The notes beneath the pieces are model-generated. The model was not told where the DNA came from and did no database searches. It was given only the letters and a program-made list of their open reading frames with translations. From Oscillospiraceae bacterium (GTDB lineage Bacteria > Bacillota > Clostridia > Oscillospirales > Oscillospiraceae), in NCBI GenBank assembly GCA_017935145.1, contig JAGBIE010000026.1, positions 1-64,000 on the forward strand: a stretch of DNA of 64,000 bases, given 5' to 3'. Shown here piece by piece: positions 1 through 64,000 of the stretch (positions are counted from its first letter, which is position 1; the number at the start of each line of letters is the position of its first letter). The position numbers were made by a program, and so were the translations under genes.

Positions 1-875
<875 letters not shown>

Positions 876-893
876 ATAAAAGGAGGTTTTTTC

Positions 894-1841
894 ATGAAGA
901 AGATTCTGGCATTTGCGTTGTCTTTGTTGCTCCTTGCGGGACTTTTGGCGGGATGCGGTTCAAAAGCAGTTATGGACAACACTGCCGGCTCTGCCGTTGC
1001 GCCCATGGAACCTGGGGATAATTTCGAAAAATTCCCTGCGACAGATATGGAAAACGGCGAAGTGGTAGACACGGTGGTAAAGGGCGAGAATGTTGCTCTA
1101 TCCGGTGAAAAAATCATCTACTATGCCAATATTTCCTTGGAAACTTTGGAATTTGAAAAGACTGTCACTGCCTTGGAAGAAGCTGTGAAAAATGCAGGCG
1201 GGTTCATTCAGAATTCCTCTGTCAATGGCGATACATCCTATGACGAAAACGGGGTTGTGCAGGTATTAAACCGCAGAGCCCATTACTCTGTGCGTGTGCC
1301 TGCGGATGAGTTGGAGGAATTCCTCCATTTTTCGGGCACACTGGGTAATGTGATTTCCAGCAGTAAAGAGGCGGAAAATGTCACCAGCCGTTACACGGAT
1401 TTGGAAGCCCGCATGGCATCGTTAAAGACGGAACAGACTCGCCTTTTGGAACTGATGGAAAAAGCAGAGGATATTCATGCCCTCATCGCCTTGGAAGAAC
1501 GGCTTTCCTCTGTGCGCTACGAAATTGAGAGCATTCAGCGGAATCTAGACAATCTAGACAGCCTTTTGGCTTATTCTACTGTGACTCTCAGTATCCGTGA
1601 AGTGCGTACTTACAAAACTGCCGTCAAGGTGCAAAGATCCTTCTTCCAGCGCTTGGGAGACTCCTTTGGCGCAGGTTGGGAGCGCTTTGTGGAGGGCTTA
1701 GAGAATTTCACCATTGGTCTTGCAGGGGCTATCTTCCCCTTGATTCTTGGCGCAGTCGCCATTGTGGTTGTAGTGCTGATTTTGAAGAAACAGCGCAAGA
1801 AATTGGCAAAGCCCGCCCCTAAAAAAGAGGACGAAGCATGA
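894..1841 (+). CDS. DUF4349-type lipoprotein
   Basis: Predicted membrane-anchored lipoprotein of 315 residues. A signal peptide (1-20) ends in the lipobox LLAG-C, with the lipidated cysteine at 21. The middle (about 75-265) resembles DUF4349, with alternating beta strands and a long helical/coiled-coil segment (RYTDLEARMASLKTEQTRLL onwards). A hydrophobic helix near 275-297 is followed by a lysine-rich tail, so the protein may be held at both ends. A strong Shine-Dalgarno AAAGGAGG precedes the ATG. It lies 18 bases after atpC and its stop overlaps the next gene as ATGA. The molecular role of the family is not known. Confidence 0.75.
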   Translation: MKKILAFALSLLLLAGLLAGCGSKAVMDNTAGSAVAPMEPGDNFEKFPATDMENGEVVDTVVKGENVALSGEKIIYYANISLETLEFEKTVTALEEAVKNAGGFIQNSSVNGDTSYDENGVVQVLNRRAHYSVRVPADELEEFLHFSGTLGNVISSSKEAENVTSRYTDLEARMASLKTEQTRLLELMEKAEDIHALIALEERLSSVRYEIESIQRNLDNLDSLLAYSTVTLSIREVRTYKTAVKVQRSFFQRLGDSFGAGWERFVEGLENFTIGLAGAIFPLILGAVAIVVVVLILKKQRKKLAKPAPKKEDEA

Positions 1842-2413
1842 AAAAAAGACTGCTCATTGGACTAGTTTTGGTGATATTGGTGCTTTGCGCTTGTGAAAAA
1901 GCACCCCAAAATTCCTCCACACCGGTAAGTCCCGATACCATTTCTCCCGACCCTTCTATGGTGGTTCCCATAGAATCCGTGCCCTTTCAGGCGCAGTACA
2001 TTCGCACAGGCGGGTTTTATGAGGATACTTTCCCCAAGACCCAGTGGATTACATCGAAAGATGAACTGTGGCAGTACATTCGGGACAATAATGAGAAATA
2101 TCAGTTAGAGTTATCCGGTCTGAGAACGGAGTTTATGACCGCCATTATGGACTATGATGAGGCGTTTTTCGCAGAAAAGAATCTCATCTTTGTGGTGGTG
2201 GAAGAAGGCAGTGGCTCAAACCGTCATGAGGTGACAGATATGCGTCTCATGCCCTCCTCCATGGGGAGAGTTTCCCATCTGCTACAGCCCAGCATCCGCC
2301 GTATTGTGCCTGAGGTGGGCACTTGCGATATGGCCCAGTGGCACATTCTCATTGAGGTGGATAAGCAATACGCACCCGATACAGTGCAGTTACTGTCCCC
2401 TAAATTTGAGTAA
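1838..2413 (+). CDS. hypothetical lipoprotein
   Basis: Small lipoprotein of 191 residues with a signal peptide ending in the lipobox LCA-C (cysteine 19), followed by a Ser/Pro/Thr-rich linker (about 22-45). The remainder looks like a single globular domain with FFAEKNLIFVVVEEGSGSNRH and a C-terminal WHILIEVDK strand. This is loosely reminiscent of PrcB-type lipoproteins of Firmicutes, but I would not assign it. It is translationally coupled to the upstream DUF4349 lipoprotein (ATGA overlap), so the two probably work together on the cell surface. Function unknown. Confidence 0.65.
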   Translation: MKKRLLIGLVLVILVLCACEKAPQNSSTPVSPDTISPDPSMVVPIESVPFQAQYIRTGGFYEDTFPKTQWITSKDELWQYIRDNNEKYQLELSGLRTEFMTAIMDYDEAFFAEKNLIFVVVEEGSGSNRHEVTDMRLMPSSMGRVSHLLQPSIRRIVPEVGTCDMAQWHILIEVDKQYAPDTVQLLSPKFE

Positions 2414-2420
2414 GAAAAAA

Positions 2421-2447
2421 GCACCATCCTTTTGGATGGTGCTTTTT
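2421..2447. terminator. intrinsic terminator between convergent genes
   Basis: Stem GCACCATCC / GGATGGTGC with a TTTT loop. It has T-rich sequence on the plus side and A-run on the other, so it can serve the lipoprotein operon and the convergent mutY gene. Confidence 0.85.
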
Positions 2448-3474
2448 ATTCGCTAAATTGGCGGAATGCCGTAGGTAGGGCATAGATTTCTTCTAAACCT
2501 TGGGGGTCTGCCCATGTGAATTGTGGGGACTTTTGGGAGCATTCCAAATAGATCCCCCGCATATTCCACTGGACATGGGTGAAAATGTGGGTCTTTTCCA
2601 CAATTTTTACGGGAGAAAGAGGTTTTAGTCCCCAAGATTCTGCCAAGGTGATGGCTTTTTCTGCTGTGAGAAAGCCTTCCATGTGGGGGTACTCCCACAA
2701 GCCTGCCAAAAGGCCCTTGTTAGGGCGCTTTTGCAGGGCGACTTCCTCCCCTACTCGGCAGATGAGGAGGGTCATGTCTTCCACACGGCGGGGTTTTTTC
2801 GCACTGGAGACAGGGTATTTTTCTTGCTGGCCTAACTTCCTTGCAAGACAGATTTCACGAAGAGGGCACGAGTCGCAGTGGGGCGCACCATTGGGCAGGC
2901 ACACCGTTGCACCCAGTTCCATGAGGGCTTGGGTGAAAAGTCCGCACTTGCCAACAGGATAGACTTCTCTAAGATTCTCCGTCAGTTCCTTGCGCAAAGT
3001 AGGGTCGGTTTTGGGACGGGGGTCTGCTGATAGGCGGGTGAGGACACGGATGACATTTCCATCCACAGCGGGGGTGGGCTGGTTATAGCAGATGGAGCAG
3101 ATTGCTCCTGCTGTATAATCTCCAATGCCAGGAAGGGCGCGGATTTCATCATAGGTGGTGGGGAATTTGCCGTTATGCTGTTCCATGATAGTTTTGGCGG
3201 CATTTTGCAAGTTCCGCACACGGGAGTAGTAGCCAAGCCCCTCCCAAAGTTTATGGCACTGCTCCTCCGATGCCTGCGCCAAGGCCTCTATGGTGGGAAG
3301 CGCCTGCAAAAAGCGGGCGTAGTAACCCTTGACTGCCTCCACACGGGTTTGTTGGAGCATGATTTCCGAGAGCCAGACACGGTAAGGCTCGGTATTTTCC
3401 CGCCAAGGGAGCGCTCGGCGGTTTTGCTCATACCACGGCAATAGTAGCGTGGGCAGTTCTTGGTACAGAGCCAC
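2446..3474 (-). CDS. mutY: A/G-specific adenine DNA glycosylase MutY
   Basis: Removes adenine mispaired with 8-oxoguanine in base-excision repair. The 342-residue protein has the HhH-GPD glycosylase fold with EIMLQQTRV near residue 38, the catalytic-glutamate helix LWEGLGYYSR, the hairpin LPGIGDYTAGAI and the catalytic aspartate in VDGNVIRVL. An iron-sulfur motif follows (CLPNGAPHC, then DSC and PLREIC). The first cysteine spacing is seven residues, as I recall for many clostridial homologues, rather than the six of E. coli. The C-terminal third (about 228-342) is the NUDIX-like domain that recognises 8-oxoG, with a LLAGLWEYPH strand. It stands alone, convergent with the lipoproteins. Confidence 0.95.
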   Translation of the reverse strand: MALYQELPTLLLPWYEQNRRALPWRENTEPYRVWLSEIMLQQTRVEAVKGYYARFLQALPTIEALAQASEEQCHKLWEGLGYYSRVRNLQNAAKTIMEQHNGKFPTTYDEIRALPGIGDYTAGAICSICYNQPTPAVDGNVIRVLTRLSADPRPKTDPTLRKELTENLREVYPVGKCGLFTQALMELGATVCLPNGAPHCDSCPLREICLARKLGQQEKYPVSSAKKPRRVEDMTLLICRVGEEVALQKRPNKGLLAGLWEYPHMEGFLTAEKAITLAESWGLKPLSPVKIVEKTHIFTHVQWNMRGIYLECSQKSPQFTWADPQGLEEIYALPTAFRQFSE

Positions 3475-3508
3475 GATATCTTCTCTCCTTTCTAGAAAAC
3501 GCCGGCAG

Positions 3509-4480
3509 TTATTCTGCCGGCGTTACCTTTTCTTTGGCTTTGCGTTTGTGTCGGCGCGGGGTCTTTTTCATCTGCAACATGCGGTCATAGGACTTGGATG
3601 CCTCGCTATCCCCCGTGTAGACCAGTTTGGACACCCGCAAAGTGCCATCTTCTTCCGTTTGGATGCGCAAGCGCACCAAAAAGCCACCGCATTTAGGGCA
3701 GGACATACGCGCCATACAGCGATGACCTGGCTGTGCCAGCCATTTTTGCGCTTTCATCTGTCTTTGGCACTTGGGGCAGATGTTTTCCGTGGTGGAGATG
3801 GCTTCAATGGCCTCCGCCTTGGTGGTAAATTCCTTATAGACCTTCCGTTCCAAACAATCGGGCAAAGTTGCTCCATGGAAGCCGTTTTCGTGCTTTTCCA
3901 AGGATTTGCCGTAGTTTTCCACTCCGTCTTTGAGGTTTAATTGGCTACAAATGAGGGCGGTGTGATAGGCATCACCCAAAGCATCGTGAGCGGGACGGGA
4001 GGGCTCGATGTTCATCATTTCCATGGCGGTTTTCAGCGCCTTTTGGGCAGAGGAACCATCGGTCTGGGCGTTAAAAATCATCTGGGCGTTGTACCAGCGA
4101 CTGCACCAATCTGTGGGCAGGTGGAACAGCACCAAATTTTCCTTGAGAATGCGGATATCATCAAACCCCCAAGTGAGGAAGATAAAATCCTCCCCGCACC
4201 AACGGCGAAATGCCGTGACGGCATCGGGAAACGGGACACCCTTTTCCTTGAGGATGGCATCTTTTAAACCCGTGAGGGAACTGATTTTTTTATTGAGTTT
4301 TTTATAATACTTGGGGCGGATGAGAATCTGAAATTCATCCTGCACCTGACGGTCTTCCGACACGCGCACAGCGCCAATTTGGATGATTTCACCGCGGATA
4401 GGGCTTTCCAGTTTCTTCTTGGCGGCGTAACTGCCCGGCCACGGCTGATTCCACTCCATATCGAGAATAATGTACTGCAT
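3509..4480 (-). CDS. DEDDh 3'-5' exonuclease with C-terminal zinc ribbon
   Basis: Predicted 3'-5' exonuclease of the DnaQ/KapD-like group, acting on DNA or RNA ends. The catalytic acidic pair D7/E9 lies in LDMEWNQ, and the third and fourth motifs sit in TWGFDDIRIL and HDALGDAYHTALI. The exonuclease domain covers roughly 1-185. The C-terminal third carries two CxxC pairs (CPKC and CPKC, plus an HRC) that look like a zinc ribbon, followed by a basic tail. It lies just upstream of mutY on the same strand (34-base gap), suggesting a shared transcript. Substrate unknown. Confidence 0.82.
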   Translation of the reverse strand: MQYIILDMEWNQPWPGSYAAKKKLESPIRGEIIQIGAVRVSEDRQVQDEFQILIRPKYYKKLNKKISSLTGLKDAILKEKGVPFPDAVTAFRRWCGEDFIFLTWGFDDIRILKENLVLFHLPTDWCSRWYNAQMIFNAQTDGSSAQKALKTAMEMMNIEPSRPAHDALGDAYHTALICSQLNLKDGVENYGKSLEKHENGFHGATLPDCLERKVYKEFTTKAEAIEAISTTENICPKCQRQMKAQKWLAQPGHRCMARMSCPKCGGFLVRLRIQTEEDGTLRVSKLVYTGDSEASKSYDRMLQMKKTPRRHKRKAKEKVTPAE

Positions 4481-4583
4481 GACATAACCTCACTATCTTA
4501 GTTATCATAGCACATTTCTCCCCCTATGTAAACGGGTGGATTTTTGGGAAGCATGGCGCATAAGAATACCGTAGAAAGGTGTG

Positions 4584-5327
4584 ATGATAGTGCCGTTTTT
4601 ATATCTCTCTCCCTCCACGCAGGAGTTTAATCTCTATTCCACCACGGGCAATGAGGAACTGTGGATGAACCGCATTGCCGATGCCATGGAGCCTTATCTG
4701 CGGGCGAGTGGTATCAATTTTACCCGCAATGACCCCAGTACCAATGCCGCTACGGCTATACGGGAATCCAACGCAGGAAACTACGATTTTCATCTTGCCC
4801 TCCACTCCAATGCCGCAGCGGGCGCTAACGCAGGAAATGTGCGGGGCGTGGATGTGTATTACTATCCCGCTAGCGCCGAGGGACTTCGCATGGCGAATAT
4901 TTTGGTGGAGAAATTAAAGGAAATTTACCCGCTTCCCGACTTGGTGCGTGCACTACCCACCACCTCCATTGGGGAGGTACGGCGCACCAAAGCGCCATCG
5001 GTATTGGCAGAACTGGGTTATCACGACAATGTGTTAGACGCCCGCTGGGTGGAGGAGAATGTGGATAGTATTGCAAGGTATCTATCCATGGGAGTCAGCG
5101 AATACTTTTCTCTCCCCTTCCTGCAACCGGAACCAGTGCGGACGGCAACAGTAGTCCTAAGCGAGGGGTCGCTCAATTTGCGCACCGCGCCAAATGTACA
5201 ATCGGGTATTTACCGCACCATTCCCAATGGGGTGCAGGTGGAGGTTTATGCCCCTTATGAAGATTGGTACTCCGTGGGCTATGATGGGGTGACGGGCTTT
5301 GTCCGTGGTGATTTTTTGAGATTTTGA
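4584..5327 (+). CDS. N-acetylmuramoyl-L-alanine amidase-like protein with SH3 domain
   Basis: Amidase_3-type protein (about 247 residues) plus a C-terminal bacterial SH3 domain (about 180-247, GSLNLRTAPNVQSGIYRTI). Amidases of this family cut the stem peptide from peptidoglycan using zinc held by His, Glu and His. The second zinc site (GNEELWMN), the third (HLALHSNAAA) and the catalytic glutamate (AELGYHDN) are visible. The N-terminal DPGHG motif that supplies the first histidine is absent and replaced by LSPSTQEFN. No signal peptide is seen. Start choice is open: GTG 4581, ATG 4584 and GTG 4590 share the Shine-Dalgarno AAAGG at 4575-4579. Confidence 0.82.
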   Translation: MIVPFLYLSPSTQEFNLYSTTGNEELWMNRIADAMEPYLRASGINFTRNDPSTNAATAIRESNAGNYDFHLALHSNAAAGANAGNVRGVDVYYYPASAEGLRMANILVEKLKEIYPLPDLVRALPTTSIGEVRRTKAPSVLAELGYHDNVLDARWVEENVDSIARYLSMGVSEYFSLPFLQPEPVRTATVVLSEGSLNLRTAPNVQSGIYRTIPNGVQVEVYAPYEDWYSVGYDGVTGFVRGDFLRF

Positions 5328-5329
5328 CC

Positions 5330-5357
5330 GAGGGTGCAATCTGCACCCTCTTTTTTT
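5330..5357 (+). terminator. intrinsic terminator
   Basis: Stem GAGGGTGCA / TGCACCCTC with a 3-base loop and a run of seven T. It ends the amidase transcript. Confidence 0.9.
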
Positions 5358-5388
5358 GCGGAAAAATTCTCCCAAAGTGGCGGAGTGA

Positions 5389-5417
5389 TTGCATTAAACC
5401 AAGAAAACTGCTATAAT
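5389..5417 (+). promoter_or_regulatory. SigA-type promoter of the zinc transporter operon
   Basis: TTGCAT (5389-5394), 17-base spacer, TATAAT (5412-5417), 34 bases upstream of the first gene of the znu-like operon. I did not see a clear Zur-type palindrome overlapping it. Confidence 0.75.
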
Positions 5418-5451
5418 AGATAAAATTTTAGAAGCACAAGGGGACTATTTT

Positions 5452-6282
5452 ATGAAAAAGACCCTCTTTCTCCTGCTGATTGTGGCGCTGCTTCTGTGCG
5501 CTTGCGGTCAAAAGCAGGAAAAACAGGTGAATATTGCGGCATCTACCCGCCCCATGGCGCAGTTTGCAAGCCTTCTCACCGAGGGTACGGGTCTCACTGT
5601 TCAGCCCGTGGTGACAGAGGCGGTGTCTTGCCTCCATGACTATACGCTCAGCGTTGCCCAAATGAAAACTTTGGAGCAGGCGGAGGTGGTCATCCTCTCG
5701 GGTGGGGATACGGATGCCTTTTTGCAACATGCCACGAAAGGGAACAAATGGGTGGTGGATGCTTCCCGCGCTGTGAGTCTATGGGAAGATGACCCCCACT
5801 ACTGGCTTGACCCCGTTTGTGTAAAACAGATGGTCACAGGATTGGCGCAGGAACTGTCCAACATTTATCCCCAGCACAAGGATGCTTTTGTAAAAAATCT
5901 TGTGGCGCTCAATGAAAAACTGGACGATTTGGTGGCAAAACGGGATAGCATCCTTGCAGGAATATCGATGCAAGGGCTTGTGACTTTCCATGACGGATTT
6001 CGCTATTTTGCCCGCTTTGCAGGCACAGAGGTTTTGGCCGCTTTGGAAGAAGAACATGGCAGTGAAGTTTCTGCCAAAGATTTGGAAAACATCATCCTTT
6101 TGGTGAAAAATCAGCAGATTCCCGTCATTTTTGTGGAAGAAAACGGCTCGGACAATGCCGCCAAAACCGTGGCAAAAGAGACGGGCGCAACCATTTTGAC
6201 CCTAAGTATGTGCATGGGCACAGAGGATTATTTTTCTGCCATGGAGCAGAATCTCGAGACATTGAAGGAGGCTTTTTCATGA
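5452..6282 (+). CDS. znuA: zinc ABC transporter substrate-binding lipoprotein (ZnuA-like)
   Basis: Extracytoplasmic metal-binding lipoprotein of a cluster A-I ABC importer. The signal peptide ends in the lipobox LCA-C (cysteine 18). Probable metal ligands are His62 (LHDY), His116 (DPHYWLDP), His180 (TFHDGF) and an acidic residue near the C-terminus, the usual pattern for zinc or manganese binding. The His-rich loop of many ZnuA proteins is missing. At 276 residues it is a little short but complete. It is followed by the ATPase and permease with ATGA overlaps. Zinc is the likely substrate by similarity; manganese cannot be excluded from sequence alone. Confidence 0.85.
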   Translation: MKKTLFLLLIVALLLCACGQKQEKQVNIAASTRPMAQFASLLTEGTGLTVQPVVTEAVSCLHDYTLSVAQMKTLEQAEVVILSGGDTDAFLQHATKGNKWVVDASRAVSLWEDDPHYWLDPVCVKQMVTGLAQELSNIYPQHKDAFVKNLVALNEKLDDLVAKRDSILAGISMQGLVTFHDGFRYFARFAGTEVLAALEEEHGSEVSAKDLENIILLVKNQQIPVIFVEENGSDNAAKTVAKETGATILTLSMCMGTEDYFSAMEQNLETLKEAFS

Positions 6283-7022
6283 GTCATATCCACAGAGGAT
6301 GCGACCACGCCTGCTGTCTTCAAGTGAAAGATCTCAGCGTAAAAATCGGCAGTGATGTGATTTTGGATCACATCAACCTCCACATGCACTGTGGGCAGAT
6401 TGCCGCGCTCATTGGCCCCAACGGGGCGGGAAAATCCACTCTCATCCGCGCCATTTTAGGGCAAGTGGATTATGAGGGGGATATCCGTTTTTCCACCGAA
6501 GGGCGCTCCCAAGCTCTGAGAATCGGCTATGTGCCCCAGAGTCCCACCTTTGAAGTGGGCGACCCCATGAGCGTTTTGGATTTGTTCCGTTTGTGCAACT
6601 CCAAACTGCCTGCCATCCTCCCTCCCTCCCGCAAGGAACGGCAGAGGGTTGTGGAGTGCCTTCAAAGAGTGCACGGGGAACACTTGCTGGACAAGCGGGT
6701 GGGTTCTCTTTCCGGCGGGGAACTGCAACGGGTGCTGTTGGCCTTGGCCTTGGAACCTATGCCCCACATTCTCATTTTGGACGAGCCTCTTTCGGGCGTG
6801 GATGTGGACGGCATGCACATGCTCATGGACATGCTGGATGAACTGAGAAAGACTTTGGACATTTCCATCCTCATGACCACCCACGATTTTTCCATGTTGG
6901 AGCAGTATGTGGACACGGTGTTTTTGCTGAAAAAGAACATGCTCTTCTCCGGTGCGCCTAAGGCGGTTTTGCAGTCCAGTGACTTTGCGGACGCCTTCTT
7001 TACGGGAGGTGAAAAGAAATGA
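6279..7022 (+). CDS. znuC: zinc ABC transporter ATP-binding protein (ZnuC-like)
   Basis: Cytoplasmic ATPase of the metal importer, 247 residues. Walker A is GPNGAGKST, the signature is LSGGE, Walker B is HILILDEPLSGVD and the switch His is in MTTHDF. The ATG at 6279 overlaps the znuA stop (ATGA) and follows the Shine-Dalgarno AAGGAGG at 6265-6271, so a longer reading from 6210 is rejected. The first 13 residues (MSHIHRGCDHACC) are unusually rich in His and Cys and could bind metal ahead of the ABC domain. Confidence 0.9.
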   Translation: MSHIHRGCDHACCLQVKDLSVKIGSDVILDHINLHMHCGQIAALIGPNGAGKSTLIRAILGQVDYEGDIRFSTEGRSQALRIGYVPQSPTFEVGDPMSVLDLFRLCNSKLPAILPPSRKERQRVVECLQRVHGEHLLDKRVGSLSGGELQRVLLALALEPMPHILILDEPLSGVDVDGMHMLMDMLDELRKTLDISILMTTHDFSMLEQYVDTVFLLKKNMLFSGAPKAVLQSSDFADAFFTGGEKK

Positions 7023-7858
7023 GTCTTTGGTACAGCCTTTGCGAACTTTTGCCTCTAGAGTTTCTCAGCATGGACTTTATGAAAAACGCCCTGTTGGCGG
7101 TGCTGGTTATCTCTCCCCTCTTTGGGCTTCTGTCTCCCATGGTGGTGACGGGCAAAATGAGTTTCTTTTCCGATGCTTTGGGGCATTCCGCTTTTACGGG
7201 CATTGCTATTGGCGTGCTGTGTGGGCTGAGTCTTCCCATTCTTTCGGCGGTTGTCTTGGCGGTGGCATTTGCGCTACTGTTTTCCTATGTGAAAACCCGC
7301 TCCCGCCATACATCAGACACTATCATTGGCGTATTTTCTTCCACCGCGGTGGCTTTGGGTATTTTCATCGCCACCTTGGGCGGAAGCAGTTTCACCAAGT
7401 TTAACACCTACCTCATTGGCGATATTCTCTCGGTGACGGGTGCGGAAATTGGACTTTTGGCGCTGGTCTTTTTGGTGGTTCTGGTGGTATGGGCACTGGC
7501 ATCCAATCGGCTGATGCTCCCTGCGGTGCATCCCCAACTGGCCTCTTCCCGTGGTTTTTCCGTGGGTGGCGCGGAGACGATTTTCACGGTACTCATCGCC
7601 GTGGTGGTGACCCTATCCATGAGTTGGGTGGGGCTGATGGTCATTAACTCCCTTTTGGTTTTGCCTGCGGCGGCAGCGCGAAATGTTGCCAAAAACCTGC
7701 GTCAGTACACCCTCTTTTCTCTGCTTTTTGCCTTGGTGGGTGGACTTGCGGGTCTCATTACCGCCTACTATGTGGGCGCATCCGCTGGCGCTGCCATATC
7801 CCTCTATTTGGCGCTAGGCTTTGTCCTGACCTTCCTTTTGCGAAAAAAGCGGGGATAA
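7019..7858 (+). CDS. znuB: zinc ABC transporter permease (ZnuB-like)
   Basis: ABC-3 family integral membrane permease of 279 residues with about eight hydrophobic helices, and GLLSPMVVTGKMSFFSDALG near the start as in other ZnuB/MntB proteins. It has the conserved small-residue segment LMVINSLLVLPAAAARN in the second half. The start overlaps the ATPase stop (ATGA), so the three genes form one coupled operon. It forms the channel for the metal delivered by the lipoprotein. Confidence 0.9.
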   Translation: MSLWYSLCELLPLEFLSMDFMKNALLAVLVISPLFGLLSPMVVTGKMSFFSDALGHSAFTGIAIGVLCGLSLPILSAVVLAVAFALLFSYVKTRSRHTSDTIIGVFSSTAVALGIFIATLGGSSFTKFNTYLIGDILSVTGAEIGLLALVFLVVLVVWALASNRLMLPAVHPQLASSRGFSVGGAETIFTVLIAVVVTLSMSWVGLMVINSLLVLPAAAARNVAKNLRQYTLFSLLFALVGGLAGLITAYYVGASAGAAISLYLALGFVLTFLLRKKRG

Positions 7859-7874
7859 ACCCCTCTATGGCGTA

Positions 7875-7903
7875 TGGACAAGGTAGTGAATTTGTGGTAC
7901 TAT
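7875..7903 (+). promoter_or_regulatory. SigA-type promoter of the thioesterase gene
   Basis: TGGACA (7875-7880), 17-base spacer, TACTAT (7898-7903). A Shine-Dalgarno AAGGAGG and the ATG at 7929 follow directly. Confidence 0.6.
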
Positions 7904-7928
7904 CAAGTGAGATAAGGAGGTTATCCTC

Positions 7929-8309
7929 ATGGAAGTTGGACAGAAATTTACCGTGGAATCCATGGTATCGCCCGAAACCACTGCCAAAGCCGCAGGAAGC
8001 GGTGGGCTACTGGTCTACGGCACACCTTATATGATTGCCCTCATGGAAAAAGCCGCCTGCCAATGCGTGCAGAAGGATTTGGAAGAGGGGCAAAGCACTG
8101 TAGGGACCATGCTGAACATTCAGCACACCTCCGCCACCCCCGTGGGCATGGAAGTGCGGGCAGAAGCCGTACTCACCGCCGTGGAGGGTCGCAAGCTTTC
8201 CTTCACTGTGACCGCCTATGACGAAAAGGGCGAGATTGGTCACGGAGAACATGAGCGTTTTATCATTCAAGAAGAAAAATTCCTTGCCAAAACTTATGAC
8301 AAACTGTAA
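7929..8309 (+). CDS. hot-dog-fold thioesterase family protein
   Basis: Protein of 126 residues resembling the FlK (fluoroacetyl-CoA thioesterase)-like group of hot-dog enzymes. Supporting segments are SPETTAKAAGSGGLLVYGTP at the N-terminus, the central helix MIALMEKAA, the strand NIQHTSATPVGMEV and the final GHGEHERFII. Such proteins hydrolyse small acyl-CoA thioesters in the cytoplasm. Substrate cannot be predicted, and many clostridial members without any fluoroacetate link are known. It overlaps the first in-frame ATG of the next reading frame by one base and is probably co-transcribed with the M42 peptidase. Confidence 0.75.
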   Translation: MEVGQKFTVESMVSPETTAKAAGSGGLLVYGTPYMIALMEKAACQCVQKDLEEGQSTVGTMLNIQHTSATPVGMEVRAEAVLTAVEGRKLSFTVTAYDEKGEIGHGEHERFIIQEEKFLAKTYDKL

Positions 8310-8326
8310 TGGAGAGGATGGAAATT

Positions 8327-9394
8327 ATGGAACATCTGAAACTCATTGAGGAACTTTGCAATGCCAATGGCGCGCCCGGTTTTGAGGACGATGTAGTTGC
8401 CTTGGGCAAAAAATATGCTGAAAATCTGGCAGAGGTTTCTGAGGATTGCCTGCGGAATCTCTATCTTGCCCGCAAGGGTAACACGGGCAAGAAGCCTGTT
8501 GTCATGCTGGATGCCCACAGTGATGAGGTTGGCTTTATTGTCAGTGGCATTAAGGATAACGGCACACTGAAATTTGCGCCTCTGGGTGGCTGGGTGCCCA
8601 ACAACATTCCCGCCCACACGGTGCGTGTGCGCAACACCGAGGGCAAGTGGATTCGTGGCATTGTTGCCGCCAAGCCCAGCCATTTTGTCTCCGCTGCAGA
8701 GAAAAATGCTGCCCCCAACATTGCTGACATGGTCATTGATGTGGGCGCATGCTCCAAAAAGGAACTGGAAGAGGATTACAAAATCGCTTTTGCCGCTCCC
8801 ATCGTGCCCGATGTGGACTTTATCTATGATGAGAAGAAAAACCTCATGAGCGCCAAGGCTTTTGATGACCGCATTGGTTGCGCCGCTGTCATTGGCACGC
8901 TGGATGCTTTGCAGAAAGAGAGCCTCAAGGTGGATGTGGTTGGCACATTCTCCTCTCAGGAAGAACTGAGCACTCGCGGCGTGAAGGTGGCTGTCAATCA
9001 GGTGAAGCCCGATATTGCCATTGTGCTCGAAGGCAGTCCTGCTGATGATACCTTTGTTTCCGCATCGGAACAGCAGTGCGCCATGGGCAAGGGTCCCATG
9101 CTCCGTCATATGGACGGTGGCATGCTGACCAATCCCCGTTTCCAGCGTTTTACCTTGGATTTGGCAAAGAAACACGGCATCCCCGTGCAGGAAGGTCTGC
9201 GCACCGTGGGTACCACCAATGCCAGCTTTATCTACACCTCGAACGAAGGCATTCCCGCCATCGTCATTGGCGTGCCTGTGCGTTACTCCCACAGCCATTA
9301 CGGCTACTGCTCCCTGAAGGATTACGAAGCCGCTGTAAACTTGGCAACGGAAATCATCAAGGCGCTGGATGAAGAAACCATCGCAGGCTTCTAA
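8327..9394 (+). CDS. M42 family metallopeptidase
   Basis: Cytoplasmic dinuclear zinc/cobalt aminopeptidase of the glutamyl aminopeptidase (PepA/FrvX) group, 355 residues. Metal and catalytic motifs: LDAHSDEVGFIV (first His), FDDRIGCAA (bridging Asp), SSQEELSTRG (catalytic and ligand Glu) and the C-terminal RYSHSHYGYCS (last His). The ATG at 8327 is preferred over 8309 because GGAGAGG (8311-8317) sits 9 bases upstream of it. It likely trims oligopeptides in the cytosol. Confidence 0.92.
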   Translation: MEHLKLIEELCNANGAPGFEDDVVALGKKYAENLAEVSEDCLRNLYLARKGNTGKKPVVMLDAHSDEVGFIVSGIKDNGTLKFAPLGGWVPNNIPAHTVRVRNTEGKWIRGIVAAKPSHFVSAAEKNAAPNIADMVIDVGACSKKELEEDYKIAFAAPIVPDVDFIYDEKKNLMSAKAFDDRIGCAAVIGTLDALQKESLKVDVVGTFSSQEELSTRGVKVAVNQVKPDIAIVLEGSPADDTFVSASEQQCAMGKGPMLRHMDGGMLTNPRFQRFTLDLAKKHGIPVQEGLRTVGTTNASFIYTSNEGIPAIVIGVPVRYSHSHYGYCSLKDYEAAVNLATEIIKALDEETIAGF

Positions 9395-9407
9395 GAAACA
9401 AATAAAA

Positions 9408-9435
9408 GCACCACCCTTTGGGGTGGTGCTTTTTT
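9408..9435. terminator. bidirectional intrinsic terminator
   Basis: Stem GCACCACCC / GGGTGGTGC with a TTTG loop, T-run on the plus side and an A-rich flank on the other. It lies between the convergent M42 peptidase and recR. The same stem recurs at 48964 and 51347. Confidence 0.9.
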
Positions 9436-9441
9436 CTTCTT

Positions 9442-10041
9442 TTACAGTTCTCTTCTGCCTTCGAGGGCACGGAGGAGGGTGATTTCATCCGCATATTCCA
9501 GTTGGCTTCCTGCGGGGATGCCATAGGCAAGGCGGGTGACTTTGACCTCCATGGGTTTCAGCAAACGGGAGATATACATGGCGGTGGCCTCCCCTTCTGT
9601 ATCGGGGTTGGTGGCCATAATCACTTCCCGCACGCCACCTTGTTGGATTCTGCCCAAAAGTTCCCGCACACGGATATCGTTGGGACCCATATGGTTCAAG
9701 GGCGAAATGACCCCGTGGAGCACATGGTACACGCCGTTATATTCCCGCGCCCGTTCCATAGCCAGAACATCCTTGGGCTCTGCCACCACGCAAATAACAC
9801 CGCGGTCGCGCTGTTGGTCTGCGCAGAGGGGGCAGAGTTCTGCATCGGTAAGGTTTTGGCAGACAGGGCAGGTTTTTACGGTCTTTTTGGCATCGATAAT
9901 GGCTTGGGCGAAAGCCATGGCATCCTCTTCAGAGCGACCGAGGATGAAAAACGCCAATCTTTGGGCGGTTTTAGCACCGATGCCAGGAAGTTTGGCAAAT
10001 TGCTCTGTAAGCCGCTCCATGGCGTTAGGATAGTGTTTCAT
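9442..10041 (-). CDS. recR: recombination protein RecR
   Basis: Recombination mediator that works with RecF and RecO to load RecA on single-strand gaps. 199 residues, the typical length. Order of domains: helix-hairpin-helix (LPGIGAKTAQRLAF), C4 zinc finger (CPVC and CPLC, residues about 58-73), Toprim domain (VICVVAEPKDVLAME) and a C-terminal Walker B-like part. It overlaps the upstream ybaB gene as ATGA and belongs to the conserved dnaX-ybaB-recR operon. Confidence 0.97.
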   Translation of the reverse strand: MKHYPNAMERLTEQFAKLPGIGAKTAQRLAFFILGRSEEDAMAFAQAIIDAKKTVKTCPVCQNLTDAELCPLCADQQRDRGVICVVAEPKDVLAMERAREYNGVYHVLHGVISPLNHMGPNDIRVRELLGRIQQGGVREVIMATNPDTEGEATAMYISRLLKPMEVKVTRLAYGIPAGSQLEYADEITLLRALEGRREL

Positions 10042-10391
10042 CAGAACAGCCCACCCAAGTTAAGTCCGCCGGTGAGACGACTGACAGAGGCAGCCTGATC
10101 ATCCGATGCCTTACGCATGGCTTCGTTGACGGCGGCAAGAATCATATCCTGCAACATTTCCACATCTTCGGGGTCTACAGCATCGGGGAGAATGGAGATG
10201 CTCTTGAGTTCATGCTGACCAGAGACCACTGCGGTAACAGCGCCACCGCCAGAGGAGGCTTCATAGGTCTTAGATTCCATTTCTTCCTGCATGCGGAGCA
10301 TTTCCTGCTGCATTTTTTGGGCTTGTTTCATCATTTGCATTTGGTTCATGCCACCCATGGGCATGCCACCGCGATATCCGCCTTTTGCCAT
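10041..10391 (-). CDS. YbaB/EbfC family nucleoid-associated protein
   Basis: Small DNA-binding protein of 116 residues whose homologues bind DNA as a dimer with a tweezer-like shape. A Met/Gln-rich helix (MQMMKQAQKMQQEMLRMQEE) is followed by beta strands with ASSGGGAVTAVVSG and the C-terminal helix LQDMILAAVNEAMRKA. The N-terminus is extended by a short Gly/Met-rich stretch. It lies between dnaX and recR as in most Firmicutes and is coupled to recR. Confidence 0.93.
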   Translation of the reverse strand: MAKGGYRGGMPMGGMNQMQMMKQAQKMQQEMLRMQEEMESKTYEASSGGGAVTAVVSGQHELKSISILPDAVDPEDVEMLQDMILAAVNEAMRKASDDQAASVSRLTGGLNLGGLF

Positions 10392-10405
10392 AGTTCAAAT
10401 TCTCC

Positions 10406-12013
10406 TTACTTGGTGATGGTGAAAATATCTTCATGATTTGCTCCAAATTGGAGCAGGTCTTTTAGGGGGTCATCCCCTTGGGGGCGCTTCTCCCCTGCCC
10501 CTGTGATTTTCACAGTAATGGGGCGATGAAGCAGTGCCGATGCCTTTTGGCTGAAGAGGTTTTGGTCTGCACCCTGCAGGGTAGCGACGGCAAAGGCAGG
10601 TCCTTCCAAGGAAAGAATGCCATTTTTGAGTGTGGGGGTAAACTGCGCCAAGAGACTCCAATAGGGTTCATGGAGGTCTGCTTTCAGACTCCCGCGGAAT
10701 TCCGCCCAAAAATCTGCGGGCAGAGTATCATCGTTTGCGGGGGCGGGAGGCGTTTCCTTTTTAGGGGCGGGGGCGTCTGTGGGAAGTTCCGCCGTGGGGG
10801 CAGGCTGTTCCGCAGGGGCGGGCGCCACCTGTGCGGGAGTGGGAATGGGCGCGGTAACAAAAGCGCCTGTGGCTAACTGCTCTTCCAATTTACCCACACG
10901 GGCGGAAAGGGCGCGCACATCCTGCGAAAGGGCAGGATTGCACAGTTCCATAAGGCAGAGTTCTGCATCTAGTCGAGGGCTGACGCTCACAGCAAAGTTC
11001 GATGCGGTCTTTTGCAGAAGGGAGACCATATGGAGCAGTTGGGGGGCAGAAAAGAGTTTTACCAGTTTTTCCCGCTCTTCCTGACGGCAGACACTGGAAA
11101 GCATACCCTTGCCACTATTGGGCGCAGTGCGCATTAAAAGCAAGTCCCGTGCCAAGGTGCTCATTTCCGAGAGCATGGCGGAAAGGTCTTTGCCCGCTTC
11201 ATAGAGAGCAGAAAATTCTGTGAGAACGCCGTGGGTATCCCCAGTGGCGATTTTTGTAAAGAGTTCCGCTACTTTCTTCTCCCCTGCCAAGCCCAGCACG
11301 CTGGCGACCGTATCTGCCGTGACGGTAGAGGTGGTGGCGGAAGCACATTGGTCCAGCAAACTCAGACCATCACGGAGGGCGCCATCTGCCAAGACGGCTA
11401 ACTGCTCCGCTGCTTCGGGACTCAGGTCAATGCCTTCTTCATACGCCACCAAGTGTAGGCGTTTTTCAATATCCCCCGCTTGGAGACGGCGGAAAGAGAA
11501 GCGCTGGCAACGGGAAAGAATGGTGGCGGGAACTTTATGCAGTTCCGTGGTTGCCAAGATAAACAGCAAGTGTGCGGGAGGTTCTTCGATGATTTTGAGT
11601 AGCGCGTTAAATGCCGCTGTGGAGAGCATGTGCACTTCGTCCACAATGTAGACGCGTTTTTTCACTTCCCCAGGACTGTAGATGGCTTCATCCCGCAAGG
11701 CACGGACATGGTCCACGCCGTTGTTGGAGGCGGCGTCAATTTCCAGCACATCTACGCAACTGCCACTATCAATGCTGCGGCAGGAGGGACAGCAGTTACA
11801 AGGGTTGCCATCGTGAAGATTGGTGCAATTGACGGCTTTTGCCAAGATTTTGGCGCAGGTGGTTTTACCCGTGCCACGGGTGCCTGTGAAAAGATAGGCA
11901 TGGCTCATCTTCTCCCCCTGCAACTGGGCTTTGAGGGTATCGGTAATATGACTTTGACCCACCACATCGTCAAACACTTGGGGGCGATATTTGCGGTACA
12001 ATGCCTGGTACAT
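10406..12013 (-). CDS. dnaX: DNA polymerase III subunits gamma/tau
   Basis: Clamp-loader ATPase and organiser of the replisome, 535 residues. The N-terminal AAA+ part has Walker A GTRGTGKTTCAK, a zinc module (CTNLHDGNPCNCCPSC), Walker B VYIVDEVHML and the sensor segment ATTELHKVPATILSRCQRF. A Pro/Ala-rich linker (about 390-440) leads to the tau C-terminal domain. The start at 12013 (MYQALYRKYRP) has the Shine-Dalgarno AAGGAGGTG. The open frame that continues upstream to 12151 runs into the SRP RNA and is not coding. Followed by ybaB and recR. Confidence 0.96.
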   Translation of the reverse strand: MYQALYRKYRPQVFDDVVGQSHITDTLKAQLQGEKMSHAYLFTGTRGTGKTTCAKILAKAVNCTNLHDGNPCNCCPSCRSIDSGSCVDVLEIDAASNNGVDHVRALRDEAIYSPGEVKKRVYIVDEVHMLSTAAFNALLKIIEEPPAHLLFILATTELHKVPATILSRCQRFSFRRLQAGDIEKRLHLVAYEEGIDLSPEAAEQLAVLADGALRDGLSLLDQCASATTSTVTADTVASVLGLAGEKKVAELFTKIATGDTHGVLTEFSALYEAGKDLSAMLSEMSTLARDLLLMRTAPNSGKGMLSSVCRQEEREKLVKLFSAPQLLHMVSLLQKTASNFAVSVSPRLDAELCLMELCNPALSQDVRALSARVGKLEEQLATGAFVTAPIPTPAQVAPAPAEQPAPTAELPTDAPAPKKETPPAPANDDTLPADFWAEFRGSLKADLHEPYWSLLAQFTPTLKNGILSLEGPAFAVATLQGADQNLFSQKASALLHRPITVKITGAGEKRPQGDDPLKDLLQFGANHEDIFTITK

Positions 12014-12079
12014 CTGTGGCACCTCCTTGGGGGAATTATGTTCCTTTTTAGTATAACATAAAATATCGCTCAGGTAAAC

Positions 12080-12105
12080 AAAAAAACATCTGCCAAAGGC
12101 AGATG
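12080..12105 (-). terminator. intrinsic terminator of the SRP RNA gene
   Basis: Read on the minus strand, CATCTGCC / GGCAGATG closes a short loop and is followed by a run of seven T. It separates the SRP RNA from dnaX. Confidence 0.85.
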
Positions 12106-12112
12106 TTTTTTC

Positions 12113-12412
12113 ACCGGCTTGCAGAAAGACTGCACACCTGATTTCGAACATTTCCTCTTCCCGTTAACCTCTGCCGCTGGCTCAAAAACGGCAGGCTTGC
12201 GGCACACAAAAAGGACCGCTTAATGCTGCTCGGTTCCCCGCCTGACATGGTTCACGGTTTTTCATTGCGCAAGACCGTTCTCTCAACACTGCGCTCAAAG
12301 GGCAGGCAGAACAAAAAACGCCCTCGCTCAGGAGTTCATCCCTGCTATAGCGGATTGCAGGTTACAAGGCACCGCTATCTCCCCGACTAGTGCAGCCTTT
12401 CTGCAAGCCGGT
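12113..12412 (-). ncRNA. ffs: SRP RNA, large bacterial type
   Basis: RNA scaffold of the signal recognition particle, about 300 nt. On the minus strand the 5' end (ACCGGCTTGCAGAAAG) pairs with the 3' end (CTTTCTGCAAGCCGGT). The Alu-type 5' region has CTAGTCGGGGAGATAGCGG and CCTGCAATCCGCTATAGCAG. The SRP54-binding helix shows ATGTCAGGCGGGGAACCGAG followed by CAGCATTAAG. These match my memory of the B. subtilis scRNA. The gene lies just after acpP and before dnaX, as in other Firmicutes. Confidence 0.95.
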
Positions 12413-12424
12413 TGGGGATAAAAA

Positions 12425-12643
12425 TTAGTCGAGACAGCTCTCCACAAAGTCCACCAGTTCGCCAACGGTGGAAACTTTTTCGGTCATTTCCAGATCCACG
12501 CCCAGATCGGCTTCCAGATCCATAACCATTTCCACAGTATCCAGAGAGTCAATGCCCAGAGATTCAAAAGTGGTATCTTTGGTGATGGACTCTGCGGGGA
12601 TTTCCAACTGTTCGGACAAATAAGCAACAATTTTTTCAAACAT
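12425..12643 (-). CDS. acpP: acyl carrier protein
   Basis: Carries growing fatty acids on a phosphopantetheine arm. 72 residues, acidic, with the attachment serine in GIDSLDTVEMVMDLE (serine about 35). Shine-Dalgarno GGAGGTAG precedes the ATG. It sits between rpoD and the SRP RNA, away from any fab genes in this window, so it may be the housekeeping ACP or a second copy. Confidence 0.95.
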   Translation of the reverse strand: MFEKIVAYLSEQLEIPAESITKDTTFESLGIDSLDTVEMVMDLEADLGVDLEMTEKVSTVGELVDFVESCLD

Positions 12644-12742
12644 GTTTTTCTACCTCCGTAAATGTTTTGCAGAAATGTGCAAACACACATAAATTATGAT
12701 ACGGCATTTTCGCACATTGTCAAGGATTATTTTGCAGAGGGT

Positions 12743-13888
12743 TTAGCTGAGAAAATCTCTCAACTTTTTACTGCGGGAGGGATGACGCAGTTTCCGCAGG
12801 GCTTTGCTTTCAATTTGGCGGATGCGCTCACGGGTGACATCGAAGGCAAGACCCACCTCTTCCAAGGTGTGGCTGCGACCATCTGCCAGACCGAAACGCA
12901 GGCGAAGCACCTGCTGTTCCCGTTCAGAGAGGGTTGCCAGCACCTCTTCCAGTTGCTCGTGGAGCATGGTGTAAGAGGTAGCCTCGGCAGGGCGGGTGGA
13001 TTCATCATCCTGAATGAAATCGCCCAGACGGCTGTCTTCCTCCTCGCCCAAAGGTGCTTCCAAAGACACGGGTTCTTGGGCGCTTTTGAGGACTTCTTCC
13101 ACTTTCTGCACGGGCATGTGGATCAATTCCGCAATTTCTTCTGCCGTGGGGTCACGACCCAAATCCTGCGTGAGTTTATGGGATGCCCGCGCCACTTTTT
13201 GGATGGTTTCCACCATGTGCACGGGGATGCGAATAATGCGACCTTGGTCGGCAATGGCACGGGTGATGGCTTGGCGAATCCACCAAGTGGCATAGGTGGA
13301 GAATTTGAAGCCCCGTTCATAATCGAACTTTTCCACGGCTTTCAAAAGACCCATATTGCCCTCTTGGATGAGATCCAACAGGAGCATGCCGTGACCCACA
13401 TAGCGCTTGGCGATGGACACCACCAACCGCAGATTGGATTCTACCATCTGACGGCGGGCATCGGCATCGCCCTGCCGTACCTGTTTGGCAAGGGCAACTT
13501 CATCCTCTTGACTGAGCAAGGGGTATTTGCCGATTTCTTTCAGGTACATGCGCACAGGGTCGTCCACCTGCAAGGGGAAATCGCCCGTTTCGGCAGATTC
13601 GGTTTCTTCTTCGATGGCGGCGAGTTCTTTTTCCGTGGGATTATCCAACTGCGCACCACCAATGAGTTCCAGCACATCGGATACATCGATTTCAATTTCG
13701 TTTTCTTCTAAAATGTCATAAAACTGTTCGGTAATTTCCTCGGTGGCATCCACAGCGTCCAAGGTTTCCACCAGCAGTTTGGAGGAAATCTTCTTTTCAG
13801 CCAAAGATTTTACCAAGAGGGTGCTGAGTTTTTCCTGTTGCTCCTGAGATAAATCCATGAGAGCAATTTTTTCCGTTCCGTTGGGCAT
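12743..13888 (-). CDS. rpoD: primary RNA polymerase sigma factor
   Basis: Housekeeping sigma-70 (SigA/RpoD), 381 residues. Region 1.1-like N-terminus, then region 1.2 ([17 protein letters not shown]), regions 2.1-2.4 ([58 protein letters not shown]), region 3 and region 4.2 ([20 protein letters not shown]). It is 5 bases downstream of dnaG, the conserved macromolecular synthesis operon. Its presence supports the -35/-10 patterns used for promoter calls here. Confidence 0.98.
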
Positions 13889-13893
13889 ACTGC

Positions 13894-15639
13894 TTATCCT
13901 CCGTATCCCTTTGCGTTTTTCTTTCGCTCCTGCAACGCACGCAGTTGAGCCTCCCCACTGGGAAGGCGCTTCTGATATTCGGCATGGATGACCATTATGT
14001 AGTCTTGCAGGGCTTGTTCCGAGACGGATTCGCGATTTTTTTGCAACACTGAGGACAGATGGGCGATTTCATCCTTGGTAAATTCTTCTCCCAAGGAGGA
14101 AAACGACACCTCTCTCCCCTCTTCCTGCTGGGTGCGGAATGCCAGATATGCACGCCCTAAGAGGGAGGAGGAAAACTGTTCTTGCGTCAAATGCACCTGA
14201 GTGAACAGGCTGGGCTCTTGATAGAGCATACGCAACAGTCCCTCTTCTGCCATGGCAGAGCGGACATTATCGTAACGAATCCCGCGGTAGGCAGGTTGGC
14301 GACTTTGGGTGGCGGACAAATCCTGTGTTTCCTGCTTTTTACGGCGGATTTCCTCCTGCCGGCGGTAGGCTTTGTCCACTTCAATTTTGATGGTTTCGGG
14401 ATTGACACCAGCGGCCTCCGCGGCACGGTGGCCGTAAATCTCCCGCTCCACAGCATTGCGCAAAGTGGCAATAAACTTGGCGGCTTCCTTGAGGAAGGCG
14501 ACCCGCTGGTCATCTTTGGTTAAATCGTATTTCTTTTGAATGCTCCGCAGATGATATTCTGCTTGATTTTCGGACTTATTGAGCAAACTGCGGAAGGCAT
14601 CGGGGCCATAGGTTTTGAGGAATTCATCGGGGTCTTTGGCGCCCTGCATCTGCAAAACTTTCACTGTGAGGCCTGCCTTTTCTAGCATAGGAATGGCACG
14701 GCGGGTAGCGCTTTGCCCCGCTTCATCCCCGTCATAGGTGAGGATGACTTTTTCCGTATATTTGGCAAGGAGTTGGGCGTGTTCTTCGGTGAAGGCAGTG
14801 CCCAAAGATGCCACAGCGCAGTCAAAACCATACTGATGAAGGGCGATGGCGTCCATATAGCCCTCGGTGAGGATGATGAATTTCTCTTTGCTCTTTTTGG
14901 CCTCATTGAGGGCAAAGAGATTTCTGCGCTTATTGAAAATCACTGTTTCGGGAGAGTTGAGATATTTGGGCTTGGAATCGTCCAACACACGACCGCCAAA
15001 GCCGATGACATTGCCCCGCACATCGATGATGGGGAACATAAGGCGGTTGCGGAAATAATCATAGACAGAGTTTTTGGTGGGGTGCTTGACCGCAAGACCC
15101 ACCTCAATCATCTCTTCCCAAGAGAAGCCCTTGGCGCTCATGGCATCCTTCAGGGCTGACCATGCGTTGGGGGCGTAGCCAAGACCAAATTTCTTGACAG
15201 TATCAATAGAAAGACCGCGCTTATTAAGATAGTCCCGCGCCACCTGCGCTTCGGGAGTAGTCAGTTGCGAACGGAAGAAGCGGGCGGCTTCCAGACAGAG
15301 GTTTTTCAGCCGTTCTTGGCTTTTATAGCGATTGCGGTAGGATTCATCCTCAGGCACTTCCATATTGGCGCGTTTTGCCAAAAAGCGCACGGCATCGGGA
15401 TAGTCCAAATTCTCAATCTCCATGATAAAATTCACTACGCCACCGCCTTTATGACAGCCAAAGCAGTAGTAAATGCCCTTTTCGGGGGCTACGGAAAAAG
15501 AGCCTGTTTTTTCGCTATGGAAGGGGCAAAGGCCAAAGAGATTGCTACTTTTCCGCGTAAGGGAAACATACTGCCCCACCACATCCTCAATGGGATTGCG
15601 GGCAGACAGTTCATCTAAAAACGATGCGGGAAATGCCAT
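13894..15639 (-). CDS. dnaG: DNA primase
   Basis: Makes RNA primers at the replication fork. 581 residues. CHC2 zinc-binding domain at the N-terminus ([11 protein letters not shown] and [10 protein letters not shown]), primase catalytic core with Toprim motif [10 protein letters not shown] and acidic triad region LTYDGDEAG, then a C-terminal helicase-interaction domain. Between dgt and rpoD on the same strand. Confidence 0.97.
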
Positions 15640-15677
15640 AGTTCTCTCTCCTTTACCATAAAATCAGTTCTGTATGC

Positions 15678-16682
15678 TTAGTTCAGTTGCCATGCGGTGG
15701 GAATGAAAATCTGGGAAAATACATGCACGGCATATTTATCCGTCATGCCAGCAATATAGTCGCAGATGATGCGTTCAATGCCGTCAAAATCCAGTTGGGG
15801 CAGGAAATCCGCGGGAAGTTTCTCCGGATGCTTTACGTAGTATTCGTAAAGTTTCTTCAAAATATCCCTTGCTTTGGATTCTTCGCCCTTGGCAACGGGA
15901 TTACGGTAGACTCGCTCAAACATAAAGTTCCGCAGTTCATCCATGGCTTTGGCAATGGAGGTATCCATGCCCACCTGTCCTGCGCCAGCGGAAAAAGAAA
16001 TCATGTTTTCCACAAGGGTATTGATGCGCACTGAGTGGTTATCGCCCAACAAAACGGCAACAGAATGGGGAATATCCGTCTCTTTGAGAATGCCTGCGCG
16101 CATGGCATCGTCAATATCGTGATTTAAGTAGGCAATGCGGTCTGCATAGCGGATGATTTGACCTTCCCAAGTTTCGGGAATTTTATCGCCAGTGTGTCCC
16201 ACAATGCCCATGCGGACTTCGTGTGTGAGGTTCAGCCCCGCGCCATCTTTTTCCAGTTTGTCCACCACGCGCAAAGACTGCTCATTGTGGAGGAAGGGCT
16301 TACCCGTAATCTCAGACAGGGCAACCTCACCTGCGTGGCCGAAGGGGGTGTGACCCAAATCGTGCCCCATGGCGATGGCTTCCGTCAAATCTTCGTTGAG
16401 TTGCAAGGCACGGGCGATGGTGCGACCGATGCGGGCAACCTCCAAGGTGTGGGTCATGCGGGTGCGGTAGTGGTCTCCCTCAGGGCGGAGGAACACTTGG
16501 GTTTTGTGCATTAAACGGCGGAAGGATTTGCTGTGGAGAATGCGGTCCGTATCCCGCTGAAAGCAGGTGCGTACATCGCTTTCTTCTTCGGGCATGGTAC
16601 GGCCTTGGCTATCCATGGCCTTGGCGGCCTGCGGAGATAGGCGCAGGACTTCTTCCTGCTCCATACGTTCACGAATGGTCAT
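15678..16682 (-). CDS. deoxyguanosinetriphosphate triphosphohydrolase-like HD protein
   Basis: HD-domain enzyme of the dGTPase family, which removes triphosphate from dNTPs and so influences nucleotide pools. 334 residues. HD motif residues are in RMTHTLEVARIGRTIARAL, MGHDLGHTPFGHAGE and the later YADRIAYLNHDIDDA. The N-terminus DVRTCFQRDTDRILHSKSFR is typical of the type 2 subfamily. The start overlaps the yigZ stop (ATGA), and dnaG follows after 38 bases. Confidence 0.93.
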   Translation of the reverse strand: MTIRERMEQEEVLRLSPQAAKAMDSQGRTMPEEESDVRTCFQRDTDRILHSKSFRRLMHKTQVFLRPEGDHYRTRMTHTLEVARIGRTIARALQLNEDLTEAIAMGHDLGHTPFGHAGEVALSEITGKPFLHNEQSLRVVDKLEKDGAGLNLTHEVRMGIVGHTGDKIPETWEGQIIRYADRIAYLNHDIDDAMRAGILKETDIPHSVAVLLGDNHSVRINTLVENMISFSAGAGQVGMDTSIAKAMDELRNFMFERVYRNPVAKGEESKARDILKKLYEYYVKHPEKLPADFLPQLDFDGIERIICDYIAGMTDKYAVHVFSQIFIPTAWQLN

Positions 16683-17332
16683 TCTTCCTCCATCCTTTCT
16701 ATGGGTTCTTTCACGGGAAATGCGCGGTATTCTTCATCTAAGGCAAGAGCCGATGCTCTGCCGTTGGAGGCATCCACAATCCGCATAAGGAGATGCTCGG
16801 TTTCTGCTTTGGGGATGATGGCGTGTATGGTCACCTCTGCGCCGTATTCTACATCCTGCACCATGCCACCGCAGGCGAGGACCTCGCCCCGAAGGGTTTC
16901 AAAGAGATTGTATGCACAGGGAATGGTCACATTTTGCCACACCCGCTTCATGGAGATGCCAGCGGCATCCACCGCCACTTTGGCGGTTTTGGTATAGGCG
17001 CGGACAAGTCCGCCAGCGCCCAAGAGAATGCCACCAAAATATCGGGTGGCAACGCAGAGAACATTATAAAGTCCCTCTCGCCTCAGCACCTCCAAAACGG
17101 GCATACCTGCTGTGCCTTGGGGCTCAGAATCATCGGAAAAGCGGGTAGGGCCATCCTTAATGATATAGGCATAGACATTATGGGTGGCGTTCCAGTAGGT
17201 TTCCCGCATTTTTTTCAGTTGGGCGAGGGCTTCTTCCTCCGTTTCCACGGGGAAAATATGGCCGATAAAACGGCTTTTTCGCTCCACAAATTCGGCGTGA
17301 GCCTCCTTTGTAGGGATGAGATATTCCTCCAT
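16679..17332 (-). CDS. YigZ/IMPACT family protein
   Basis: Protein of 217 residues of the UPF0029/IMPACT family. It has KSRFIGHIFPVETEEEA near the N-terminus, NVYAYIIKDGPTRFSDDSEP, and GILLGAGGLVRAYTKTAKVA, then the DUF1949-type C-terminal ferredoxin-like domain. The bacterial role is not settled; eukaryotic IMPACT acts on translation control. It is translationally coupled on both sides (ATGA with hflX upstream and dgt downstream). Confidence 0.9.
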   Translation of the reverse strand: MEEYLIPTKEAHAEFVERKSRFIGHIFPVETEEEALAQLKKMRETYWNATHNVYAYIIKDGPTRFSDDSEPQGTAGMPVLEVLRREGLYNVLCVATRYFGGILLGAGGLVRAYTKTAKVAVDAAGISMKRVWQNVTIPCAYNLFETLRGEVLACGGMVQDVEYGAEVTIHAIIPKAETEHLLMRIVDASNGRASALALDEEYRAFPVKEPIERMEEE

Positions 17333-18600
17333 CAGGCACGCTCCTCCGTTACATAGGCACGCAGACGGCCGTAGGTTTCTTCATCGCAGATGGCTTCCAT
17401 GCGGATGCCCGCATCTTCATATTCGCAGGAGAGGACCTGCGCGGTTTCGTGGAAATGCTGTACCTGCCCGCCCATGGAATAAGGCAGGAGAAATACGGCG
17501 TGTTTTAGTCCACGATTGACGGTTTTTTCAATGAGACTTAGGAGATTTTCAATGCCACGATTTTGCTTGGCGGAGATGTAGACCACATTCTCCCCACGGG
17601 GCAAAAACTCCGGCTCAATGAGGTCACATTTATTATAGCACGAAATGACGGGAACTGCATCCCCCGCTAACTGAGAAATGAGTTTTTCCACCACGCGGAT
17701 ATGGGCATCCCGCTCGGGGTCAGAGGCATCGATGACATGCAGGAGCACATCGGCAAAGCGGAGTTCCTCCAAGGTAGCTTGGAACGCTTCCACCAAATGG
17801 TGCGGAAGTTTGGAGATAAAGCCGACAGTATCGCTGAGCAGTACCGTGAGCGTATCGGACACATTCAGTTGGCGGGTGGTAGTATCCAAGGTGTCAAAGA
17901 GGCGGTTATTGGCGGGAATGCCAGCGCCGGTGAGCAGGTTTAAAAGGGTGGATTTGCCTGCGTTGGTGTAGCCCACAATGGCCACCACGGGGATGGAATT
18001 TTTGATTCTTCTGTCCCGCTGGGTAGCACGGATACGGCGCACATCGGCAAGTTCTTCCTCCAAGCGGGTAATGCGCTTGCGGATGAGACGGCGGTCCGTT
18101 TCCAGCTGGGTTTCACCGGGGCCACGGGTGCCCATAGCACCCTCTTGGCGCTCTAGGTGCGTCCACATGCCAGTGAGGCGAGGAAGCAGGTACTTATACT
18201 GCGCCAGTTCCACCTGCAAACGACCCTCGCGGGTCTTGGCCCGCTGGGCGAAAATATCCAAAATCAGGGCGCTTCTGTCCAGCACGGGAACATTGAGGAG
18301 TTTTTCCAGCGCTCTATTTTGGGAGGGGGATAAATCGTTATCGAAAATGGCCATATTGGCCTCGGTGGTTTCCAGCAACTGACGCACCTCTTCCACCTTG
18401 CCCTCACCGATGAAACTGTGAGGGTCGGGGGTGTGGCGATTTTGCAGGACCTTGGCGGTGCATTCCCCGCCTGCGGTTTCCAACAGCGCCGCCAGTTCCT
18501 CCAAAGAGGCCTCAGTGGCGTTTTCTTCTGCTGTGAACACATCGGAAGAAAGGCCCACCAGCACCGCTTTTTCTATGATTCTTTTTTCCGGTTCTGCCAT
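17332..18600 (-). CDS. hflX: GTPase HflX
   Basis: Ribosome-associated GTPase that splits stalled or hibernating 70S ribosomes in other bacteria. 422 residues. An N-terminal HflX domain includes FDNDLSPSQNRALEKLL and GPGETQLETDRRLIRKRI. The G domain has GYTNAGKSTLLNLL (G1), DTVGFISKLPHHLVEAF (G3) and NKCD (G4). The ATG at 18600 has the Shine-Dalgarno GGAGGAAAT; a longer reading to 18651 lacks one and enters the rpmE terminator. First gene of a run of minus-strand genes down to recR. Confidence 0.95.
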   Translation of the reverse strand: MAEPEKRIIEKAVLVGLSSDVFTAEENATEASLEELAALLETAGGECTAKVLQNRHTPDPHSFIGEGKVEEVRQLLETTEANMAIFDNDLSPSQNRALEKLLNVPVLDRSALILDIFAQRAKTREGRLQVELAQYKYLLPRLTGMWTHLERQEGAMGTRGPGETQLETDRRLIRKRITRLEEELADVRRIRATQRDRRIKNSIPVVAIVGYTNAGKSTLLNLLTGAGIPANNRLFDTLDTTTRQLNVSDTLTVLLSDTVGFISKLPHHLVEAFQATLEELRFADVLLHVIDASDPERDAHIRVVEKLISQLAGDAVPVISCYNKCDLIEPEFLPRGENVVYISAKQNRGIENLLSLIEKTVNRGLKHAVFLLPYSMGGQVQHFHETAQVLSCEYEDAGIRMEAICDEETYGRLRAYVTEERA

Positions 18601-18629
18601 GGGATTTCCTCCTTCGTGCAGTAAAGATG

Positions 18630-18660
18630 AAAAAAGTCCGCACCGATACACGGTGCGGAC
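18630..18660 (-). terminator. intrinsic terminator of rpmE
   Basis: On the minus strand GTCCGCACC / GGTGCGGAC with a 7-base loop and a TTTTTT tail. Confidence 0.9.
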
Positions 18661-18668
18661 TTGTGGGC

Positions 18669-18869
18669 TTACTTCAGGCCGTACTTCTTGTTGAAGCGGT
18701 CAACTCGTCCACCAGTATCAACCAGCTTCTGCTTGCCGGTATAGAAGGGGTGACACTTGGAGCAGATTTCCACCTTAATATCCTTCTTAGTAGAAGCGGT
18801 TTCAATCACTGCGCCGCATGCACAACGAATCGTGGTCTGTTCGTAGTTGGGATGGATGCCTTCCTTCAT
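18669..18869 (-). CDS. rpmE: 50S ribosomal protein L31, zinc-binding type
   Basis: 66-residue ribosomal protein. CAC (residues 16-18) and [15 protein letters not shown] supply the zinc cysteines, so this is the C+ form. [13 protein letters not shown] is the usual C-terminus. The ATG at 18869 is 6 bases after the Shine-Dalgarno AAAGAGGTG; a GTG at 18878 lies inside that signal. Single gene with its own promoter and terminator. Confidence 0.96.
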
Positions 18870-18936
18870 GCTGTTCACCTCTTTCTTGTTCTGTCAAAAG
18901 AGCCAGTGGCCCTTTACTTCTTAATCATGCCAAAGT

Positions 18937-18965
18937 ATGTTACCACATGAAATGAAATTTTGCAA
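18937..18965 (-). promoter_or_regulatory. SigA-type promoter of rpmE
   Basis: On the minus strand TTGCAA (18965-18960), 17-base spacer, TAACAT (18942-18937). Confidence 0.6.
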
Positions 18966-18983
18966 GTGTTTTTTTCAATTTTC

Positions 18984-20141
18984 TCAAATATAGTATCTGG
19001 CAGACTGTTCTTTGGCGGGTTTTAGCCCCGTTTCATCCACTGCAAAGAGGGAAAAAAGGTCACTATAGCGCCGCCAAAGGGTAAACAGTTCCTCCCTTTG
19101 GGGTTTTTCGCCAGCATTGAGAAGATGAATCTCTCCCCTATCTTTTCCCCCGCGGAGGAGGGCTTTTCCTTTTTCTGAAAATGCCAAAATACGCACTTCA
19201 TCCGTAGGGCGGGACAAATCCGCCTGCCCGATGCCCAAGTAGGCACAGAGAAGCAATCGTTTCAGGCGGGTGCGAGGGTAGCGTTTGGAGAGAGAGGCGT
19301 CTATAATCTCCTCCACAGTGGCTTTTTCACGGACATTTTTCATGACCTTGCGCCACAAGCCCTCTGAGCCGTGGGCGACAGTTGTCCACTCATTTTCTTC
19401 CATAACCCGCAAGCGGGCGAGCATGGCCTTCTGCCCCGCTTCATAACAGTATTGGGGCGCGGAGGCAAACAGCTTTCTTGCATTGGTGGGGACATAGGAA
19501 AGCCAAGTGTCGTTTTGCATATTTTCCCGCAGAGCCGTTGCTGAGGGATGGTGGGGGTGAAGGGTTTTTTCGTGGTAGTCCCCTTCCCGTAAAATTGCCA
19601 TGGGCTTAATGGAAGTACCCTGCTTTTTCAGTTGCAGGCAGTATTCCAGCGCCAAAATATCGTTGGGCGTACGACAGAAATTTTCAATGCCTGTGAGGGT
19701 TTCCAAAGTCTTTTGACGGGCGACGGCATAGGAAAGTCCTTGGGATAGTTTTTCCTTAAGGAGCGGAGAAAATTCCGCAGAAAGCACCGCATCGGCACCC
19801 AAAAGCAGTTGGGAGAGATTTCCCGATTCTGAGCCAAAGGCCAAATAATCCACATTGCCAAATTTGTGAAGAATTTCCACCGCGCCTGCGGCAAAACCCT
19901 CCGCCGAAGAGAGAACTTTTTCCGTGGGCAGTTCCAAAACCAAGTCCGCACCGGCAAGGATTGCTCCCTTGGCGCGGGTGTATTTATCCAGCACCGCAGG
20001 CTCGCCCCGCTGGACAAAGTTACCGCTCATGACGCAGAGGATGGCGGTATCCTCTCCCAATTGGGCGCGGATGGTCTTCATCTGGTGTTCGTGACCCAGA
20101 TGCAGTGGGTTATATTCACAAATAATTCCCACGGTTTTCAT
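18984..20141 (-). CDS. tmcAL: tRNA(Met) cytidine acetate ligase (TmcAL/YlbM family)
   Basis: Nucleotidyltransferase-fold protein of 385 residues. The family member in B. subtilis makes N4-acetylcytidine at the wobble position of elongator tRNA-Met using acetate and ATP. Supporting motifs: GIICEYNPLHLGHEHQM (HIGH-like signature), MSGNFVQRGEPAVLDKYTRA and FGSESG. The ATG at 20141 follows AGGAG. It is divergent from ackA across about 125 bases; the acetate link between the two is suggestive only. Confidence 0.9.
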   Translation of the reverse strand: MKTVGIICEYNPLHLGHEHQMKTIRAQLGEDTAILCVMSGNFVQRGEPAVLDKYTRAKGAILAGADLVLELPTEKVLSSAEGFAAGAVEILHKFGNVDYLAFGSESGNLSQLLLGADAVLSAEFSPLLKEKLSQGLSYAVARQKTLETLTGIENFCRTPNDILALEYCLQLKKQGTSIKPMAILREGDYHEKTLHPHHPSATALRENMQNDTWLSYVPTNARKLFASAPQYCYEAGQKAMLARLRVMEENEWTTVAHGSEGLWRKVMKNVREKATVEEIIDASLSKRYPRTRLKRLLLCAYLGIGQADLSRPTDEVRILAFSEKGKALLRGGKDRGEIHLLNAGEKPQREELFTLWRRYSDLFSLFAVDETGLKPAKEQSARYYI

Positions 20142-20172
20142 GGTTTTTCTCCTATTTTTTGGCAAAGTATAC

Positions 20173-20201
20173 TTGTTTTATGTGGAATAATATAGTAAAA
20201 T
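20173..20201 (+). promoter_or_regulatory. possible promoter of ackA
   Basis: TTGTTT (20173-20178), 17 bases, TAAAAT (20196-20201). An overlapping TATAGT at 20191 has a poor spacer. Confidence 0.4.
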
Positions 20202-20266
20202 ATCCCTTGTGTGATTACTATACCACTAAAACCAATACGAAACAAGAGATTTTAGGAGTGAAAGAC

Positions 20267-21466
20267 ATGAATATTCTGGTTATCAACGCCGGCAGTTCCT
20301 CTCTGAAATATCAGCTGATGGATCCCGATACCGGTGCAGTATCCGCCAAGGGTATTTGCGAACGCATTGGCATTGACGGCAAGTTCACCTACAAGGCAGG
20401 CGGCAAGACCATTATTGATGCACAGGAAATCCCCATGCCCACCCATAGCGAAGCCATTGAGGCTGTTTTGGGCGCTTTGGTCAGCCCCGAACACGGTGTG
20501 GTTGCATCCATGGACGAAATTGACGCTGTGGGTCACCGCGTGCTCCATGGTGGCATGGAATTCACCGAATCCTGCTTGGTAGACGAAGCCTGTAAGGCCG
20601 CTATCCGCAAGTGCATCCCTCTGGGTCCCTTGCACAATCCTGCCAACCTCACTGGCATTGAAGCCTGCGAAAAGGCCATGCCCGGCAAGCCCCAAGTGGC
20701 TGTGTTTGACACTGCTTTCCACATGACCATGCCTGCCGAGGCTTATACTTACGCCATCCCCTACGAATACTACGAAAAAGACGAAGTCCGCCGCTACGGC
20801 TTCCACGGCACTTCCCACCGCTACATTTCCGGTCGCGCACTGGATATGCTGGGCAAGACCGAAAATCCCGAAGGCGTGCGTGTGATTAACTGCCACTTGG
20901 GCAACGGTTCTTCCCTGTGCGCCATGGTTGGCGGTAAGTGCGTGGACACCACCATGGGCCTTGGCCCCTTGGCTGGTATCCCCATGGGCACCCGTTGCGG
21001 TGATATTGACGGCACCATCATCGAATTCCTCATGGACAAATACGGCTATGACATCAAGCAGATGATGAACATCCTCAACAAGAAGTCCGGCGTGCTGGGC
21101 ATTTCCGGTGTAAGTTCTGACTTCCGCGATTTGGAAGCCGCTGCCGAAAACGGCAACACTCGCGCCAAACTGGCTCTGGATAAGTTCTTCTACGAAGTGC
21201 GCAAGTCCATCGGCGCTTATGCTGCCGCCATGGGCGGTGTGGATGCCATTGTGTTCACCGGTGGTATCGGTGAAAACGGCATCGCAAACCGCAAGCGCAT
21301 CATGAAGGGTCTGGAATACCTGGGCTGCCAGATTGATGACGAAAAGAACAATGTTCGTGGCAAGGAAACCATCATCTCCACCGATGATTCTTCTGTGAAG
21401 ATCATGGTCATCCCCACCAACGAAGAACTGATGATCGCCAAGGACACCGCCGCTTTGGCAAAATAA
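20267..21466 (+). CDS. ackA: acetate kinase
   Basis: Converts acetyl phosphate and ADP to acetate and ATP in fermentation. 399 residues. Motifs: NAGSSSLKYQL (phosphate loop), VGHRVLHGG, FDTAFHMTMP, RRYGFHGTSHRYIS, GNGSSLCAM and the C-terminal FTGGIGENG. The ATG at 20267 follows AGGAGTG; an in-frame extension to 20159 has no ribosome site. No pta gene is adjacent; the PduL phosphotransacylase of the eut operon at 44 kb makes the same acetyl phosphate. Confidence 0.97.
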   Translation: MNILVINAGSSSLKYQLMDPDTGAVSAKGICERIGIDGKFTYKAGGKTIIDAQEIPMPTHSEAIEAVLGALVSPEHGVVASMDEIDAVGHRVLHGGMEFTESCLVDEACKAAIRKCIPLGPLHNPANLTGIEACEKAMPGKPQVAVFDTAFHMTMPAEAYTYAIPYEYYEKDEVRRYGFHGTSHRYISGRALDMLGKTENPEGVRVINCHLGNGSSLCAMVGGKCVDTTMGLGPLAGIPMGTRCGDIDGTIIEFLMDKYGYDIKQMMNILNKKSGVLGISGVSSDFRDLEAAAENGNTRAKLALDKFFYEVRKSIGAYAAAMGGVDAIVFTGGIGENGIANRKRIMKGLEYLGCQIDDEKNNVRGKETIISTDDSSVKIMVIPTNEELMIAKDTAALAK

Positions 21467-21479
21467 GAAAGACGCAAAA

Positions 21480-21512
21480 ATCCCGTCAAGCAAATGCTTG
21501 ACGGGATTTCTT
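21480..21512. terminator. intrinsic terminator between ackA and mgtE
   Basis: 12-bp stem ATCCCGTCAAGC / GCTTGACGGGAT with an AAAT loop and T-rich tail. A-run on the other side allows bidirectional use with convergent mgtE. Confidence 0.9.
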
Positions 21513-21518
21513 TTTGTC

Positions 21519-22934
21519 TTACAGACCCAGCCACTGAATCAGGAACAGCCACACAAGGCCGTAGTAGATGACAACGGCAACAAGGTCGTTGATGGTGGTA
21601 ATCAGCGGGCCGGATGCCACAGCGGGGTCGATATTGAGTTTCTTAAAGAGAATAGGAATAATCGTTCCCATTAAACTAGAAATGAGCATGGCAGCCAACA
21701 GCGCCACACCAGTGCAGAGGGCAACGGAGAATGCCATGGGCACGGCAATGCCTTTTGCGAGGGTCAGATAGCCACCCACCAAGAGGAAGGATAGCACACT
21801 GATGATAAAGCCGTTGCACAGACCCACTCGTGCTTCCTTGCCGATGAGGAAGAGTTTTTGTTTGCCTGTGATTTGCTCATCCATCAGCACACGAATGGCG
21901 ATAGCAAGGGACTGAGTGCCCACATTACCTGCCATGGCGAGGATGAGGGATTGGAAGCAGACCACCACGGGGATTTCCGCGGCGATACCTTCAAACAGAC
22001 CCACTACGGAGGAGACCACAAGACCCAGCACCAGCAAAATGGCCAGCCAAGGCAGGCGCTTGCCGATACTCTTGGTAAGAGGCTCGTCCAAATCTTCTTC
22101 TGCGGTCAAACCAGCCAGTTTTGCATAGTCTTCTACCAGCGCTTCATCGACCAATTCGGTCAAGTCCTGGGCGGTCACAACGCCAATGAGGCGGTTATCT
22201 TCATCCAAGACGGGAATGGAGTCCTCAGAGTAGTCCTTCATGCGCTCGATACAATCGTCCAGCTTTTCAGAGGCATAGACATAGGGATAAGATGTCATGG
22301 TGATGGTTTCCAAGTCATCTCCCTCGCGGGCGCGAATCAGGTCTGTGAGTTCAATGGCGCCAAGGAGGGTTTCGTCCTCATCCACCACATAGAGGGTAGA
22401 AAGGTTGTCATGCTCCTCCGCCTGCTTGACCAGTTCCCGCATGGCTTGCCGCACGGTGCAGCCCTCGGGAATGGTGATGAAGTTGGTGGTAATGCGAGAA
22501 CCGACTTCGTCCTCATCGAAGGAAAAGACCAAGTCCAGTTCTTCACGGCTTTCCGCCTCCATGAGGCTGACCAGTTTCTTCTGCTCATCCCCGTCCAATT
22601 CTCTGAGGTATTCCGCAGCGGTAACGGTTTCCAAAAGGGACAGCAAATCTGCCCGCTTACGGATGGAAAGTTCGCCGATATAATCGGTAATTTCATCAAA
22701 GTATTCGAAAATCAGTGCCAGAGTGTCCATATCCAAAACGGAGTAGAGACGCACACGCTCTTCCCTGCTCAGTTCTTCCATGGCGGCGGCAATATCGTTT
22801 TCGTGATAGTCGGTGAGTTTTTCTGCTTTGCGTTTAGGGGTAAGGCGGCTGCGGACAATTTCCAAAATTTCCGCCTTATAGTCCGGATGTTGCAGTTCTA
22901 AGTTCAGTTCTTCCGGAAAGTTTTTCTGATCCAT
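21519..22934 (-). CDS. mgtE: magnesium transporter MgtE
   Basis: Mg2+ channel-type transporter, 471 residues. MgtE N-domain (about 1-130) rich in acidic residues, two CBS domains (about 135-255, with YVVDEDETLLGAIELTDLI and VLDEDNRLIGVVTAQDLTE), a plug helix, and a C-terminal five-helix membrane domain with LAMAGNVGTQSLAIAIR and PIVLF-like segment GTIIPILFKKLNIDPAVASGP (last part GPLITTINDLVAVVIYYG). In this family the cytoplasmic domains sense Mg2+ and close the pore. Shine-Dalgarno TTAGGAGG precedes the ATG. An attenuator-like leader lies upstream. Confidence 0.95.
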   Translation of the reverse strand: MDQKNFPEELNLELQHPDYKAEILEIVRSRLTPKRKAEKLTDYHENDIAAAMEELSREERVRLYSVLDMDTLALIFEYFDEITDYIGELSIRKRADLLSLLETVTAAEYLRELDGDEQKKLVSLMEAESREELDLVFSFDEDEVGSRITTNFITIPEGCTVRQAMRELVKQAEEHDNLSTLYVVDEDETLLGAIELTDLIRAREGDDLETITMTSYPYVYASEKLDDCIERMKDYSEDSIPVLDEDNRLIGVVTAQDLTELVDEALVEDYAKLAGLTAEEDLDEPLTKSIGKRLPWLAILLVLGLVVSSVVGLFEGIAAEIPVVVCFQSLILAMAGNVGTQSLAIAIRVLMDEQITGKQKLFLIGKEARVGLCNGFIISVLSFLLVGGYLTLAKGIAVPMAFSVALCTGVALLAAMLISSLMGTIIPILFKKLNIDPAVASGPLITTINDLVAVVIYYGLVWLFLIQWLGL

Positions 22935-22991
22935 TGGGAACGCCTCCTAACATTTGAGGTTTTTCCGCAACGGGGTCTGTGGTTTGGGTAT

Positions 22992-23035
22992 AAAAAATGC
23001 CATTGCTTTTCAAAACACTTTGAAAAGACAATGGC
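22992..23035 (-). terminator. strong intrinsic terminator in the mgtE leader
   Basis: On the minus strand GCCATTG-(T bulge)-CTTTTCAAA pairs with TTTGAAAAG-CAATGGC, 16 bp with one bulged base and a GTGT loop, followed by ATTTTTTA. It lies after the small upstream ORF and 57 bases before the mgtE ATG, so it must be read through for mgtE to be expressed. Confidence 0.88.
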
Positions 23036-23115
23036 GATGCCGAAAAGGGCAGATTTATACCAAAGCGGAACAGGGACGACCCGTTGCTTTTTTCATACAT
23101 AATCGCACATTGTCT
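23026..23115 (-). promoter_or_regulatory. candidate antiterminator pairing in the mgtE leader
   Basis: The minus-strand RNA segment from 23115-23102 (AGACAATGTGCGAT), inside codons 10-15 of the upstream ORF, can pair with 23038-23026 (ATCGCCATTGTCT), which contains the 5' arm of the terminator. That is 13 bp with one bulged U. The pairing also uses the base that is bulged in the terminator. The two structures exclude each other. Confidence 0.65.
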
Positions 23116-23144
23116 GTATTGACGCTACAACTACCGCCGTCCAT
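23055..23144 (-). CDS. 29-residue leader peptide upstream of mgtE
   Basis: Short ORF starting at ATG 23144 with the Shine-Dalgarno AGAGGTGG about 6 bases upstream. It begins MDGGSCSVNTDN and ends KKATGRPCSALV, with cysteines at 6, 16 and 25. It lies between a consensus promoter and a terminator, the arrangement of an attenuator leader peptide. A longer in-frame reading to 23378 has no ribosome site and crosses a terminator and the promoter, so it is rejected. I do not recognise the peptide. It could instead be a small functional protein. Confidence 0.6.
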   Translation of the reverse strand: MDGGSCSVNTDNVRLCMKKATGRPCSALV

Positions 23145-23184
23145 AAATTCCACCTCTGCTTTCATTTTGAGATATTTCTCAAAT

Positions 23185-23213
23185 ATTATACTCCCGTTAT
23201 TTTGCATTGTCAA
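23185..23213 (-). promoter_or_regulatory. consensus SigA promoter of the mgtE leader
   Basis: On the minus strand TTGACA (23213-23208), exactly 17 bases, TATAAT (23190-23185). A perfect match to the consensus. The transcript would start near 23178. Confidence 0.9.
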
Positions 23214-23218
23214 ACAAC

Positions 23219-23254
23219 AAAAAAAGAACTGCCTAGGTAGGCAGTTCTTTTTTT
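23219..23254. terminator. intrinsic terminator after the acyltransferase-like gene
   Basis: Stem GAACTGCCT / AGGCAGTTC with an AGGT loop. There are seven A before the stem (T-run on the minus strand) and seven T after it. Confidence 0.88.
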
Positions 23255-23256
23255 GC

Positions 23257-24672
23257 TTAATCGATATCCCGCAGGACAGTTTCGGGGGCGACATCCAAGC
23301 GCTCCGGGTGCTGGATGAGGCGGTTGAAGGTTTTGAGCACGGTGGCATAGTAGAAACCGTCCACAGTGCGCTCGTCAAGAGTGAAACCGCAGTCCATATA
23401 GCGCTTGGTGATCAATTCCCCTTCCATGTTCATTTCCACTTTTTTGTACTTTTTGCCAAAGGCGCAGAAGGCAGGAATGTTACCGAAATCGTACAGATGG
23501 TGCACAATGGCGGGAATGCCCAAAGAGCCCATGGAGGTGAAGTACACACTGCCGTGGAAGGGACTGACTTCCAAAAGGAAGCCGGGAAGCAGACCAAAAT
23601 AGTCCATGGTTTTGAGAATCCAAACCACAAGTTTCAGCACCACACCGGGGATGAAACTGAGGAGTTTTGCCACCTGATCCAAATCGTTATTGAGGGGGGT
23701 GTTTTTCACTTCCTCCACAGCGGCATCGAACTTGTTGTAGATATCATAGATGGAATCGCCGGGATCAAAGTGGAGTTTAATGCAGGTATCGGGGGCTTCC
23801 ACCGTCATGTCCTTTTTGATGGTCATGGAGAACTGAATATCCCGATCGCGAGAGTAAATCTTCTGTCCCGACAAGAAGCGGTTCATAGCAGGATACATGG
23901 CCACGCAACGGACATAGGCCGCAATGAGCACATGGGTCAGGCCAAAGCCCGTAAGGCCTTCCTTGCGCTTCTGCTGAACATATTTTTCCGCATTGGTGAT
24001 GTCAATGGGGGTGACAATTTGGTTGGCTGCGCCAGTGCGGTTGGGCATGATGTAGGGAGACACCATGGAAATAGGGGGCAAGGTGCGGACACGGCGACCA
24101 TCGGCACGGTCACCCCAAGTGGGATGATATGCGCCATCCAAATGGGGCTGCATGGCAAGCACCGTGAGGAACACCGCCACAGTCATGGTAATATCTGCCC
24201 AGCGATTCCATCCCCAATGGGCAAAATCGAGGCCATGGCTATGGTAGCCCAAATAGCCTTCTGTGCCGATGATGGAAAGAAGCACCAAAAGGAGCAGAAG
24301 ATTGTGGCGCAATTTGCCACAGAGAATGACATTGTAGATGACGGCTACCACAATCATCAGTACCCACAAAAGCGCACCAAAGAAACGGTGTTCCACAGCG
24401 GCGCTGGATGTGACAGCAAAATAGACACACATGAGTGCAAAGGGAATGGCAGAGCGATATAGATGGTTTTTACCACCCAAGACGACCGTGAGTCCATACA
24501 GCAGGCAGGCTGCCAAAGGCAGAATCAGGTTGAGCCACAAAGTCACGTTTTCTGCGCCTTTCTCTCCGCAGAAATAAGCAATGCGGCCAGCCACGGAACA
24601 AGCCAGCAAGAGGACTACGAGCCATGTCAGCACGCTTTTGCGACTGACAAAATAAGTAACTCTTTTTTCCAT
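23257..24672 (-). CDS. membrane protein fused to a 2-oxoacid dehydrogenase acyltransferase-like domain
   Basis: 471 residues. The first ~190 carry about six hydrophobic helices (for example SVLTWLVVLLLACSVAGRIA and LLLLLVLLSIIGT). The second part (about 195-465) resembles the catalytic domain of E2 acyltransferases and chloramphenicol acetyltransferase, with VTPIDITNAEKYV, GLTHVLIAAYVRCVAMYPAMN and FTSMGSLGIPAIVHHLYDFG. The E2 active-site motif HxxxDG appears here as ERTVDG, so the catalytic histidine is a glutamate. No lipoyl domain is present. The membrane part might be a sensor or anchor; acyltransferase activity is doubtful. No Shine-Dalgarno is seen, and the promoter places the transcript start at the ATG. 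Confidence 0.72.
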   Translation of the reverse strand: MEKRVTYFVSRKSVLTWLVVLLLACSVAGRIAYFCGEKGAENVTLWLNLILPLAACLLYGLTVVLGGKNHLYRSAIPFALMCVYFAVTSSAAVEHRFFGALLWVLMIVVAVIYNVILCGKLRHNLLLLLVLLSIIGTEGYLGYHSHGLDFAHWGWNRWADITMTVAVFLTVLAMQPHLDGAYHPTWGDRADGRRVRTLPPISMVSPYIMPNRTGAANQIVTPIDITNAEKYVQQKRKEGLTGFGLTHVLIAAYVRCVAMYPAMNRFLSGQKIYSRDRDIQFSMTIKKDMTVEAPDTCIKLHFDPGDSIYDIYNKFDAAVEEVKNTPLNNDLDQVAKLLSFIPGVVLKLVVWILKTMDYFGLLPGFLLEVSPFHGSVYFTSMGSLGIPAIVHHLYDFGNIPAFCAFGKKYKKVEMNMEGELITKRYMDCGFTLDERTVDGFYYATVLKTFNRLIQHPERLDVAPETVLRDID

Positions 24673-24678
24673 GAAATA

Positions 24679-24707
24679 AGTATAACATATTTTGACAAAG
24701 TGCGCAA
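24679..24707 (-). promoter_or_regulatory. promoter predicting a leaderless mRNA
   Basis: On the minus strand TTGCGC (24707-24702), 17 bases, TATACT (24684-24679). Seven bases after the -10 lies 24672, the A of the downstream ATG. Confidence 0.55.
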
Positions 24708-24727
24708 GAATTTTGCTGTTGGGCAAA

Positions 24728-24760
24728 GAAAAACCCCAAGCCTGTTGGCTTGGGGTTTTT
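24728..24760. terminator. terminator of tRNA-Gly
   Basis: Stem CCCCAAGCC / GGCTTGGGG with a 4-base loop (TGTT on plus), T-rich tail in the minus direction and TTTTT on the plus side. Confidence 0.85.
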
Positions 24761-24761
24761 A

Positions 24762-24837
24762 TGGAGCGGGTGACGAGGCTCGAACTCGCTACCTCCACCT
24801 TGGCAAGGTGGCGCTCTACCGGATGAGCTACACCCGC
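24762..24837 (-). tRNA. tRNA-Gly (GCC)
   Basis: 76 nt on the minus strand with encoded CCA. Acceptor GCGGGTG / CACCCGC, D arm GCTC...GAGC, anticodon stem CCACC / GGTGG with loop TTGCCAA giving anticodon GCC, and T arm with GTTCGAGC. A terminator follows at once. Confidence 0.97.
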
Positions 24838-24892
24838 ACATCAAGTGCATGGCTTATTATAGCAAGTTTTCCCCATTTGTCAAGCACTGTTT

Positions 24893-25756
24893 TTACGAAT
24901 TTTCATGATTTCTGTCACGGAAGCCTGTGCCGAAAATTTGGTGCGCCTCCTGCAAAATGACAAAGGCTTCCCCATCTGTTTCCCTGACCATGGCTTTTAA
25001 CTGGGCAATTTGGTTGCGCCGCATGGCGGTCATGAGCACCGGGCGATGTTCCCCCGTATAAGACCCTGTAGCGGAGAAAATGGTGACGCCACGGCGCAGT
25101 TCCCGCTCGATTTTCTTGGCAATGGCCGTATGCTTTTGGCTCACAATCATGGCAACGGCGGTGCGGTCTCCCCCATAGAGGAGGCGGTCCACCATCTGGG
25201 AGGAGCAGTACATGGAGGCGGCGCTGTAGAGAGCTTTGTTCAGGTCTCGATACACAAGTCCTGTGAGGGCTACCACCAAGATATCCACGCAGAAAATCAG
25301 TTTTCCTAAGGACAGTTCGGGGAATTTTCCTTTGAGCAGGCGGGCGATAATATCCACGCCACCTGTAGATGCGCCCACCCAAAAGACCAATCCCAGACCG
25401 ATACCACCCACAGCGCCACCCATAAGCGCGCCCAAAAGTGGCTCTGTTTGAGGGGCGGGAAGATTGGAAAAGACCTCCAAAAAGATAGAGGATGTGAGCA
25501 TACCCCACAGAGAACGGAGGAAAAAACTCCGCCCTAAATGGCGATAGCCCAAGAAAAATACGGGCACATTGAGTAGGGCGGTGTAAAAACCCACACCACC
25601 AAAGCCCAAAATGGTGGTCAGGAGCAAGCCAATGCCCGAAAGACCACCCACATTAATTTGATTGGGACTTAAAAACCAGTGAAAGCCCAAAGCAAATACG
25701 GCACTGCCCACAAGAACAGTGCCGTATATTTTGAGGGTTTGTACGCCATGGTTCAA
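24893..25756 (-). CDS. YitT family membrane protein (DUF2179)
   Basis: 287 residues. Five to six membrane helices in the first ~200 residues (GTVLVGSAVFALGFHWFL, GGLSGIGLLLTTILG, GAVGGIGLGLVFWVGASTGGVDIIARLL), then a soluble C-terminal DUF2179 domain (GATIFSATGSYTGEH-like segment, here GVTIFSATGSYTGEHRPVL). Transport substrate of the family is unknown. The only good start is TTG at 25756 with AAAGGG upstream. It lies 36 bases after the topoisomerase A gene. Confidence 0.85.
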   Translation of the reverse strand: MNHGVQTLKIYGTVLVGSAVFALGFHWFLSPNQINVGGLSGIGLLLTTILGFGGVGFYTALLNVPVFFLGYRHLGRSFFLRSLWGMLTSSIFLEVFSNLPAPQTEPLLGALMGGAVGGIGLGLVFWVGASTGGVDIIARLLKGKFPELSLGKLIFCVDILVVALTGLVYRDLNKALYSAASMYCSSQMVDRLLYGGDRTAVAMIVSQKHTAIAKKIERELRRGVTIFSATGSYTGEHRPVLMTAMRRNQIAQLKAMVRETDGEAFVILQEAHQIFGTGFRDRNHENS

Positions 25757-25792
25757 GAAGTCTGCACCCTTTCCGGCAAAAGCCGTTGAGAC

Positions 25793-28042
25793 TTACAGGT
25801 CCATGGTGATTTGGGTTTCACCCACATCCTCACCGCGCAAAATTGCGCCTGCGGCGGGGATTTTCCGCACCCGATAGCGGGAAGGATCGGAGATGCCGGA
25901 ATCCTCGAAGAAGACGGCTTTCTCCACAATATCCTTCTTTTTGAGGCTCAGCACAGCCACGCCTTGGGTGGAACGGGTGGTTTTCACTGCCAACTGGGCG
26001 GTGGAGAAGACGAGGGCGCGACCATCTGCCGTGGTGAGGGCTACCTGACGGTCGCCCTTGGGCAGATGCAGTACAGCAACCAGAGGACTCTTATCGCTAT
26101 ATGCGCCCGTTAAGCGGCGGCGGTTGGACTTGGTGGCATAGGCAGAGACTTCCACCTTTGCCGCTTTGCCGTTTTGGAACAGAAACACGAAGTTGCCCCC
26201 ATAGTTCCCCGGCAGGCAAACGCCCATGACCGTCTCCCCTTCTTCCATTTGGAGTTTGGTGGGGAGATAATCGCCCAAGAGAGAGGCTTTTCCATCTTCA
26301 AACTCACCGCAGGTGGTTTTATAGACCTGCTGTTTGTTGGTGAAGACCAGCAGTTCCGCGCGGTTGGTGGTTTCGCAGGTGAAGGAGAGGCAGTCCCCTT
26401 CCTTAAACTTCTGCTCACCGGACATACGCAGAGACTGGGGTGTGATCTTCTTGAAATAGCCTTCCCGAGAAACGAAAATTGATACGGGATAATCGGGAAT
26501 TTCTTCTTTTTCTTCTTCCACTGCCGTTTGACTATCGAAGACCAGTGTGGTTTTTCGCTCCTGACCGTACTTTTTAGCGCAGGAGGTCAGTTCTTCGATG
26601 ATGATATTCTTCACACGGCGGTCTTTTTGGAGGATATCCTGCAAATCGGCAATATCCTCTTCCAGTTTGGCAGTTTCTTCCAAACGGTGGAGAATGTGTT
26701 CTTTGTTAATATTGCGCAGTTTGATTTCTGCCACAAAGTCCGCCTGCACTTGGTCAATGCCAAAGCCAATCATCAGGTTGGGTACCACTTCGGCTTCTGC
26801 CTCGGTCTCGCGGATAATGCGGATGGCTTTATCAATGTCCAAAAGGATTCTGCTCAGACCCTTGAGCAGATGGAGTTTTTCCTGCTTTTTCTGCAGGTCA
26901 TGATACACACGGCGGCGGACACAATCGGTGCGCCATGCCGTCCACTCTAAGAGCAGGTCACGCACGCCCAAAACCTGAGGCGAGCCAGCAATGAGCACAT
27001 TGAAGTTACAGCCGAAAGAGTCCATGGCAGGGGTGAGTTTAAAGAGTTTCTGCATGAATTTTTCCGGCTCGACACCGCGCTTGAGGTCAATGGCGATTTT
27101 AAGACCATTTAGGTCACTTTCATCGCGGATATCGTTAATTTCACGGATTTTGCCTGCTTTCGTCAGTTCCGCCACTTTATCCACAATGGCTTCCGTGGTG
27201 GTGGTGTAGGGCAGTTCGTAAATTTCAATGATGTTGCCCTCCTTCACATAGCGCCACTTACTGCGCACACGGAAAGAGCCACGGCCTGTCTCATAAATGG
27301 CGGCCATTTCGGCAGCATCGTAGAGAATTTCGCCACCTGTGGAAAAATCGGGGGCGGGCATCACATCCAAAAGATTGGCATCGGGGTCGCGAATGAGCGC
27401 GATGGTAGCATCGCACACTTCTTTCAGGTTAAAACCGCAGATATTCGACGCCATGCCAACAGCGATGCCCATATTAGCCGCCACCAGGATATTGGGGAAA
27501 GTGGTGGGCAGCAGCGTGGGCTCTTTCATGGTGGCGTCATAGTTATCCACAAAGTCCACGGCATCGCAGTCGATATCCTTAAAAATCTCCTGACAGATGG
27601 GCGCGAGTTTTGCCTCGGTATAACGGGAGGCGGCGTAGGCGGCATCGCGGGAGTAGACCTTGCCAAAGTTACCCTTGGAGTCCACAAAGGGATGCAAAAG
27701 CGCCTCGTTACCCTTAGAAAGGCGCACCATGGTTTCGTAGATGGCGGCATCGCCATGGGGATTTAAGCGCATGGTTTGACCCACGATGTTGGCGCTCTTG
27801 GTTTTGGCGCCGTTTAAAAGCCCCATTTTATACATGGTGTAAAGGAGTTTGCGGTGGGAGGGCTTAAAGCCGTCAATTTCAGGAATGGAGCGGGAGACGA
27901 TGACGCTCATGGCATAGGGCATGTAGTTCATTTCCAAAGTATCGCAAATGGCCTGTTCCATGACCTGAGCGCTGAGGCCAACCACATTGGTGGGGATGGC
28001 TTTTTTTACGCTCTCTTGCTCCGTTTTTTTCTTTCTTGCCAC
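25793..28042 (-). CDS. type IIA topoisomerase subunit A (ParC/GyrA-like), divergent
   Basis: DNA breakage and reunion subunit, 749 residues. The active-site tyrosine is in AASRYTEAKL. The winged-helix part has IVGQTMRLNPHGDAAIYE, where canonical GyrA/ParC proteins have a GKYHPHGD-like motif. A long coiled coil (about 385-470) and a reduced C-terminal beta-propeller follow. No GyrA box is seen, so wrapping supercoiling activity is unlikely and a decatenase role is more plausible. GTG at 28042 is preferred (AGGAC upstream) over GTG at 28057, which directly abuts the subunit B stop. Forms a pair with the upstream gene. Confidence 0.88.
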   Translation of the reverse strand: MARKKKTEQESVKKAIPTNVVGLSAQVMEQAICDTLEMNYMPYAMSVIVSRSIPEIDGFKPSHRKLLYTMYKMGLLNGAKTKSANIVGQTMRLNPHGDAAIYETMVRLSKGNEALLHPFVDSKGNFGKVYSRDAAYAASRYTEAKLAPICQEIFKDIDCDAVDFVDNYDATMKEPTLLPTTFPNILVAANMGIAVGMASNICGFNLKEVCDATIALIRDPDANLLDVMPAPDFSTGGEILYDAAEMAAIYETGRGSFRVRSKWRYVKEGNIIEIYELPYTTTTEAIVDKVAELTKAGKIREINDIRDESDLNGLKIAIDLKRGVEPEKFMQKLFKLTPAMDSFGCNFNVLIAGSPQVLGVRDLLLEWTAWRTDCVRRRVYHDLQKKQEKLHLLKGLSRILLDIDKAIRIIRETEAEAEVVPNLMIGFGIDQVQADFVAEIKLRNINKEHILHRLEETAKLEEDIADLQDILQKDRRVKNIIIEELTSCAKKYGQERKTTLVFDSQTAVEEEKEEIPDYPVSIFVSREGYFKKITPQSLRMSGEQKFKEGDCLSFTCETTNRAELLVFTNKQQVYKTTCGEFEDGKASLLGDYLPTKLQMEEGETVMGVCLPGNYGGNFVFLFQNGKAAKVEVSAYATKSNRRRLTGAYSDKSPLVAVLHLPKGDRQVALTTADGRALVFSTAQLAVKTTRSTQGVAVLSLKKKDIVEKAVFFEDSGISDPSRYRVRKIPAAGAILRGEDVGETQITMDL

Positions 28043-28057
28043 AAAATCAGTCCTCAC

Positions 28058-30037
28058 TTACGAAATATCGGCCATATCCAGATATTTATAGCCATTTTCT
28101 GCGATATGGTCTTTTCTGCCCTGCAGATTATCGCCCAAGAGCAGGTCAAAGACCTCTGCGGTGCGGATGGCATCTTCGGGCATGACCTTGATGAGACGGC
28201 GGGTTTCGGGATTCATGGTGGTGAGCCACATCATCTCAGGGTCGTTTTCACCAAGGCCTTTGGAGCGGTTGAGAGTGTACTTCTTCCCTTCCAAGTCCTT
28301 AACAATGTTCGCCTTTTCTGCATCGGAATAGGCGTAGTAGGTGGTGTCCTTGGTGGTAATCTCATAGAGAGGAGATTCGGCAATATACACATAGCCCTTT
28401 TCGATGAGGGTGGGTGTCAGCCGATAGAGCATGGTGAGAATGAGGGTGCGAATCTGGAAGCCGTCCACATCAGCATCGGTACAGATGACAATTTTATTCC
28501 AGCGGAGATTGTCCAAGTCGAAGGTGGACAAATCCTTGCTCTTTTTACCGCCCACTTCCACGCCACAGCCGATGACGCGGAGCAGGTCGGTGATAATCTC
28601 GCTCTTAAAAATGCGGTCATAGTCCGCCTTGAGGCAGTTGAGAATCTTACCGCGGACAGGCATGATGCCTTGGAATTCCGCATCGCGGGAGTTTTTGACA
28701 GAGCCCGCGGCGGAGTCACCTTCCACCACGTACAGTTCGCGGCGGGTGACATCCTTGGTACGGCAATCGATGAATTTTTGCACGCGGTTAGCCAAGTCCA
28801 CCTTGACAGAGAGGGTCTTTTTCAAATCCAAGCGGGTTTTTTCCGCTTTTTCACGGCTACGCTTATTGAGCAGAACTTGGTCGGCAATACGGTCGGCTTC
28901 CGCCTTGTTTTCCATGAAATAGACCTGCAAGCGACTGCGGAAGAATTCCGTCATGGCATCCTGCACAAACTTGTTGGTGATGGCTTTTTTGGTCTGGTTT
29001 TCGTAGGATGTCACCGTGGAGAAGCAGTTGGTGACCAAAACAAGGCAGTCCTGCACATCCTGGAAGGTGATTTTGCTCTCATTCTTGGTGTATTTGCCTG
29101 CGGATTTCAGGTATGCATCAATGGCGTAGACAAAGGCGTTTTTGGTGGCTTTTTCGGGGGCGCCACCATGCTCCAGCCAAGAGGAGTTATGGTAGTACTC
29201 AATTTGGTTGACCTGATTAGAGAAGCACACGGCGGCGCTGATTTTTACCTTGTATTCGGGCTTGTCTTCCCGATCGCGACCCTTGCGTTCGGCCTCCCAA
29301 AATTGGGGCATGGTGAGGGATTTTTCCTCCGTCAGTTCCGTGACATAGTCCAAAATACCGTGCTCGTAGCAGAACTCTGTGGTTTCGAACTTGCCACCCA
29401 CCTCGTTACGGAAACGGAAAGTGACGCCAGCGTTGACCACGGCCTGGCGTTTGAGAACATCGATATAATACTCCACAGGGATGTGGATATCTGTAAACAC
29501 ATCCAAGTCGGGCTTCCAGTGGATGGTGGTGCCTGTCTTTTTGCGGTCTGTGGGCTCTTTGACCATGTCCCCCACGATTTCGCCTTTTTCAAAGTGGAGG
29601 GAGTATTTATAGCCATCACGGCGGATGGTGGCATTAAAAAAGTCTGAGGAATACTGGGTGGCGCAAGCGCCCAAGCCGTTGAGACCCAAGGAAAACTCAT
29701 AGTCACCGCCGGCGTTGTTATCATACTTGCCACCGGCATAGAGTTCGCAATAGACCAGTTCCCAGTTGTAGCGACCTTCTTTTTCGTTCCAGTCCACGGG
29801 ACAGCCACGACCAAAGTCTTCCACTTCAATGGAATCATCGGCATAGCGGGTTACGATGATTAAATTGCCGTGGCCGTCTCTTGCCTCGTCAATGGAGTTG
29901 GAGAGGATTTCAAACACTGCGTGCTGGCAACCCTCCAACCCGTCTGAGCCAAAGATGACCGCGGGGCGTTTGCGGACTCTGTCCGCTCCCTTCAGGGAGG
30001 AAATACTTTCATTACCATAAGATTGTTTCTCTTTCAT
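28058..30037 (-). CDS. type IIA topoisomerase subunit B (ParE/GyrB-like), divergent
   Basis: ATPase and Toprim subunit, 659 residues. GHKL ATPase motifs: LSNSIDEARDG (N box), DFGRGCPVD and LGLNGLGACATQYSS. Toprim motifs: VVEGDSAAGS and CTDADVDGFQIR. The N-terminal signature reads RKRPAVIFGSDGLEGCQHAV instead of the RPGMYIGS type of standard GyrB and ParE. This suggests a separate lineage that coexists with normal gyrase in some Clostridia (my recollection, unverified). It begins the two-gene operon. Confidence 0.88.
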   Translation of the reverse strand: MKEKQSYGNESISSLKGADRVRKRPAVIFGSDGLEGCQHAVFEILSNSIDEARDGHGNLIIVTRYADDSIEVEDFGRGCPVDWNEKEGRYNWELVYCELYAGGKYDNNAGGDYEFSLGLNGLGACATQYSSDFFNATIRRDGYKYSLHFEKGEIVGDMVKEPTDRKKTGTTIHWKPDLDVFTDIHIPVEYYIDVLKRQAVVNAGVTFRFRNEVGGKFETTEFCYEHGILDYVTELTEEKSLTMPQFWEAERKGRDREDKPEYKVKISAAVCFSNQVNQIEYYHNSSWLEHGGAPEKATKNAFVYAIDAYLKSAGKYTKNESKITFQDVQDCLVLVTNCFSTVTSYENQTKKAITNKFVQDAMTEFFRSRLQVYFMENKAEADRIADQVLLNKRSREKAEKTRLDLKKTLSVKVDLANRVQKFIDCRTKDVTRRELYVVEGDSAAGSVKNSRDAEFQGIMPVRGKILNCLKADYDRIFKSEIITDLLRVIGCGVEVGGKKSKDLSTFDLDNLRWNKIVICTDADVDGFQIRTLILTMLYRLTPTLIEKGYVYIAESPLYEITTKDTTYYAYSDAEKANIVKDLEGKKYTLNRSKGLGENDPEMMWLTTMNPETRRLIKVMPEDAIRTAEVFDLLLGDNLQGRKDHIAENGYKYLDMADIS

Positions 30038-30092
30038 GTTCCCTCACAATATTTCGTGTTCTGATTGGGGCACTCACCCATTATATGGTAAA

Positions 30093-30121
30093 ATTATACT
30101 AATTTCTTCCTGCAAAGTCAA
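30093..30121 (-). promoter_or_regulatory. SigA promoter of the topoisomerase operon
   Basis: On the minus strand TTGACT (30121-30116), 17 bases, TATAAT (30098-30093). About 55 bases before the subunit B ATG. The remaining A+T-rich sequence up to 30278 shows no further gene. Confidence 0.8.
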
Positions 30122-30278
30122 GTTTTGCAAAATGCGGAAATATTTTGTAATTTCCCACAAAAACGGACATTTATTTTGGGAGAAATCACAAAGATTTTGC
30201 CGTTGCATTTCTGACCATTCGGGGTTATGATATTTTTGTCTTTTTATTGGCCTATCATACTTTTTCGGGGTGAGGGAA

Positions 30279-31763
30279 ATGTTCAAAATCGGCTTTGACA
30301 ATGAAAAATATACCGAACTGCAAAGCGCCCGCATTTTGGAGCGAGTGGAACAGTTTGGCGGTAAACTCTATTTGGAATTCGGTGGCAAACTTTTCGATGA
30401 CTATCATGCTGCCCGCGTTCTGCCCGGTTTTCAGCCGGACAGTAAGATGCGCATGCTCCTGCAACTGAAAGAGCAGGCAGAGATTATCATTTGCATCAGC
30501 GCGGACGATATCGAAAAGAATAAGCGCCGTGGCGATTTGGACATTACCTATGATGCCGATGTCATGCGTCTCATTGACGCATTCCGTGGCTACGGATTGT
30601 TTGTGGGTAGCGTGGTGCTGACCCGCTACAACTCTCAGCACATCGCTGACCAGTTTGAAAAGCGTCTGCGGGCGCTGGACATTCCCGTGTATCACCACTA
30701 CTCCATCCCCGATTATCCCTCTAACCTCCCCCTCATTTTCTCCGAAAACGGTTTTGGCAAAAACGAATACATTAAGACCCAAAGGCCCATTGCTGTGGTG
30801 ACCGCACCCGGTCCCGGCAGTGGCAAGATGGCCACCTGTCTCAGCCAGTTGTATCACGAAAACAAACTGGGCATTAAGGCGGGCTATGCCAAGTACGAAA
30901 CCTTCCCCGTGTGGAATCTGCCTCTGAAACATCCTGTAAACCTGGCTTATGAGGCCGCCACAGCGGACCTTTCCGATGTGAACATGATTGACCCCTTCCA
31001 TTTGGAGGCCTACGGCGCTACATCGGTAAACTACAATCGGGATATTGAAATTTTCCCCGTGCTGGAAGCCATGTTCAAGAGCATTTACGGCACTTGCCCC
31101 TACAAGAGCCCCACAGACATGGGCGTAAACATGGCGGGCTACGCCATTGTGGATGATGCGGTGTGCTGTGAAGCCTCCAAACAGGAGATTATCCGCCGTC
31201 ACTTTGCCGCCCAGTATAACGCCAAGCGCGGTCTGTCCCGTCCTGGGGAACTGCAAAAACTGGACATGCTCATGCAGAGTTTGCAACTTGACATTTCCAT
31301 GCGCAAGTGCGTGCCTGCCGCTTTGGCGGTGGCAGAACGCACAGGCGAGCCTGCCGTTGCCATGGAACTGCCCGATGGCACAGTGATTACGGGCAAGACC
31401 ACCACCCTTATGGGCGCATCCTGCGCGGCACTTCTCAATGCTCTCAAATATCTTGCGGGCATTGACGATGAGATTAAACTCATTGCCCCTGAAGTGCTGA
31501 TGCCCATTATGGATTTAAAACTCCATCACTTGGGTAACCACAATCCTCGTCTCCACACAGATGAAATTCTCATTGCCCTTGCCATGAGTGCTGTCACCGA
31601 CCCCATCGCCGCCAAGGCCATGGCAGAACTATCCAACCTCAAGGGTAGTGAGGTGCATTCCTCGGTGGTTTTGGCATCGGTGGATGATGGTGTGTTGAAG
31701 AAACTGGGTGCCAATGTCACATGGGAGCCCGTCCTGCAAGCAAAGAAACTCTATCACAAATAA
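30279..31763 (+). CDS. DUF1846 domain-containing protein
   Basis: 494 residues, matching the DUF1846 family in length and in segments such as KIGFDNEKYTELQSARIL, GGKLFDDYHAARVLPGF, PIAVVTAPGPGSGKMATC (a P-loop-like stretch), KAGYAKYETFPVWNLPLKHP and PYKSPTDMGVNMAGYAI. Structures and function of the family are poorly described; the GPGSGK segment suggests nucleotide binding. The ATG at 30279 has GGGGTG upstream. Stand-alone gene with its own terminator. Confidence 0.9.
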   Translation: MFKIGFDNEKYTELQSARILERVEQFGGKLYLEFGGKLFDDYHAARVLPGFQPDSKMRMLLQLKEQAEIIICISADDIEKNKRRGDLDITYDADVMRLIDAFRGYGLFVGSVVLTRYNSQHIADQFEKRLRALDIPVYHHYSIPDYPSNLPLIFSENGFGKNEYIKTQRPIAVVTAPGPGSGKMATCLSQLYHENKLGIKAGYAKYETFPVWNLPLKHPVNLAYEAATADLSDVNMIDPFHLEAYGATSVNYNRDIEIFPVLEAMFKSIYGTCPYKSPTDMGVNMAGYAIVDDAVCCEASKQEIIRRHFAAQYNAKRGLSRPGELQKLDMLMQSLQLDISMRKCVPAALAVAERTGEPAVAMELPDGTVITGKTTTLMGASCAALLNALKYLAGIDDEIKLIAPEVLMPIMDLKLHHLGNHNPRLHTDEILIALAMSAVTDPIAAKAMAELSNLKGSEVHSSVVLASVDDGVLKKLGANVTWEPVLQAKKLYHK

Positions 31764-31767
31764 GAAA

Positions 31768-31795
31768 AACCGCACCCACTTGGGTGCGGTTTTCT
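31768..31795. terminator. bidirectional intrinsic terminator
   Basis: 10-bp stem AACCGCACCC / GGGTGCGGTT with an ACTT loop, T-rich tail on plus and A-run on minus. Between convergent DUF1846 and hemolysin III-type genes. Confidence 0.9.
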
Positions 31796-31798
31796 TAT

Positions 31799-32470
31799 TT
31801 ACAGCACATAGCCTGCCACGGAGATAAACTGGAAGATGCTTCCTAAGAGAACGAACACATGGAACACCGAGTGCATATAGCGCGTGCGTTTGCCCAAGCC
31901 GTAGAGGACAGCGCCCACAGTATAGGCAATGCCTCCCGCCAAAAGCCACCACAAGCCCGCAAGGGGGATGCTTGCCATGGCAGGTTTTGCCGCAAGGACA
32001 ATGCACCAACCCATAGCGATGTAGCAAATCATGGAAAGAACAGCGTATTTTTTCAGGTCGATAGCGGTAAACACCGCTGCCATGACGGCACAGCCCCAAA
32101 CTAGAGCGAAAATTACCCACGCCCAAACAGGAAACATGGGACGGATGGCGCAGAAGAGGATGGGCGTATAAGTGCCACCGATGAGAAAATAGATGGTGCA
32201 GTGGTCAATAATCTGCATGACTTTTTTGCCACTCACTGCCGTGAGTCCGTGATAGACACTGGACACGGTGTAGAGGAGAATCATACTCCCGCCGTAGATG
32301 CTACTGCTCACAATGCCCCAAGGGTCTTTCTTTACGATGGAAATCCAAAGGCAGGTCAGCAGTACCACAATGCCCAATGCGCCACCTACAATATGAGTGA
32401 CCATGTTGGCAATTTCCTCACCACGGGTATAGTCGGGCAAGAGTCTATCTCGCAGTTTTGTTCGTTTCAT
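31799..32470 (-). CDS. hemolysin III / YqfA family membrane protein
   Basis: 223 residues with seven predicted membrane helices, PAQR/HlyIII superfamily. The motifs GEEIANMVTHIVGGALG near the N-terminus, SSVYHGL, IDHCTIYFLIGGTYTP and the C-terminal HSVFHVFVLLGSIF supply the conserved Ser, His, Asp and His residues that bind metal in PAQR proteins. The ATG at 32470 has the Shine-Dalgarno AAGGAGG; an upstream open frame to 32683 overlaps the ttcA-like gene and is rejected. Physiological role unclear despite the historical name. Confidence 0.9.
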   Translation of the reverse strand: MKRTKLRDRLLPDYTRGEEIANMVTHIVGGALGIVVLLTCLWISIVKKDPWGIVSSSIYGGSMILLYTVSSVYHGLTAVSGKKVMQIIDHCTIYFLIGGTYTPILFCAIRPMFPVWAWVIFALVWGCAVMAAVFTAIDLKKYAVLSMICYIAMGWCIVLAAKPAMASIPLAGLWWLLAGGIAYTVGAVLYGLGKRTRYMHSVFHVFVLLGSIFQFISVAGYVL

Positions 32471-32557
32471 GTTAGCGCCTCCTTGCATTTTCTGCCAACA
32501 AACTACCACGAGAATCGAGAAAAACCTACCTACGATTCTATCCCATAAAAGTAGAGT

Positions 32558-32598
32558 CGCCCCAAGGCATTCTCCAAAAAGGAGAGTGCCTTGGGGCG
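32558..32598 (-). repeat. long perfect hairpin without T-run
   Basis: 18-bp inverted repeat (17 Watson-Crick pairs and one G-T) with an AAAAA loop, beginning CGCCCCAAGGCATTCTCC, 6 bases after the ttcA-like stop. No T-run follows directly on either strand, so termination may be weak or it may protect the mRNA end. Confidence 0.6.
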
Positions 32599-32603
32599 AT
32601 GGC

Positions 32604-33353
32604 TTAAACATCCATATCGGGTAGAGGTCTGCGAGTGGGTTCTTCCACGCCCCATTGGGGCAAGGGCAGGCGTTGCATGGCACCGAAAATCTTGCTTTTC
32701 AGATCAGGATAGCGCTCAGAGAGCTCCGCCACCAAGTTCTTGACCTCCTGCCGTTTGGAATTTTTATCCATGGGGCAGGTATTCTCCACCACGGGAAGAT
32801 GAAGTTTTTGCGCCAAATTTTCAATACTCTTCTCCCCTAAATACAGCAGGGGGCGGATTTGTGTGACCTCGGTTCTGTCCAAATAGGTCTTGGGTTCAAA
32901 GCAACTGATGCGCCCCTCATAGAAAAGGGAGAGCAGGAAGGTCTCCACAGCATCATCATAGTGATGGCCTAGGGCGATTTTAGAAATGCCCGCCTCTTTG
33001 ATAGCATTGGACAGGGCGCCACGGCGCATTTTGGAACAGAGGGCGCAGGGGTTTTTCTCCTTGCGGTGCTGGAAGATGACAGGGGCGATTTCCGTCTTAA
33101 TTTGGTGATAGGGCACGCCCAGTTTTTCGCAAAATTCTGCCACGGGGGTAAAATCCATGCCCTCTAGCCCCAAATCGATGGTAAAGGCTTCCAAGGTAAA
33201 TTGGGTGGGGTGATATTCCCGTAAAGCCGCCAAAAGCACCAAGAGCGCCAAGGAGTCCTTGCCCCCCGATACGCCCACGGCTATCTTCTCCCCAGGGGAA
33301 ATCATATTGTAATCGTCCACACAGCGGCGAACCAGACCCACCAATCGTTGCAT
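32604..33353 (-). CDS. TtcA family tRNA 2-thiocytidine-type synthetase
   Basis: PP-loop ATP pyrophosphatase of 249 residues. SGGKDSLALL binds ATP. The cysteine pair in NPCALCSKMRRGAL and a later cysteine (VENTCPMD) resemble the iron-sulfur ligands of TtcA, which thiolates C32 of some tRNAs. GHHYDDAVETFLLSLFYEG is the conserved second motif. The ATG at 33353 lies 9 bases after AAAGG. The target tRNA position is an inference. Confidence 0.82.
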   Translation of the reverse strand: MQRLVGLVRRCVDDYNMISPGEKIAVGVSGGKDSLALLVLLAALREYHPTQFTLEAFTIDLGLEGMDFTPVAEFCEKLGVPYHQIKTEIAPVIFQHRKEKNPCALCSKMRRGALSNAIKEAGISKIALGHHYDDAVETFLLSLFYEGRISCFEPKTYLDRTEVTQIRPLLYLGEKSIENLAQKLHLPVVENTCPMDKNSKRQEVKNLVAELSERYPDLKSKIFGAMQRLPLPQWGVEEPTRRPLPDMDV

Positions 33354-33387
33354 GGGGCACATCCTTTCAAAATGTAAAATAGAAAGT

Positions 33388-33431
33388 GAGCATTCGAGAG
33401 TAAAAACGAGAAAAACGGAGCATTTAAGAGT
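33388..33431. repeat. imperfect direct repeats upstream of the ttcA-like gene and rplM
   Basis: GAGCATTCGAGAGT (33388-33401) and GAGCATTTAAGAGT (33418-33431) differ at two of 14 bases and start 30 bases apart, three helical turns. Possible protein-binding sites in the divergent region. Confidence 0.35.
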
Positions 33432-33467
33432 TTGTTCCAAGGAAAATGAAAATTTTGAAAAATAGTG

Positions 33468-33496
33468 TTGACAGCACTTTTTCTTTATGGTATAAA
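33468..33496 (+). promoter_or_regulatory. SigA promoter of rplM-rpsI
   Basis: TTGACA (33468-33473), 17 bases, TATAAA (33491-33496). Confidence 0.85.
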
Positions 33497-33502
33497 ATTC
33501 TA

Positions 33503-33581
33503 GCGCTGATTGGGTTTATTGTAACCCGCGGCCGTGATTTTGTCAAAAACTATTCATATATTTTAAATGGAGGAAGTTCTC
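33503..33581 (+). promoter_or_regulatory. rplM leader, possible L13-type autoregulatory RNA
   Basis: The ~75-nt leader has a hairpin GGGTT / AACCC followed by CGCGGCCGTGA and an A+T-rich stretch before the Shine-Dalgarno GGAGG. Firmicutes rplM operons commonly carry an L13-binding leader; I cannot confirm the match by eye. Confidence 0.35.
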
Positions 33582-34013
33582 ATGTCCACTACCATGGCAA
33601 AGAAAGAGACCGTCCAGAGAAAATGGTACGTTCTCGATGCAGCCGGCAAGCCCCTGGGCCGTACCGCTGCTACCGCCGCTAAGTTGCTCCGCGGCAAACA
33701 TAAGGTCGACTTCACCCCCGCCGTTGACTGCGGTGACTATGTCATCATCATCAACTGCGAAAAGGCCGTCCTCACCGGCGACAAGCTGGAACAGAAGAAG
33801 TATTATCATCACACCGGTTGGATTGGCAACCTGAAAGAAGTCAAGTATCGCACTCTTATGGAGCAGCGTCCCGACTTCGCCATGGAACTGGCTGTGAAGA
33901 ACATGCTGCCCAAGAACACTCTGGGCCGCACTTCCCTCACCCGTCTGAAGCTGTACAAGGGTGCCGAGCACAAGAACGCTGCTCAGAAGCCCGAAGCTTG
34001 GACCTTGGACTAA
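33582..34013 (+). CDS. rplM: 50S ribosomal protein L13
   Basis: 143-residue ribosomal protein. Segments RKWYVLDAAGKPLGRTAA, DYVIIINCEKAVLTGDK and MLPKNTLGRTSLTRLKLYKG are typical. The ATG at 33582 follows GGAGGAAGTTCTC. Paired with rpsI as nearly everywhere. Confidence 0.98.
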   Translation: MSTTMAKKETVQRKWYVLDAAGKPLGRTAATAAKLLRGKHKVDFTPAVDCGDYVIIINCEKAVLTGDKLEQKKYYHHTGWIGNLKEVKYRTLMEQRPDFAMELAVKNMLPKNTLGRTSLTRLKLYKGAEHKNAAQKPEAWTLD

Positions 34014-34030
34014 TTCGGAGGTAAATGATT

Positions 34031-34435
34031 ATGTACGAGAGCAAAAGACAGTATCAGTACGGCACTGGCCGTCGTAAGTCCTCCGTGGCTCGTGTCCGCG
34101 TCTACGAAGGCGGCACCGGCTCCATTATCATCAATGGCCGCGATATCGAAGAATATTTCGGTCTGGAAACCTTGAAGATGGTCGTGCGTCAGCCCCTGGC
34201 TGCCACCGAAACTCTGGGCAAGGTTGACGTTGTCTGCACCGTTGCAGGCGGTGGCGTGACCGGTCAGGCCGGCGCTATCCGTCACGGCATCTCCCGCGCT
34301 CTTCTGAGCGTGAACCCCGATTTCCGCGCCATTCTCAAGGCCGCTGGTTTCCTGACCCGTGACCCCAGAATGAAGGAACGTAAGAAGTACGGCTTGAAGG
34401 CCGCTCGTCGCGCTCCCCAGTTCTCCAAGCGCTGA
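34031..34435 (+). CDS. rpsI: 30S ribosomal protein S9
   Basis: 134-residue ribosomal protein with [15 protein letters not shown] at the start, [20 protein letters not shown] in the middle and the conserved basic tail ending QFSKR that reaches the P-site tRNA. The ATG at 34031 is 9 bases from GGAGG (34017-34021); the ATG at 34025 is too close. Confidence 0.98.
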
Positions 34436-34456
34436 TTCCGCTTACAAGAACACAAA

Positions 34457-34485
34457 GGCAGTCACCATATGGTGGCTGCCTTTTT
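34457..34485 (+). terminator. intrinsic terminator of rplM-rpsI
   Basis: 10-bp stem GGCAGTCACC / GGTGGCTGCC (one G-T pair), loop ATAT, tail TTTTT. Confidence 0.88.
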
Positions 34486-34547
34486 CTCTTTCTTTTCGCG
34501 CGGATTTGTGATAGAATATACCTACAAAAAACGGAATAGAAGGTGTC

Positions 34548-34730
34548 ATGATGAAAAAGATGAGCATTGGTCGTCTTTTGAGTTTCATTGGAATCCTATT
34601 TCTATCCATTGGACTCATTTGCAACGGCTTTGAACTGGTTTCTGTTGCAGTCTTCCGCGGGATTGTGCTGGTTGGCATTATTCTGCAAGCCATTGCGCTG
34701 GTTTTCATTTTAAAAAACAGTGAATTTTAG
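34548..34730 (+). CDS. small two-helix membrane protein
   Basis: 60 residues with a basic N-terminus (MMKKMSIGR) and two hydrophobic helices (about 10-27 and 32-54), ending in a charged KNSEF. Shine-Dalgarno GAAGGTG lies before the double ATG. It has its own terminator. I do not recognise it; it looks like a genuine small membrane protein rather than noise because of the clean start, stop and flanking signals. Confidence 0.55.
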   Translation: MMKKMSIGRLLSFIGILFLSIGLICNGFELVSVAVFRGIVLVGIILQAIALVFILKNSEF

Positions 34731-34742
34731 TACATATGCAAC

Positions 34743-34771
34743 CCCCCCAAGCGGAATGCTTCGGGGGTTTT
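34743..34771 (+). terminator. intrinsic terminator
   Basis: Stem CCCCC-C-AAGC / GCTT-C-GGGGG with one mismatch, loop GGAAT, then TTTTA. Confidence 0.75.
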
Positions 34772-34777
34772 ACATTT

Positions 34778-35914
34778 TTAGTCTAGATATTCCTCGTAAG
34801 GACTAAATGCCTTAACTGCGCTTTCATACTGTTGAAAAACATTTGTCTCAACACGCATTACCGAGCGATACTTTTCGACCAATTCGTCAAAATTTGGTGT
34901 TTCAATTTTGATAAATGCATTCGCCAACGATTGAATCAAACCGAATTTTTTCTGTTCGCTCTTGTTAGGAAAAGACAATGTTATAAATCCATCAGCGCAC
35001 TCAATCAATTCAGCAGTACCAAGAGTTTTGTGTATGATGGGCGTGCCGCTTTGTATCAGATTAGCAAAAATTGCTTTTGCCTCATCTAATAATGCGACAT
35101 TCTGCTCTGCCGTGCATACTGCTTCATATAATTCCTTTGCCTTTAATTTACGTTCAAGGTACAAGCGTTTTGCGGATGCGCTCGAGTCTTTAATGGGAAT
35201 ACCATCATACAACCCGTAGCGCTTGGCACAAAAAATAATATCAACCAAAAGGATATGAAGATTTTCATCCTTGTGCATCAACTCTTTGCTTTCAAAGCGT
35301 GTTTTATGTGTTTCTGTGAGGGTCAGGTATTTCTTCATCTGCTCGACAATCTCATCACAAAATCTATGAAATATCTCTAATTTAAAGTCATTATATGTTC
35401 CCCAATCATCATAAAACTCCACACAATCAGCCAGGTATTTTGCCTCTGTCGCTTTGTAGTAGTAATAGGTGTTAGGGTCATAGAACCAAAGAAGAGCCAT
35501 TGCCGAACGTTGCGTATTGATATAAAGATGGCTGGTCGGGAAATACTTTTGAAGGAGCTCATCTGTATCGTTAAGAAATCTCTTAATTTTCTCTTGTCGA
35601 GCGCTCAGATTTCCACCATCATCGGCATATAGGTTTGCAAACATGGCGCGAACTCTCTCAGGTTCTTTCCTAGCATATTCAACAAGCGCATAGAAAGGTT
35701 GTTGTTGATTGCTGTCAATAAGATTGGCAGATGCATTCCACGCACGATAGAGCATTTTCGCAAACTCATCCTCAGGAACATTTAAATCAAAAGCTTCCTG
35801 AAATTTCTGAACAGCAACCCACTTATAACTCTCATTAGGTTCTGGTTTTTGATTTAACCACTCAAACTTTTCTATGTAGTGTTCAAATACCTTATATAGA
35901 TTCTTGACATTCAT
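34778..35914 (-). CDS. hypothetical protein with McrB-N-like and SH3-like (CarD-type) regions
   Basis: 378 residues, not recognised as a named family. The first ~200 residues (YKWVAVQKFQEAF, ERVRAMFANLY, INTQRSAMALLWFYDP, TYYYYKATEAKYL) resemble, by pattern, the N-terminal domain found in some McrB-like restriction proteins, but no AAA+ GTPase domain follows. About 245-285 is helical and charged. Residues about 287-335 (GTPIIHKTLGTAELIECADG then FITLSFPN) look like a small beta-barrel of the HKxFGxG type. A+T-rich: 21 G/C in the 60 bases 34861-34920 against 30 in 36781-36840. Starts in TAATG overlap with the upstream zinc-ribbon gene and has AAGGAGG. An accessory or defence role is possible but unproven. 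Confidence 0.6.
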   Translation of the reverse strand: MNVKNLYKVFEHYIEKFEWLNQKPEPNESYKWVAVQKFQEAFDLNVPEDEFAKMLYRAWNASANLIDSNQQQPFYALVEYARKEPERVRAMFANLYADDGGNLSARQEKIKRFLNDTDELLQKYFPTSHLYINTQRSAMALLWFYDPNTYYYYKATEAKYLADCVEFYDDWGTYNDFKLEIFHRFCDEIVEQMKKYLTLTETHKTRFESKELMHKDENLHILLVDIIFCAKRYGLYDGIPIKDSSASAKRLYLERKLKAKELYEAVCTAEQNVALLDEAKAIFANLIQSGTPIIHKTLGTAELIECADGFITLSFPNKSEQKKFGLIQSLANAFIKIETPNFDELVEKYRSVMRVETNVFQQYESAVKAFSPYEEYLD

Positions 35915-36105
35915 TAAGGTTTACCTCCTTGGCACATAGGGCATTTTCTCTGCCAAATATCTGTTCCATTAGATTTGTAGTGGTGTCCACAATTCAAACA
36001 CTCCATAACATAAAACCACTGATTGTTGTCTGTCCCCATTTCTTGAGTACATCCATTATTTCTTTGATTGTTTCTATTTACATATCCGGCAATTGTTGTC
36101 TTCAT
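35914..36105 (-). CDS. small zinc-ribbon protein
   Basis: 63 residues with CLNC (36-39) and CPMC (55-58), a CxxC-x15-CxxC zinc ribbon. The flanks look strongly constrained: TIAGYVNRNNQRN, GTDNNQWFYV and NGTDIWQRKCP. Shine-Dalgarno AGAGGAG is upstream. It is the first gene of a two-gene unit, sharing a TAATG junction with the 378-residue protein, so the two are translated in a coupled way. Binding of DNA, RNA or the partner protein through the ribbon is a reasonable guess only. Confidence 0.65.
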   Translation of the reverse strand: MKTTIAGYVNRNNQRNNGCTQEMGTDNNQWFYVMECLNCGHHYKSNGTDIWQRKCPMCQGGKP

Positions 36106-36182
36106 AATATGATTCTCCTCTCGTTCCTACAACTTTCATCCTCAGTACTAAATATACCACATAAATTCATTTCCGGAAAGCA

Positions 36183-36219
36183 AAACCTCTCTTCGTCTTT
36201 TAGGCGGAGGGAGGTTTTT
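36183..36219 (+). terminator. terminator-like hairpin ahead of the eut operon
   Basis: 15-bp stem (four G-T pairs) from AAACCTCTCTTCGTC to GGCGGAGGGAGGTTT, loop TTTTA, and TTTTTG, 50 bases before the eutG ATG. Firmicutes eut operons are often controlled by EutV antitermination at such terminators. I did not find the paired hexaloop hairpins or a clear promoter here. Confidence 0.6.
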
Positions 36220-36269
36220 GTATGGAATTTTGCATTTTTGGGAAATACTACTGCAAAAGGTGGTGGCGT

Positions 36270-37343
36270 ATGGGAACGATTTCACTGACAACCAAGATTT
36301 ATTTTGGCAAAGGCGCGGTGGCGCGATTGCGCGATTTGGGTGCAAAACGGATTTTTTTGGTGACGGATGCCTTTTTCTTCCAAAACGGCATAGCGAAAGA
36401 GATTTTGCATGCCGTAGGTGGCGAGGGAAAAATCTTCCATGGGGTACTCCCCGACCCTTCTGTATCCTTGGTAGCGGAGGGGAGCAAAATGGCGCAGGAG
36501 TTTGCCCCCGATATGCTCCTTGCCCTAGGCGGTGGTAGCAGTATGGACTGCGCCAAGGGGATTCTACTTTCTCTACCACAGAGACCTGTTTTTGTTGCCG
36601 TGCCTACCACATCGGGCACGGGAAGTGAGGTTACGGCTTTTTCCATCCTCACTCACGAGGGGGTCAAACACCCGCTCATCGACCCCACGCTCCGTCCTGA
36701 CTATGCCATTTTGGATGACGACCTACTCCAAAATCTGCCTCCGAAACTCATTGCCGAGGCGGGCATGGATGCCCTGACTCACTGCATGGAGGCGGTGGTA
36801 TCCAAAGAGGGAGATTTATACTCTCAAGCCCTCGCTGTTACGGCGGCGGAGACCCTTATGGAGCTTCTCCCCCGCTCCTTTGACGGAGACAAAAGCGTGC
36901 GGGGAAACATCCATTTGGCGGCCACATTGGCGGGGATTTCCTTTGACCATGCGGGTTTGGGGGTACTCCACGCGGTGATTCACGCTTTGGGTGGGGCATT
37001 TCACATTCCTCACGGGCGCTTGGGTGGGGTGCTTCTGCCCCATGTGATGGTGCTGAATGAAAAAGTTTCCCTCCATCAATATGCCCGTGTTGCCCGCGCC
37101 TGTGGCATGGAGGGTGCGTGGGAGAAAACGGCTGTGCGGAATCTGCGTGGGGCGATTTGCCGATTGAGAAAGCATCTGGGACTGCCATCGACTCTACGGG
37201 AGGCGGGCATTGAGTCCAAGGAGTTGGAAGAACGGATGGAAGAAATTGTATCGGCTGCGGAACAGGATGCCTGTCTTTTAGGAAACCCCCGTTCCGTATC
37301 CCGTGAGGAGATGCGGAAACTGTTGCGGGAGGCCATGGGATGA
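36270..37343 (+). CDS. eutG: iron-containing alcohol dehydrogenase, EutG-like
   Basis: Reduces acetaldehyde to ethanol with NADH, recycling NAD+ in the microcompartment. 357 residues of the type III ADH family: LALGGGSSMDCAKG binds the cofactor, TTSGTGSEVT follows, and metal ligands lie in EAGMDALTHCMEA and HAVIHALGGAFHIPHG. The ATG at 36270 has AAAGGTGG upstream; a reading from 36222 is less likely. First gene of the operon and overlaps eutA by ATGA. Confidence 0.88.
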   Translation: MGTISLTTKIYFGKGAVARLRDLGAKRIFLVTDAFFFQNGIAKEILHAVGGEGKIFHGVLPDPSVSLVAEGSKMAQEFAPDMLLALGGGSSMDCAKGILLSLPQRPVFVAVPTTSGTGSEVTAFSILTHEGVKHPLIDPTLRPDYAILDDDLLQNLPPKLIAEAGMDALTHCMEAVVSKEGDLYSQALAVTAAETLMELLPRSFDGDKSVRGNIHLAATLAGISFDHAGLGVLHAVIHALGGAFHIPHGRLGGVLLPHVMVLNEKVSLHQYARVARACGMEGAWEKTAVRNLRGAICRLRKHLGLPSTLREAGIESKELEERMEEIVSAAEQDACLLGNPRSVSREEMRKLLREAMG

Positions 37344-38704
37344 CGGACGAAACGCTCCTTTCCGTGGGCATTGATTTGGGGACAAGTACCACCCAGTTGG
37401 TGTTTTCGCGACTGCATGTAAAGAATCGGGCGGCGGCATTTACCATTCCACAGATGGAAATTGCAGAAAAGGAGATTCTTTACAAAAGTGACATCCATTT
37501 TACGCCCCTACTGGATGACAGCACCATCCACGGCAGTGGCGTGCGGGAGATTGTGGCGGAGGAATATCGCAAGGCGGGGATTTCCCTTGCCGATGTAGAC
37601 ACAGGGGCGGTGATTATCACGGGAGAGACCGCCCGCAAGGAGAACGCGGAGGCAGTTTTGGCGGAACTTTCCTCCTTTGCGGGGGATTTTGTGGTTGCCA
37701 CGGCAGGGCCGCACTTGGAGAGCATTCTGGCGGGAAAAGGGTCGGGAGCGGAAGAATATTCCCGCGAGCACCGCTGTACCCTACTGCATTTTGACATCGG
37801 CGGTGGCACCACCAACATGGTGTTATACCAAAATGGTGAAATCTACTCCACAGGCTGTCTTAACATCGGTGGCCGGCTGGTAAAAGTGAATGACGGGGTG
37901 ATTGTCTACATTTCCCCTGTGCTGGATGGGCTCACAGATTTGCAGGTGGGGCAAAAGGTCACAGAAGCGGAACTTTTGCCCCTGTGTAAAACTTTGGTGA
38001 ACGCTTTAGAGGATATGGTCATTGGCGCGGGAGAGACCATTCCCCTATCCCTCCGCACCACAGCGCTTATGAAATTGCCGGAAAAAATCGATGTTTTGTC
38101 CTTTTCCGGTGGGGTGGCGGATTTCATCTACACAGACAGCCAAGAAGATGCGTTTCGGTACGGGGATATTGGTGTGCTTTTGGGGAGAACCATTGCCAAA
38201 AGTCGGCTCTATTCCGCCAAAACCATCCGCCCCACGGAGACCATCCGTGCCACGGTGGTAGGGGCGGGTAGCCATTCCACGCAACTTTCCGGCTCGACCA
38301 TTTCCTATGATGGTGTGGAATTTCCCCTGAAAAACCTGCCTGTTTTGGCGCTCAGCGAGGAAGAACAAAGTCATTTGAGCGATGCCATCCGTAAAAAACG
38401 GGCTTGGTTTTCATCCCCACCTGCCATTTTCTTTCCCGGGTGGAAAAATCCATCCTTTGAGCAGATTTCCCATGTAGCGGAGGAGATTTTAGCATCGGCA
38501 GGAGACATGTCTCCCTTGGTGATTGCTGTGGGCGCGGACATGGGAAAAGCCTTGGGGCAAGCCCTTGTGGCACGGGGGCAAAAAGGACTTGTGTGCGTGG
38601 ATTCTTTATCTATGGGGAGTGGCGCATATTTGGACATTGGTCCGCCTGTGGCAGGCGGTGCGGTGCTTCCCGTTGTGATTAAAACCCTTATCTTTGAAAA
38701 ATGA
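37340..38704 (+). CDS. eutA: ethanolamine ammonia-lyase reactivating factor EutA
   Basis: ATP-dependent chaperone that removes damaged cobalamin from EutBC. 454 residues with an actin/Hsp70-type ATPase fold: VGIDLGTSTTQLVFSRL near the N-terminus, LLHFDIGGGTTNMVLY and the later VIAVGADMGKALGQAL. Coupled to eutG upstream and eutB downstream. Confidence 0.93.
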   Translation: MTDETLLSVGIDLGTSTTQLVFSRLHVKNRAAAFTIPQMEIAEKEILYKSDIHFTPLLDDSTIHGSGVREIVAEEYRKAGISLADVDTGAVIITGETARKENAEAVLAELSSFAGDFVVATAGPHLESILAGKGSGAEEYSREHRCTLLHFDIGGGTTNMVLYQNGEIYSTGCLNIGGRLVKVNDGVIVYISPVLDGLTDLQVGQKVTEAELLPLCKTLVNALEDMVIGAGETIPLSLRTTALMKLPEKIDVLSFSGGVADFIYTDSQEDAFRYGDIGVLLGRTIAKSRLYSAKTIRPTETIRATVVGAGSHSTQLSGSTISYDGVEFPLKNLPVLALSEEEQSHLSDAIRKKRAWFSSPPAIFFPGWKNPSFEQISHVAEEILASAGDMSPLVIAVGADMGKALGQALVARGQKGLVCVDSLSMGSGAYLDIGPPVAGGAVLPVVIKTLIFEK

Positions 38705-38714
38705 GGTGCTTTCA

Positions 38715-40094
38715 TTGTTGTTAAAAACTGCCCTTCACGGCAAGGTGTATGCCTTTGGGGATGTGAAGGATGTTTTGGCCAAGGCCAACGAAGAAAAATC
38801 AGGTGATATTTTAGCAGGCGTTGCCGCAGAAAGTGCGGAAGAACGCATCGCCGCCAAGGTGGTATTGGGGCATTTGACCCTCCACGATTTGCGGGAGAAT
38901 CCCGTAGTCCCCTATGAGGAAGATGAGGTCACCCGCATCATCCAAGACGATGTGAACGAGTCCATTTATCGTGAGGTGCAGAGTTGGCCAGTTCTCCGTC
39001 TGCGGGAGTGGATTTTATCGGAGAACACCACAGGCGAAGAGATTCGCCGAATGAGTCGAGGGCTTACCGCGGAGATGGTGGCGGCGGTGGCAAAACTCAT
39101 GAGCAATACAGACCTAATTTACGCCGCCAAGAAAATCCGTGTGACAGCCCACTGCAACACCACCATCGGCTTGCCAAACACTCTCTCCTGCCGTCTGCAA
39201 CCCAACCACACCACCGATGACCCCGATGGCATTTTGGCATCCTTAGCCGAGGGCCTCAGTTACGGCGCAGGGGATGCGGTGTTGGGGCTCAACCCCGTCA
39301 TTGACAGTGTGGAGAGTGTTTCGCGGGTGCTCAGGCGCTTTGACGAGATGAAACAGCGCTGGCGCATCCCCACCCAGACCTGCGTGCTGGCTCATGTGAC
39401 CACCCAAATGAAGGCCATCCGTCAAGGGATGCCTGCGGACCTGATTTTCCAGTCCATCGCAGGCAGTCAAAAGGCCAATGAGGCCTTTGGTATTGACGGC
39501 AATCTGATGGCAGAGGCACGGGACTTGGCACTGAAAGAGGGCACGGCCACGGGCCCCAATGTCATGTATTTTGAAACGGGACAGGGCTCAGAGCTATCCT
39601 CTGAGGGACACCACGGAGCGGATCAGGTGACCATGGAGGCACGCTGTTACGGCTTTGCCAAGCGCTATGAGCCGTTCTTGGTGAACACGGTGGTGGGCTT
39701 CATCGGGCCGGAGTATCTCTACGATGCCCGTCAGGTAATTCGAGCTGGCTTGGAGGACCACTTTATGGGGAAACTTTCGGGCATTCCCATGGGCTGTGAT
39801 GCCTGCTACACCAATCACATGAAGGCAGACCAGAACGATATTGAAAATCTCATGGTACTGCTCACGGCGGCGGGATGTAACTACTTTATGGGCATCCCCC
39901 ACGGAGACGATATCATGCTCAACTATGAAACCACGGGCTTCCACGATACTGCCGCCATGCGGGAGATTTTCTCTCTCACCGCCATTCCCGAATTTCAAAA
40001 ATGGCTGGAAGATATGGGCTTTGTGGAAAATGGTCGCCTGACCAAAAAAGCAGGCGATGGCTCTTGGCTACTGGAGGAGGTGCGACATGGATAA
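38715..40094 (+). CDS. eutB: ethanolamine ammonia-lyase large subunit
   Basis: Catalytic subunit of the adenosylcobalamin enzyme that splits ethanolamine to acetaldehyde and ammonia. About 459 residues, close to the 453 of E. coli EutB. Segments NPVVPYEEDEVTRIIQDDVN, TAHCNTTIGLPNTLSCRLQP, FETGQGSELSSEGHHGADQV and NHMKADQNDIENLM are highly conserved. No ATG fits the start: TTG at 38715 has GAGGTG six bases upstream, so translation likely begins there (MLLKTALHGKVYAF). Confidence 0.95.
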   Translation: MLLKTALHGKVYAFGDVKDVLAKANEEKSGDILAGVAAESAEERIAAKVVLGHLTLHDLRENPVVPYEEDEVTRIIQDDVNESIYREVQSWPVLRLREWILSENTTGEEIRRMSRGLTAEMVAAVAKLMSNTDLIYAAKKIRVTAHCNTTIGLPNTLSCRLQPNHTTDDPDGILASLAEGLSYGAGDAVLGLNPVIDSVESVSRVLRRFDEMKQRWRIPTQTCVLAHVTTQMKAIRQGMPADLIFQSIAGSQKANEAFGIDGNLMAEARDLALKEGTATGPNVMYFETGQGSELSSEGHHGADQVTMEARCYGFAKRYEPFLVNTVVGFIGPEYLYDARQVIRAGLEDHFMGKLSGIPMGCDACYTNHMKADQNDIENLMVLLTAAGCNYFMGIPHGDDIMLNYETTGFHDTAAMREIFSLTAIPEFQKWLEDMGFVENGRLTKKAGDGSWLLEEVRHG

Positions 40095-40959
40095 AACGGA
40101 ACTGCGCTCCTTAGTGGAGGAATTATTGCGGGATTTACAGCCCTCTGCGAAACCATCTGCGCCCAATAAGGAAGTGCGGGAAAATTTCCACGATGGCATT
40201 TTGCCGGACATTACGGCGGAGGATTTGCGAGAGCAATATCTGGTGGCAGACCCCCACAATAAAGATGCCTTTATGGCGCTCAAGCGCAAGACTCCTGCCC
40301 GTGTGGGCGTGGGTCGGGCGGGGGCGCGATACCGCACCACCACCATGCTCCGTTTCCGCGCCGACCACGCCGCGGCGCAGGACAGCGTATTTTCCTTGGT
40401 GGGGGAGAATTTCTACAAGGACAACCATTTCCCCTTTGTCAAGACCATGTGCAAGGACAAGGATGAATATCTCACCCGCCCCGATTTGGGAAGGCGTTTC
40501 TCTCCTGAAAGCCAAAGCATCATCCGTAACCTCTACCCTACCCCGCCCAAGATTCTCTTGGTCATTGGGGATGGGCTATCCTCCGCAGCGGTGGAAGCCA
40601 ATGCCGTGGACTGCATGAAAGCCATCCGCCAAGGGCTTGGGAGCATACCGCTGGGAGAAACCCTCTTTGTGCAGTTTTGCCGTGTGGGTGCCAGTGACCA
40701 TTTGGGTGAAATTACAGGGGCGGAAATCGTTTGCATGCTGGTAGGTGAACGACCGGGGCTGGTGACGGCAGAATCCATGTCCTGCTATATCACTTATAAG
40801 CCCTATCCCGGTATTCCCGAATCCAAACGCACGGTTATCTCCAACATCCATCGGCAAGGTACACCTGCGGTGGAAGCGGGAGCGCACATTGCAACGCTTC
40901 TTCTCACCATGCTGGAGAAAAAAGCATCGGGCATCGATTTGGGGAGGATGCAGGAATGA
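40087..40959 (+). CDS. eutC: ethanolamine ammonia-lyase small subunit
   Basis: Partner of EutB in the lyase, helps bind adenosylcobalamin. 290 residues with RVGVGRAGARYRTTTMLRFR, LLVIGDGLSSAAVEANA, GERPGLVTAESMSCYITYKP and a C-terminal NIHRQGTPAVEAGAHIA. The ATG at 40087 follows GGAGGAGG and lies inside the eutB end. In other species the N-terminal part serves as a targeting signal to the shell; here residues 1-40 are similarly helical and then disordered. Confidence 0.95.
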   Translation: MDKTELRSLVEELLRDLQPSAKPSAPNKEVRENFHDGILPDITAEDLREQYLVADPHNKDAFMALKRKTPARVGVGRAGARYRTTTMLRFRADHAAAQDSVFSLVGENFYKDNHFPFVKTMCKDKDEYLTRPDLGRRFSPESQSIIRNLYPTPPKILLVIGDGLSSAAVEANAVDCMKAIRQGLGSIPLGETLFVQFCRVGASDHLGEITGAEIVCMLVGERPGLVTAESMSCYITYKPYPGIPESKRTVISNIHRQGTPAVEAGAHIATLLLTMLEKKASGIDLGRMQE

Positions 40960-41606
40960 AGGGCGATAAAATCCCCGTGAATGTTCTCTGCACCCAAGTG
41001 CTGGCAAACCTCTCCCCTTCTTTGCAGAAAGAATTGAAACTTCCCCAAGGACACAGTGCAGTGGCGTTTTTATCCACCGATTGTGACGATGCCACCTATC
41101 TTGCCTTGGATGAGGCCACCAAGGCCGCTCAAGTGGAGGTGGTCTACGGCAGGAGTTTATATGCGGGAGCGAAAAATGCATCCACCGCCTTGGCGGGGGA
41201 AGTCATTGGGGTGCTTTCGGGTCCTAATCCCGCACAGGTGGAAAGCGGACTCCGTGCGGCAACACGCTTTTTAGAGCAGGATGGGGCATTCCGTTCCGCC
41301 AATGACACGGACGATGTGGTGTATCTGGCTCACTGCGTTTCCCGCACGGGAACTTACCTTTCCCGCATGGCAAATGTAGCCGAGGGGGTCGCCCTTGCTT
41401 ACTTGATTGCCCCGCCTGTGGAGGCCATGATGGGTTTAGACGCGGCACTGAAAGCGGCGGATGTGGAACTGGCACTGTTTTTTCCGCCACCCAGTGAGAC
41501 CAACTTTGCAGGAGGTCTGCTCAGTGGAAGTCAAAGCGCCTGCATGGCCGCCTGCGAAGCCTTCTCTCGAGCGGTAGAGCGGGTGGCCGCAAATCCCAAG
41601 GTGTAG
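40956..41606 (+). CDS. eutL: microcompartment shell protein EutL
   Basis: Trimeric shell protein with two BMC domains in one chain, giving a gated pore. 216 residues with MKGDKIPVNVLCTQVLANLS, TDCDDATYLALDEATKAA, VEVVYGRSLYAGAKNAS and GEVIGVLSGPNPAQVESGL. Ends FSRAVERVAANPKV. Coupled to eutC (ATGA). Confidence 0.94.
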   Translation: MKGDKIPVNVLCTQVLANLSPSLQKELKLPQGHSAVAFLSTDCDDATYLALDEATKAAQVEVVYGRSLYAGAKNASTALAGEVIGVLSGPNPAQVESGLRAATRFLEQDGAFRSANDTDDVVYLAHCVSRTGTYLSRMANVAEGVALAYLIAPPVEAMMGLDAALKAADVELALFFPPPSETNFAGGLLSGSQSACMAACEAFSRAVERVAANPKV

Positions 41607-41619
41607 AAAGGAGCAGAAT

Positions 41620-43056
41620 ATGGAACTGGGTCGAGATTTAAAATCCCGTCAGGAAGTGCGGGAATTGGTGGAAAAATCCAGTAAAGCCCAAGAAATTCTC
41701 CGCAAAAAATCCCAAGCAGAAATTGACCGCATCATAAAAGCCATTGCCGATTGTGGCGTTGCCCACGCGGAAGAACTGGCTCGTCTCGCCCAAGAGGAAA
41801 CCGGTTTTGGTAATGTAAAGGACAAGATTCAAAAGAACCTCTTTGCCTCTAAAACGGTGTACGAGGCCATCCGTGACCAAAAAACCATTGGGATTTTGCA
41901 CAAGGATACAGAACGAAAAGTCTGGGACGTGGGTGTGCCCGTGGGCGTGGTGGCGGGGATTGCTCCCTCCACAAACCCCACATCCACGGTATTGTATAAG
42001 TCCCTTATCGCACTGAAAGGGGGAAACACCATTGTGTTTTCTCCCCATCCTGGGGCGGCAAAATGCACCTTAAAAACCGTGGAGTACCTCATGGAGGCGG
42101 CGGAACAGGCGGGCTGTCCTGCGGGGGCGGTGAGTTGTATCACCATTCCCACCATGGATGCCATTGAGGAACTGATGAAACATCCGCAGGTGAAACTGAT
42201 TCTCGCCACAGGGGGCGAAGCCATGGTGCGGGCGGCGTATTCATCGGGCAAGCCCGCCATTGGTGTGGGTGCAGGCAACGGGCCTGCGTATTTGCACCCC
42301 AGTTGTCATCTAAAAGATGCAATCGAGAAAATTTTCCGCAGTAAAACCTTTGATAACGGCACCATTTGCGCCTCGGAGCAGAGCATTATCTACCACAAAA
42401 ACATGGAAAAGGAAGTCTTTTCCGCCATAGAAGCCCAAGGTGGCTGTGTATTGGAGGGGGAAGAGGCGGAAAAACTATCCCGATGGATTTTGCGCTGTAA
42501 CGGCACCATGAACCCGAAAATTGTGGGCAAAACTGCCTCAGAAATTGCCAAAATGGCTTCTTTGGGCGAAAAAGCCCAAAAGGCCAAGGTGCTTTTGGCG
42601 CGGGAGGACATGGTGGGCGATGAACATCCTTTCTCGCGGGAAAAACTCTGCCCCATTTTGGCGCTCTATGCGGTGGAGAATGAGGAAGAAGCCCTGCGCC
42701 TTAGTTGCGAGATTTTGTACCATGAGGGCAGTGGACACACCTTCGCCATCCATGCAGAGGATGGTAGCGTGGTGGAAAAATTTGCCCTTCAAGTGCCTGT
42801 CAGCCGATTTTTGGTGAACACCCCCTCCGCTTTGGGGGGCATTGGGGCATCCACAGGGCTGTTCCCTGCGCTGACCTTGGGCTGTGGCGCTGTGGGTGGC
42901 AGTTCCTCTTCCAACAACATTGGGCCTTTGGATCTCATTAACATCCGCCGTGTGGCGTGGGATACGGAGAAGCAAGTTCCCAAAGAACATGTCGCATCGG
43001 TAGATGAAGAACTCATTGAGAAAATCACGGAAAAAATTTTGGAAAAATTCAGATAG
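41620..43056 (+). CDS. eutE: CoA-acylating acetaldehyde dehydrogenase (EutE-like)
   Basis: Oxidises acetaldehyde to acetyl-CoA with NAD+. 478 residues, aldehyde dehydrogenase fold. The catalytic cysteine is in NGTICASEQS, the cofactor region in SPHPGAAKCTLKTVEYL and GVGAGNGPAYL, and the C-terminus has LGCGAVGGSSSSNNIGPLDL. The helical N-terminus (ELGRDLKSRQEVRELVEKSS) resembles the targeting helices of EutE/PduP. Shine-Dalgarno AAAGGAG is upstream. With EutG it forms the NAD+/NADH cycle of the compartment. Confidence 0.94.
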   Translation: MELGRDLKSRQEVRELVEKSSKAQEILRKKSQAEIDRIIKAIADCGVAHAEELARLAQEETGFGNVKDKIQKNLFASKTVYEAIRDQKTIGILHKDTERKVWDVGVPVGVVAGIAPSTNPTSTVLYKSLIALKGGNTIVFSPHPGAAKCTLKTVEYLMEAAEQAGCPAGAVSCITIPTMDAIEELMKHPQVKLILATGGEAMVRAAYSSGKPAIGVGAGNGPAYLHPSCHLKDAIEKIFRSKTFDNGTICASEQSIIYHKNMEKEVFSAIEAQGGCVLEGEEAEKLSRWILRCNGTMNPKIVGKTASEIAKMASLGEKAQKAKVLLAREDMVGDEHPFSREKLCPILALYAVENEEEALRLSCEILYHEGSGHTFAIHAEDGSVVEKFALQVPVSRFLVNTPSALGGIGASTGLFPALTLGCGAVGGSSSSNNIGPLDLINIRRVAWDTEKQVPKEHVASVDEELIEKITEKILEKFR

Positions 43057-43070
43057 GAGTGTAAGAAAAT

Positions 43071-43373
43071 ATGGCAAACACAAATGCATTGGGCATGATT
43101 GAAACCCGCGGACTGGTGGGCGCAATTGAGGCGGCGGATGCCATGGTAAAATCCGCCAATGTGCAACTGGTTGGCAAGGAACAGGTTGGTGGCGGTTTGG
43201 TGACCGTGATGGTACGGGGCGATGTGGGCGCGGTAAAATCCGCCACCGATGCAGGCGCTGCCGCAGCGGAAAAAGTGGGAGAACTGGTTTCCGTCCATGT
43301 GATTCCCCGTCCCCACGCAGAGGTGGATAATATTCTGCCCAAGGGCATTGCCGATGCCCACAAGACCGAATAA
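43071..43373 (+). CDS. eutM: BMC shell hexamer protein, EutM-like
   Basis: Main hexagonal shell tile of the microcompartment, 100 residues, one BMC domain: [40 protein letters not shown] and [20 protein letters not shown], followed by [15 protein letters not shown]. Shine-Dalgarno AGGAGTG. It is the only single-domain BMC shell gene in the operon; no EutS or EutK is seen. Confidence 0.95.
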
Positions 43374-43376
43374 TCT

Positions 43377-44096
43377 ATGGCATTTTTCACAGAGGAAGCC
43401 GTCAAGGCGAATTTGCGTGTCCGTGACGGAAAACGGGTATTTTATATGGCAGAGGGAGACCGCATGACTCCCTCTGCCCGCTCGTGGCTACGCTTGGAGG
43501 GAGTGGAAATCCTCCCCGCGGAACAGGCAAAACCATCGGAATACAAGACTCTTTGGGGAGCGGTTTTGCAGGAAAAGCCAGAATATATGACCCATCTGCA
43601 GGAAAATATTTTGGTGGAAAAGGACCATCCCCGTATCCGTTTCCGTGGCATGGTAGACAGTTTGGAAGCGGAGATTCTTTGGGGCATTCATACTGCCAAA
43701 AGTGAGGCGGAAACGGAGACAGAAAGCGCATTGCGAGAAGTGCTTTCTGTGGTGCGGACACTGATTCCTTGCGATGTCATGGGAAAAGAAGCCTCACCCA
43801 TCCGTCTAGGTGGGCTCAGCGAAGAAGAACTTCGAAAGCACAGCCATTTTCCGCAAAAATACTACGCTCAGCCCCACTTTATGCCCACTGGGGATGAGGG
43901 GGCAACGCTTCTTGCCCTCAACAAAATCCGCACGGTGGTACGGCAGACGGAAACCATGGCGTTTCGCGCTTTTTATGGGGAGCATACCGCAGGACGGGAG
44001 GACATTCTCAAGACATTGAACCGACTTTCCTCCTACATTTGGATTCTCATGATTCGATTAAAGGCAAAGGAGGCGGGGCATGGAAGAGAGGGCTGA
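43377..44096 (+). CDS. eutT: cobalamin adenosyltransferase EutT-like
   Basis: Makes adenosylcobalamin, the cofactor of EutBC, from cobalamin and ATP. 239 residues. The N-terminal FFTEEAVKANLRV and the segment MTHLQENILVEKDHPRIRF plus RGMVDSLEAEIL match EutT. The cysteine-rich metal motif (HX11CCX2C) of the enteric enzyme is not present; the spot is shortened. A cobalamin adenosyltransferase four-helix bundle is compatible with the rest. Stop overlaps pduL by 17 bases. Confidence 0.85.
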   Translation: MAFFTEEAVKANLRVRDGKRVFYMAEGDRMTPSARSWLRLEGVEILPAEQAKPSEYKTLWGAVLQEKPEYMTHLQENILVEKDHPRIRFRGMVDSLEAEILWGIHTAKSEAETETESALREVLSVVRTLIPCDVMGKEASPIRLGGLSEEELRKHSHFPQKYYAQPHFMPTGDEGATLLALNKIRTVVRQTETMAFRAFYGEHTAGREDILKTLNRLSSYIWILMIRLKAKEAGHGREG

Positions 44097-44682
44097 AAAG
44101 ATTGTAGAATTTTTGGAGCAACGGCTTCTTGTGGAGATGGAGGCATCGGGACGGCATGTGCATCTCTCCAAAGAGGATGCCCTCACTTTATTCGGTCACA
44201 ATTTGACGGAAAAAGGCCCCCTTTCTCAACCGGGGCAATTTGTGGCACAGGAACGGGTGGTGCTCAAGGGGGCAAAGGGAACTTTGGAACGGGTGGCAGT
44301 GTTAGGCCCTTGTCGCAAGGAAAGTCAGGTGGAAATCTCCCTGACCGATGGTGTCACCTTGGGCATTGACGCGCCCATCCGTCTATCGGGAAACACCAAA
44401 GGCGCACCCCAGTGCAAGGTGTTGGGGGAAAAAGGCAGTATTTCCGCGCCTACTATTGTGGCGCAAAATCACTTGCATCTGACCCCCGAAAATGCCAAAC
44501 TCTACGGGGTCAAAGATGGACAACACATCTCCATCCGCACCCTTACCCGCCGTCCTGTTCGTTTTGACCATGTGGTGGTGCGAGTCCATGAATCCTTTGC
44601 GCCACGGGTGCATTTGGACTATGACGAAGCCAATGCCTGCGGATTTAAGAAGGGGGATTTGGGGATGATGATCCGTGAATGA
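44080..44682 (+). CDS. pduL: phosphate propanoyl/acetyltransferase PduL
   Basis: Converts acetyl-CoA and phosphate to acetyl phosphate and recycles CoA inside the compartment. 200 residues with two beta-barrel halves. Zinc ligands are in SGRHVHLSKED, AQNHLHLTPEN and VVVRVHESF. The first ~17 residues (EERAEKIVEFLEQRLL) form an amphipathic helix before the barrel, a candidate encapsulation peptide. It replaces EutD in this operon; acetate kinase at 20 kb would complete the route to ATP. Confidence 0.93.
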   Translation: MEERAEKIVEFLEQRLLVEMEASGRHVHLSKEDALTLFGHNLTEKGPLSQPGQFVAQERVVLKGAKGTLERVAVLGPCRKESQVEISLTDGVTLGIDAPIRLSGNTKGAPQCKVLGEKGSISAPTIVAQNHLHLTPENAKLYGVKDGQHISIRTLTRRPVRFDHVVVRVHESFAPRVHLDYDEANACGFKKGDLGMMIRE

Positions 44683-45145
44683 AGAACTCATCTCCCGTGT
44701 GGCAGATGCGGTATGGGAGAAATTAAGCCACACCTCTCCCTCTCTCCCCCGCGCCCTTTGCGTGGGCACTGTACCGAAAGATGCGCCCTTTCTTCCTGTT
44801 GAGGAAGCACCTTTTGATTTTGTGGTGATTTGTTCTCTATCCCCTCAGGAACTGTTGCAGATGCCCTGCGATGCTGTGTGTCGAGCTCTTCTCATGGGCA
44901 AGCCTGTGTATCTCATGGAGGAGGGCTTAGAATATCGGAAGTATCCTACCACCACGGCGCGGGCTTTGCGGGGACTTCTCATGGGCAAGGAACGGCAGTT
45001 GTGGGAACTGGGCGTGAAGAAATGGGGCGGTGGAGGGAAAAAACTCATCACCGCCAAGGATGTGTTGTCCCTTTCCCGTGAGAATCTGCCCAAGGATGCC
45101 ATCCTCACCCCCTTGGCACGGGATTTATGGGAGGGAAAAGGATGA
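44675..45145 (+). CDS. eut operon-associated protein of unknown function
   Basis: 156 residues, located between pduL and eutN, where Firmicutes eut operons usually carry a protein annotated only as ethanolamine utilization protein (I recall a TIGR02536-type family). Visible features: helical N-terminus (EELISRVADAVWEKL), a Rossmann-like strand FDFVVICSLSPQEL, and the conserved-looking LLMGKPVYLMEEGLEYR and KLITAKDVLSL. Coupled on both sides. A role in assembly or cofactor handling is only a guess. Confidence 0.75.
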   Translation: MNEELISRVADAVWEKLSHTSPSLPRALCVGTVPKDAPFLPVEEAPFDFVVICSLSPQELLQMPCDAVCRALLMGKPVYLMEEGLEYRKYPTTTARALRGLLMGKERQLWELGVKKWGGGGKKLITAKDVLSLSRENLPKDAILTPLARDLWEGKG

Positions 45146-45384
45146 AAACAGGCACGGTGAAAGGCTCTGTTTGGTCCACCAAAAAGGTGGATGGACTCAT
45201 GGGGCTGACTCTCCTTTCTGTGGAAACGGACACGGGAAAAATTGTGGCGGTAGACCTAGTGGGCGCGGGGAAGGATGACCGTGTGCTTTTGACCTTTGGG
45301 TCGGCGGCGCGGGTAGAAAATCCCCTTTTGCCTGTGGATGCCGCCATTGTGGGAATACTAGATACATTGGAGGCAGAAACATGA
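45142..45384 (+). CDS. eutN: microcompartment vertex protein EutN
   Basis: Pentamer-forming (EutN/CcmL) shell protein that caps the vertices, 80 residues. MKTGTVKGSVWSTKKVDGL, LLSVETDTGKIVAVDLVGAG and AAIVGILD are typical. The ATG at 45142 has GGGAGGG upstream and overlaps the previous stop (ATGA). Confidence 0.94.
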   Translation: MKTGTVKGSVWSTKKVDGLMGLTLLSVETDTGKIVAVDLVGAGKDDRVLLTFGSAARVENPLLPVDAAIVGILDTLEAET

Positions 45385-46460
45385 CTGTCAGCGATGGCAT
45401 TATTTATCTCATGGTCATTTTTATGGCTTTGGGGGCATTGGACCGAATTTTTGGCAACCGATTGGGCTTGGGTCAAGAATTTGAAAACGGCATTTTAGCC
45501 TTGGGCTCTTTGGGTATGGCCATGCTGGGTGTCATTTGTCTTGCGCCTGTCCTTGCCACGATACTCAAGCCTGTGGTGGCGCCCATCTACGGCTTTTTAG
45601 GGGCTGACCCTGCCATGTTTGCAGGCACAATTTTGGCCTGCGATATGGGTGGGGCAAACCTTGCCATGGAACTGAGTCAAAATCCCGATGCCGCCCTTTT
45701 TGGCGGGGTGATTGTGGGGTCTATGTTGGGGCCTACCATTGTGTTCACTGTTCCCGTGGCGCTGGGGATTTTATCCCAGAAAGACCGCAGTTATTTTGCC
45801 AAAGGGGCGCTGTGTGGCATCATCACCATCCCCTTGGGGGCATTTGTGGGCGGTCTGGTGGCAGGATTCCCCGTGGGTATGGTAGCGAGAAACCTTGTGC
45901 CCATCATTCTCATTGCCCTGCTCATCGCCTTGGGTCTGTGGAAAGCGGAACGGGCAATGATTCGGGGTTTTACCCTCTTTGGCAAAGGGGTTACAGCGGT
46001 GATTACCATTGGCCTTGCCGCTGCCATTGTGGAGACCCTCACAGGGCTTACGGTGATTCCGGGACTCAATCCCCTGTCCGATGGCTACGAGACCATCGGC
46101 GCTATTGCCATTGTGCTGGCGGGGGCATTCCCCTTGGTGTACTGCATTACACGGGCTTTCCGCAAGCCTCTTATGAAATTGGGAAAAGTGTTGGGCATTA
46201 ACGATACCGCTGCCGCGGGTCTCATTGCCACCCTTGCCAATTCCATTCCCATGTTTGGCATGGTGAAAGATATGGATGGTCGGGGCAAGGTACTGAACAT
46301 GGCTTTTGCCGTTTCTGCCGCCTTTGTCTTTGGCGACCACTTGGGCTTTACGGCAGGTTTTGCCCCCGAAATGCTGGGGGCTATGATTGCAGGTAAATTG
46401 GTGGCAGGGGTGGCGGCAGTGGCTGTGGCACTACTGTTAACCCGCACCAAAACCAAATAA
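45381..46460 (+). CDS. eutH: ethanolamine permease EutH
   Basis: Inner-membrane ethanolamine transporter of 359 residues with about ten helices. ACDMGGANLAMEL, GVIVGSMLGPTIVFTVPVAL and FGDHLGFTAGFAPEM are conserved. It overlaps eutN as ATGA and ends the operon; a terminator follows. Shorter than the enteric EutH (about 408) but complete at both ends. Confidence 0.94.
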   Translation: MTVSDGIIYLMVIFMALGALDRIFGNRLGLGQEFENGILALGSLGMAMLGVICLAPVLATILKPVVAPIYGFLGADPAMFAGTILACDMGGANLAMELSQNPDAALFGGVIVGSMLGPTIVFTVPVALGILSQKDRSYFAKGALCGIITIPLGAFVGGLVAGFPVGMVARNLVPIILIALLIALGLWKAERAMIRGFTLFGKGVTAVITIGLAAAIVETLTGLTVIPGLNPLSDGYETIGAIAIVLAGAFPLVYCITRAFRKPLMKLGKVLGINDTAAAGLIATLANSIPMFGMVKDMDGRGKVLNMAFAVSAAFVFGDHLGFTAGFAPEMLGAMIAGKLVAGVAAVAVALLLTRTKTK

Positions 46461-46463
46461 AAA

Positions 46464-46497
46464 AATCCGTCTTTTCTTGGGAAAAGGCGGGTTTTTT
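46464..46497 (+). terminator. terminator of the eut operon
   Basis: 13-bp stem (two G-T pairs) from AATCCGTCTTTTC to GAAAAGGCGGGTT with a TTGG loop and TTTTTT tail. Confidence 0.85.
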
Positions 46498-46518
46498 CTA
46501 ATTTCGTCAAATTGTATA

Positions 46519-46554
46519 TGTAGAATCCAATTTCTTTATCGAACTTTTGTAGAA
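46519..46554 (+). repeat. TGTAGAA direct repeats upstream of the HTH-GS gene
   Basis: TGTAGAA at 46519-46525 and again at 46548-46554, 29 bases apart, just before the -35 box at 46562. Possible binding sites for the HTH domain of the downstream protein. Confidence 0.3.
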
Positions 46555-46561
46555 ATTCTCG

Positions 46562-46590
46562 TTGACTTAGTCTTTGCACCATGGTATTCT
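46562..46590 (+). promoter_or_regulatory. SigA promoter of the HTH-glutamine synthetase gene
   Basis: TTGACT (46562-46567), 17 bases, TATTCT (46585-46590). The Shine-Dalgarno GAGGTGAT follows at 46599, so the leader is very short. Confidence 0.75.
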
Positions 46591-46609
46591 TATAGCACGA
46601 GGTGATACC

Positions 46610-48949
46610 ATGGAAATTGCAAAGAAAATTTATCTGCTCCGTACGGAGAAGAATTTGACCCAAAAGGAACTGGCGGATATCGCCGGTGTTTCGGACAAGT
46701 CCATCTCCACATGGGAAAGCGGGATGCGTTCGCCCAAAATCGGTCCATTGCAGAATATCTGCGCCCAGTTTGGGCTGGATTTGGAGCGCTTTATTGATAG
46801 AAACGATGATTACTTTGGTGGCAGTTTAAGTGGGGGGCGGGAATATCATGCGCCCTCTGGGGATGCATTTCCCGATTTCTTTGGCTGTCAGGTGTTTAAC
46901 GAAGATGCCATGGAGCAATATCTCCCTGCCGAGACCCTTTCTGCATGGAAAGAGTGCCTCCACGGGGACAAGCAGTTAACGCGTGAGGTGGCCGACCAAA
47001 TTGCCGATGGCATGAAGGCTTGGGCGCTGGACTTGGGCGCAACCCACTACACCCACTGGTTCCAGCCCATGACGGGCATTACGGCAGAGAAGCACGATAG
47101 TTTCCTCTCCCCTGCCCCCGGTGGTCGCGCCATGACGGAATTTTCCGGCAAGAACCTCATCCGCGGTGAATCTGATGCCTCTTCTTTCCCCTCCGGTGGT
47201 CTGCGTGCCACCTTTGAAGCCCGTGGCTACACCGCATGGGACCCCACCTCTTTTGCTTTTATTAAGGGTGGCACACTGTGCATTCCCACCATCTTCTGTT
47301 CCTATTCCGGCGATGCCTTGGATATGAAAACACCTCTTCTGCGTTCCATGGCTTGCGTCAGCCGTGAGGCGGTGCGCATTTTGCGTCTGTTTGGGGATAC
47401 AGAGACCCAAAAGGTCATTCCGCAGGCAGGTCCTGAACAGGAATATTTCCTCATGGACAAGTATCTTTTGGAACAGCGGGAGGACTTAAAACTCTGCGGG
47501 CGCAGTCTCTTTGGGGCAAAGCCCCCCAAGGGGCAGGAACTGGATGACCACTACTACGGCGCCATCCGTCCCCGTGTTGCCGCCTTTATGCAGGATTTGG
47601 ACGAAGAACTGTGGCGCTTGGGTATCTACTCCAAGACCAAGCACAACGAGGTTGCCCCCTCTCAGCACGAGATGGCACCTGTCTACACCGATGTAAACAC
47701 CGCTTGCGACCACAATCAGTTGACCATGGAAATCATGAAGCGAGTGGCCGACCGTCACGATTTGGTGTGTCTGCTGCACGAAAAACCCTTTGCAGGCGTC
47801 AATGGTTCGGGCAAGCACAACAACTGGTCCCTTGCCACCGATGGCGGAGAAAATCTCCTTGCCCCCGGCAAGACCCCCAGTAAAAATGCCCGTTTCCTGC
47901 TGTTCTTGGCGGCATTTGTCAAGGGTGTGGATGATTATCAGGAACTGCTCCGTTCCACCGTTGCCACTGCAGGTAATGACCACCGTTTGGGCGCGCAGGA
48001 AGCGCCTCCCGCCATTGTTTCCATCTTCCTTGGGGAAGAGTTGGAGGCCATTTTGGACTCCATCGTGGGCGGCACGGACTATGTGGAACGGAAGAATCAG
48101 ACCCTGCGTATCGGCGTGGATGTTCTGCCCCCCATCCCTCAGGACACCACCGACAGAAACCGCACCTCGCCCTTGGCTTTTACAGGCAACAAGTTTGAAC
48201 TGCGTATGCTGGGCTCCAGCCAGTCCATCGCTGACCCCAATGTGGTGCTCAACACCATGATGGCGGAGGAACTTTCCCAGTTTGCCGAAGTTCTGGAAAA
48301 GGCAGAGGATTTTGAAACTGCGCTCAACGAACTTCTGCGGGATACTTTCTCCAAACATCGGCGGATTTTATTCAGCGGCAACAGTTACGATGATGCTTGG
48401 ACAGCCGAGGCGGAAAAGCGCGGTCTTGCCAATCTGCGCACCACGCCTGAGGCATTGCCCGCCTTTGTGCTGGAGAAAAATATCGATCTGCTCACCCGTC
48501 ACGGGGTGTTCACCCACAGCGAGATGATGGCGCGCCATCAGATTCACATGCAGAACTACTGCAAGGTCATTCGCATTGAGGCCAAAGTGCTCATCGATAT
48601 GGTACAGCACCACATTTTGGCGGCGGCATCCCGCTATTGTGCGGAACTCTGCACTGCCATCGGGGCGAAAAAGGCCGCTGTCGCGGGCATCTCCTGCCGT
48701 GTGGAGGAAAGTTTGGCTACCTCCATTAGTTTCCTTACGGAACAACTTTTGGATCGCACTGCGGAACTGAAAACAGCCGTTTCCACCATTGATAAGCGCC
48801 TTCCTCGGGAAGAAAAAATGCGTTACTACCATGACGAGGTGTTCACCCGCATGGCACTGGTGCGGGAGACCATTGACCATTTGGAGACCTTGGTCACCAG
48901 CGAACATTGGCCCTTCCCCACTTATTACGATTTGCTCTTCTCCGTGTAA
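46610..48949 (+). CDS. type III glutamine synthetase with N-terminal XRE HTH domain
   Basis: 779 residues. Residues 1-60 form an XRE/Cro-type helix-turn-helix (LTQKELADIAGVSDKSISTW, then ESGMRSPKIGPLQNIC). After a ~15-residue Gly/Ser linker the glutamine synthetase III domain (about 80-779, normal length near 700) begins at FFGCQVFNEDAM, with THWFQPMTGITAEKHDSF, SGGLRATFEARGYTAWD, GPEQEYFLMD and GVNGSGKHNNWS. It makes glutamine from glutamate, ammonia and ATP. The frame is continuous and the ATG has GAGGTGAT. The fusion suggests a synthetase that binds DNA, perhaps its own promoter. It follows the eut operon, a source of ammonia. Confidence 0.93.
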   Translation: MEIAKKIYLLRTEKNLTQKELADIAGVSDKSISTWESGMRSPKIGPLQNICAQFGLDLERFIDRNDDYFGGSLSGGREYHAPSGDAFPDFFGCQVFNEDAMEQYLPAETLSAWKECLHGDKQLTREVADQIADGMKAWALDLGATHYTHWFQPMTGITAEKHDSFLSPAPGGRAMTEFSGKNLIRGESDASSFPSGGLRATFEARGYTAWDPTSFAFIKGGTLCIPTIFCSYSGDALDMKTPLLRSMACVSREAVRILRLFGDTETQKVIPQAGPEQEYFLMDKYLLEQREDLKLCGRSLFGAKPPKGQELDDHYYGAIRPRVAAFMQDLDEELWRLGIYSKTKHNEVAPSQHEMAPVYTDVNTACDHNQLTMEIMKRVADRHDLVCLLHEKPFAGVNGSGKHNNWSLATDGGENLLAPGKTPSKNARFLLFLAAFVKGVDDYQELLRSTVATAGNDHRLGAQEAPPAIVSIFLGEELEAILDSIVGGTDYVERKNQTLRIGVDVLPPIPQDTTDRNRTSPLAFTGNKFELRMLGSSQSIADPNVVLNTMMAEELSQFAEVLEKAEDFETALNELLRDTFSKHRRILFSGNSYDDAWTAEAEKRGLANLRTTPEALPAFVLEKNIDLLTRHGVFTHSEMMARHQIHMQNYCKVIRIEAKVLIDMVQHHILAAASRYCAELCTAIGAKKAAVAGISCRVEESLATSISFLTEQLLDRTAELKTAVSTIDKRLPREEKMRYYHDEVFTRMALVRETIDHLETLVTSEHWPFPTYYDLLFSV

Positions 48950-48963
48950 AAAGCATGAAAAAA

Positions 48964-48991
48964 GCACCACCCAAGCGGGTGGTGCTTTTTT
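48964..48991. terminator. bidirectional intrinsic terminator
   Basis: Stem GCACCACCC / GGGTGGTGC, AAGC loop, TTTTTT tail; AAAAAA on the other flank. Confidence 0.9.
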
Positions 48992-48997
48992 GCTACA

Positions 48998-49399
48998 TTA
49001 TTTTCTTAGATTCACGGTGCGGGTAGATACTTCCGTGTGGCCACAACGGCGACATTTTGCCGTTTCTTTGTAGGTTTTGCAGGTGGCGCTGGTGGTGACA
49101 TTTCCGCTTTGGTAGGACTTATCATAGGCGTTCCATGCGTTGAGGTTTTCGCGAATCTCCACATCTTCTTCTCCAAGGGCTTCCCGGGAGATGATTTTCA
49201 TGCAAAAACCTTTCTTGCAGGCGGGACAGCGGGTGGAAATGTATTTCCACAGAAGGGATACCACCACTGCCACGGCGACCAGTATGCCCACCACTTCAAT
49301 CATGCCTTTGAGCACCGCAAGAATGGCGCCCATGCCCAAAAGCACCAGCAAAATCATGGTCAGGTAGCGGAAAACGGACAAGTGGTTACTGTTTTTCAT
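48998..49399 (-). CDS. membrane protein with zinc-ribbon-like tail
   Basis: 133 residues. Two hydrophobic helices near the N-terminus (about 10-50, LTMILLVLLGMGAILAVLKG then VVGILVAVAVVVSLLW), then a cytoplasmic or external domain with CPAC, a third cysteine (GFC) and CRRCG. Start uncertain: ATG 49399 (11 bases from GGAGG) or ATG 49408 (2 bases). It is convergent with the glutamine synthetase and directly downstream of the protease lipoprotein. Function unknown. Confidence 0.55.
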   Translation of the reverse strand: MKNSNHLSVFRYLTMILLVLLGMGAILAVLKGMIEVVGILVAVAVVVSLLWKYISTRCPACKKGFCMKIISREALGEEDVEIRENLNAWNAYDKSYQSGNVTTSATCKTYKETAKCRRCGHTEVSTRTVNLRK

Positions 49400-49435
49400 A
49401 TCTGTCATTTCCTCCTTTGCCAAAAGTCTTTCCAA

Positions 49436-50938
49436 TTACAACTGGGTGAAGCCCAAATCTGCGATGGTGTAGGGCATGTCATTTTCCACCATGGTAATGT
49501 CCAACCATCTTACGGTGTAAATAAGACAATTGCGGTACATTTCCACAAGGAGCATTTGTTCATACAAAGTGCCCCCTTCTGTATAGTCATAATCCAACGG
49601 AGAAGTTTCTGAAAATGCGCCTGCATCCAAACCGCCAAAGGTTTCGTTGGATATACCAGAGGTATTTTCATAGTTGGCATAATAGTAATAGTCATTGGGA
49701 AGCCCGTCAAAGTCGATGGAAACGTACATTTCGCTACCATTTTCGAACACGACCAGCAAATCCACAAACACGCACTTACTCTCGTAATCGTAACCTAAAC
49801 CGAAGGAGTAAATATCGCCATCATCGAAGAGTTCTTCATCGTAACGAATATAGTCGGAATCGGTATAGTTGGCATTTTGCGTAACCCAGTTTTTCAGATA
49901 TTGGCGAGGCGCTAAAAGGCTACTATCGTGGTACTCTGAAATAGGAACTGCCTTGCCAAAGGTCAAGTTCTCCAGTTCCTTGATAAACACGGCAAAGTTG
50001 AGATTTTGGGAGTCCGCAATGCCCCAAGTGTTGACACCCACCACCTCGCCATAGGCATTCACCAAAGGACCGCCCGAGTTGCCATTGGTGATAGAGGCAT
50101 CGTGCTGAATATGGCTGACACCATCCACTTGGCGGTCAAAGTAGGTGATAATACCTTGCGAAAATGTGTTGGTCATGCCACGAGATGAGCCGATAGCATA
50201 GACTGTGCTACCCACATCCATGGGTTCATAACACAATTTGGCATGGGGCAGATTGCTCCCATCAATACTCAGCACTGCCAAGTCGATACGGGAATCTGTG
50301 GCAAGCACGTTCTCAATTTCATAGGTTTGGCTGTTGATGGTAATTTGGGCAGAATATGCGCCATCAATCACATGGTAGTTGGTAATCACTTTCCCATCGG
50401 CAGTGTAAACAAAACCAGTGCCAACGCCCAAAGTATTGCCTTTTCGATCAAAAACAATGATTTCACCCACATATTGAAGCGCCTGCTTGTTAATTTCCGT
50501 GGCAGGATAGGGCTCCATATCATATTCTTGGGTGATAAAGGCATCACACTGGGCGCAAGTGATTTTCTTCGTGCCCTTTTGTGAGCAGGTGGCGGGAGTC
50601 AATATGGATTCTACGGTATATGTATGATTTGCCTTGGCAGTAGGTGTGCCAGCGGTAAAAATCTTACCGCACATGGGGCAGTAGGTGCCACCTGTGCTAC
50701 CCTCTTTGCTACATGTGGCGGGAACATCGGGCATAGGGGCGGTGGTGTGCTCCACCATATCCAACGAGCGAGTTTGCTCTTCCCCACATTTATCACAAAA
50801 ACGAATTTCCATGCCACGATGCTCACAAGTGGGTGTTACATCCACTTGCCATTCGCCCCAAGTGTGTTTGTGTCCGCAGGCAGAGAGGCACAGCGCAATG
50901 GCAAAAATCAGCAAAAGCGCAATACAATTCTTCTTCAT
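49436..50938 (-). CDS. trypsin-like serine protease lipoprotein
   Basis: 500 residues. Signal peptide with lipobox LSA-C (cysteine 21). Residues 23-140 contain three CxxC-type modules (C48/C51, C87/C90, C128/C131) separated by HTT/HTY segments, common in gut Clostridia surface proteins. The S1C trypsin-like domain (about 150-340) has the triad H189 (NYHVIDG), D219 (SRIDLAVL) and S288 (TNGNSGGPL), so it should be active. The last ~150 residues form an acidic, Tyr-rich domain without a clear match, not a PDZ domain. Located outside the cell, anchored in the membrane. Divergent from the XRE gene with shared operators. Confidence 0.85.
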   Translation of the reverse strand: MKKNCIALLLIFAIALCLSACGHKHTWGEWQVDVTPTCEHRGMEIRFCDKCGEEQTRSLDMVEHTTAPMPDVPATCSKEGSTGGTYCPMCGKIFTAGTPTAKANHTYTVESILTPATCSQKGTKKITCAQCDAFITQEYDMEPYPATEINKQALQYVGEIIVFDRKGNTLGVGTGFVYTADGKVITNYHVIDGAYSAQITINSQTYEIENVLATDSRIDLAVLSIDGSNLPHAKLCYEPMDVGSTVYAIGSSRGMTNTFSQGIITYFDRQVDGVSHIQHDASITNGNSGGPLVNAYGEVVGVNTWGIADSQNLNFAVFIKELENLTFGKAVPISEYHDSSLLAPRQYLKNWVTQNANYTDSDYIRYDEELFDDGDIYSFGLGYDYESKCVFVDLLVVFENGSEMYVSIDFDGLPNDYYYYANYENTSGISNETFGGLDAGAFSETSPLDYDYTEGGTLYEQMLLVEMYRNCLIYTVRWLDITMVENDMPYTIADLGFTQL

Positions 50939-50968
50939 GGAGTCGCCCCCTTACATATGATTAGTTAT

Positions 50969-50997
50969 ATTATACGGCTTTTCGTGGCATTTTTCAA
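50969..50997 (-). promoter_or_regulatory. proximal promoter of the protease gene
   Basis: On the minus strand TTGAAA (50997-50992), 17 bases, TATAAT (50974-50969). The leader would be about 25 bases. Confidence 0.75.
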
Positions 50998-51050
50998 CAA
51001 ATATCGAAGGCTCTCCCCTCTCCTCGTTTTGAAACTCCCCTTTATATGGG

Positions 51051-51079
51051 ATTGTAGACATTTTTCGTCTAAATGTCAA
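51051..51079 (-). promoter_or_regulatory. distal promoter of the protease gene, inside the operator region
   Basis: On the minus strand TTGACA (51079-51074), 17 bases, TACAAT (51056-51051). Its spacer contains the first TAGAC-N7-GTCTA operator. Confidence 0.6.
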
Positions 51080-51096
51080 TAGACTTTTTCTGTCTA
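51055..51096. promoter_or_regulatory. twin XRE operator sites
   Basis: Two perfect inverted repeats TAGAC-N7-GTCTA at 51055-51071 and 51080-51096, centres 25 bases apart. The second extends to ATAGAC / GTCTAT and overlaps a TATACT (51095-51100) that could be the -10 of the XRE gene. Confidence 0.7.
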
Positions 51097-51128
51097 TACT
51101 AAGATAAGTTGGGGTGAGGAAATTGACA

Positions 51129-51338
51129 TTGACATTTGGCGAAAAGATTCGAAATTTGCGAGAAGATGCGGATTTGACGCAAAAACAGTTGGGCGATGCC
51201 GTGCAGATGTCTCAGCGCAAAGTCTCTTACATCGAGTGCGGGCGACACGAGCCCGACATGGCGGATATTGTGGCGCTTTGCAAGTTTTTTGCCGTTTCGG
51301 CTGACTATCTTTTGGGTTTAAGCAACAAGAAAAAATAA
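51129..51338 (+). CDS. XRE family transcriptional regulator
   Basis: Small DNA-binding protein of about 69 residues made of a single Cro/C1-type HTH: FGEKIRNLREDADLTQKQLG, then QRKVSYIECGRHEPDM and a closing FFAVSADYLLGLSNKKK. TTG at 51129 is preferred because GAGG (51116-51119) is 9 bases upstream; GTG 51114 lies within that signal. Likely autoregulated and a repressor of the divergent protease gene through the twin operators. Confidence 0.85.
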   Translation: MTFGEKIRNLREDADLTQKQLGDAVQMSQRKVSYIECGRHEPDMADIVALCKFFAVSADYLLGLSNKKK

Positions 51339-51340
51339 CG

Positions 51341-51374
51341 AAAAAAGCACCACCCGTGAGGGTGGTGCTTTTTT
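51341..51374. terminator. bidirectional intrinsic terminator
   Basis: Stem GCACCACCC / GGGTGGTGC at 51347-51368 with GTGA loop and T-runs on both strands, between the convergent XRE and SLH genes. Confidence 0.9.
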
Positions 51375-51393
51375 GCGTTTTACTTGTTTTGCA

Positions 51394-53697
51394 TTAGGGA
51401 GCGATGCCCAGACCGCCAGTCACTTCAAAAGCGGTGCCGCCGTAGGTATTGCCGGTGAAAGTGCCATCGGTAACAGTACCGCTGACTTTAATCACCTGAC
51501 CGGCATTGGCAGTGGCTTCATCAGGGATAAGGTTTACACGGGAAATGACGTTGTTGGTAATGGTCAGCACAGTGCCATCTTTGGTGGAAAGACGAATGGC
51601 GCGGCTGCCAGTGTTGGTGATGGTGTTGCCACTGATTTCCACACTGCCGATGGTCTTGGTCAGCTGCACAGCATTCCAGGAAGCATTCTTGATGGTATTG
51701 CCGGAAATCTTCACATTCTTGGCACTGCCTTGCACCAAAACAGCGGTCAGACCATCGGGAGTGGTGGTGAAGGTGCAGTTTTCCACAGTGAGACCATCGA
51801 TGGTGCAATCGCCATTGAGATGGATATATGCGCCATCCACGAAGTCACAATCCACGATGGAAAGGTCGTTGGTCACTTGACCCTTGCCGCTGGCATCCAC
51901 GCCCTTGCCGTTGAAGGTGATGTTCTTCAATGTGAGGCCTGCGGGAGCGCCGTAGTTGGTAGTCTTGAATAGAGCAACTCTTCCCACATAGACATCCTCG
52001 TCACCCTCAATGGTCAAATTGGCCTTGGTGGAGTTGGGGAAGTGAATGAGTTCATAGGTATTGCCGGCTAGAAGTTTGATGGTATCGCCCTCGGCAGCGG
52101 CAGCAATAGCGGCCTGTGCGGAAGCGTAGTACACATTACCAATCTTAGCCTTGGCGACATAAGCATAGATGTCTGCGCTATCCTCTACCCATGCCACAGA
52201 GGCGCCATCGATGGTATTGTTGATGGCGGCAAGGGGAGCACTGTTGGTCACAGCGCCACTGATCTTGATGATTTCGCCATTGTTCTCTGCAGCTTCCGTG
52301 GGATTGGTGTTGACATTGTGGATGATATTGTCCGTAATATTCAGTTGTGCGCCTGCTTTGGCAACCAAGCGCAGGGCACGGCTACCGGTGCCATCGATCA
52401 CGTTATCGGTGACGGAAAATTCACCAACAATCTTGGTAAACTGGATGGCGTTATGCTCGCAATCGCCAATGTAGTTGGCCTTGATTTCCACATTGGAGGC
52501 ATTATTCTGCACCAAAATGGCGGTCTTTTCCTTGGCATTCACGGAACTATCGGTATTGCGGAAAGTGCAACTTTCCACCGTGAGTCCGTCAGTAACACCG
52601 TCACTAATGTGGATAACTGCGCCGTTTGTAAATTCGCAACCCAAAACAGCAAGGTCCTTCACGCTGTTGCCAGTGCCGGAAGAGGTGATGCCCTCGCCGT
52701 TGAACACGATGTTCTGTAAGGTCAAACCCTCGGGTGCGCCGTAGTTGGTGGTTTCCACCAGACGGACAGTACCAACGGTAACACCCTCACCGCCCACAAT
52801 GGTCAAATTAGCCTTGGTGGCTTTGGTGAAGGCAATGGTTTCAACATGGCCGGCAAGGAGTTGGATGGTATCGTTCTCGGCAGCGGCGGCCAAAGCAGCG
52901 GAAACGGAATTGTAGTACTCAGTGCCGATGGCGGCCACAAACTGGTAACCGCAGGTATAGCACTTGCCATTGGCATCGACCAAGCAGGCCTCGGTCACAT
53001 TGTCACAGCAACGGGTGTGAGTGCCATCGCCATTGACAGTATAGGTATGGAAATGAACCGTGGGAGTCACAGGAGCTTCTTCCGTCTTTTCATCAAAACG
53101 GCACAGCACCACAGCCAGCTGAGCGCGGTCAGCCGCAGCCTTGGGCTGCAAAGTAGTACCAATGCCCTCAATGACGCCATCGCCACAAGCCCACTGCATA
53201 GCAGGGATGGCCCATTCGCTGACAGTAAAGGCATCATCATAGGAAAGGATATTGGTATCTTCGCCCACAGAAACATCGTAGCCGATGTTTTTAGCATAGC
53301 GGAACAGAATGGTGACCAGCTGTTCGCGGGTCAAAAGGTCATCAGGACCAAACTTACCATTGCCGTAACCCTCTGCAATCTTTGCAGAAGAAGCCCAAGC
53401 AATGGCTTCGGTGTAATAAGCACCTGCCGTGACATCGTCAAAGTCCATGCCGATAGCCACGGGCTTATCAGCCAGACGCCACAGGGCGGTAACCAGCATG
53501 CCACGGGTGGTGGTGCCATCGGGGTCAAACAGATCGCCACCGATGCCATCCAAAAGGCCATTTTCTTGGCAATACAGGACTTCATCTTCGTACCATGCGC
53601 CAGGTGCTACATCAGTGTAGCCTGCAGCCAGTGCGCCCACAGCCAAGAGGGAGAGCACCATGCAGAAAACCAGCATTGTTGTGAAAATTCTCTTCAT
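51394..53697 (-). CDS. S-layer-homology protein with duplicated beta-helix domain
   Basis: 767 residues, exported. Signal peptide 1-24. Three SLH domains (about 26-78, 84-140, 150-205; YTDVAPGAWYEDEVLYCQE, FGPDDLLTREQLVTILFRYA, VIEGIGTTLQPKAAADRAQL) that would bind secondary cell-wall polymer. A short His/Cys linker follows (HFHTYTVNGDGTHTRCC, CYTCGYQF). Two ~250-residue right-handed beta-helix modules (about 258-505 and 515-767) repeat the same order: NYGAPEGLTLQNIVFNG versus NYGAPAGLTLKNITFNG, then GSRALRLVAK versus GSRAIRLSTK. The repeats are about 260 codons apart. Likely a surface adhesin or glycan-binding protein; no catalytic residues are evident. Confidence 0.88.
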   Translation of the reverse strand: MKRIFTTMLVFCMVLSLLAVGALAAGYTDVAPGAWYEDEVLYCQENGLLDGIGGDLFDPDGTTTRGMLVTALWRLADKPVAIGMDFDDVTAGAYYTEAIAWASSAKIAEGYGNGKFGPDDLLTREQLVTILFRYAKNIGYDVSVGEDTNILSYDDAFTVSEWAIPAMQWACGDGVIEGIGTTLQPKAAADRAQLAVVLCRFDEKTEEAPVTPTVHFHTYTVNGDGTHTRCCDNVTEACLVDANGKCYTCGYQFVAAIGTEYYNSVSAALAAAAENDTIQLLAGHVETIAFTKATKANLTIVGGEGVTVGTVRLVETTNYGAPEGLTLQNIVFNGEGITSSGTGNSVKDLAVLGCEFTNGAVIHISDGVTDGLTVESCTFRNTDSSVNAKEKTAILVQNNASNVEIKANYIGDCEHNAIQFTKIVGEFSVTDNVIDGTGSRALRLVAKAGAQLNITDNIIHNVNTNPTEAAENNGEIIKISGAVTNSAPLAAINNTIDGASVAWVEDSADIYAYVAKAKIGNVYYASAQAAIAAAAEGDTIKLLAGNTYELIHFPNSTKANLTIEGDEDVYVGRVALFKTTNYGAPAGLTLKNITFNGKGVDASGKGQVTNDLSIVDCDFVDGAYIHLNGDCTIDGLTVENCTFTTTPDGLTAVLVQGSAKNVKISGNTIKNASWNAVQLTKTIGSVEISGNTITNTGSRAIRLSTKDGTVLTITNNVISRVNLIPDEATANAGQVIKVSGTVTDGTFTGNTYGGTAFEVTGGLGIAP

Positions 53698-53864
53698 TTT
53701 TGTATCCTCCTTTTCCAGAAACCACTACGGGTATGACTCTATGTTTACATAGTAGCACAAAATCCTTGATTTTTCACGCTTTTTTAAAAATTTTTAAAAT
53801 TTTTTTCATCTTGTGGCTACGCATTTAACATATAGCCATGTGTGTACAAAAATTCGTACATCAT
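53698..53864. other. A+T-rich upstream region of the SLH gene
   Basis: Holds a Shine-Dalgarno AAAAGGAGG, a weak minus-strand promoter GTGAAA-N17-TACTAT (53777-53749) and long A/T runs at 53780-53810. No gene is seen. Confidence 0.5.
53739..53752. promoter_or_regulatory. palindrome overlapping the SLH promoter
   Basis: CTATGTTTACATAG, a 6-bp inverted repeat with a 2-base centre, overlapping the -10 box TACTAT (53754-53749). Candidate operator. Confidence 0.45.
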
Positions 53865-53898
53865 AAAAAAACCGCCCGTTTGGGCGGTCTTTCTTTTT
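53865..53898. terminator. bidirectional terminator below the ssrA tail duplicate
   Basis: Stem ACCGCCC / GGGCGGT, loop GTTT, T-rich on both sides. Confidence 0.8.
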
Positions 53899-53918
53899 GG
53901 TGGAGCTGAGGGGAGTCG
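53898..53918 (-). repeat. 21-base duplicate of the ssrA 3' end
   Basis: Identical to 54044-54064, the 3' tail of the tmRNA gene including CCA. After 21 bases the sequences diverge. Such duplicates are usually left by elements that integrate at ssrA, though only 125 bases separate the copies and no integrase is nearby. Confidence 0.75.
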
Positions 53919-53991
53919 CTTTTCTGCGGAAAAGCCACGGCGGTTGCAAGTGTCCACTGGACACTTGCTAAGTGCCGCCTTTCGACTCCCC
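53910..53991 (-). other. compact folded DNA/RNA element between ssrA tails
   Basis: Outer stem GGGGAGTCG (53910-53918) with CGACTCCCC (53983-53991). Inside are hairpin CTTTTC-TGCG-GAAAAG (53919-53934) and an arm GGCGG (53939-53943) with CCGCC (53975-53979), which encloses GCAAGTGTCC-ACT-GGACACTTGC (53946-53968). Together they give a closed three-way-junction-like fold of 82 bases. Confidence 0.6.
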
Positions 53992-54010
53992 TTTGGAAGC
54001 GAAACCACAT

Positions 54011-54034
54011 AAAAAAGCCACCCTAACGGGTGGC
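54011..54034 (-). terminator. terminator of ssrA
   Basis: Stem GCCACCC / GGGTGGC with a 4-base loop and a TTTTTT tail on the minus strand, 10 bases after the tmRNA end. Confidence 0.85.
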
Positions 54035-54043
54035 CTTTTTATG

Positions 54044-54392
54044 TGGTGGAGCTGAGGGGAGTCGAACCCCTGTCCGAAAACAACTTGACAGGACTTTCTT
54101 CGGGCGAAGTCAACTATTTACATTCCCTTGCCGCAGCGTGAATTGACGCACTCTGCGGTTTGGTAGCTTCATGATGCATGGTGCGGGCAAAGCTTACCGC
54201 ACGCACGTTCGCCACTTCGATCACACCCGAGCCCGGTTCGTGGCCCTCCCGGGGCGGATGGGCGCCTAATTAGGCAGCCAGAGCAACAGTATTGTTGTCA
54301 GTTAATTTAAAAAAATTGCCCGGTTTAAGGAGGTTAGACACCTCCGCCCGCTTATCCTGCCTCACTGCCCCCGTCGAAACCGGTACAGCCCC
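54044..54392 (-). ncRNA. ssrA: transfer-messenger RNA
   Basis: About 349 nt. The 5' end GGGGCTG pairs with the 3' CAGCTCC, followed by ACCA. CCGGTTTCGACGGGGGCAG near the 5' end and GTTCGACTCCCCTCAGCTCC at the 3' end are the tRNA-like hallmarks. The tag reading frame ends with codons for LTDNNTVALAA and a TAA; the resume codon may be GGC (tag starting GNFFK). Rescues stalled ribosomes together with SmpB, encoded 0.6 kb upstream. Confidence 0.95.
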
Positions 54393-54428
54393 ATATAGAG
54401 GGGGGATGCGAAACATCCCCCGAGGTTT

Positions 54429-54980
54429 TTAGAATCTGCCGTAGGGGTCGGGATATTTGGTGGGTTCTTCAAAGGTTTCACCCTTTAAATCCACAGTGAC
54501 GGATTTCATCTTGGGTTGGTCTGCCTTGGCGATAGAGCCGTTGCCGTCTGTGGGACGAGCGGTAGCGGCGATGTAATCCACAATGTCCATGCCATCGATG
54601 ACCTTGCCGAAGGCGGCATACTGGCCATCCAGGAAATCGCCATCTTCATGCATGATGAAGAACTGGCTACCTGCGGAGTTGGGTGCTTGGGAACGAGCCA
54701 TGGACAGAACACCACGGCTATGGCTGAGCTTATTCTTCACACCATTGAGCATGAATTCGCCCTTGATGCAGTAGCCGGGACCGCCCATGCCAGTGCCTTG
54801 GGGGCAACCGCCCTGAATCATGAAGCCAGAGATGATGCGGTGGAAGGTCAGGCCGTCATAGAAGCCCTTTTGGATGAGGGAGATGAAGTTTTTCACGGAT
54901 TCGGGGGCTACTTCGGGGTACAGTTCGCAGACGATTTTGCCACCGTTTTCCATCTCAATGGTAACAATAGGTTTTTCCAT
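54429..54980 (-). CDS. cyclophilin-type peptidyl-prolyl isomerase
   Basis: Catalyses cis-trans isomerisation of proline bonds. 183 residues with VKNFISLIQKGFYDGLTFHR, IQGGCPQGTGMGGPGY, and SAGSQFFIMHEDGDFLDGQY plus AAFGKVIDGMDIVD. No signal peptide, so cytoplasmic. It overlaps smpB by one base and lies between smpB and ssrA. Confidence 0.94.
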   Translation of the reverse strand: MEKPIVTIEMENGGKIVCELYPEVAPESVKNFISLIQKGFYDGLTFHRIISGFMIQGGCPQGTGMGGPGYCIKGEFMLNGVKNKLSHSRGVLSMARSQAPNSAGSQFFIMHEDGDFLDGQYAAFGKVIDGMDIVDYIAATARPTDGNGSIAKADQPKMKSVTVDLKGETFEEPTKYPDPYGRF

Positions 54981-55450
54981 TATCTTTGATTCCTTTCTTT
55001 CATAGCGCGGTCCATTTGCCGTTTTGCATCCTTTTTGGCGGCATCTTCGCGCTTATCGTAGAGTTTTTTGCCCTTGCACAGACCCACTTCCACCTTGACC
55101 CGCGCGTTTTTGAAGTACACGGAGATGGGAATGAGAGCATAGCCATCTTGCTTGACCTTGCCGAAGAGGGTCACAATCTCCCTCTTATGCATGAGCAGTC
55201 TGCGGGGACGCAAGGGGTCTTTGTTGAAGATATTGCCCTGTTCGTAGGGGGAAATATGCATCTGTTTGATCCAGAGTTCCCCATCTTTAATCTGACACCA
55301 TGCCTCTTTCAGGTGCATCGTGCCCTTGCGGATGGATTTGACCTCTGTGCCGGTGAGTTCGATGCCGGCCTCAAACTTATCTTCCACAAAGTACTCATGG
55401 TACACTTTTTGATTTTTGCACACGATTTTTATGCCTTGTTGGGCCAACAC
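54980..55450 (-). CDS. smpB: SsrA-binding protein SmpB
   Basis: Binds the tRNA-like part of tmRNA and brings it to stalled ribosomes. About 156 residues with HEYFVEDKFEAGIELTGTEV, KSIRKGTMHLKEAW, RPRRLLMHKREI and the C-terminal basic tail KLYDKREDAAKKDAKRQMDR. No ATG is available: GTG 55450 or TTG 55447 follow the GGGGGAGG signal; GTG was chosen. Confidence 0.95.
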   Translation of the reverse strand: MLAQQGIKIVCKNQKVYHEYFVEDKFEAGIELTGTEVKSIRKGTMHLKEAWCQIKDGELWIKQMHISPYEQGNIFNKDPLRPRRLLMHKREIVTLFGKVKQDGYALIPISVYFKNARVKVEVGLCKGKKLYDKREDAAKKDAKRQMDRAMKERNQR

Positions 55451-55479
55451 ACTCACCTCCCCCAACAGGTTTCCAAAGC

Positions 55480-55509
55480 ATTATACCACAGAAAATGTGT
55501 AACATGCAA
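55480..55509 (-). promoter_or_regulatory. SigA promoter of smpB
   Basis: On the minus strand TTGCAT (55509-55504), 18 bases, TATAAT (55485-55480). Confidence 0.65.
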
Positions 55510-55557
55510 GCAAAGCGGGAAAAAAGCTTAGGAGGGCTTTGGGCTTGTCGGGTTTCA

Positions 55558-55586
55558 TTGACACAGGGGGCATTTTACATTATAAT
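55558..55586 (+). promoter_or_regulatory. consensus SigA promoter of the polysaccharide cluster
   Basis: TTGACA (55558-55563), exactly 17 bases, TATAAT (55581-55586); a perfect consensus, 37 bases before the first gene. Confidence 0.88.
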
Positions 55587-55594
55587 GTAAAATG
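55571..55594. promoter_or_regulatory. 24-bp perfect palindrome over the -10 box
   Basis: CATTTTACATTA is followed at once by its exact reverse complement, so the -10 box sits in the middle of a perfect dyad. This is a strong candidate operator for a dimeric repressor. Confidence 0.8.
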
Positions 55595-55622
55595 ACAAAA
55601 TTTAGGCAAGGAGGCGGAAGCT

Positions 55623-57065
55623 GTGAAGAATATTCTTTCTCAAAAGCGGATGGAACAATCACTGCCACTGGCAGTGGTGTTGCTGTGCGCTTTGCAACCG
55701 CTGATTGATGTTTTTGCCTATGTATTGGACCAAAATGGAGTGGGCAATCTCCCCTCTTTACTGCTCCGCTCTCTTCTTTTGGCGGGTATGGTAATTTTGG
55801 GGATGGCAGTCTCCCAAAACAAAAAGCCTTGGTACTGGCTGTTGGGCTCTCTTGCCCTCTTTACCATCCTACACGGGGCGGTATGTTTCTATTACGGCTA
55901 CGATGACCCCATTCACGATTTGGTGAATTTGGCGCGGATGTATCAGCTTCCCTTAGCGGGATTCATGTTTGCCAGTCTGTGCCGTAAAGAGGAAAAGTGT
56001 CTTTCTGCCCTGTTTGTGGGCGCCAGTGTCAGTTTGGGACTCATTGCCCTCATTGGGCTTTTGGCGACTATCACGGGAACAGACCCCCACACCTATGCCA
56101 ACAAGAGCGTGGGTCTTTTGGGCTGGTTTGTGACCCCCAGCGCCCAAAGCGCCATTTTGAGCATGCTAGTGCCTCTGTTTGTGGGTTTTGTGATGAAAAA
56201 GACCCATTTGCACCCGCTGTATGTTGCCCTTGCATCCCTTTTGGGCTTTGGGCTTTTGTTCCTCTTTGCCACTCGCCTTGCCTATGCATCCTTTATGGGC
56301 ACGGCTTGGGCCTTTGGGTTTTTCTGTCTGTTATTCCGTGAGGAGAAGAAAAAAAGTCGTATTTTAACCATGGTGTTTTCTGCGTTTGTGCTGGCGGGAA
56401 TTCTTTTGGCCTCCGTCTCTCCCATGGAGAAAAACCAGTCTATGGTGCAGGTGAATTTGGAGAAAAAGCAGGCGCATATTGATGCCTTGGTGGAAGAAGA
56501 TTTGGAAAACGCCAAGAATCAAGTTCTTGCAGATATGGATTTGCGTCTGGCTTCTTTGGAAAGTGCCTATGAATTCTATCTGCCTGGGGTGACGGGTCGC
56601 TTTGGTCTCATGGAAACGGCGGAATATTACAATTATTCCACCGATGCTTCCGTCATTGCCGATGCCCGCCTGCAGAAGAAGGCATACTGCACAATGCTAC
56701 TGCGGGAGCAGCCTCTTTGCGCCCTGTTTGGCTTAGAATTGGGCGACATGACCTTTGATGGCAACACCTACGATGCGGAAAATGATTTCCACGGCATCTT
56801 CTTCCTCTGTGGCATGGTGGGTCTTATTGGTCTTTTGGGCAGTATTTTGTGGCTCATAGGGCGTGCCCTTTTGGCGCTAAAGCGGGATTTTGCCCGCGTA
56901 CTCACCCCGCAACTGGTTTCCCTTGCCATCTGCGCTGTGTGCGGTCTTGCCCACGCTTACTTTACGGCGGGATTACTTCGCCGTCCCAACGCCAGCATTT
57001 ATTTCTCTTTGTGTCTGGCGGCCATTTGGTATCTCACCACCCGCCGGAAGGAGGAAAAATCATGA
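55623..57065 (+). CDS. O-antigen ligase/polymerase-like membrane protein, copy 1
   Basis: 480 residues with about ten membrane helices and one large soluble loop (about 275-385). Conserved-looking motifs are TGTDPHTYANKSVGLLGWF, QSAILSMLVPLF, FATRLAYASFMG, and in the C-terminal half FGLELGDMTFDG and AENDFHGIFFLCGMVGLIGL. This pattern fits Wzy/WaaL-type proteins that polymerise or transfer lipid-linked glycans outside the membrane. GTG start with AAGGAGG. Its stop overlaps the paralogue (ATGA). Confidence 0.75.
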   Translation: MKNILSQKRMEQSLPLAVVLLCALQPLIDVFAYVLDQNGVGNLPSLLLRSLLLAGMVILGMAVSQNKKPWYWLLGSLALFTILHGAVCFYYGYDDPIHDLVNLARMYQLPLAGFMFASLCRKEEKCLSALFVGASVSLGLIALIGLLATITGTDPHTYANKSVGLLGWFVTPSAQSAILSMLVPLFVGFVMKKTHLHPLYVALASLLGFGLLFLFATRLAYASFMGTAWAFGFFCLLFREEKKKSRILTMVFSAFVLAGILLASVSPMEKNQSMVQVNLEKKQAHIDALVEEDLENAKNQVLADMDLRLASLESAYEFYLPGVTGRFGLMETAEYYNYSTDASVIADARLQKKAYCTMLLREQPLCALFGLELGDMTFDGNTYDAENDFHGIFFLCGMVGLIGLLGSILWLIGRALLALKRDFARVLTPQLVSLAICAVCGLAHAYFTAGLLRRPNASIYFSLCLAAIWYLTTRRKEEKS

Positions 57066-58534
57066 TTCACACACTGCAAAACCGCCTTTCCGGTAAATTG
57101 CCCAGAATTGTATTTTATCTGTTCCTCATTCAGCCACTGATGGATGTAGTATCCTTTTGGATTCAGGAATGGGGCGTATCCAACATGCCTACCCTGCTCC
57201 TCCGTTTTGCTGTGCTGGCTGTCATGGGTTTCATGGGCTTTATGGTCTCCCGCAGAAAAAAGGTGTATTTCATCGCGGCAGGGGTATTTCTCCTCTTAGG
57301 CGGGGCGCATATTTTTGCCTGCGTGCAGGCGGGGTATCAGGATATTTTCTTGGACATGAGTAACTATCTGCGCGTACTGCAGTTGCCCATTACCGTCATT
57401 TGCCTGATTACTTTTTTGCGGGAAGATGATGCCTGCTACAGCGCTGTGAAACTGGGCATGACCGCAAATGTGCTCATCATTTTGCTGGTGCAGGTGCTGG
57501 CGGTGGTTACGGGCACTGACCCCCACACATACCCCGATGGTTCGGGCTATGTGGGTTGGTTCTTCTTTGCCAACACCCAAAGCGCCATTTTGACCATCGC
57601 TGCCCCTGTGGCTGTTGTCTGGCTGTATCAAAAACGGGGGCTACAGAACGCGTTCTTTTGGATTGCCTTTGTGGGCAGTTGCGTTTCCCTGTTTTTCATT
57701 GGCACCCGTTTGGCTTATATGGGGATTTTGGCCATCTGCTTTGGTTTGGGCGTGAGCCTTATGATTGTAAACCGCAAACTGTGGCGCAAGGCGCTGGTAT
57801 TCCTTTTGGTAGGGGTGCTGTTTGTGGGGGCTTTCCCCTTGTCGCCTATGGCCATCCATCGCAATACCCATAGCGATGAAATGGCGCAAAAACAGGGTTG
57901 GGTGGAAGAACAACTGCAAACGGGTAAGGATAACACCGATTTGGATGAAGGTCCTCCCGCCTTCCCCACAGACGATTTGGTCTTTACGGAAGAAGAATTG
58001 GCGCGTATCGAAGAACTTGCGCCTGTATATGAGCATTATCTCAGCGATTTTGTTTCTATTTTTGGTATGGAACGCACCATCCAAATGTTTGATTTCACCA
58101 CAGATATCGTGAAAATGACCCACGAGCGCACCAAAAAACTGATGTTTGCGGAGTTCCTGATGGAACATTCCCCCGCTTCTGCCCAGTGGTTTGGCGTGGA
58201 GTTGGGGCGTTTCACCAGCAAGGGTCGCACCTTTGATGTGGAGAACGATTTCCACGGCATTTACTATCTCTACGGCATGGTGGGCTTAGGGGCAATGCTC
58301 CTGTTCATTGGGTATTTCCTCTTCCTCATTGCAAAAGCGCTCATCACGAACTTTAAGCGTTTCTTTACTTTGGAAACTGCCGCGTGGGGCATTGGCCTTG
58401 TGCTGTGCTTGGGGCACTGTGTGTTTACGGCGGGTGTTCTGCGCAGACCCAACGGGTCTTTCTACATGGCCGCCATTTTGGCCGTGGTGTATTATCTGAT
58501 TAAATGCAAAGATTACTCCGAAACCGAGGTGTAA
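57062..58534 (+). CDS. O-antigen ligase/polymerase-like membrane protein, copy 2
   Basis: 490 residues, a tandem paralogue of the previous gene: TGTDPHTYPDGSGYVGWFF, NTQSAILTIAAPVAVVWL, FIGTRLAYMGILA, FGVELGRFTSKG and VENDFHGIYYLYGMVGLGAM fall in the same order. The soluble loop (about 275-380) differs and is strongly acidic (EEELARIEELAPVYEHYL). ATG 57062 has GGAGGAAAA upstream. Two different polymerases or ligases could join two kinds of linkage or act as a pair. Confidence 0.75.
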   Translation: MIHTLQNRLSGKLPRIVFYLFLIQPLMDVVSFWIQEWGVSNMPTLLLRFAVLAVMGFMGFMVSRRKKVYFIAAGVFLLLGGAHIFACVQAGYQDIFLDMSNYLRVLQLPITVICLITFLREDDACYSAVKLGMTANVLIILLVQVLAVVTGTDPHTYPDGSGYVGWFFFANTQSAILTIAAPVAVVWLYQKRGLQNAFFWIAFVGSCVSLFFIGTRLAYMGILAICFGLGVSLMIVNRKLWRKALVFLLVGVLFVGAFPLSPMAIHRNTHSDEMAQKQGWVEEQLQTGKDNTDLDEGPPAFPTDDLVFTEEELARIEELAPVYEHYLSDFVSIFGMERTIQMFDFTTDIVKMTHERTKKLMFAEFLMEHSPASAQWFGVELGRFTSKGRTFDVENDFHGIYYLYGMVGLGAMLLFIGYFLFLIAKALITNFKRFFTLETAAWGIGLVLCLGHCVFTAGVLRRPNGSFYMAAILAVVYYLIKCKDYSETEV

Positions 58535-58536
58535 GT

Positions 58537-59514
58537 ATGCTCTTTTCCCTTGTGATTCCCGTGTACAATGTGGCAAACTATCTGCAAAAATGCGTGGACT
58601 CTGTGCTTAATAACGACCTTGCCGATTGCGAGATTCTGCTCATTGACGATGGCTCTACCGATGGAATCTGTCCCCAAATGTGTGATGCATTTGCGGAGCA
58701 ATATCCCACACTCGTGCAGGTGATTCATCAGGAAAACAAGGGTTTGGGTGGCGCAAGAAACACAGGTCTTGATGCCGCCAAGGGCGATTACATCCTCTTT
58801 ATCGACAGTGATGACTGCCTGACGGAGGACTGCATTGCTTCTCTCAAAGCCATTGTGGCAGAACATCAGCCGGACATTGTGAGTTTTTCCTTTGCCAAGA
58901 CTTATGAAAACGGCAATTTTGAGAATTTTGCCGCCAACACGGTGGAATCTGCCGTGCCGTTCACCTTGGCGCAAAACCCGCAAATGCTCCTCTCTTTGCC
59001 CTCCACCTGGTGCAGATTGTGGAGAAAGGAATTATTCCTGCGCACGGGGATTCGATTCCCCGACCGAGTGTGGTATGAAGATATCCGCACCACCACCAAG
59101 CTGTTTGCTAAGGCCAAAAGCATTTGTTCCGTCAATGCCTGCTATTATCTGTATCTCCAACGGCAGGGGTCTATTATGAACTCCGCCTCTTTGGAGCGAA
59201 ATAGTGAGATTATTGACGCTTTTGAGGACATTGTCACTTGGTTTCAAAATGAGGGGCTTTATGATACCTATGCCCCGCAACTGACCCATTTGGCGGTAGA
59301 GCATCTCCTTTTAGTCGCATCGGTGCGAGTGGCGCGTCAAGACCACAAGCACCCGCTCCTAAAAGAATTTGCCACCTTTGTGCGGAACAATTTCCCCCAA
59401 TATCGGGATGTATTTCCCCAGTTTTCCAAAAAGCACCGTCTGCTTCTCTTCCTCATAGAGGGCGGGCATTACCACATGGTAAAAACCCTCTTTGCCATAG
59501 TAGGTAACCACTAA
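58537..59514 (+). CDS. family 2 glycosyltransferase
   Basis: Cytoplasmic or membrane-associated glycosyltransferase of 325 residues, GT-A fold. FSLVIPVYNVANYLQKCVDS at the start, ILLIDDGSTDG, NKGLGGARNTGLDAAKGDYI and FIDSDDCLTED supply the nucleotide-sugar and metal-binding sites. The sugar is not predictable. ATG 58537 follows GAGGTG by five bases. Confidence 0.9.
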   Translation: MLFSLVIPVYNVANYLQKCVDSVLNNDLADCEILLIDDGSTDGICPQMCDAFAEQYPTLVQVIHQENKGLGGARNTGLDAAKGDYILFIDSDDCLTEDCIASLKAIVAEHQPDIVSFSFAKTYENGNFENFAANTVESAVPFTLAQNPQMLLSLPSTWCRLWRKELFLRTGIRFPDRVWYEDIRTTTKLFAKAKSICSVNACYYLYLQRQGSIMNSASLERNSEIIDAFEDIVTWFQNEGLYDTYAPQLTHLAVEHLLLVASVRVARQDHKHPLLKEFATFVRNNFPQYRDVFPQFSKKHRLLLFLIEGGHYHMVKTLFAIVGNH

Positions 59515-59530
59515 GAAAAGAGGCAACAGT

Positions 59531-60814
59531 TTGAAGAAATTTACGCTCAACAATCGGCACGGAACACTGCTGAAAAATACCGTGATGCTGTCCATTTTGC
59601 AGTGGAGCACCCAACTTTTGGCACTACTGACTGTGCCCTATCAGACCCGTATCTTAGGGCCTGAGGCCTACGGCATTTTGGGTGTAACCACCGCCATGAT
59701 GGTATATTTTCAGTTGGTGATTGATTTTGGTTTTCTTCTTTCCGGCACGGAAGAGGTGGCCAATCACCGCACGGATGTGCCTTATTTATCCCGCCTGTTG
59801 ACGGCAGTTACCCTCAACAAGTTACTGCTAGCGGTCATTAGCGCAGTGGTGTTGTATCTATTGTGCCAATTCGTGCCCCAGTGGCAGGATAAATTGGGGC
59901 TGTTTTTCCTGTTTTTCCTTGCCACATTCCTAAACTCTCTCACTCCCGATTATCTCTACCGCGGACTAGAGAAGATGACCGCCATTACCGTGCGCACGGT
60001 TTCCATCCGCGTGTTTTTCAGCGTGATGATTTTTGTGCTCCTGCGCAAACCGGAGGATATTTATGTGATTCCCCTGCTGAACATCATCGGCAACGGGGTT
60101 GCCTCGGCGGCATCCTACTGGGATTTAAAAAAGCGTTTCCACATTTCTCTCATCCGTGTGACATGGAGAGATGTGTTTGCCCGCATGAAAAGTAGCGCCG
60201 CATTTTTCCTCTCCCGCATCGCCACCACGGCTTATACTGCGGTGAATACCATCCTTTTGGATACCCTCACAGCAGGTGGCGCCATCACGGGCTACTACAC
60301 ATCAGCAGATAAGCTTGTCATTGCGGGGCAGAATGTCCTCACTCCCATTTCGGACAGTTTATATCCCTACATGACCCGCCACAGAGATTTTAAGATGGTG
60401 AAGAAGATTCTGCTTCTTGCCATGCCCCCCATCACCCTGTTTTGCACCGCCTGCTTTATTTGGGCTGAGCCTGTTTGCAGTTTGCTGCTCGGTGAAGAAT
60501 TTGCCCCTGCGGGACAAGTTCTGCGCGCCATGCTTCCTGCGGCGGTACTGACCCTGCCCAACTATATTTTGAGTTTCCCCACCTTAGGTCCCATGGGGCT
60601 GAGCGGTTGGGCAAACTACTCCGTTATGATTGGCTCTTGTGCGCATTTAATCAATCTTGTCATCCTGTATTTCACAGGAAATATGAACATGATTTCCTTA
60701 GCGGGGATGGTATCTGTCACAGAAGCGATTATTTTAATCATTCGCCTTGTGGTGATTGTGAAACATCGGGATAAGATGCGTCCGTTACCTCAGGAAGAAA
60801 ATAGCGAAAACTAA
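59531..60814 (+). CDS. polysaccharide flippase (Wzx/MATE-like)
   Basis: 427 residues with 12 or more hydrophobic segments, PST/MVF-type exporter. LKNTVMLSILQWSTQLLALL and TVPYQTRILGPEAYGILGVT at the N-terminus are typical of Wzx, as is YYTSADKLVIAGQNVLTPIS. It would move lipid-linked repeat units across the membrane for the polymerase-like proteins encoded upstream. TTG start at 59531 with AAAAGAGG upstream. Confidence 0.88.
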   Translation: MKKFTLNNRHGTLLKNTVMLSILQWSTQLLALLTVPYQTRILGPEAYGILGVTTAMMVYFQLVIDFGFLLSGTEEVANHRTDVPYLSRLLTAVTLNKLLLAVISAVVLYLLCQFVPQWQDKLGLFFLFFLATFLNSLTPDYLYRGLEKMTAITVRTVSIRVFFSVMIFVLLRKPEDIYVIPLLNIIGNGVASAASYWDLKKRFHISLIRVTWRDVFARMKSSAAFFLSRIATTAYTAVNTILLDTLTAGGAITGYYTSADKLVIAGQNVLTPISDSLYPYMTRHRDFKMVKKILLLAMPPITLFCTACFIWAEPVCSLLLGEEFAPAGQVLRAMLPAAVLTLPNYILSFPTLGPMGLSGWANYSVMIGSCAHLINLVILYFTGNMNMISLAGMVSVTEAIILIIRLVVIVKHRDKMRPLPQEENSEN

Positions 60815-60826
60815 GGAGGAAATTCT

Positions 60827-61249
60827 ATGTCTAACCGCAAAAAAGAACTGCTCCGTAGCATTAAATTTACCCTCTTTTCCATCAGCGCGGGCATTGTTCA
60901 AATTCTCAGCTACACCCTGCTGTTTGAACTGCTCCATTTGGAAGAATGGCTCTGCAACCTTATCTCCTTGGCACTGAGTGTGCTGTGGAATTTTACCCTC
61001 AACCGCAAGTACACCTTCCAGTCTGCCAACAATGTGCCCATTGCCATGTTGCAGACAGCGGCATTCTATGTGGTCTTTGCCCCTCTGTCCTCTTGGTGGA
61101 CCAACGCCCTGACCAATATTGGCTGGAACGCCTATTTGGTGGAGTTTGGCACTATGTGTGTAAACTTCGTAACGGAATTCCTCTTCCAGCGCTTTGTGGT
61201 CTTCCGCAAATCCTTGGACACCGCCCCTGTGGGCAAGAAAAAAGAATAA
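60827..61249 (+). CDS. GtrA family membrane protein
   Basis: 140 residues, four membrane helices, GtrA/DPMS-like: RSIKFTLFSISAGIVQILSY, LWNFTLNRKYTFQS and NFVTEFLFQRFVVFRK. GtrA proteins are thought to flip undecaprenyl-phosphate-linked sugars or to help glycosyltransferases. Last gene of the cluster; a terminator follows. Confidence 0.9.
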   Translation: MSNRKKELLRSIKFTLFSISAGIVQILSYTLLFELLHLEEWLCNLISLALSVLWNFTLNRKYTFQSANNVPIAMLQTAAFYVVFAPLSSWWTNALTNIGWNAYLVEFGTMCVNFVTEFLFQRFVVFRKSLDTAPVGKKKE

Positions 61250-61283
61250 AAAAGAACCCCGATTTTTTTCGGGGTTCTTTTTT
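61248..61283. terminator. bidirectional intrinsic terminator
   Basis: Stem GAACCCCGA / TCGGGGTTC with a T6 loop and six T after the stem; A-run before it. Confidence 0.92.
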
Positions 61284-61923
61284 ACATTTTGGTGGGCAGT
61301 GCTGTGACCATGTCTTTTAGGTGGGCATCGTGGCTAAACTCTTGGAGGGTGAATGTGCCGTTTTCATAGTCCACATAGGTGACGGAGGCATTGGTTGGCC
61401 ACGGCTGGTCTTTGATTTCATCGGGGCTCAGCCCAAGAACCTTAGACACAAAGGAGCGAAACAGCATGGCGTGTGCTACGATGCAAATGCGCTTACCTTT
61501 GTTTTCTTCCGCCAAGCGGGTGAGGCAATCGTAGGCGCGTGCCTGCACATCCAGCACGCTCTCCCCGCCTGTGCAGCGACAGCGACCGATGTTTTCGTTC
61601 CACATGCTACGGTCAGCAGGATAGAGTTCCATAATCTCCTGAAAGGTTTTATTCTCCCACGCTCCGCCCCAAATTTCCAAAAGACCGTCATCGGTTTTTA
61701 AGGGGAGGTTGTGGTGGCGATTCACCGCCTTGGCGGTATCCACCGCCCGCTGAAGGGGGCTTGCATAGATGGCGTCAAAATGCTCATGCTTTAAATATTC
61801 CCCCGTGGCTTCTGCCTGCTGTAAGCCTAGAGGAGTCAAGGCAATATCCGTCCGTCCGCAGAAAATGTGCAGGCTGTTGCCAAGACTTTCTCCGTGACGG
61901 ATTAAAATCAGTTCCGTTTTCAT
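61282..61923 (-). CDS. histidine phosphatase family protein
   Basis: Phosphoglycerate mutase-like phosphatase of 213 residues. The phosphoacceptor histidine lies in LILIRHGESLGN; ASPLQRAVDTAKAV and the second His in CIVAHAMLFRSF complete the site. Substrate could be a sugar phosphate, a nucleotide or alpha-ribazole phosphate. ATG 61923 follows GAAGG; the open frame further upstream overlaps the asnA start and is rejected. Confidence 0.88.
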   Translation of the reverse strand: MKTELILIRHGESLGNSLHIFCGRTDIALTPLGLQQAEATGEYLKHEHFDAIYASPLQRAVDTAKAVNRHHNLPLKTDDGLLEIWGGAWENKTFQEIMELYPADRSMWNENIGRCRCTGGESVLDVQARAYDCLTRLAEENKGKRICIVAHAMLFRSFVSKVLGLSPDEIKDQPWPTNASVTYVDYENGTFTLQEFSHDAHLKDMVTALPTKM

Positions 61924-61954
61924 AGTTTTTCCTTCTTTTTTTGCATTTTGGCAC

Positions 61955-61984
61955 ATTATATCACACGCCCGCCCCATGAAGCAA
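61955..61984 (-). promoter_or_regulatory. SigA promoter of the histidine phosphatase gene
   Basis: On the minus strand TTGCTT (61984-61979), 18 bases, TATAAT (61960-61955). Confidence 0.6.
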
Positions 61985-62015
61985 GATAAAACATGGGAAG
62001 ATGGTGAAATCTTCC

Positions 62016-62044
62016 TTGCAATATGCGTAGAAATATGGTAAATT
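62016..62044 (+). promoter_or_regulatory. possible promoter of asnA-asnS
   Basis: TTGCAA (62016-62021), 17 bases, TAAATT (62039-62044). The ~55-base leader has a G+C-rich hairpin (GGTGGGG / CCCCGCC) but is too short for a T-box. Confidence 0.55.
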
Positions 62045-62104
62045 AATCGGTATGGGTGGGGTTTTGGCCCCGCCTGCGGTAAACCATAGAAAGAAGGGTT
62101 ATCC

Positions 62105-63112
62105 ATGAGTAAAGTTTTTCTCCCCCAAGGGTACAAAACGCCGCTTTCCGTCTACGAGATGCAGCGCGCCATCGAGTTCATTAAGAGCAATTTCCAGACG
62201 AATCTGTGCAATGCTCTCAATTTGCGCCGTGTGTCTGCGCCTTTGTTTGTTGACGAAAATTCCGGTCTCAACGATAATCTCAACGGTCATGAGCGCCCTG
62301 TGAGTTTTGACATTCCCGATGTGGGCGTCAATGCCCAGGTGGTGCACTCTCTTGCCAAGTGGAAGCGTCTGGCGCTGAAACGCTACGATTTTAATGTGGG
62401 CAAGGGTCTTGTGACCGATATGAATGCCATCCGCCGTGATGAAGAGGTGGATAATATCCACTCCATCTATGTGGACCAGTGGGACTGGGAAAAGGTCATT
62501 GACCGCAAGGACCGAAATGTGGAATACCTCAAAGACGCTGTCCGTGCCATTGTGGGCGCGGTTGTGGAAACCAACGATGCTTTGGGTGTTGCCTTCCCCT
62601 CTCTGCACACTCATATGGAGCGCGAGGTATTTTTCATCACCACCCAAGAACTGGAAGATATGTATCCCGATTTGACCCCCAAGGAACGGGAAAATGCCAT
62701 CTGCAAGGCCCATGGCACCGTGTTTTTGATGCAAATTGGCAAGACTCTCCGTTCGGGCAAGAAGCATGACGGTCGCGCGCCCGACTATGACGATTGGGAT
62801 CTCAACGGCGATATCCTGTTGTGGAACGAGGTTTTGGGACAGTCCTTTGAAATCTCCTCCATGGGCATCCGTGTGGATGAAGAGTCCATGACCCGTCAGC
62901 TGAAATTGGCTGGTTGTGAAGACCGTGCTTCCCTCCCCTTCCACAAAATGCTCTTAAATGGCGAACTGCCCCTGACCATGGGTGGCGGTTTGGGTCAAAG
63001 CCGTATTTGCATGTTTATGATTGGCGCCTGCCACATTGGTGAAGTGCAGGTTTCCATTTGGGATAAAGACACCCAGGACGCTTGCCAAAAGGCGGGCATC
63101 CAACTGCTGTAA
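62105..63112 (+). CDS. asnA: aspartate-ammonia ligase
   Basis: Makes asparagine from aspartate, ammonia and ATP. 335 residues, the family's usual length. [50 protein letters not shown] and [13 protein letters not shown] are characteristic; the fold is that of class II tRNA synthetases. It lies 23 bases before asnS, so free asparagine and its tRNA charging are encoded together. Confidence 0.97.
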
Positions 63113-63135
63113 ATCATAGAAACGAGGAAAGTACA

Positions 63136-64000
63136 ATGGAACTTATGACAGTTCGAGAACTGTATAAACAGGCCGATGCCCTTGCGGGCAAGACCATTGA
63201 GTTGGGCGGTTGGGTGAAGAACCTGCGCTCTTCCAAGGCTTTTGGCTTTATTATGCTGTCTGACGGCACTTATTTCCAGCCTGTGCAGGTGGTGTATCAT
63301 GACACCATGGCAAACTTTACAGAAATTTCCAAGTGCAATATTGGCGCTGCCCTCATTGTGAGGGGCACGGTAGTTCCCACTCCCGATGCCAAACAGCCCT
63401 TTGAAATTCAGGCAGAAGAGGTAACTGTGGAAGGCGCTTCCACCCCCGATTATCCTGTGCAACCCAAGCGCCACACCATGGAATATCTGCGCACCATTTC
63501 CCATCTGCGCCCCCGCACCAACACCTTCCAGGCGGTGTTCCGTGTGCGCAGTCTCATTGCCTACGCCATCCACAAGTTCTTCCAAGAGCGGGACTTTGTC
63601 TATGTCCACACCCCCATTATCACAGGCTCTGACTGCGAAGGAGCTGGCGAAATGTTCCAAGTGACCACGCTGGACATGAACAACCTGCCCATGACGGAAG
63701 ATGGCAAGGTGGATTATTCCAAGGACTTCTTTGGCAAGCCCACCAACCTGACCGTTTCCGGTCAGCTCAATGGCGAGACCTACGCCATGGCATTCCGCAA
63801 CATCTACACCTTTGGCCCTACCTTCCGTGCAGAAAACTCCAACACCACTCGCCATGCTGCCGAGTTCTGGATGATTGAGCCGGAAATTGCTTTTGCGGAT
63901 TTGGCCGATGACATGCAGTTGGCGGAAGATATGATTAAATACATCATCGCCTATGTGCTGGAACACGCCCCCGAAGAGATGAATTTCTTCAACCAGTTTA
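63136..64000 (+). CDS. asnS: asparaginyl-tRNA synthetase, N-terminal part
   Basis: Charges tRNA-Asn. The first ~288 codons are present; the gene runs off the right edge. OB-fold anticodon-binding domain (about 1-105, [20 protein letters not shown]) followed by the class II core with motif 2 region [35 protein letters not shown] and [18 protein letters not shown] are typical of AsnS. Confidence 0.96.

Follow-up and report, generated by a model that had tools for sequence, protein, structure and literature searches.

Within the window, by which we mean the whole 64,000-nucleotide stretch of DNA that was analysed, the minus strand encodes the Mg2+ transporter MgtE behind a leader region whose features are collected in Table 1. 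The original prediction, made from the sequence alone, had placed here a TTGACA-N17-TATAAT promoter, a 29-codon ORF with its own Shine-Dalgarno (SD) sequence and a 16-bp intrinsic terminator before mgtE. All three are real, and the terminator stem contains one bulge and has an energy of -20.2 kcal/mol. The 13-bp, one-bulge pairing that had been drawn between the leader ORF and the terminator 5' arm is exact to the base, and it excludes the terminator. That no M-box was visible is borne out by an Rfam search of positions 20000-26000, in which neither the M-box (RF00380) nor any other family reached its gathering score at the leader.

Table 1. Features of the mgtE leader region in the window
Feature	Position	Strand	Sequence	Basis and remarks
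Promoter	23185..23213	-	TTGACA-N17-TATAAT	sequence; TTGACA 23213-23208, 17-nt spacer, TATAAT 23190-23185
Leader ORF SD	23151..23156	-	GAGGTG	sequence; near-invariant in relatives
Leader ORF, 29 codons	23055..23144	-	MDGGSCSVNTDNVRLCMKKATGRPCSALV	ATG 23144, TAA 23055; conserved leader ORF in relatives
Putative antiterminator strand, leader codons 10-15	23102..23115	-	AGACAAUGUGCGAU	13 bp, one bulge, with 23026-23038
Putative antiterminator partner, overlapping terminator 5' arm	23026..23038	-	AUCGCCAUUGUCU	13 bp with 23102-23115; helix with one bulged U
Intrinsic terminator	22992..23035	-		stem 23035-22999, U-tract 22997-22992
Second long-range strand, leader codons 20-23	23078..23087	-	GCAACGGGTC	complementarity to 22967-22977 only
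Partner of 23078-23087	22967..22977	-	GACCCCGTTGC	sequence; one C bulged; between terminator and mgtE SD
mgtE SD	22943..22950	-	TTAGGAGG	sequence
mgtE, Mg2+ transporter, 471 aa	21519..22934	-		PF01769 110 bits; TIGR00400 (mgtE) 260 bits, cut-off 232.75

The upstream gene ends in a strong hairpin with A- and T-tracts (23219-23254), and since this separates mgtE from that gene, mgtE appears to be transcribed alone. The whole window leader is unusually structured (z = -4.84, a value reached by 0 of 200 shuffles). The 13 bp form part of a predicted duplex between the leader and the terminator arm that has an energy of -22.3 kcal/mol, compared with -15.8 kcal/mol for dinucleotide-shuffled leaders (p = 0.035, a single locus). 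By itself the window antiterminator only moderately beats chance, and the strong evidence for it is conservation in relatives. The pairing of leader codons 20-23 with the stretch before the mgtE SD (GCAACGGGTC with GACCCCGTTGC) could matter in the read-through RNA.

The leader ORF and its pairings in related bacteria

Eisenbergiella and a scatter of families in the class have relatives of the window MgtE at 50-63% identity, and nearly all of these have a leader ORF in the same place, with AGGTG and an ATG or GTG start codon. The pattern M-D-x-(C/G)-(D/G/S)-S-x-x-G-R-S is found in nearly all Clostridia relatives of the window mgtE, with examples including MDGCGSSNGRSW (Eisenbergiella), MDSCDSHGRSRS, MDGCDSHGRIW, MDGDSHYRSSN, VDAGDSCDKRGKR, MDSCDGSYRRRG and MDSCDSHGRSR..; the window peptide itself has no clear GR motif. 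Among 51 non-redundant leaders, Asp is codon 2 in 44 and a second Asp or Glu falls within codons 3-6 in 29. There is no proline run, and the C-termini differ freely among loci. A search of seven leaders against Pfam and NCBIfam HMMs returned no match for the peptide at E<=1.

The four other genomes of the genus encode only a canonical mgtE, 26-28% identical to the window MgtE, and lack the window type, which is 63% identical to that of Eisenbergiella. This absence from the genus-mates suggests that the window gene is likely to have arrived by horizontal replacement, leader included. The canonical mgtE genes of the genus-mates are preceded by similar leaders (MDAPGSTGHG, MDANSSGSSDHGRSR, MDASGSTGHG). 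A leader or a terminator is missing from about half of those canonical mgtE loci that were examined.

Selection on the leader was assessed from dN/dS, which is about 0.2 in clades A and C, 0.26 in clade D, where dS is near saturation, and 0.5 in clade B. The motif GG[GA]CGA is in frame in 21 of 21 cases at a variable distance from the start codon, and AGT is in frame in 105 of 115 (10 out of frame), again with variable spacing from the start. Judged on this sequence evidence, with translation not measured, the leader ORF is in frame and under purifying selection. One leader (L045) keeps the nucleotides GACAGTATAGGCGAAGT despite a one-base deletion, its peptide reading DSIGEV; this frameshift reflects either a sequencing error or a constraint at the RNA level.

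In order to evaluate the alternative pairing we used 27 loci with a terminator, whose 5' arms were curated by hand because the output of two automatic terminator finders put several stems in the wrong place. The duplex test was restricted to the arm, as a test over the whole ORF mixes many weak helices. Native leaders pair with their own terminator 5' arms with a summed energy of -565 kcal/mol, compared with -455 +/- 16.7 kcal/mol for permuted partners (0 of 20,000 permutations), and the same pairing compared with dinucleotide shuffles gives a Fisher p of 2e-10. The antiterminator strand lies at median leader codons 12-20, directly 3' of the conserved motif. Within one clade of eight, compensatory double changes occur at 4 of 14 helix pairs, and only 2 of 500 shuffles matched the covariation score of the helix. 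When the register is slid, the controls collapse, with covariation far below that of the native register, and the terminator itself is paired in 100% of cells in this clade. Some loci have no clear antiterminator (for example L013, L020, L050, L054 and L026). The original prediction had offered conservation of the ORF and of the alternative pairing in relatives as its test, and it survives on both counts: conservation of the N-terminal codons extends over many families, dN/dS is below 1, and the antiterminator co-varies with the terminator arm.

Several loci show further features. At L009, L010, L019, L049, L050 and L069 a shared short string, TTTTTATGCCC (TTTTTTATACCC in the window), often comes after the U-tract. 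An Eisenbergiella locus (L008:1850-1920) keeps the leader ORF and the terminator 5' arm but apparently no longer has the 3' arm, its leader stop being 63 nt before mgtE. A cobalamin riboswitch flanks the mgtE locus at L050:3320-3538.

The terminator is absent from several canonical mgtE loci, where a hairpin hides the mgtE SD instead (for example GUCUUGCUUCC..GGAGGUAAGAC at L003 and L005, z about -3.7). The leader of canonical mgtE pairs with the SD-proximal region, native partners again beating permutations (0 of 20,000), and it seems to compete with the hairpin that sequesters the transporter SD. Three loci of one genus (L104, L107, L110) share a conserved block, CCGTATGCACAGTCTGCCCCCTTT, between leader and canonical mgtE.

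Transporters downstream of the leader

Two scans were carried out for further leaders. The class scan (R1) is partly circular, since its 15 best matches come from training genomes; of its matches outside the training set at E<=0.0011, 8 of 9 lie upstream of canonical mgtE, the exception being L108. Four candidates were rejected as false positives: L113-L115 resemble genes for small acid-soluble spore proteins, and L116 is another coding start. The second scan (R2) covered 398 genomes of the phylum, almost none of which belonged to the training set, and relied on a sequence-only model of the SD plus about 17 codons that mainly represents leaders of the MDAGGSS type. All 15 new matches at E<=0.0021 are upstream of a Mg2+ transporter gene, on the same strand and at a distance of 45-265 nt. 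The transporters are MgtE (L157-161, L166, L172), the MgtA-type Mg2+ P-type ATPase (L163-165, L167, L168, L170) and CorA (L169, L171). They were identified with Pfam and NCBIfam on representatives; the assignments at L158-L161 and L164 rest on near-identity to neighbours confirmed in this way. The best NCBIfam matches of the truncated ATPases and of CorA fall below whole-protein cut-offs, whereas the Pfam scores are above theirs. The leader is therefore present at mgtE, as originally proposed, but a scope confined to mgtE was too narrow, as the leader also precedes corA and mgtA.

An M-box riboswitch is located just upstream of the leader at 6 of 6 MgtA loci (L163:1287-1449, L164, L165, L167, L168, L170), and these loci carry two Mg2+-linked elements in series, with the M-box followed by the leader ORF and then the ATPase gene. 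An mgtE locus of the window's own family (L018:1167-1323) has an M-box and, directly after it, a leader-like ORF (VDGESTGRRRPHGMRR..) that immediately precedes mgtE. Most leader loci have no M-box according to the Rfam search. The presence of one leader at three unrelated transporter families, together with the tandem M-boxes, is the main reason for assigning Mg2+ as the signal.

Codon usage and ribosome position in the leader

Serine in codons 2-14 of the leaders is encoded by AGU in 98 of 145 cases, compared with 9.4% in mgtE genes (p = 2e-54), and arginine by CGA in 40 of 62, compared with 6.2% (p = 2e-28). The background consists of the downstream mgtE genes and not of genome-wide usage, and it is AGU and CGA that those genes use least for Ser and Arg. 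AGC, which is decoded by the same tRNA-Ser as AGU, is not favoured among leader Ser codons, and from codon 15 onward usage is at background level. The first AGU is found at codon 5-7 in 40 of the 51 leaders; in the window the rare codons are AGT at codon 5 and CGA at codon 14. At canonical mgtE loci AGU pairs with a UACU-containing anti-SD strand. For the terminator group we considered and rejected the possibility that AGU is conserved as a by-product of pairing: downstream ACU is not enriched (35 seen, 56.8 expected), and pairing is no higher for AGU bases (0.59) than for the rest (0.64). Pairing with downstream RNA therefore fails to explain AGU in the terminator loci, and the AGU/CGA enrichment may reflect either slow decoding or a role at the RNA level.

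The effect of ribosome position was modelled by imposing a ribosome footprint on the leader RNA at the 27 loci and, for the window, also on nascent RNA up to the terminator 5' arm. With the P-site at codons 1-3, the 27-locus mean probability is 0.53 for the antiterminator and 0.42-0.45 for the terminator; at codons 9-15 the terminator reaches about 0.94 and the antiterminator about 0, and without a ribosome the terminator has a mean of 0.73. For nascent RNA of the window the model gives the antiterminator a probability of 0.97 for codons 1-5, 0.68 for codon 6, 0.00 for codons 7-18 and again 0.97 from codon 20. A ribosome beyond about codon 20 frees the antiterminator strand, so timing matters. 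In the complete window leader at equilibrium the terminator is favoured at every ribosome position, and therefore the decision must be kinetic, taken during RNA synthesis. Given that most leaders have their first AGU at codon 5-7, the antiterminator could still form if the ribosome were to pause while AGU occupies the A-site. The modelling agrees with the logic originally put forward, in which a ribosome stalled in the first codons leaves mgtE on and a moving ribosome covers the strand and lets the terminator form; the dependence of expression on translation and on Mg2+ is still an inference.

Interpretation, alternatives and known systems

We consider it probable that the window region is a ribosome-read transcription attenuator, the most likely signal, by analogy, being a low Mg2+ level in the cytoplasm that impairs early elongation; this reading was reached without expression, ribosome-profiling or Mg2+ data. 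The anatomy, the conservation, the covariation and the exclusive association with Mg2+ transporters are established by sequence analysis. It is inferred that Mg2+ is the signal, that the ribosome stalls or drops off, and in which direction the switch works; for signal and direction the inference rests on analogy to MgtL and CorL. Transcription would start from the promoter in Table 1, and the 29-codon leader would be translated while the leader RNA is being made. A ribosome delayed or lost in the first six or so codons would allow codons 10-15 to pair with the terminator 5' arm, and mgtE would be transcribed. A ribosome arriving promptly at codons 7-18 or thereabouts during terminator synthesis would cover the antiterminator strand; the terminator would then fold and keep mgtE off. 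The conserved, signal-dependent part would be the start of the ORF, with Asp2 and with Ser and Arg as rare AGU and CGA. Under adequate Mg2+ the ribosome is predicted to pass the first codons, the terminator or the SD hairpin forming and the transporter being off; under low Mg2+, elongation would slow or fail within about six codons and the transporter would be on. The sensitive step may be the early acidic residues, the decoding of AGU/CGA, or both. A more specific proposal, which we advance only tentatively and regard as rather doubtful, is that AGU (codons 5-7) and CGA (codons 8-14) are Mg2+-sensitive slow codons that place the ribosome, in a single Bacillota-wide design controlling MgtE, CorA or MgtA through a terminator or the SD, and in series with the M-box at mgtA.

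Among the alternatives, the leader could sense general translation competence (antibiotics, ATP, ppGpp) and not Mg2+ in particular. In our model any early elongation delay opens the antiterminator, and there is a precedent in Salmonella mgtCBR, where mgtM senses ATP (PMC3641672). The exclusive association with Mg2+ transporters and the tandem M-boxes nevertheless point to Mg2+ homeostasis, and we regard this alternative as unlikely while still conceivable. An RNA-only riboswitch, in which the conserved 5' nucleotides bind Mg2+ or another ligand and the ORF is incidental, would account for the strong nucleotide conservation, for AGU and CGA being fixed beyond amino-acid need, and for the retention of GACAGTATAGGCGAAGT at L045 although the reading frame shifts. 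It is difficult to reconcile with conserved blocks whose frame is kept even though their spacing varies (AGT 105 vs 10, GG[GA]CGA 21 of 21), with dN/dS below 1, with a strong SD and start codon throughout, and with the lack of an Rfam family match for the leader, and is in our view improbable.

The enrichment of Ser and Arg codons, with rare ones chosen, and a geometry resembling trp-type attenuation are also what would be expected of a classical amino-acid attenuator, with charged tRNA-Ser or tRNA-Arg as the signal and amino-acid supply controlling mgtE. This is highly improbable, as the downstream genes are always Mg2+ transporters and never Ser/Arg genes, biosynthetic genes or tRNA-synthetase genes, AGC is not favoured despite sharing its tRNA-Ser with AGU, and no run of a single codon is present. 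Finally, the peptide, which is conserved, could act in trans on the transporter in the manner of MgtR, the RNA structure being incidental; such an action on a transporter has been proposed for the M. tuberculosis M-box uORF2 peptide (PMC12810186). This we find barely credible, given that the codon signature is confined to codons 2-14, the C-termini vary freely between loci and the RNA pairing co-varies. The best reading remains a family of leader-peptide attenuators for Mg2+ homeostasis in Bacillota, with Mg2+ sensing inferred, that is analogous and not homologous to the enteric MgtL and CorL.

In Gram-positive bacteria the regulation of Mg2+ uptake is mostly attributed to the M-box riboswitch, and enterics provide the known examples of Mg2+ sensing by the ribosome (MgtL, CorL, mgtM/P). 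No report of the Bacillota Mg2+-transporter leader was found in the open-access literature searched. In many bacteria mgtE, mgtA and corA are under M-box control (PMC4072509), but the M-box is an RNA aptamer without an ORF, and it occurs in tandem with the leader at L018 and the MgtA loci, as described above. In M. tuberculosis a translational M-box platform involving Rho is coupled to a conserved uORF2, of a family described as mycobacteria-specific (PMC12810186), which resembles our loci in having a conserved Mg2+-associated small ORF in tandem with an M-box. The Corynebacterium ilvB attenuator, whose uORF senses amino acids through Ile/Leu/Val codons (PMC10272879; also PMC11109978), has the same combination of uORF, antiterminator and intrinsic terminator.

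The enteric systems are closer in function. MgtL, upstream of mgtA in E. coli and Salmonella, carries EPDP, with its destabilising acidic residues, at codons 2-5; early ribosome loss at low Mg2+ refolds the RNA and switches the transporter on, termination being Rho-dependent (PMC11282234). It is likewise a short ORF before a Mg2+ transporter gene, whereas the Bacillota leader is unrelated in sequence, mostly precedes mgtE, uses an intrinsic terminator, has no proline or acidic run beyond Asp2 and is marked by rare AGU/CGA. Efficient translation of the CorL uORF represses corA in E. coli and Salmonella (PMC11552253); this uORF also precedes a Mg2+ transporter gene and has a conserved N-terminus, but it is Rho-dependent and, in the literature examined, described only in enterics. 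In Salmonella mgtCBR, the tandem attenuators mgtM and mgtP sense ATP and proline-charged tRNA (PMC3641672). As in our model, the position of the ORF relative to alternative stems sets transcription of a Mg2+ transporter operon, but those ORFs are unrelated to the Bacillota leader and their signals differ from the one inferred here.

Leader-peptide attenuation of Mg2+ transporters is already known, and what sets the present family apart is a distinct leader sequence, its use with an intrinsic terminator or an SD hairpin, and its occurrence across Bacillota. Because of the AGU/CGA signature, synonymous mutations offer a direct test of what the ribosome senses. If our reading is true, the occurrence of an unrelated leader family before all three classes of Mg2+ transporter would mean that ribosomal reading of Mg2+, as in MgtL and CorL, is a recurrent solution.
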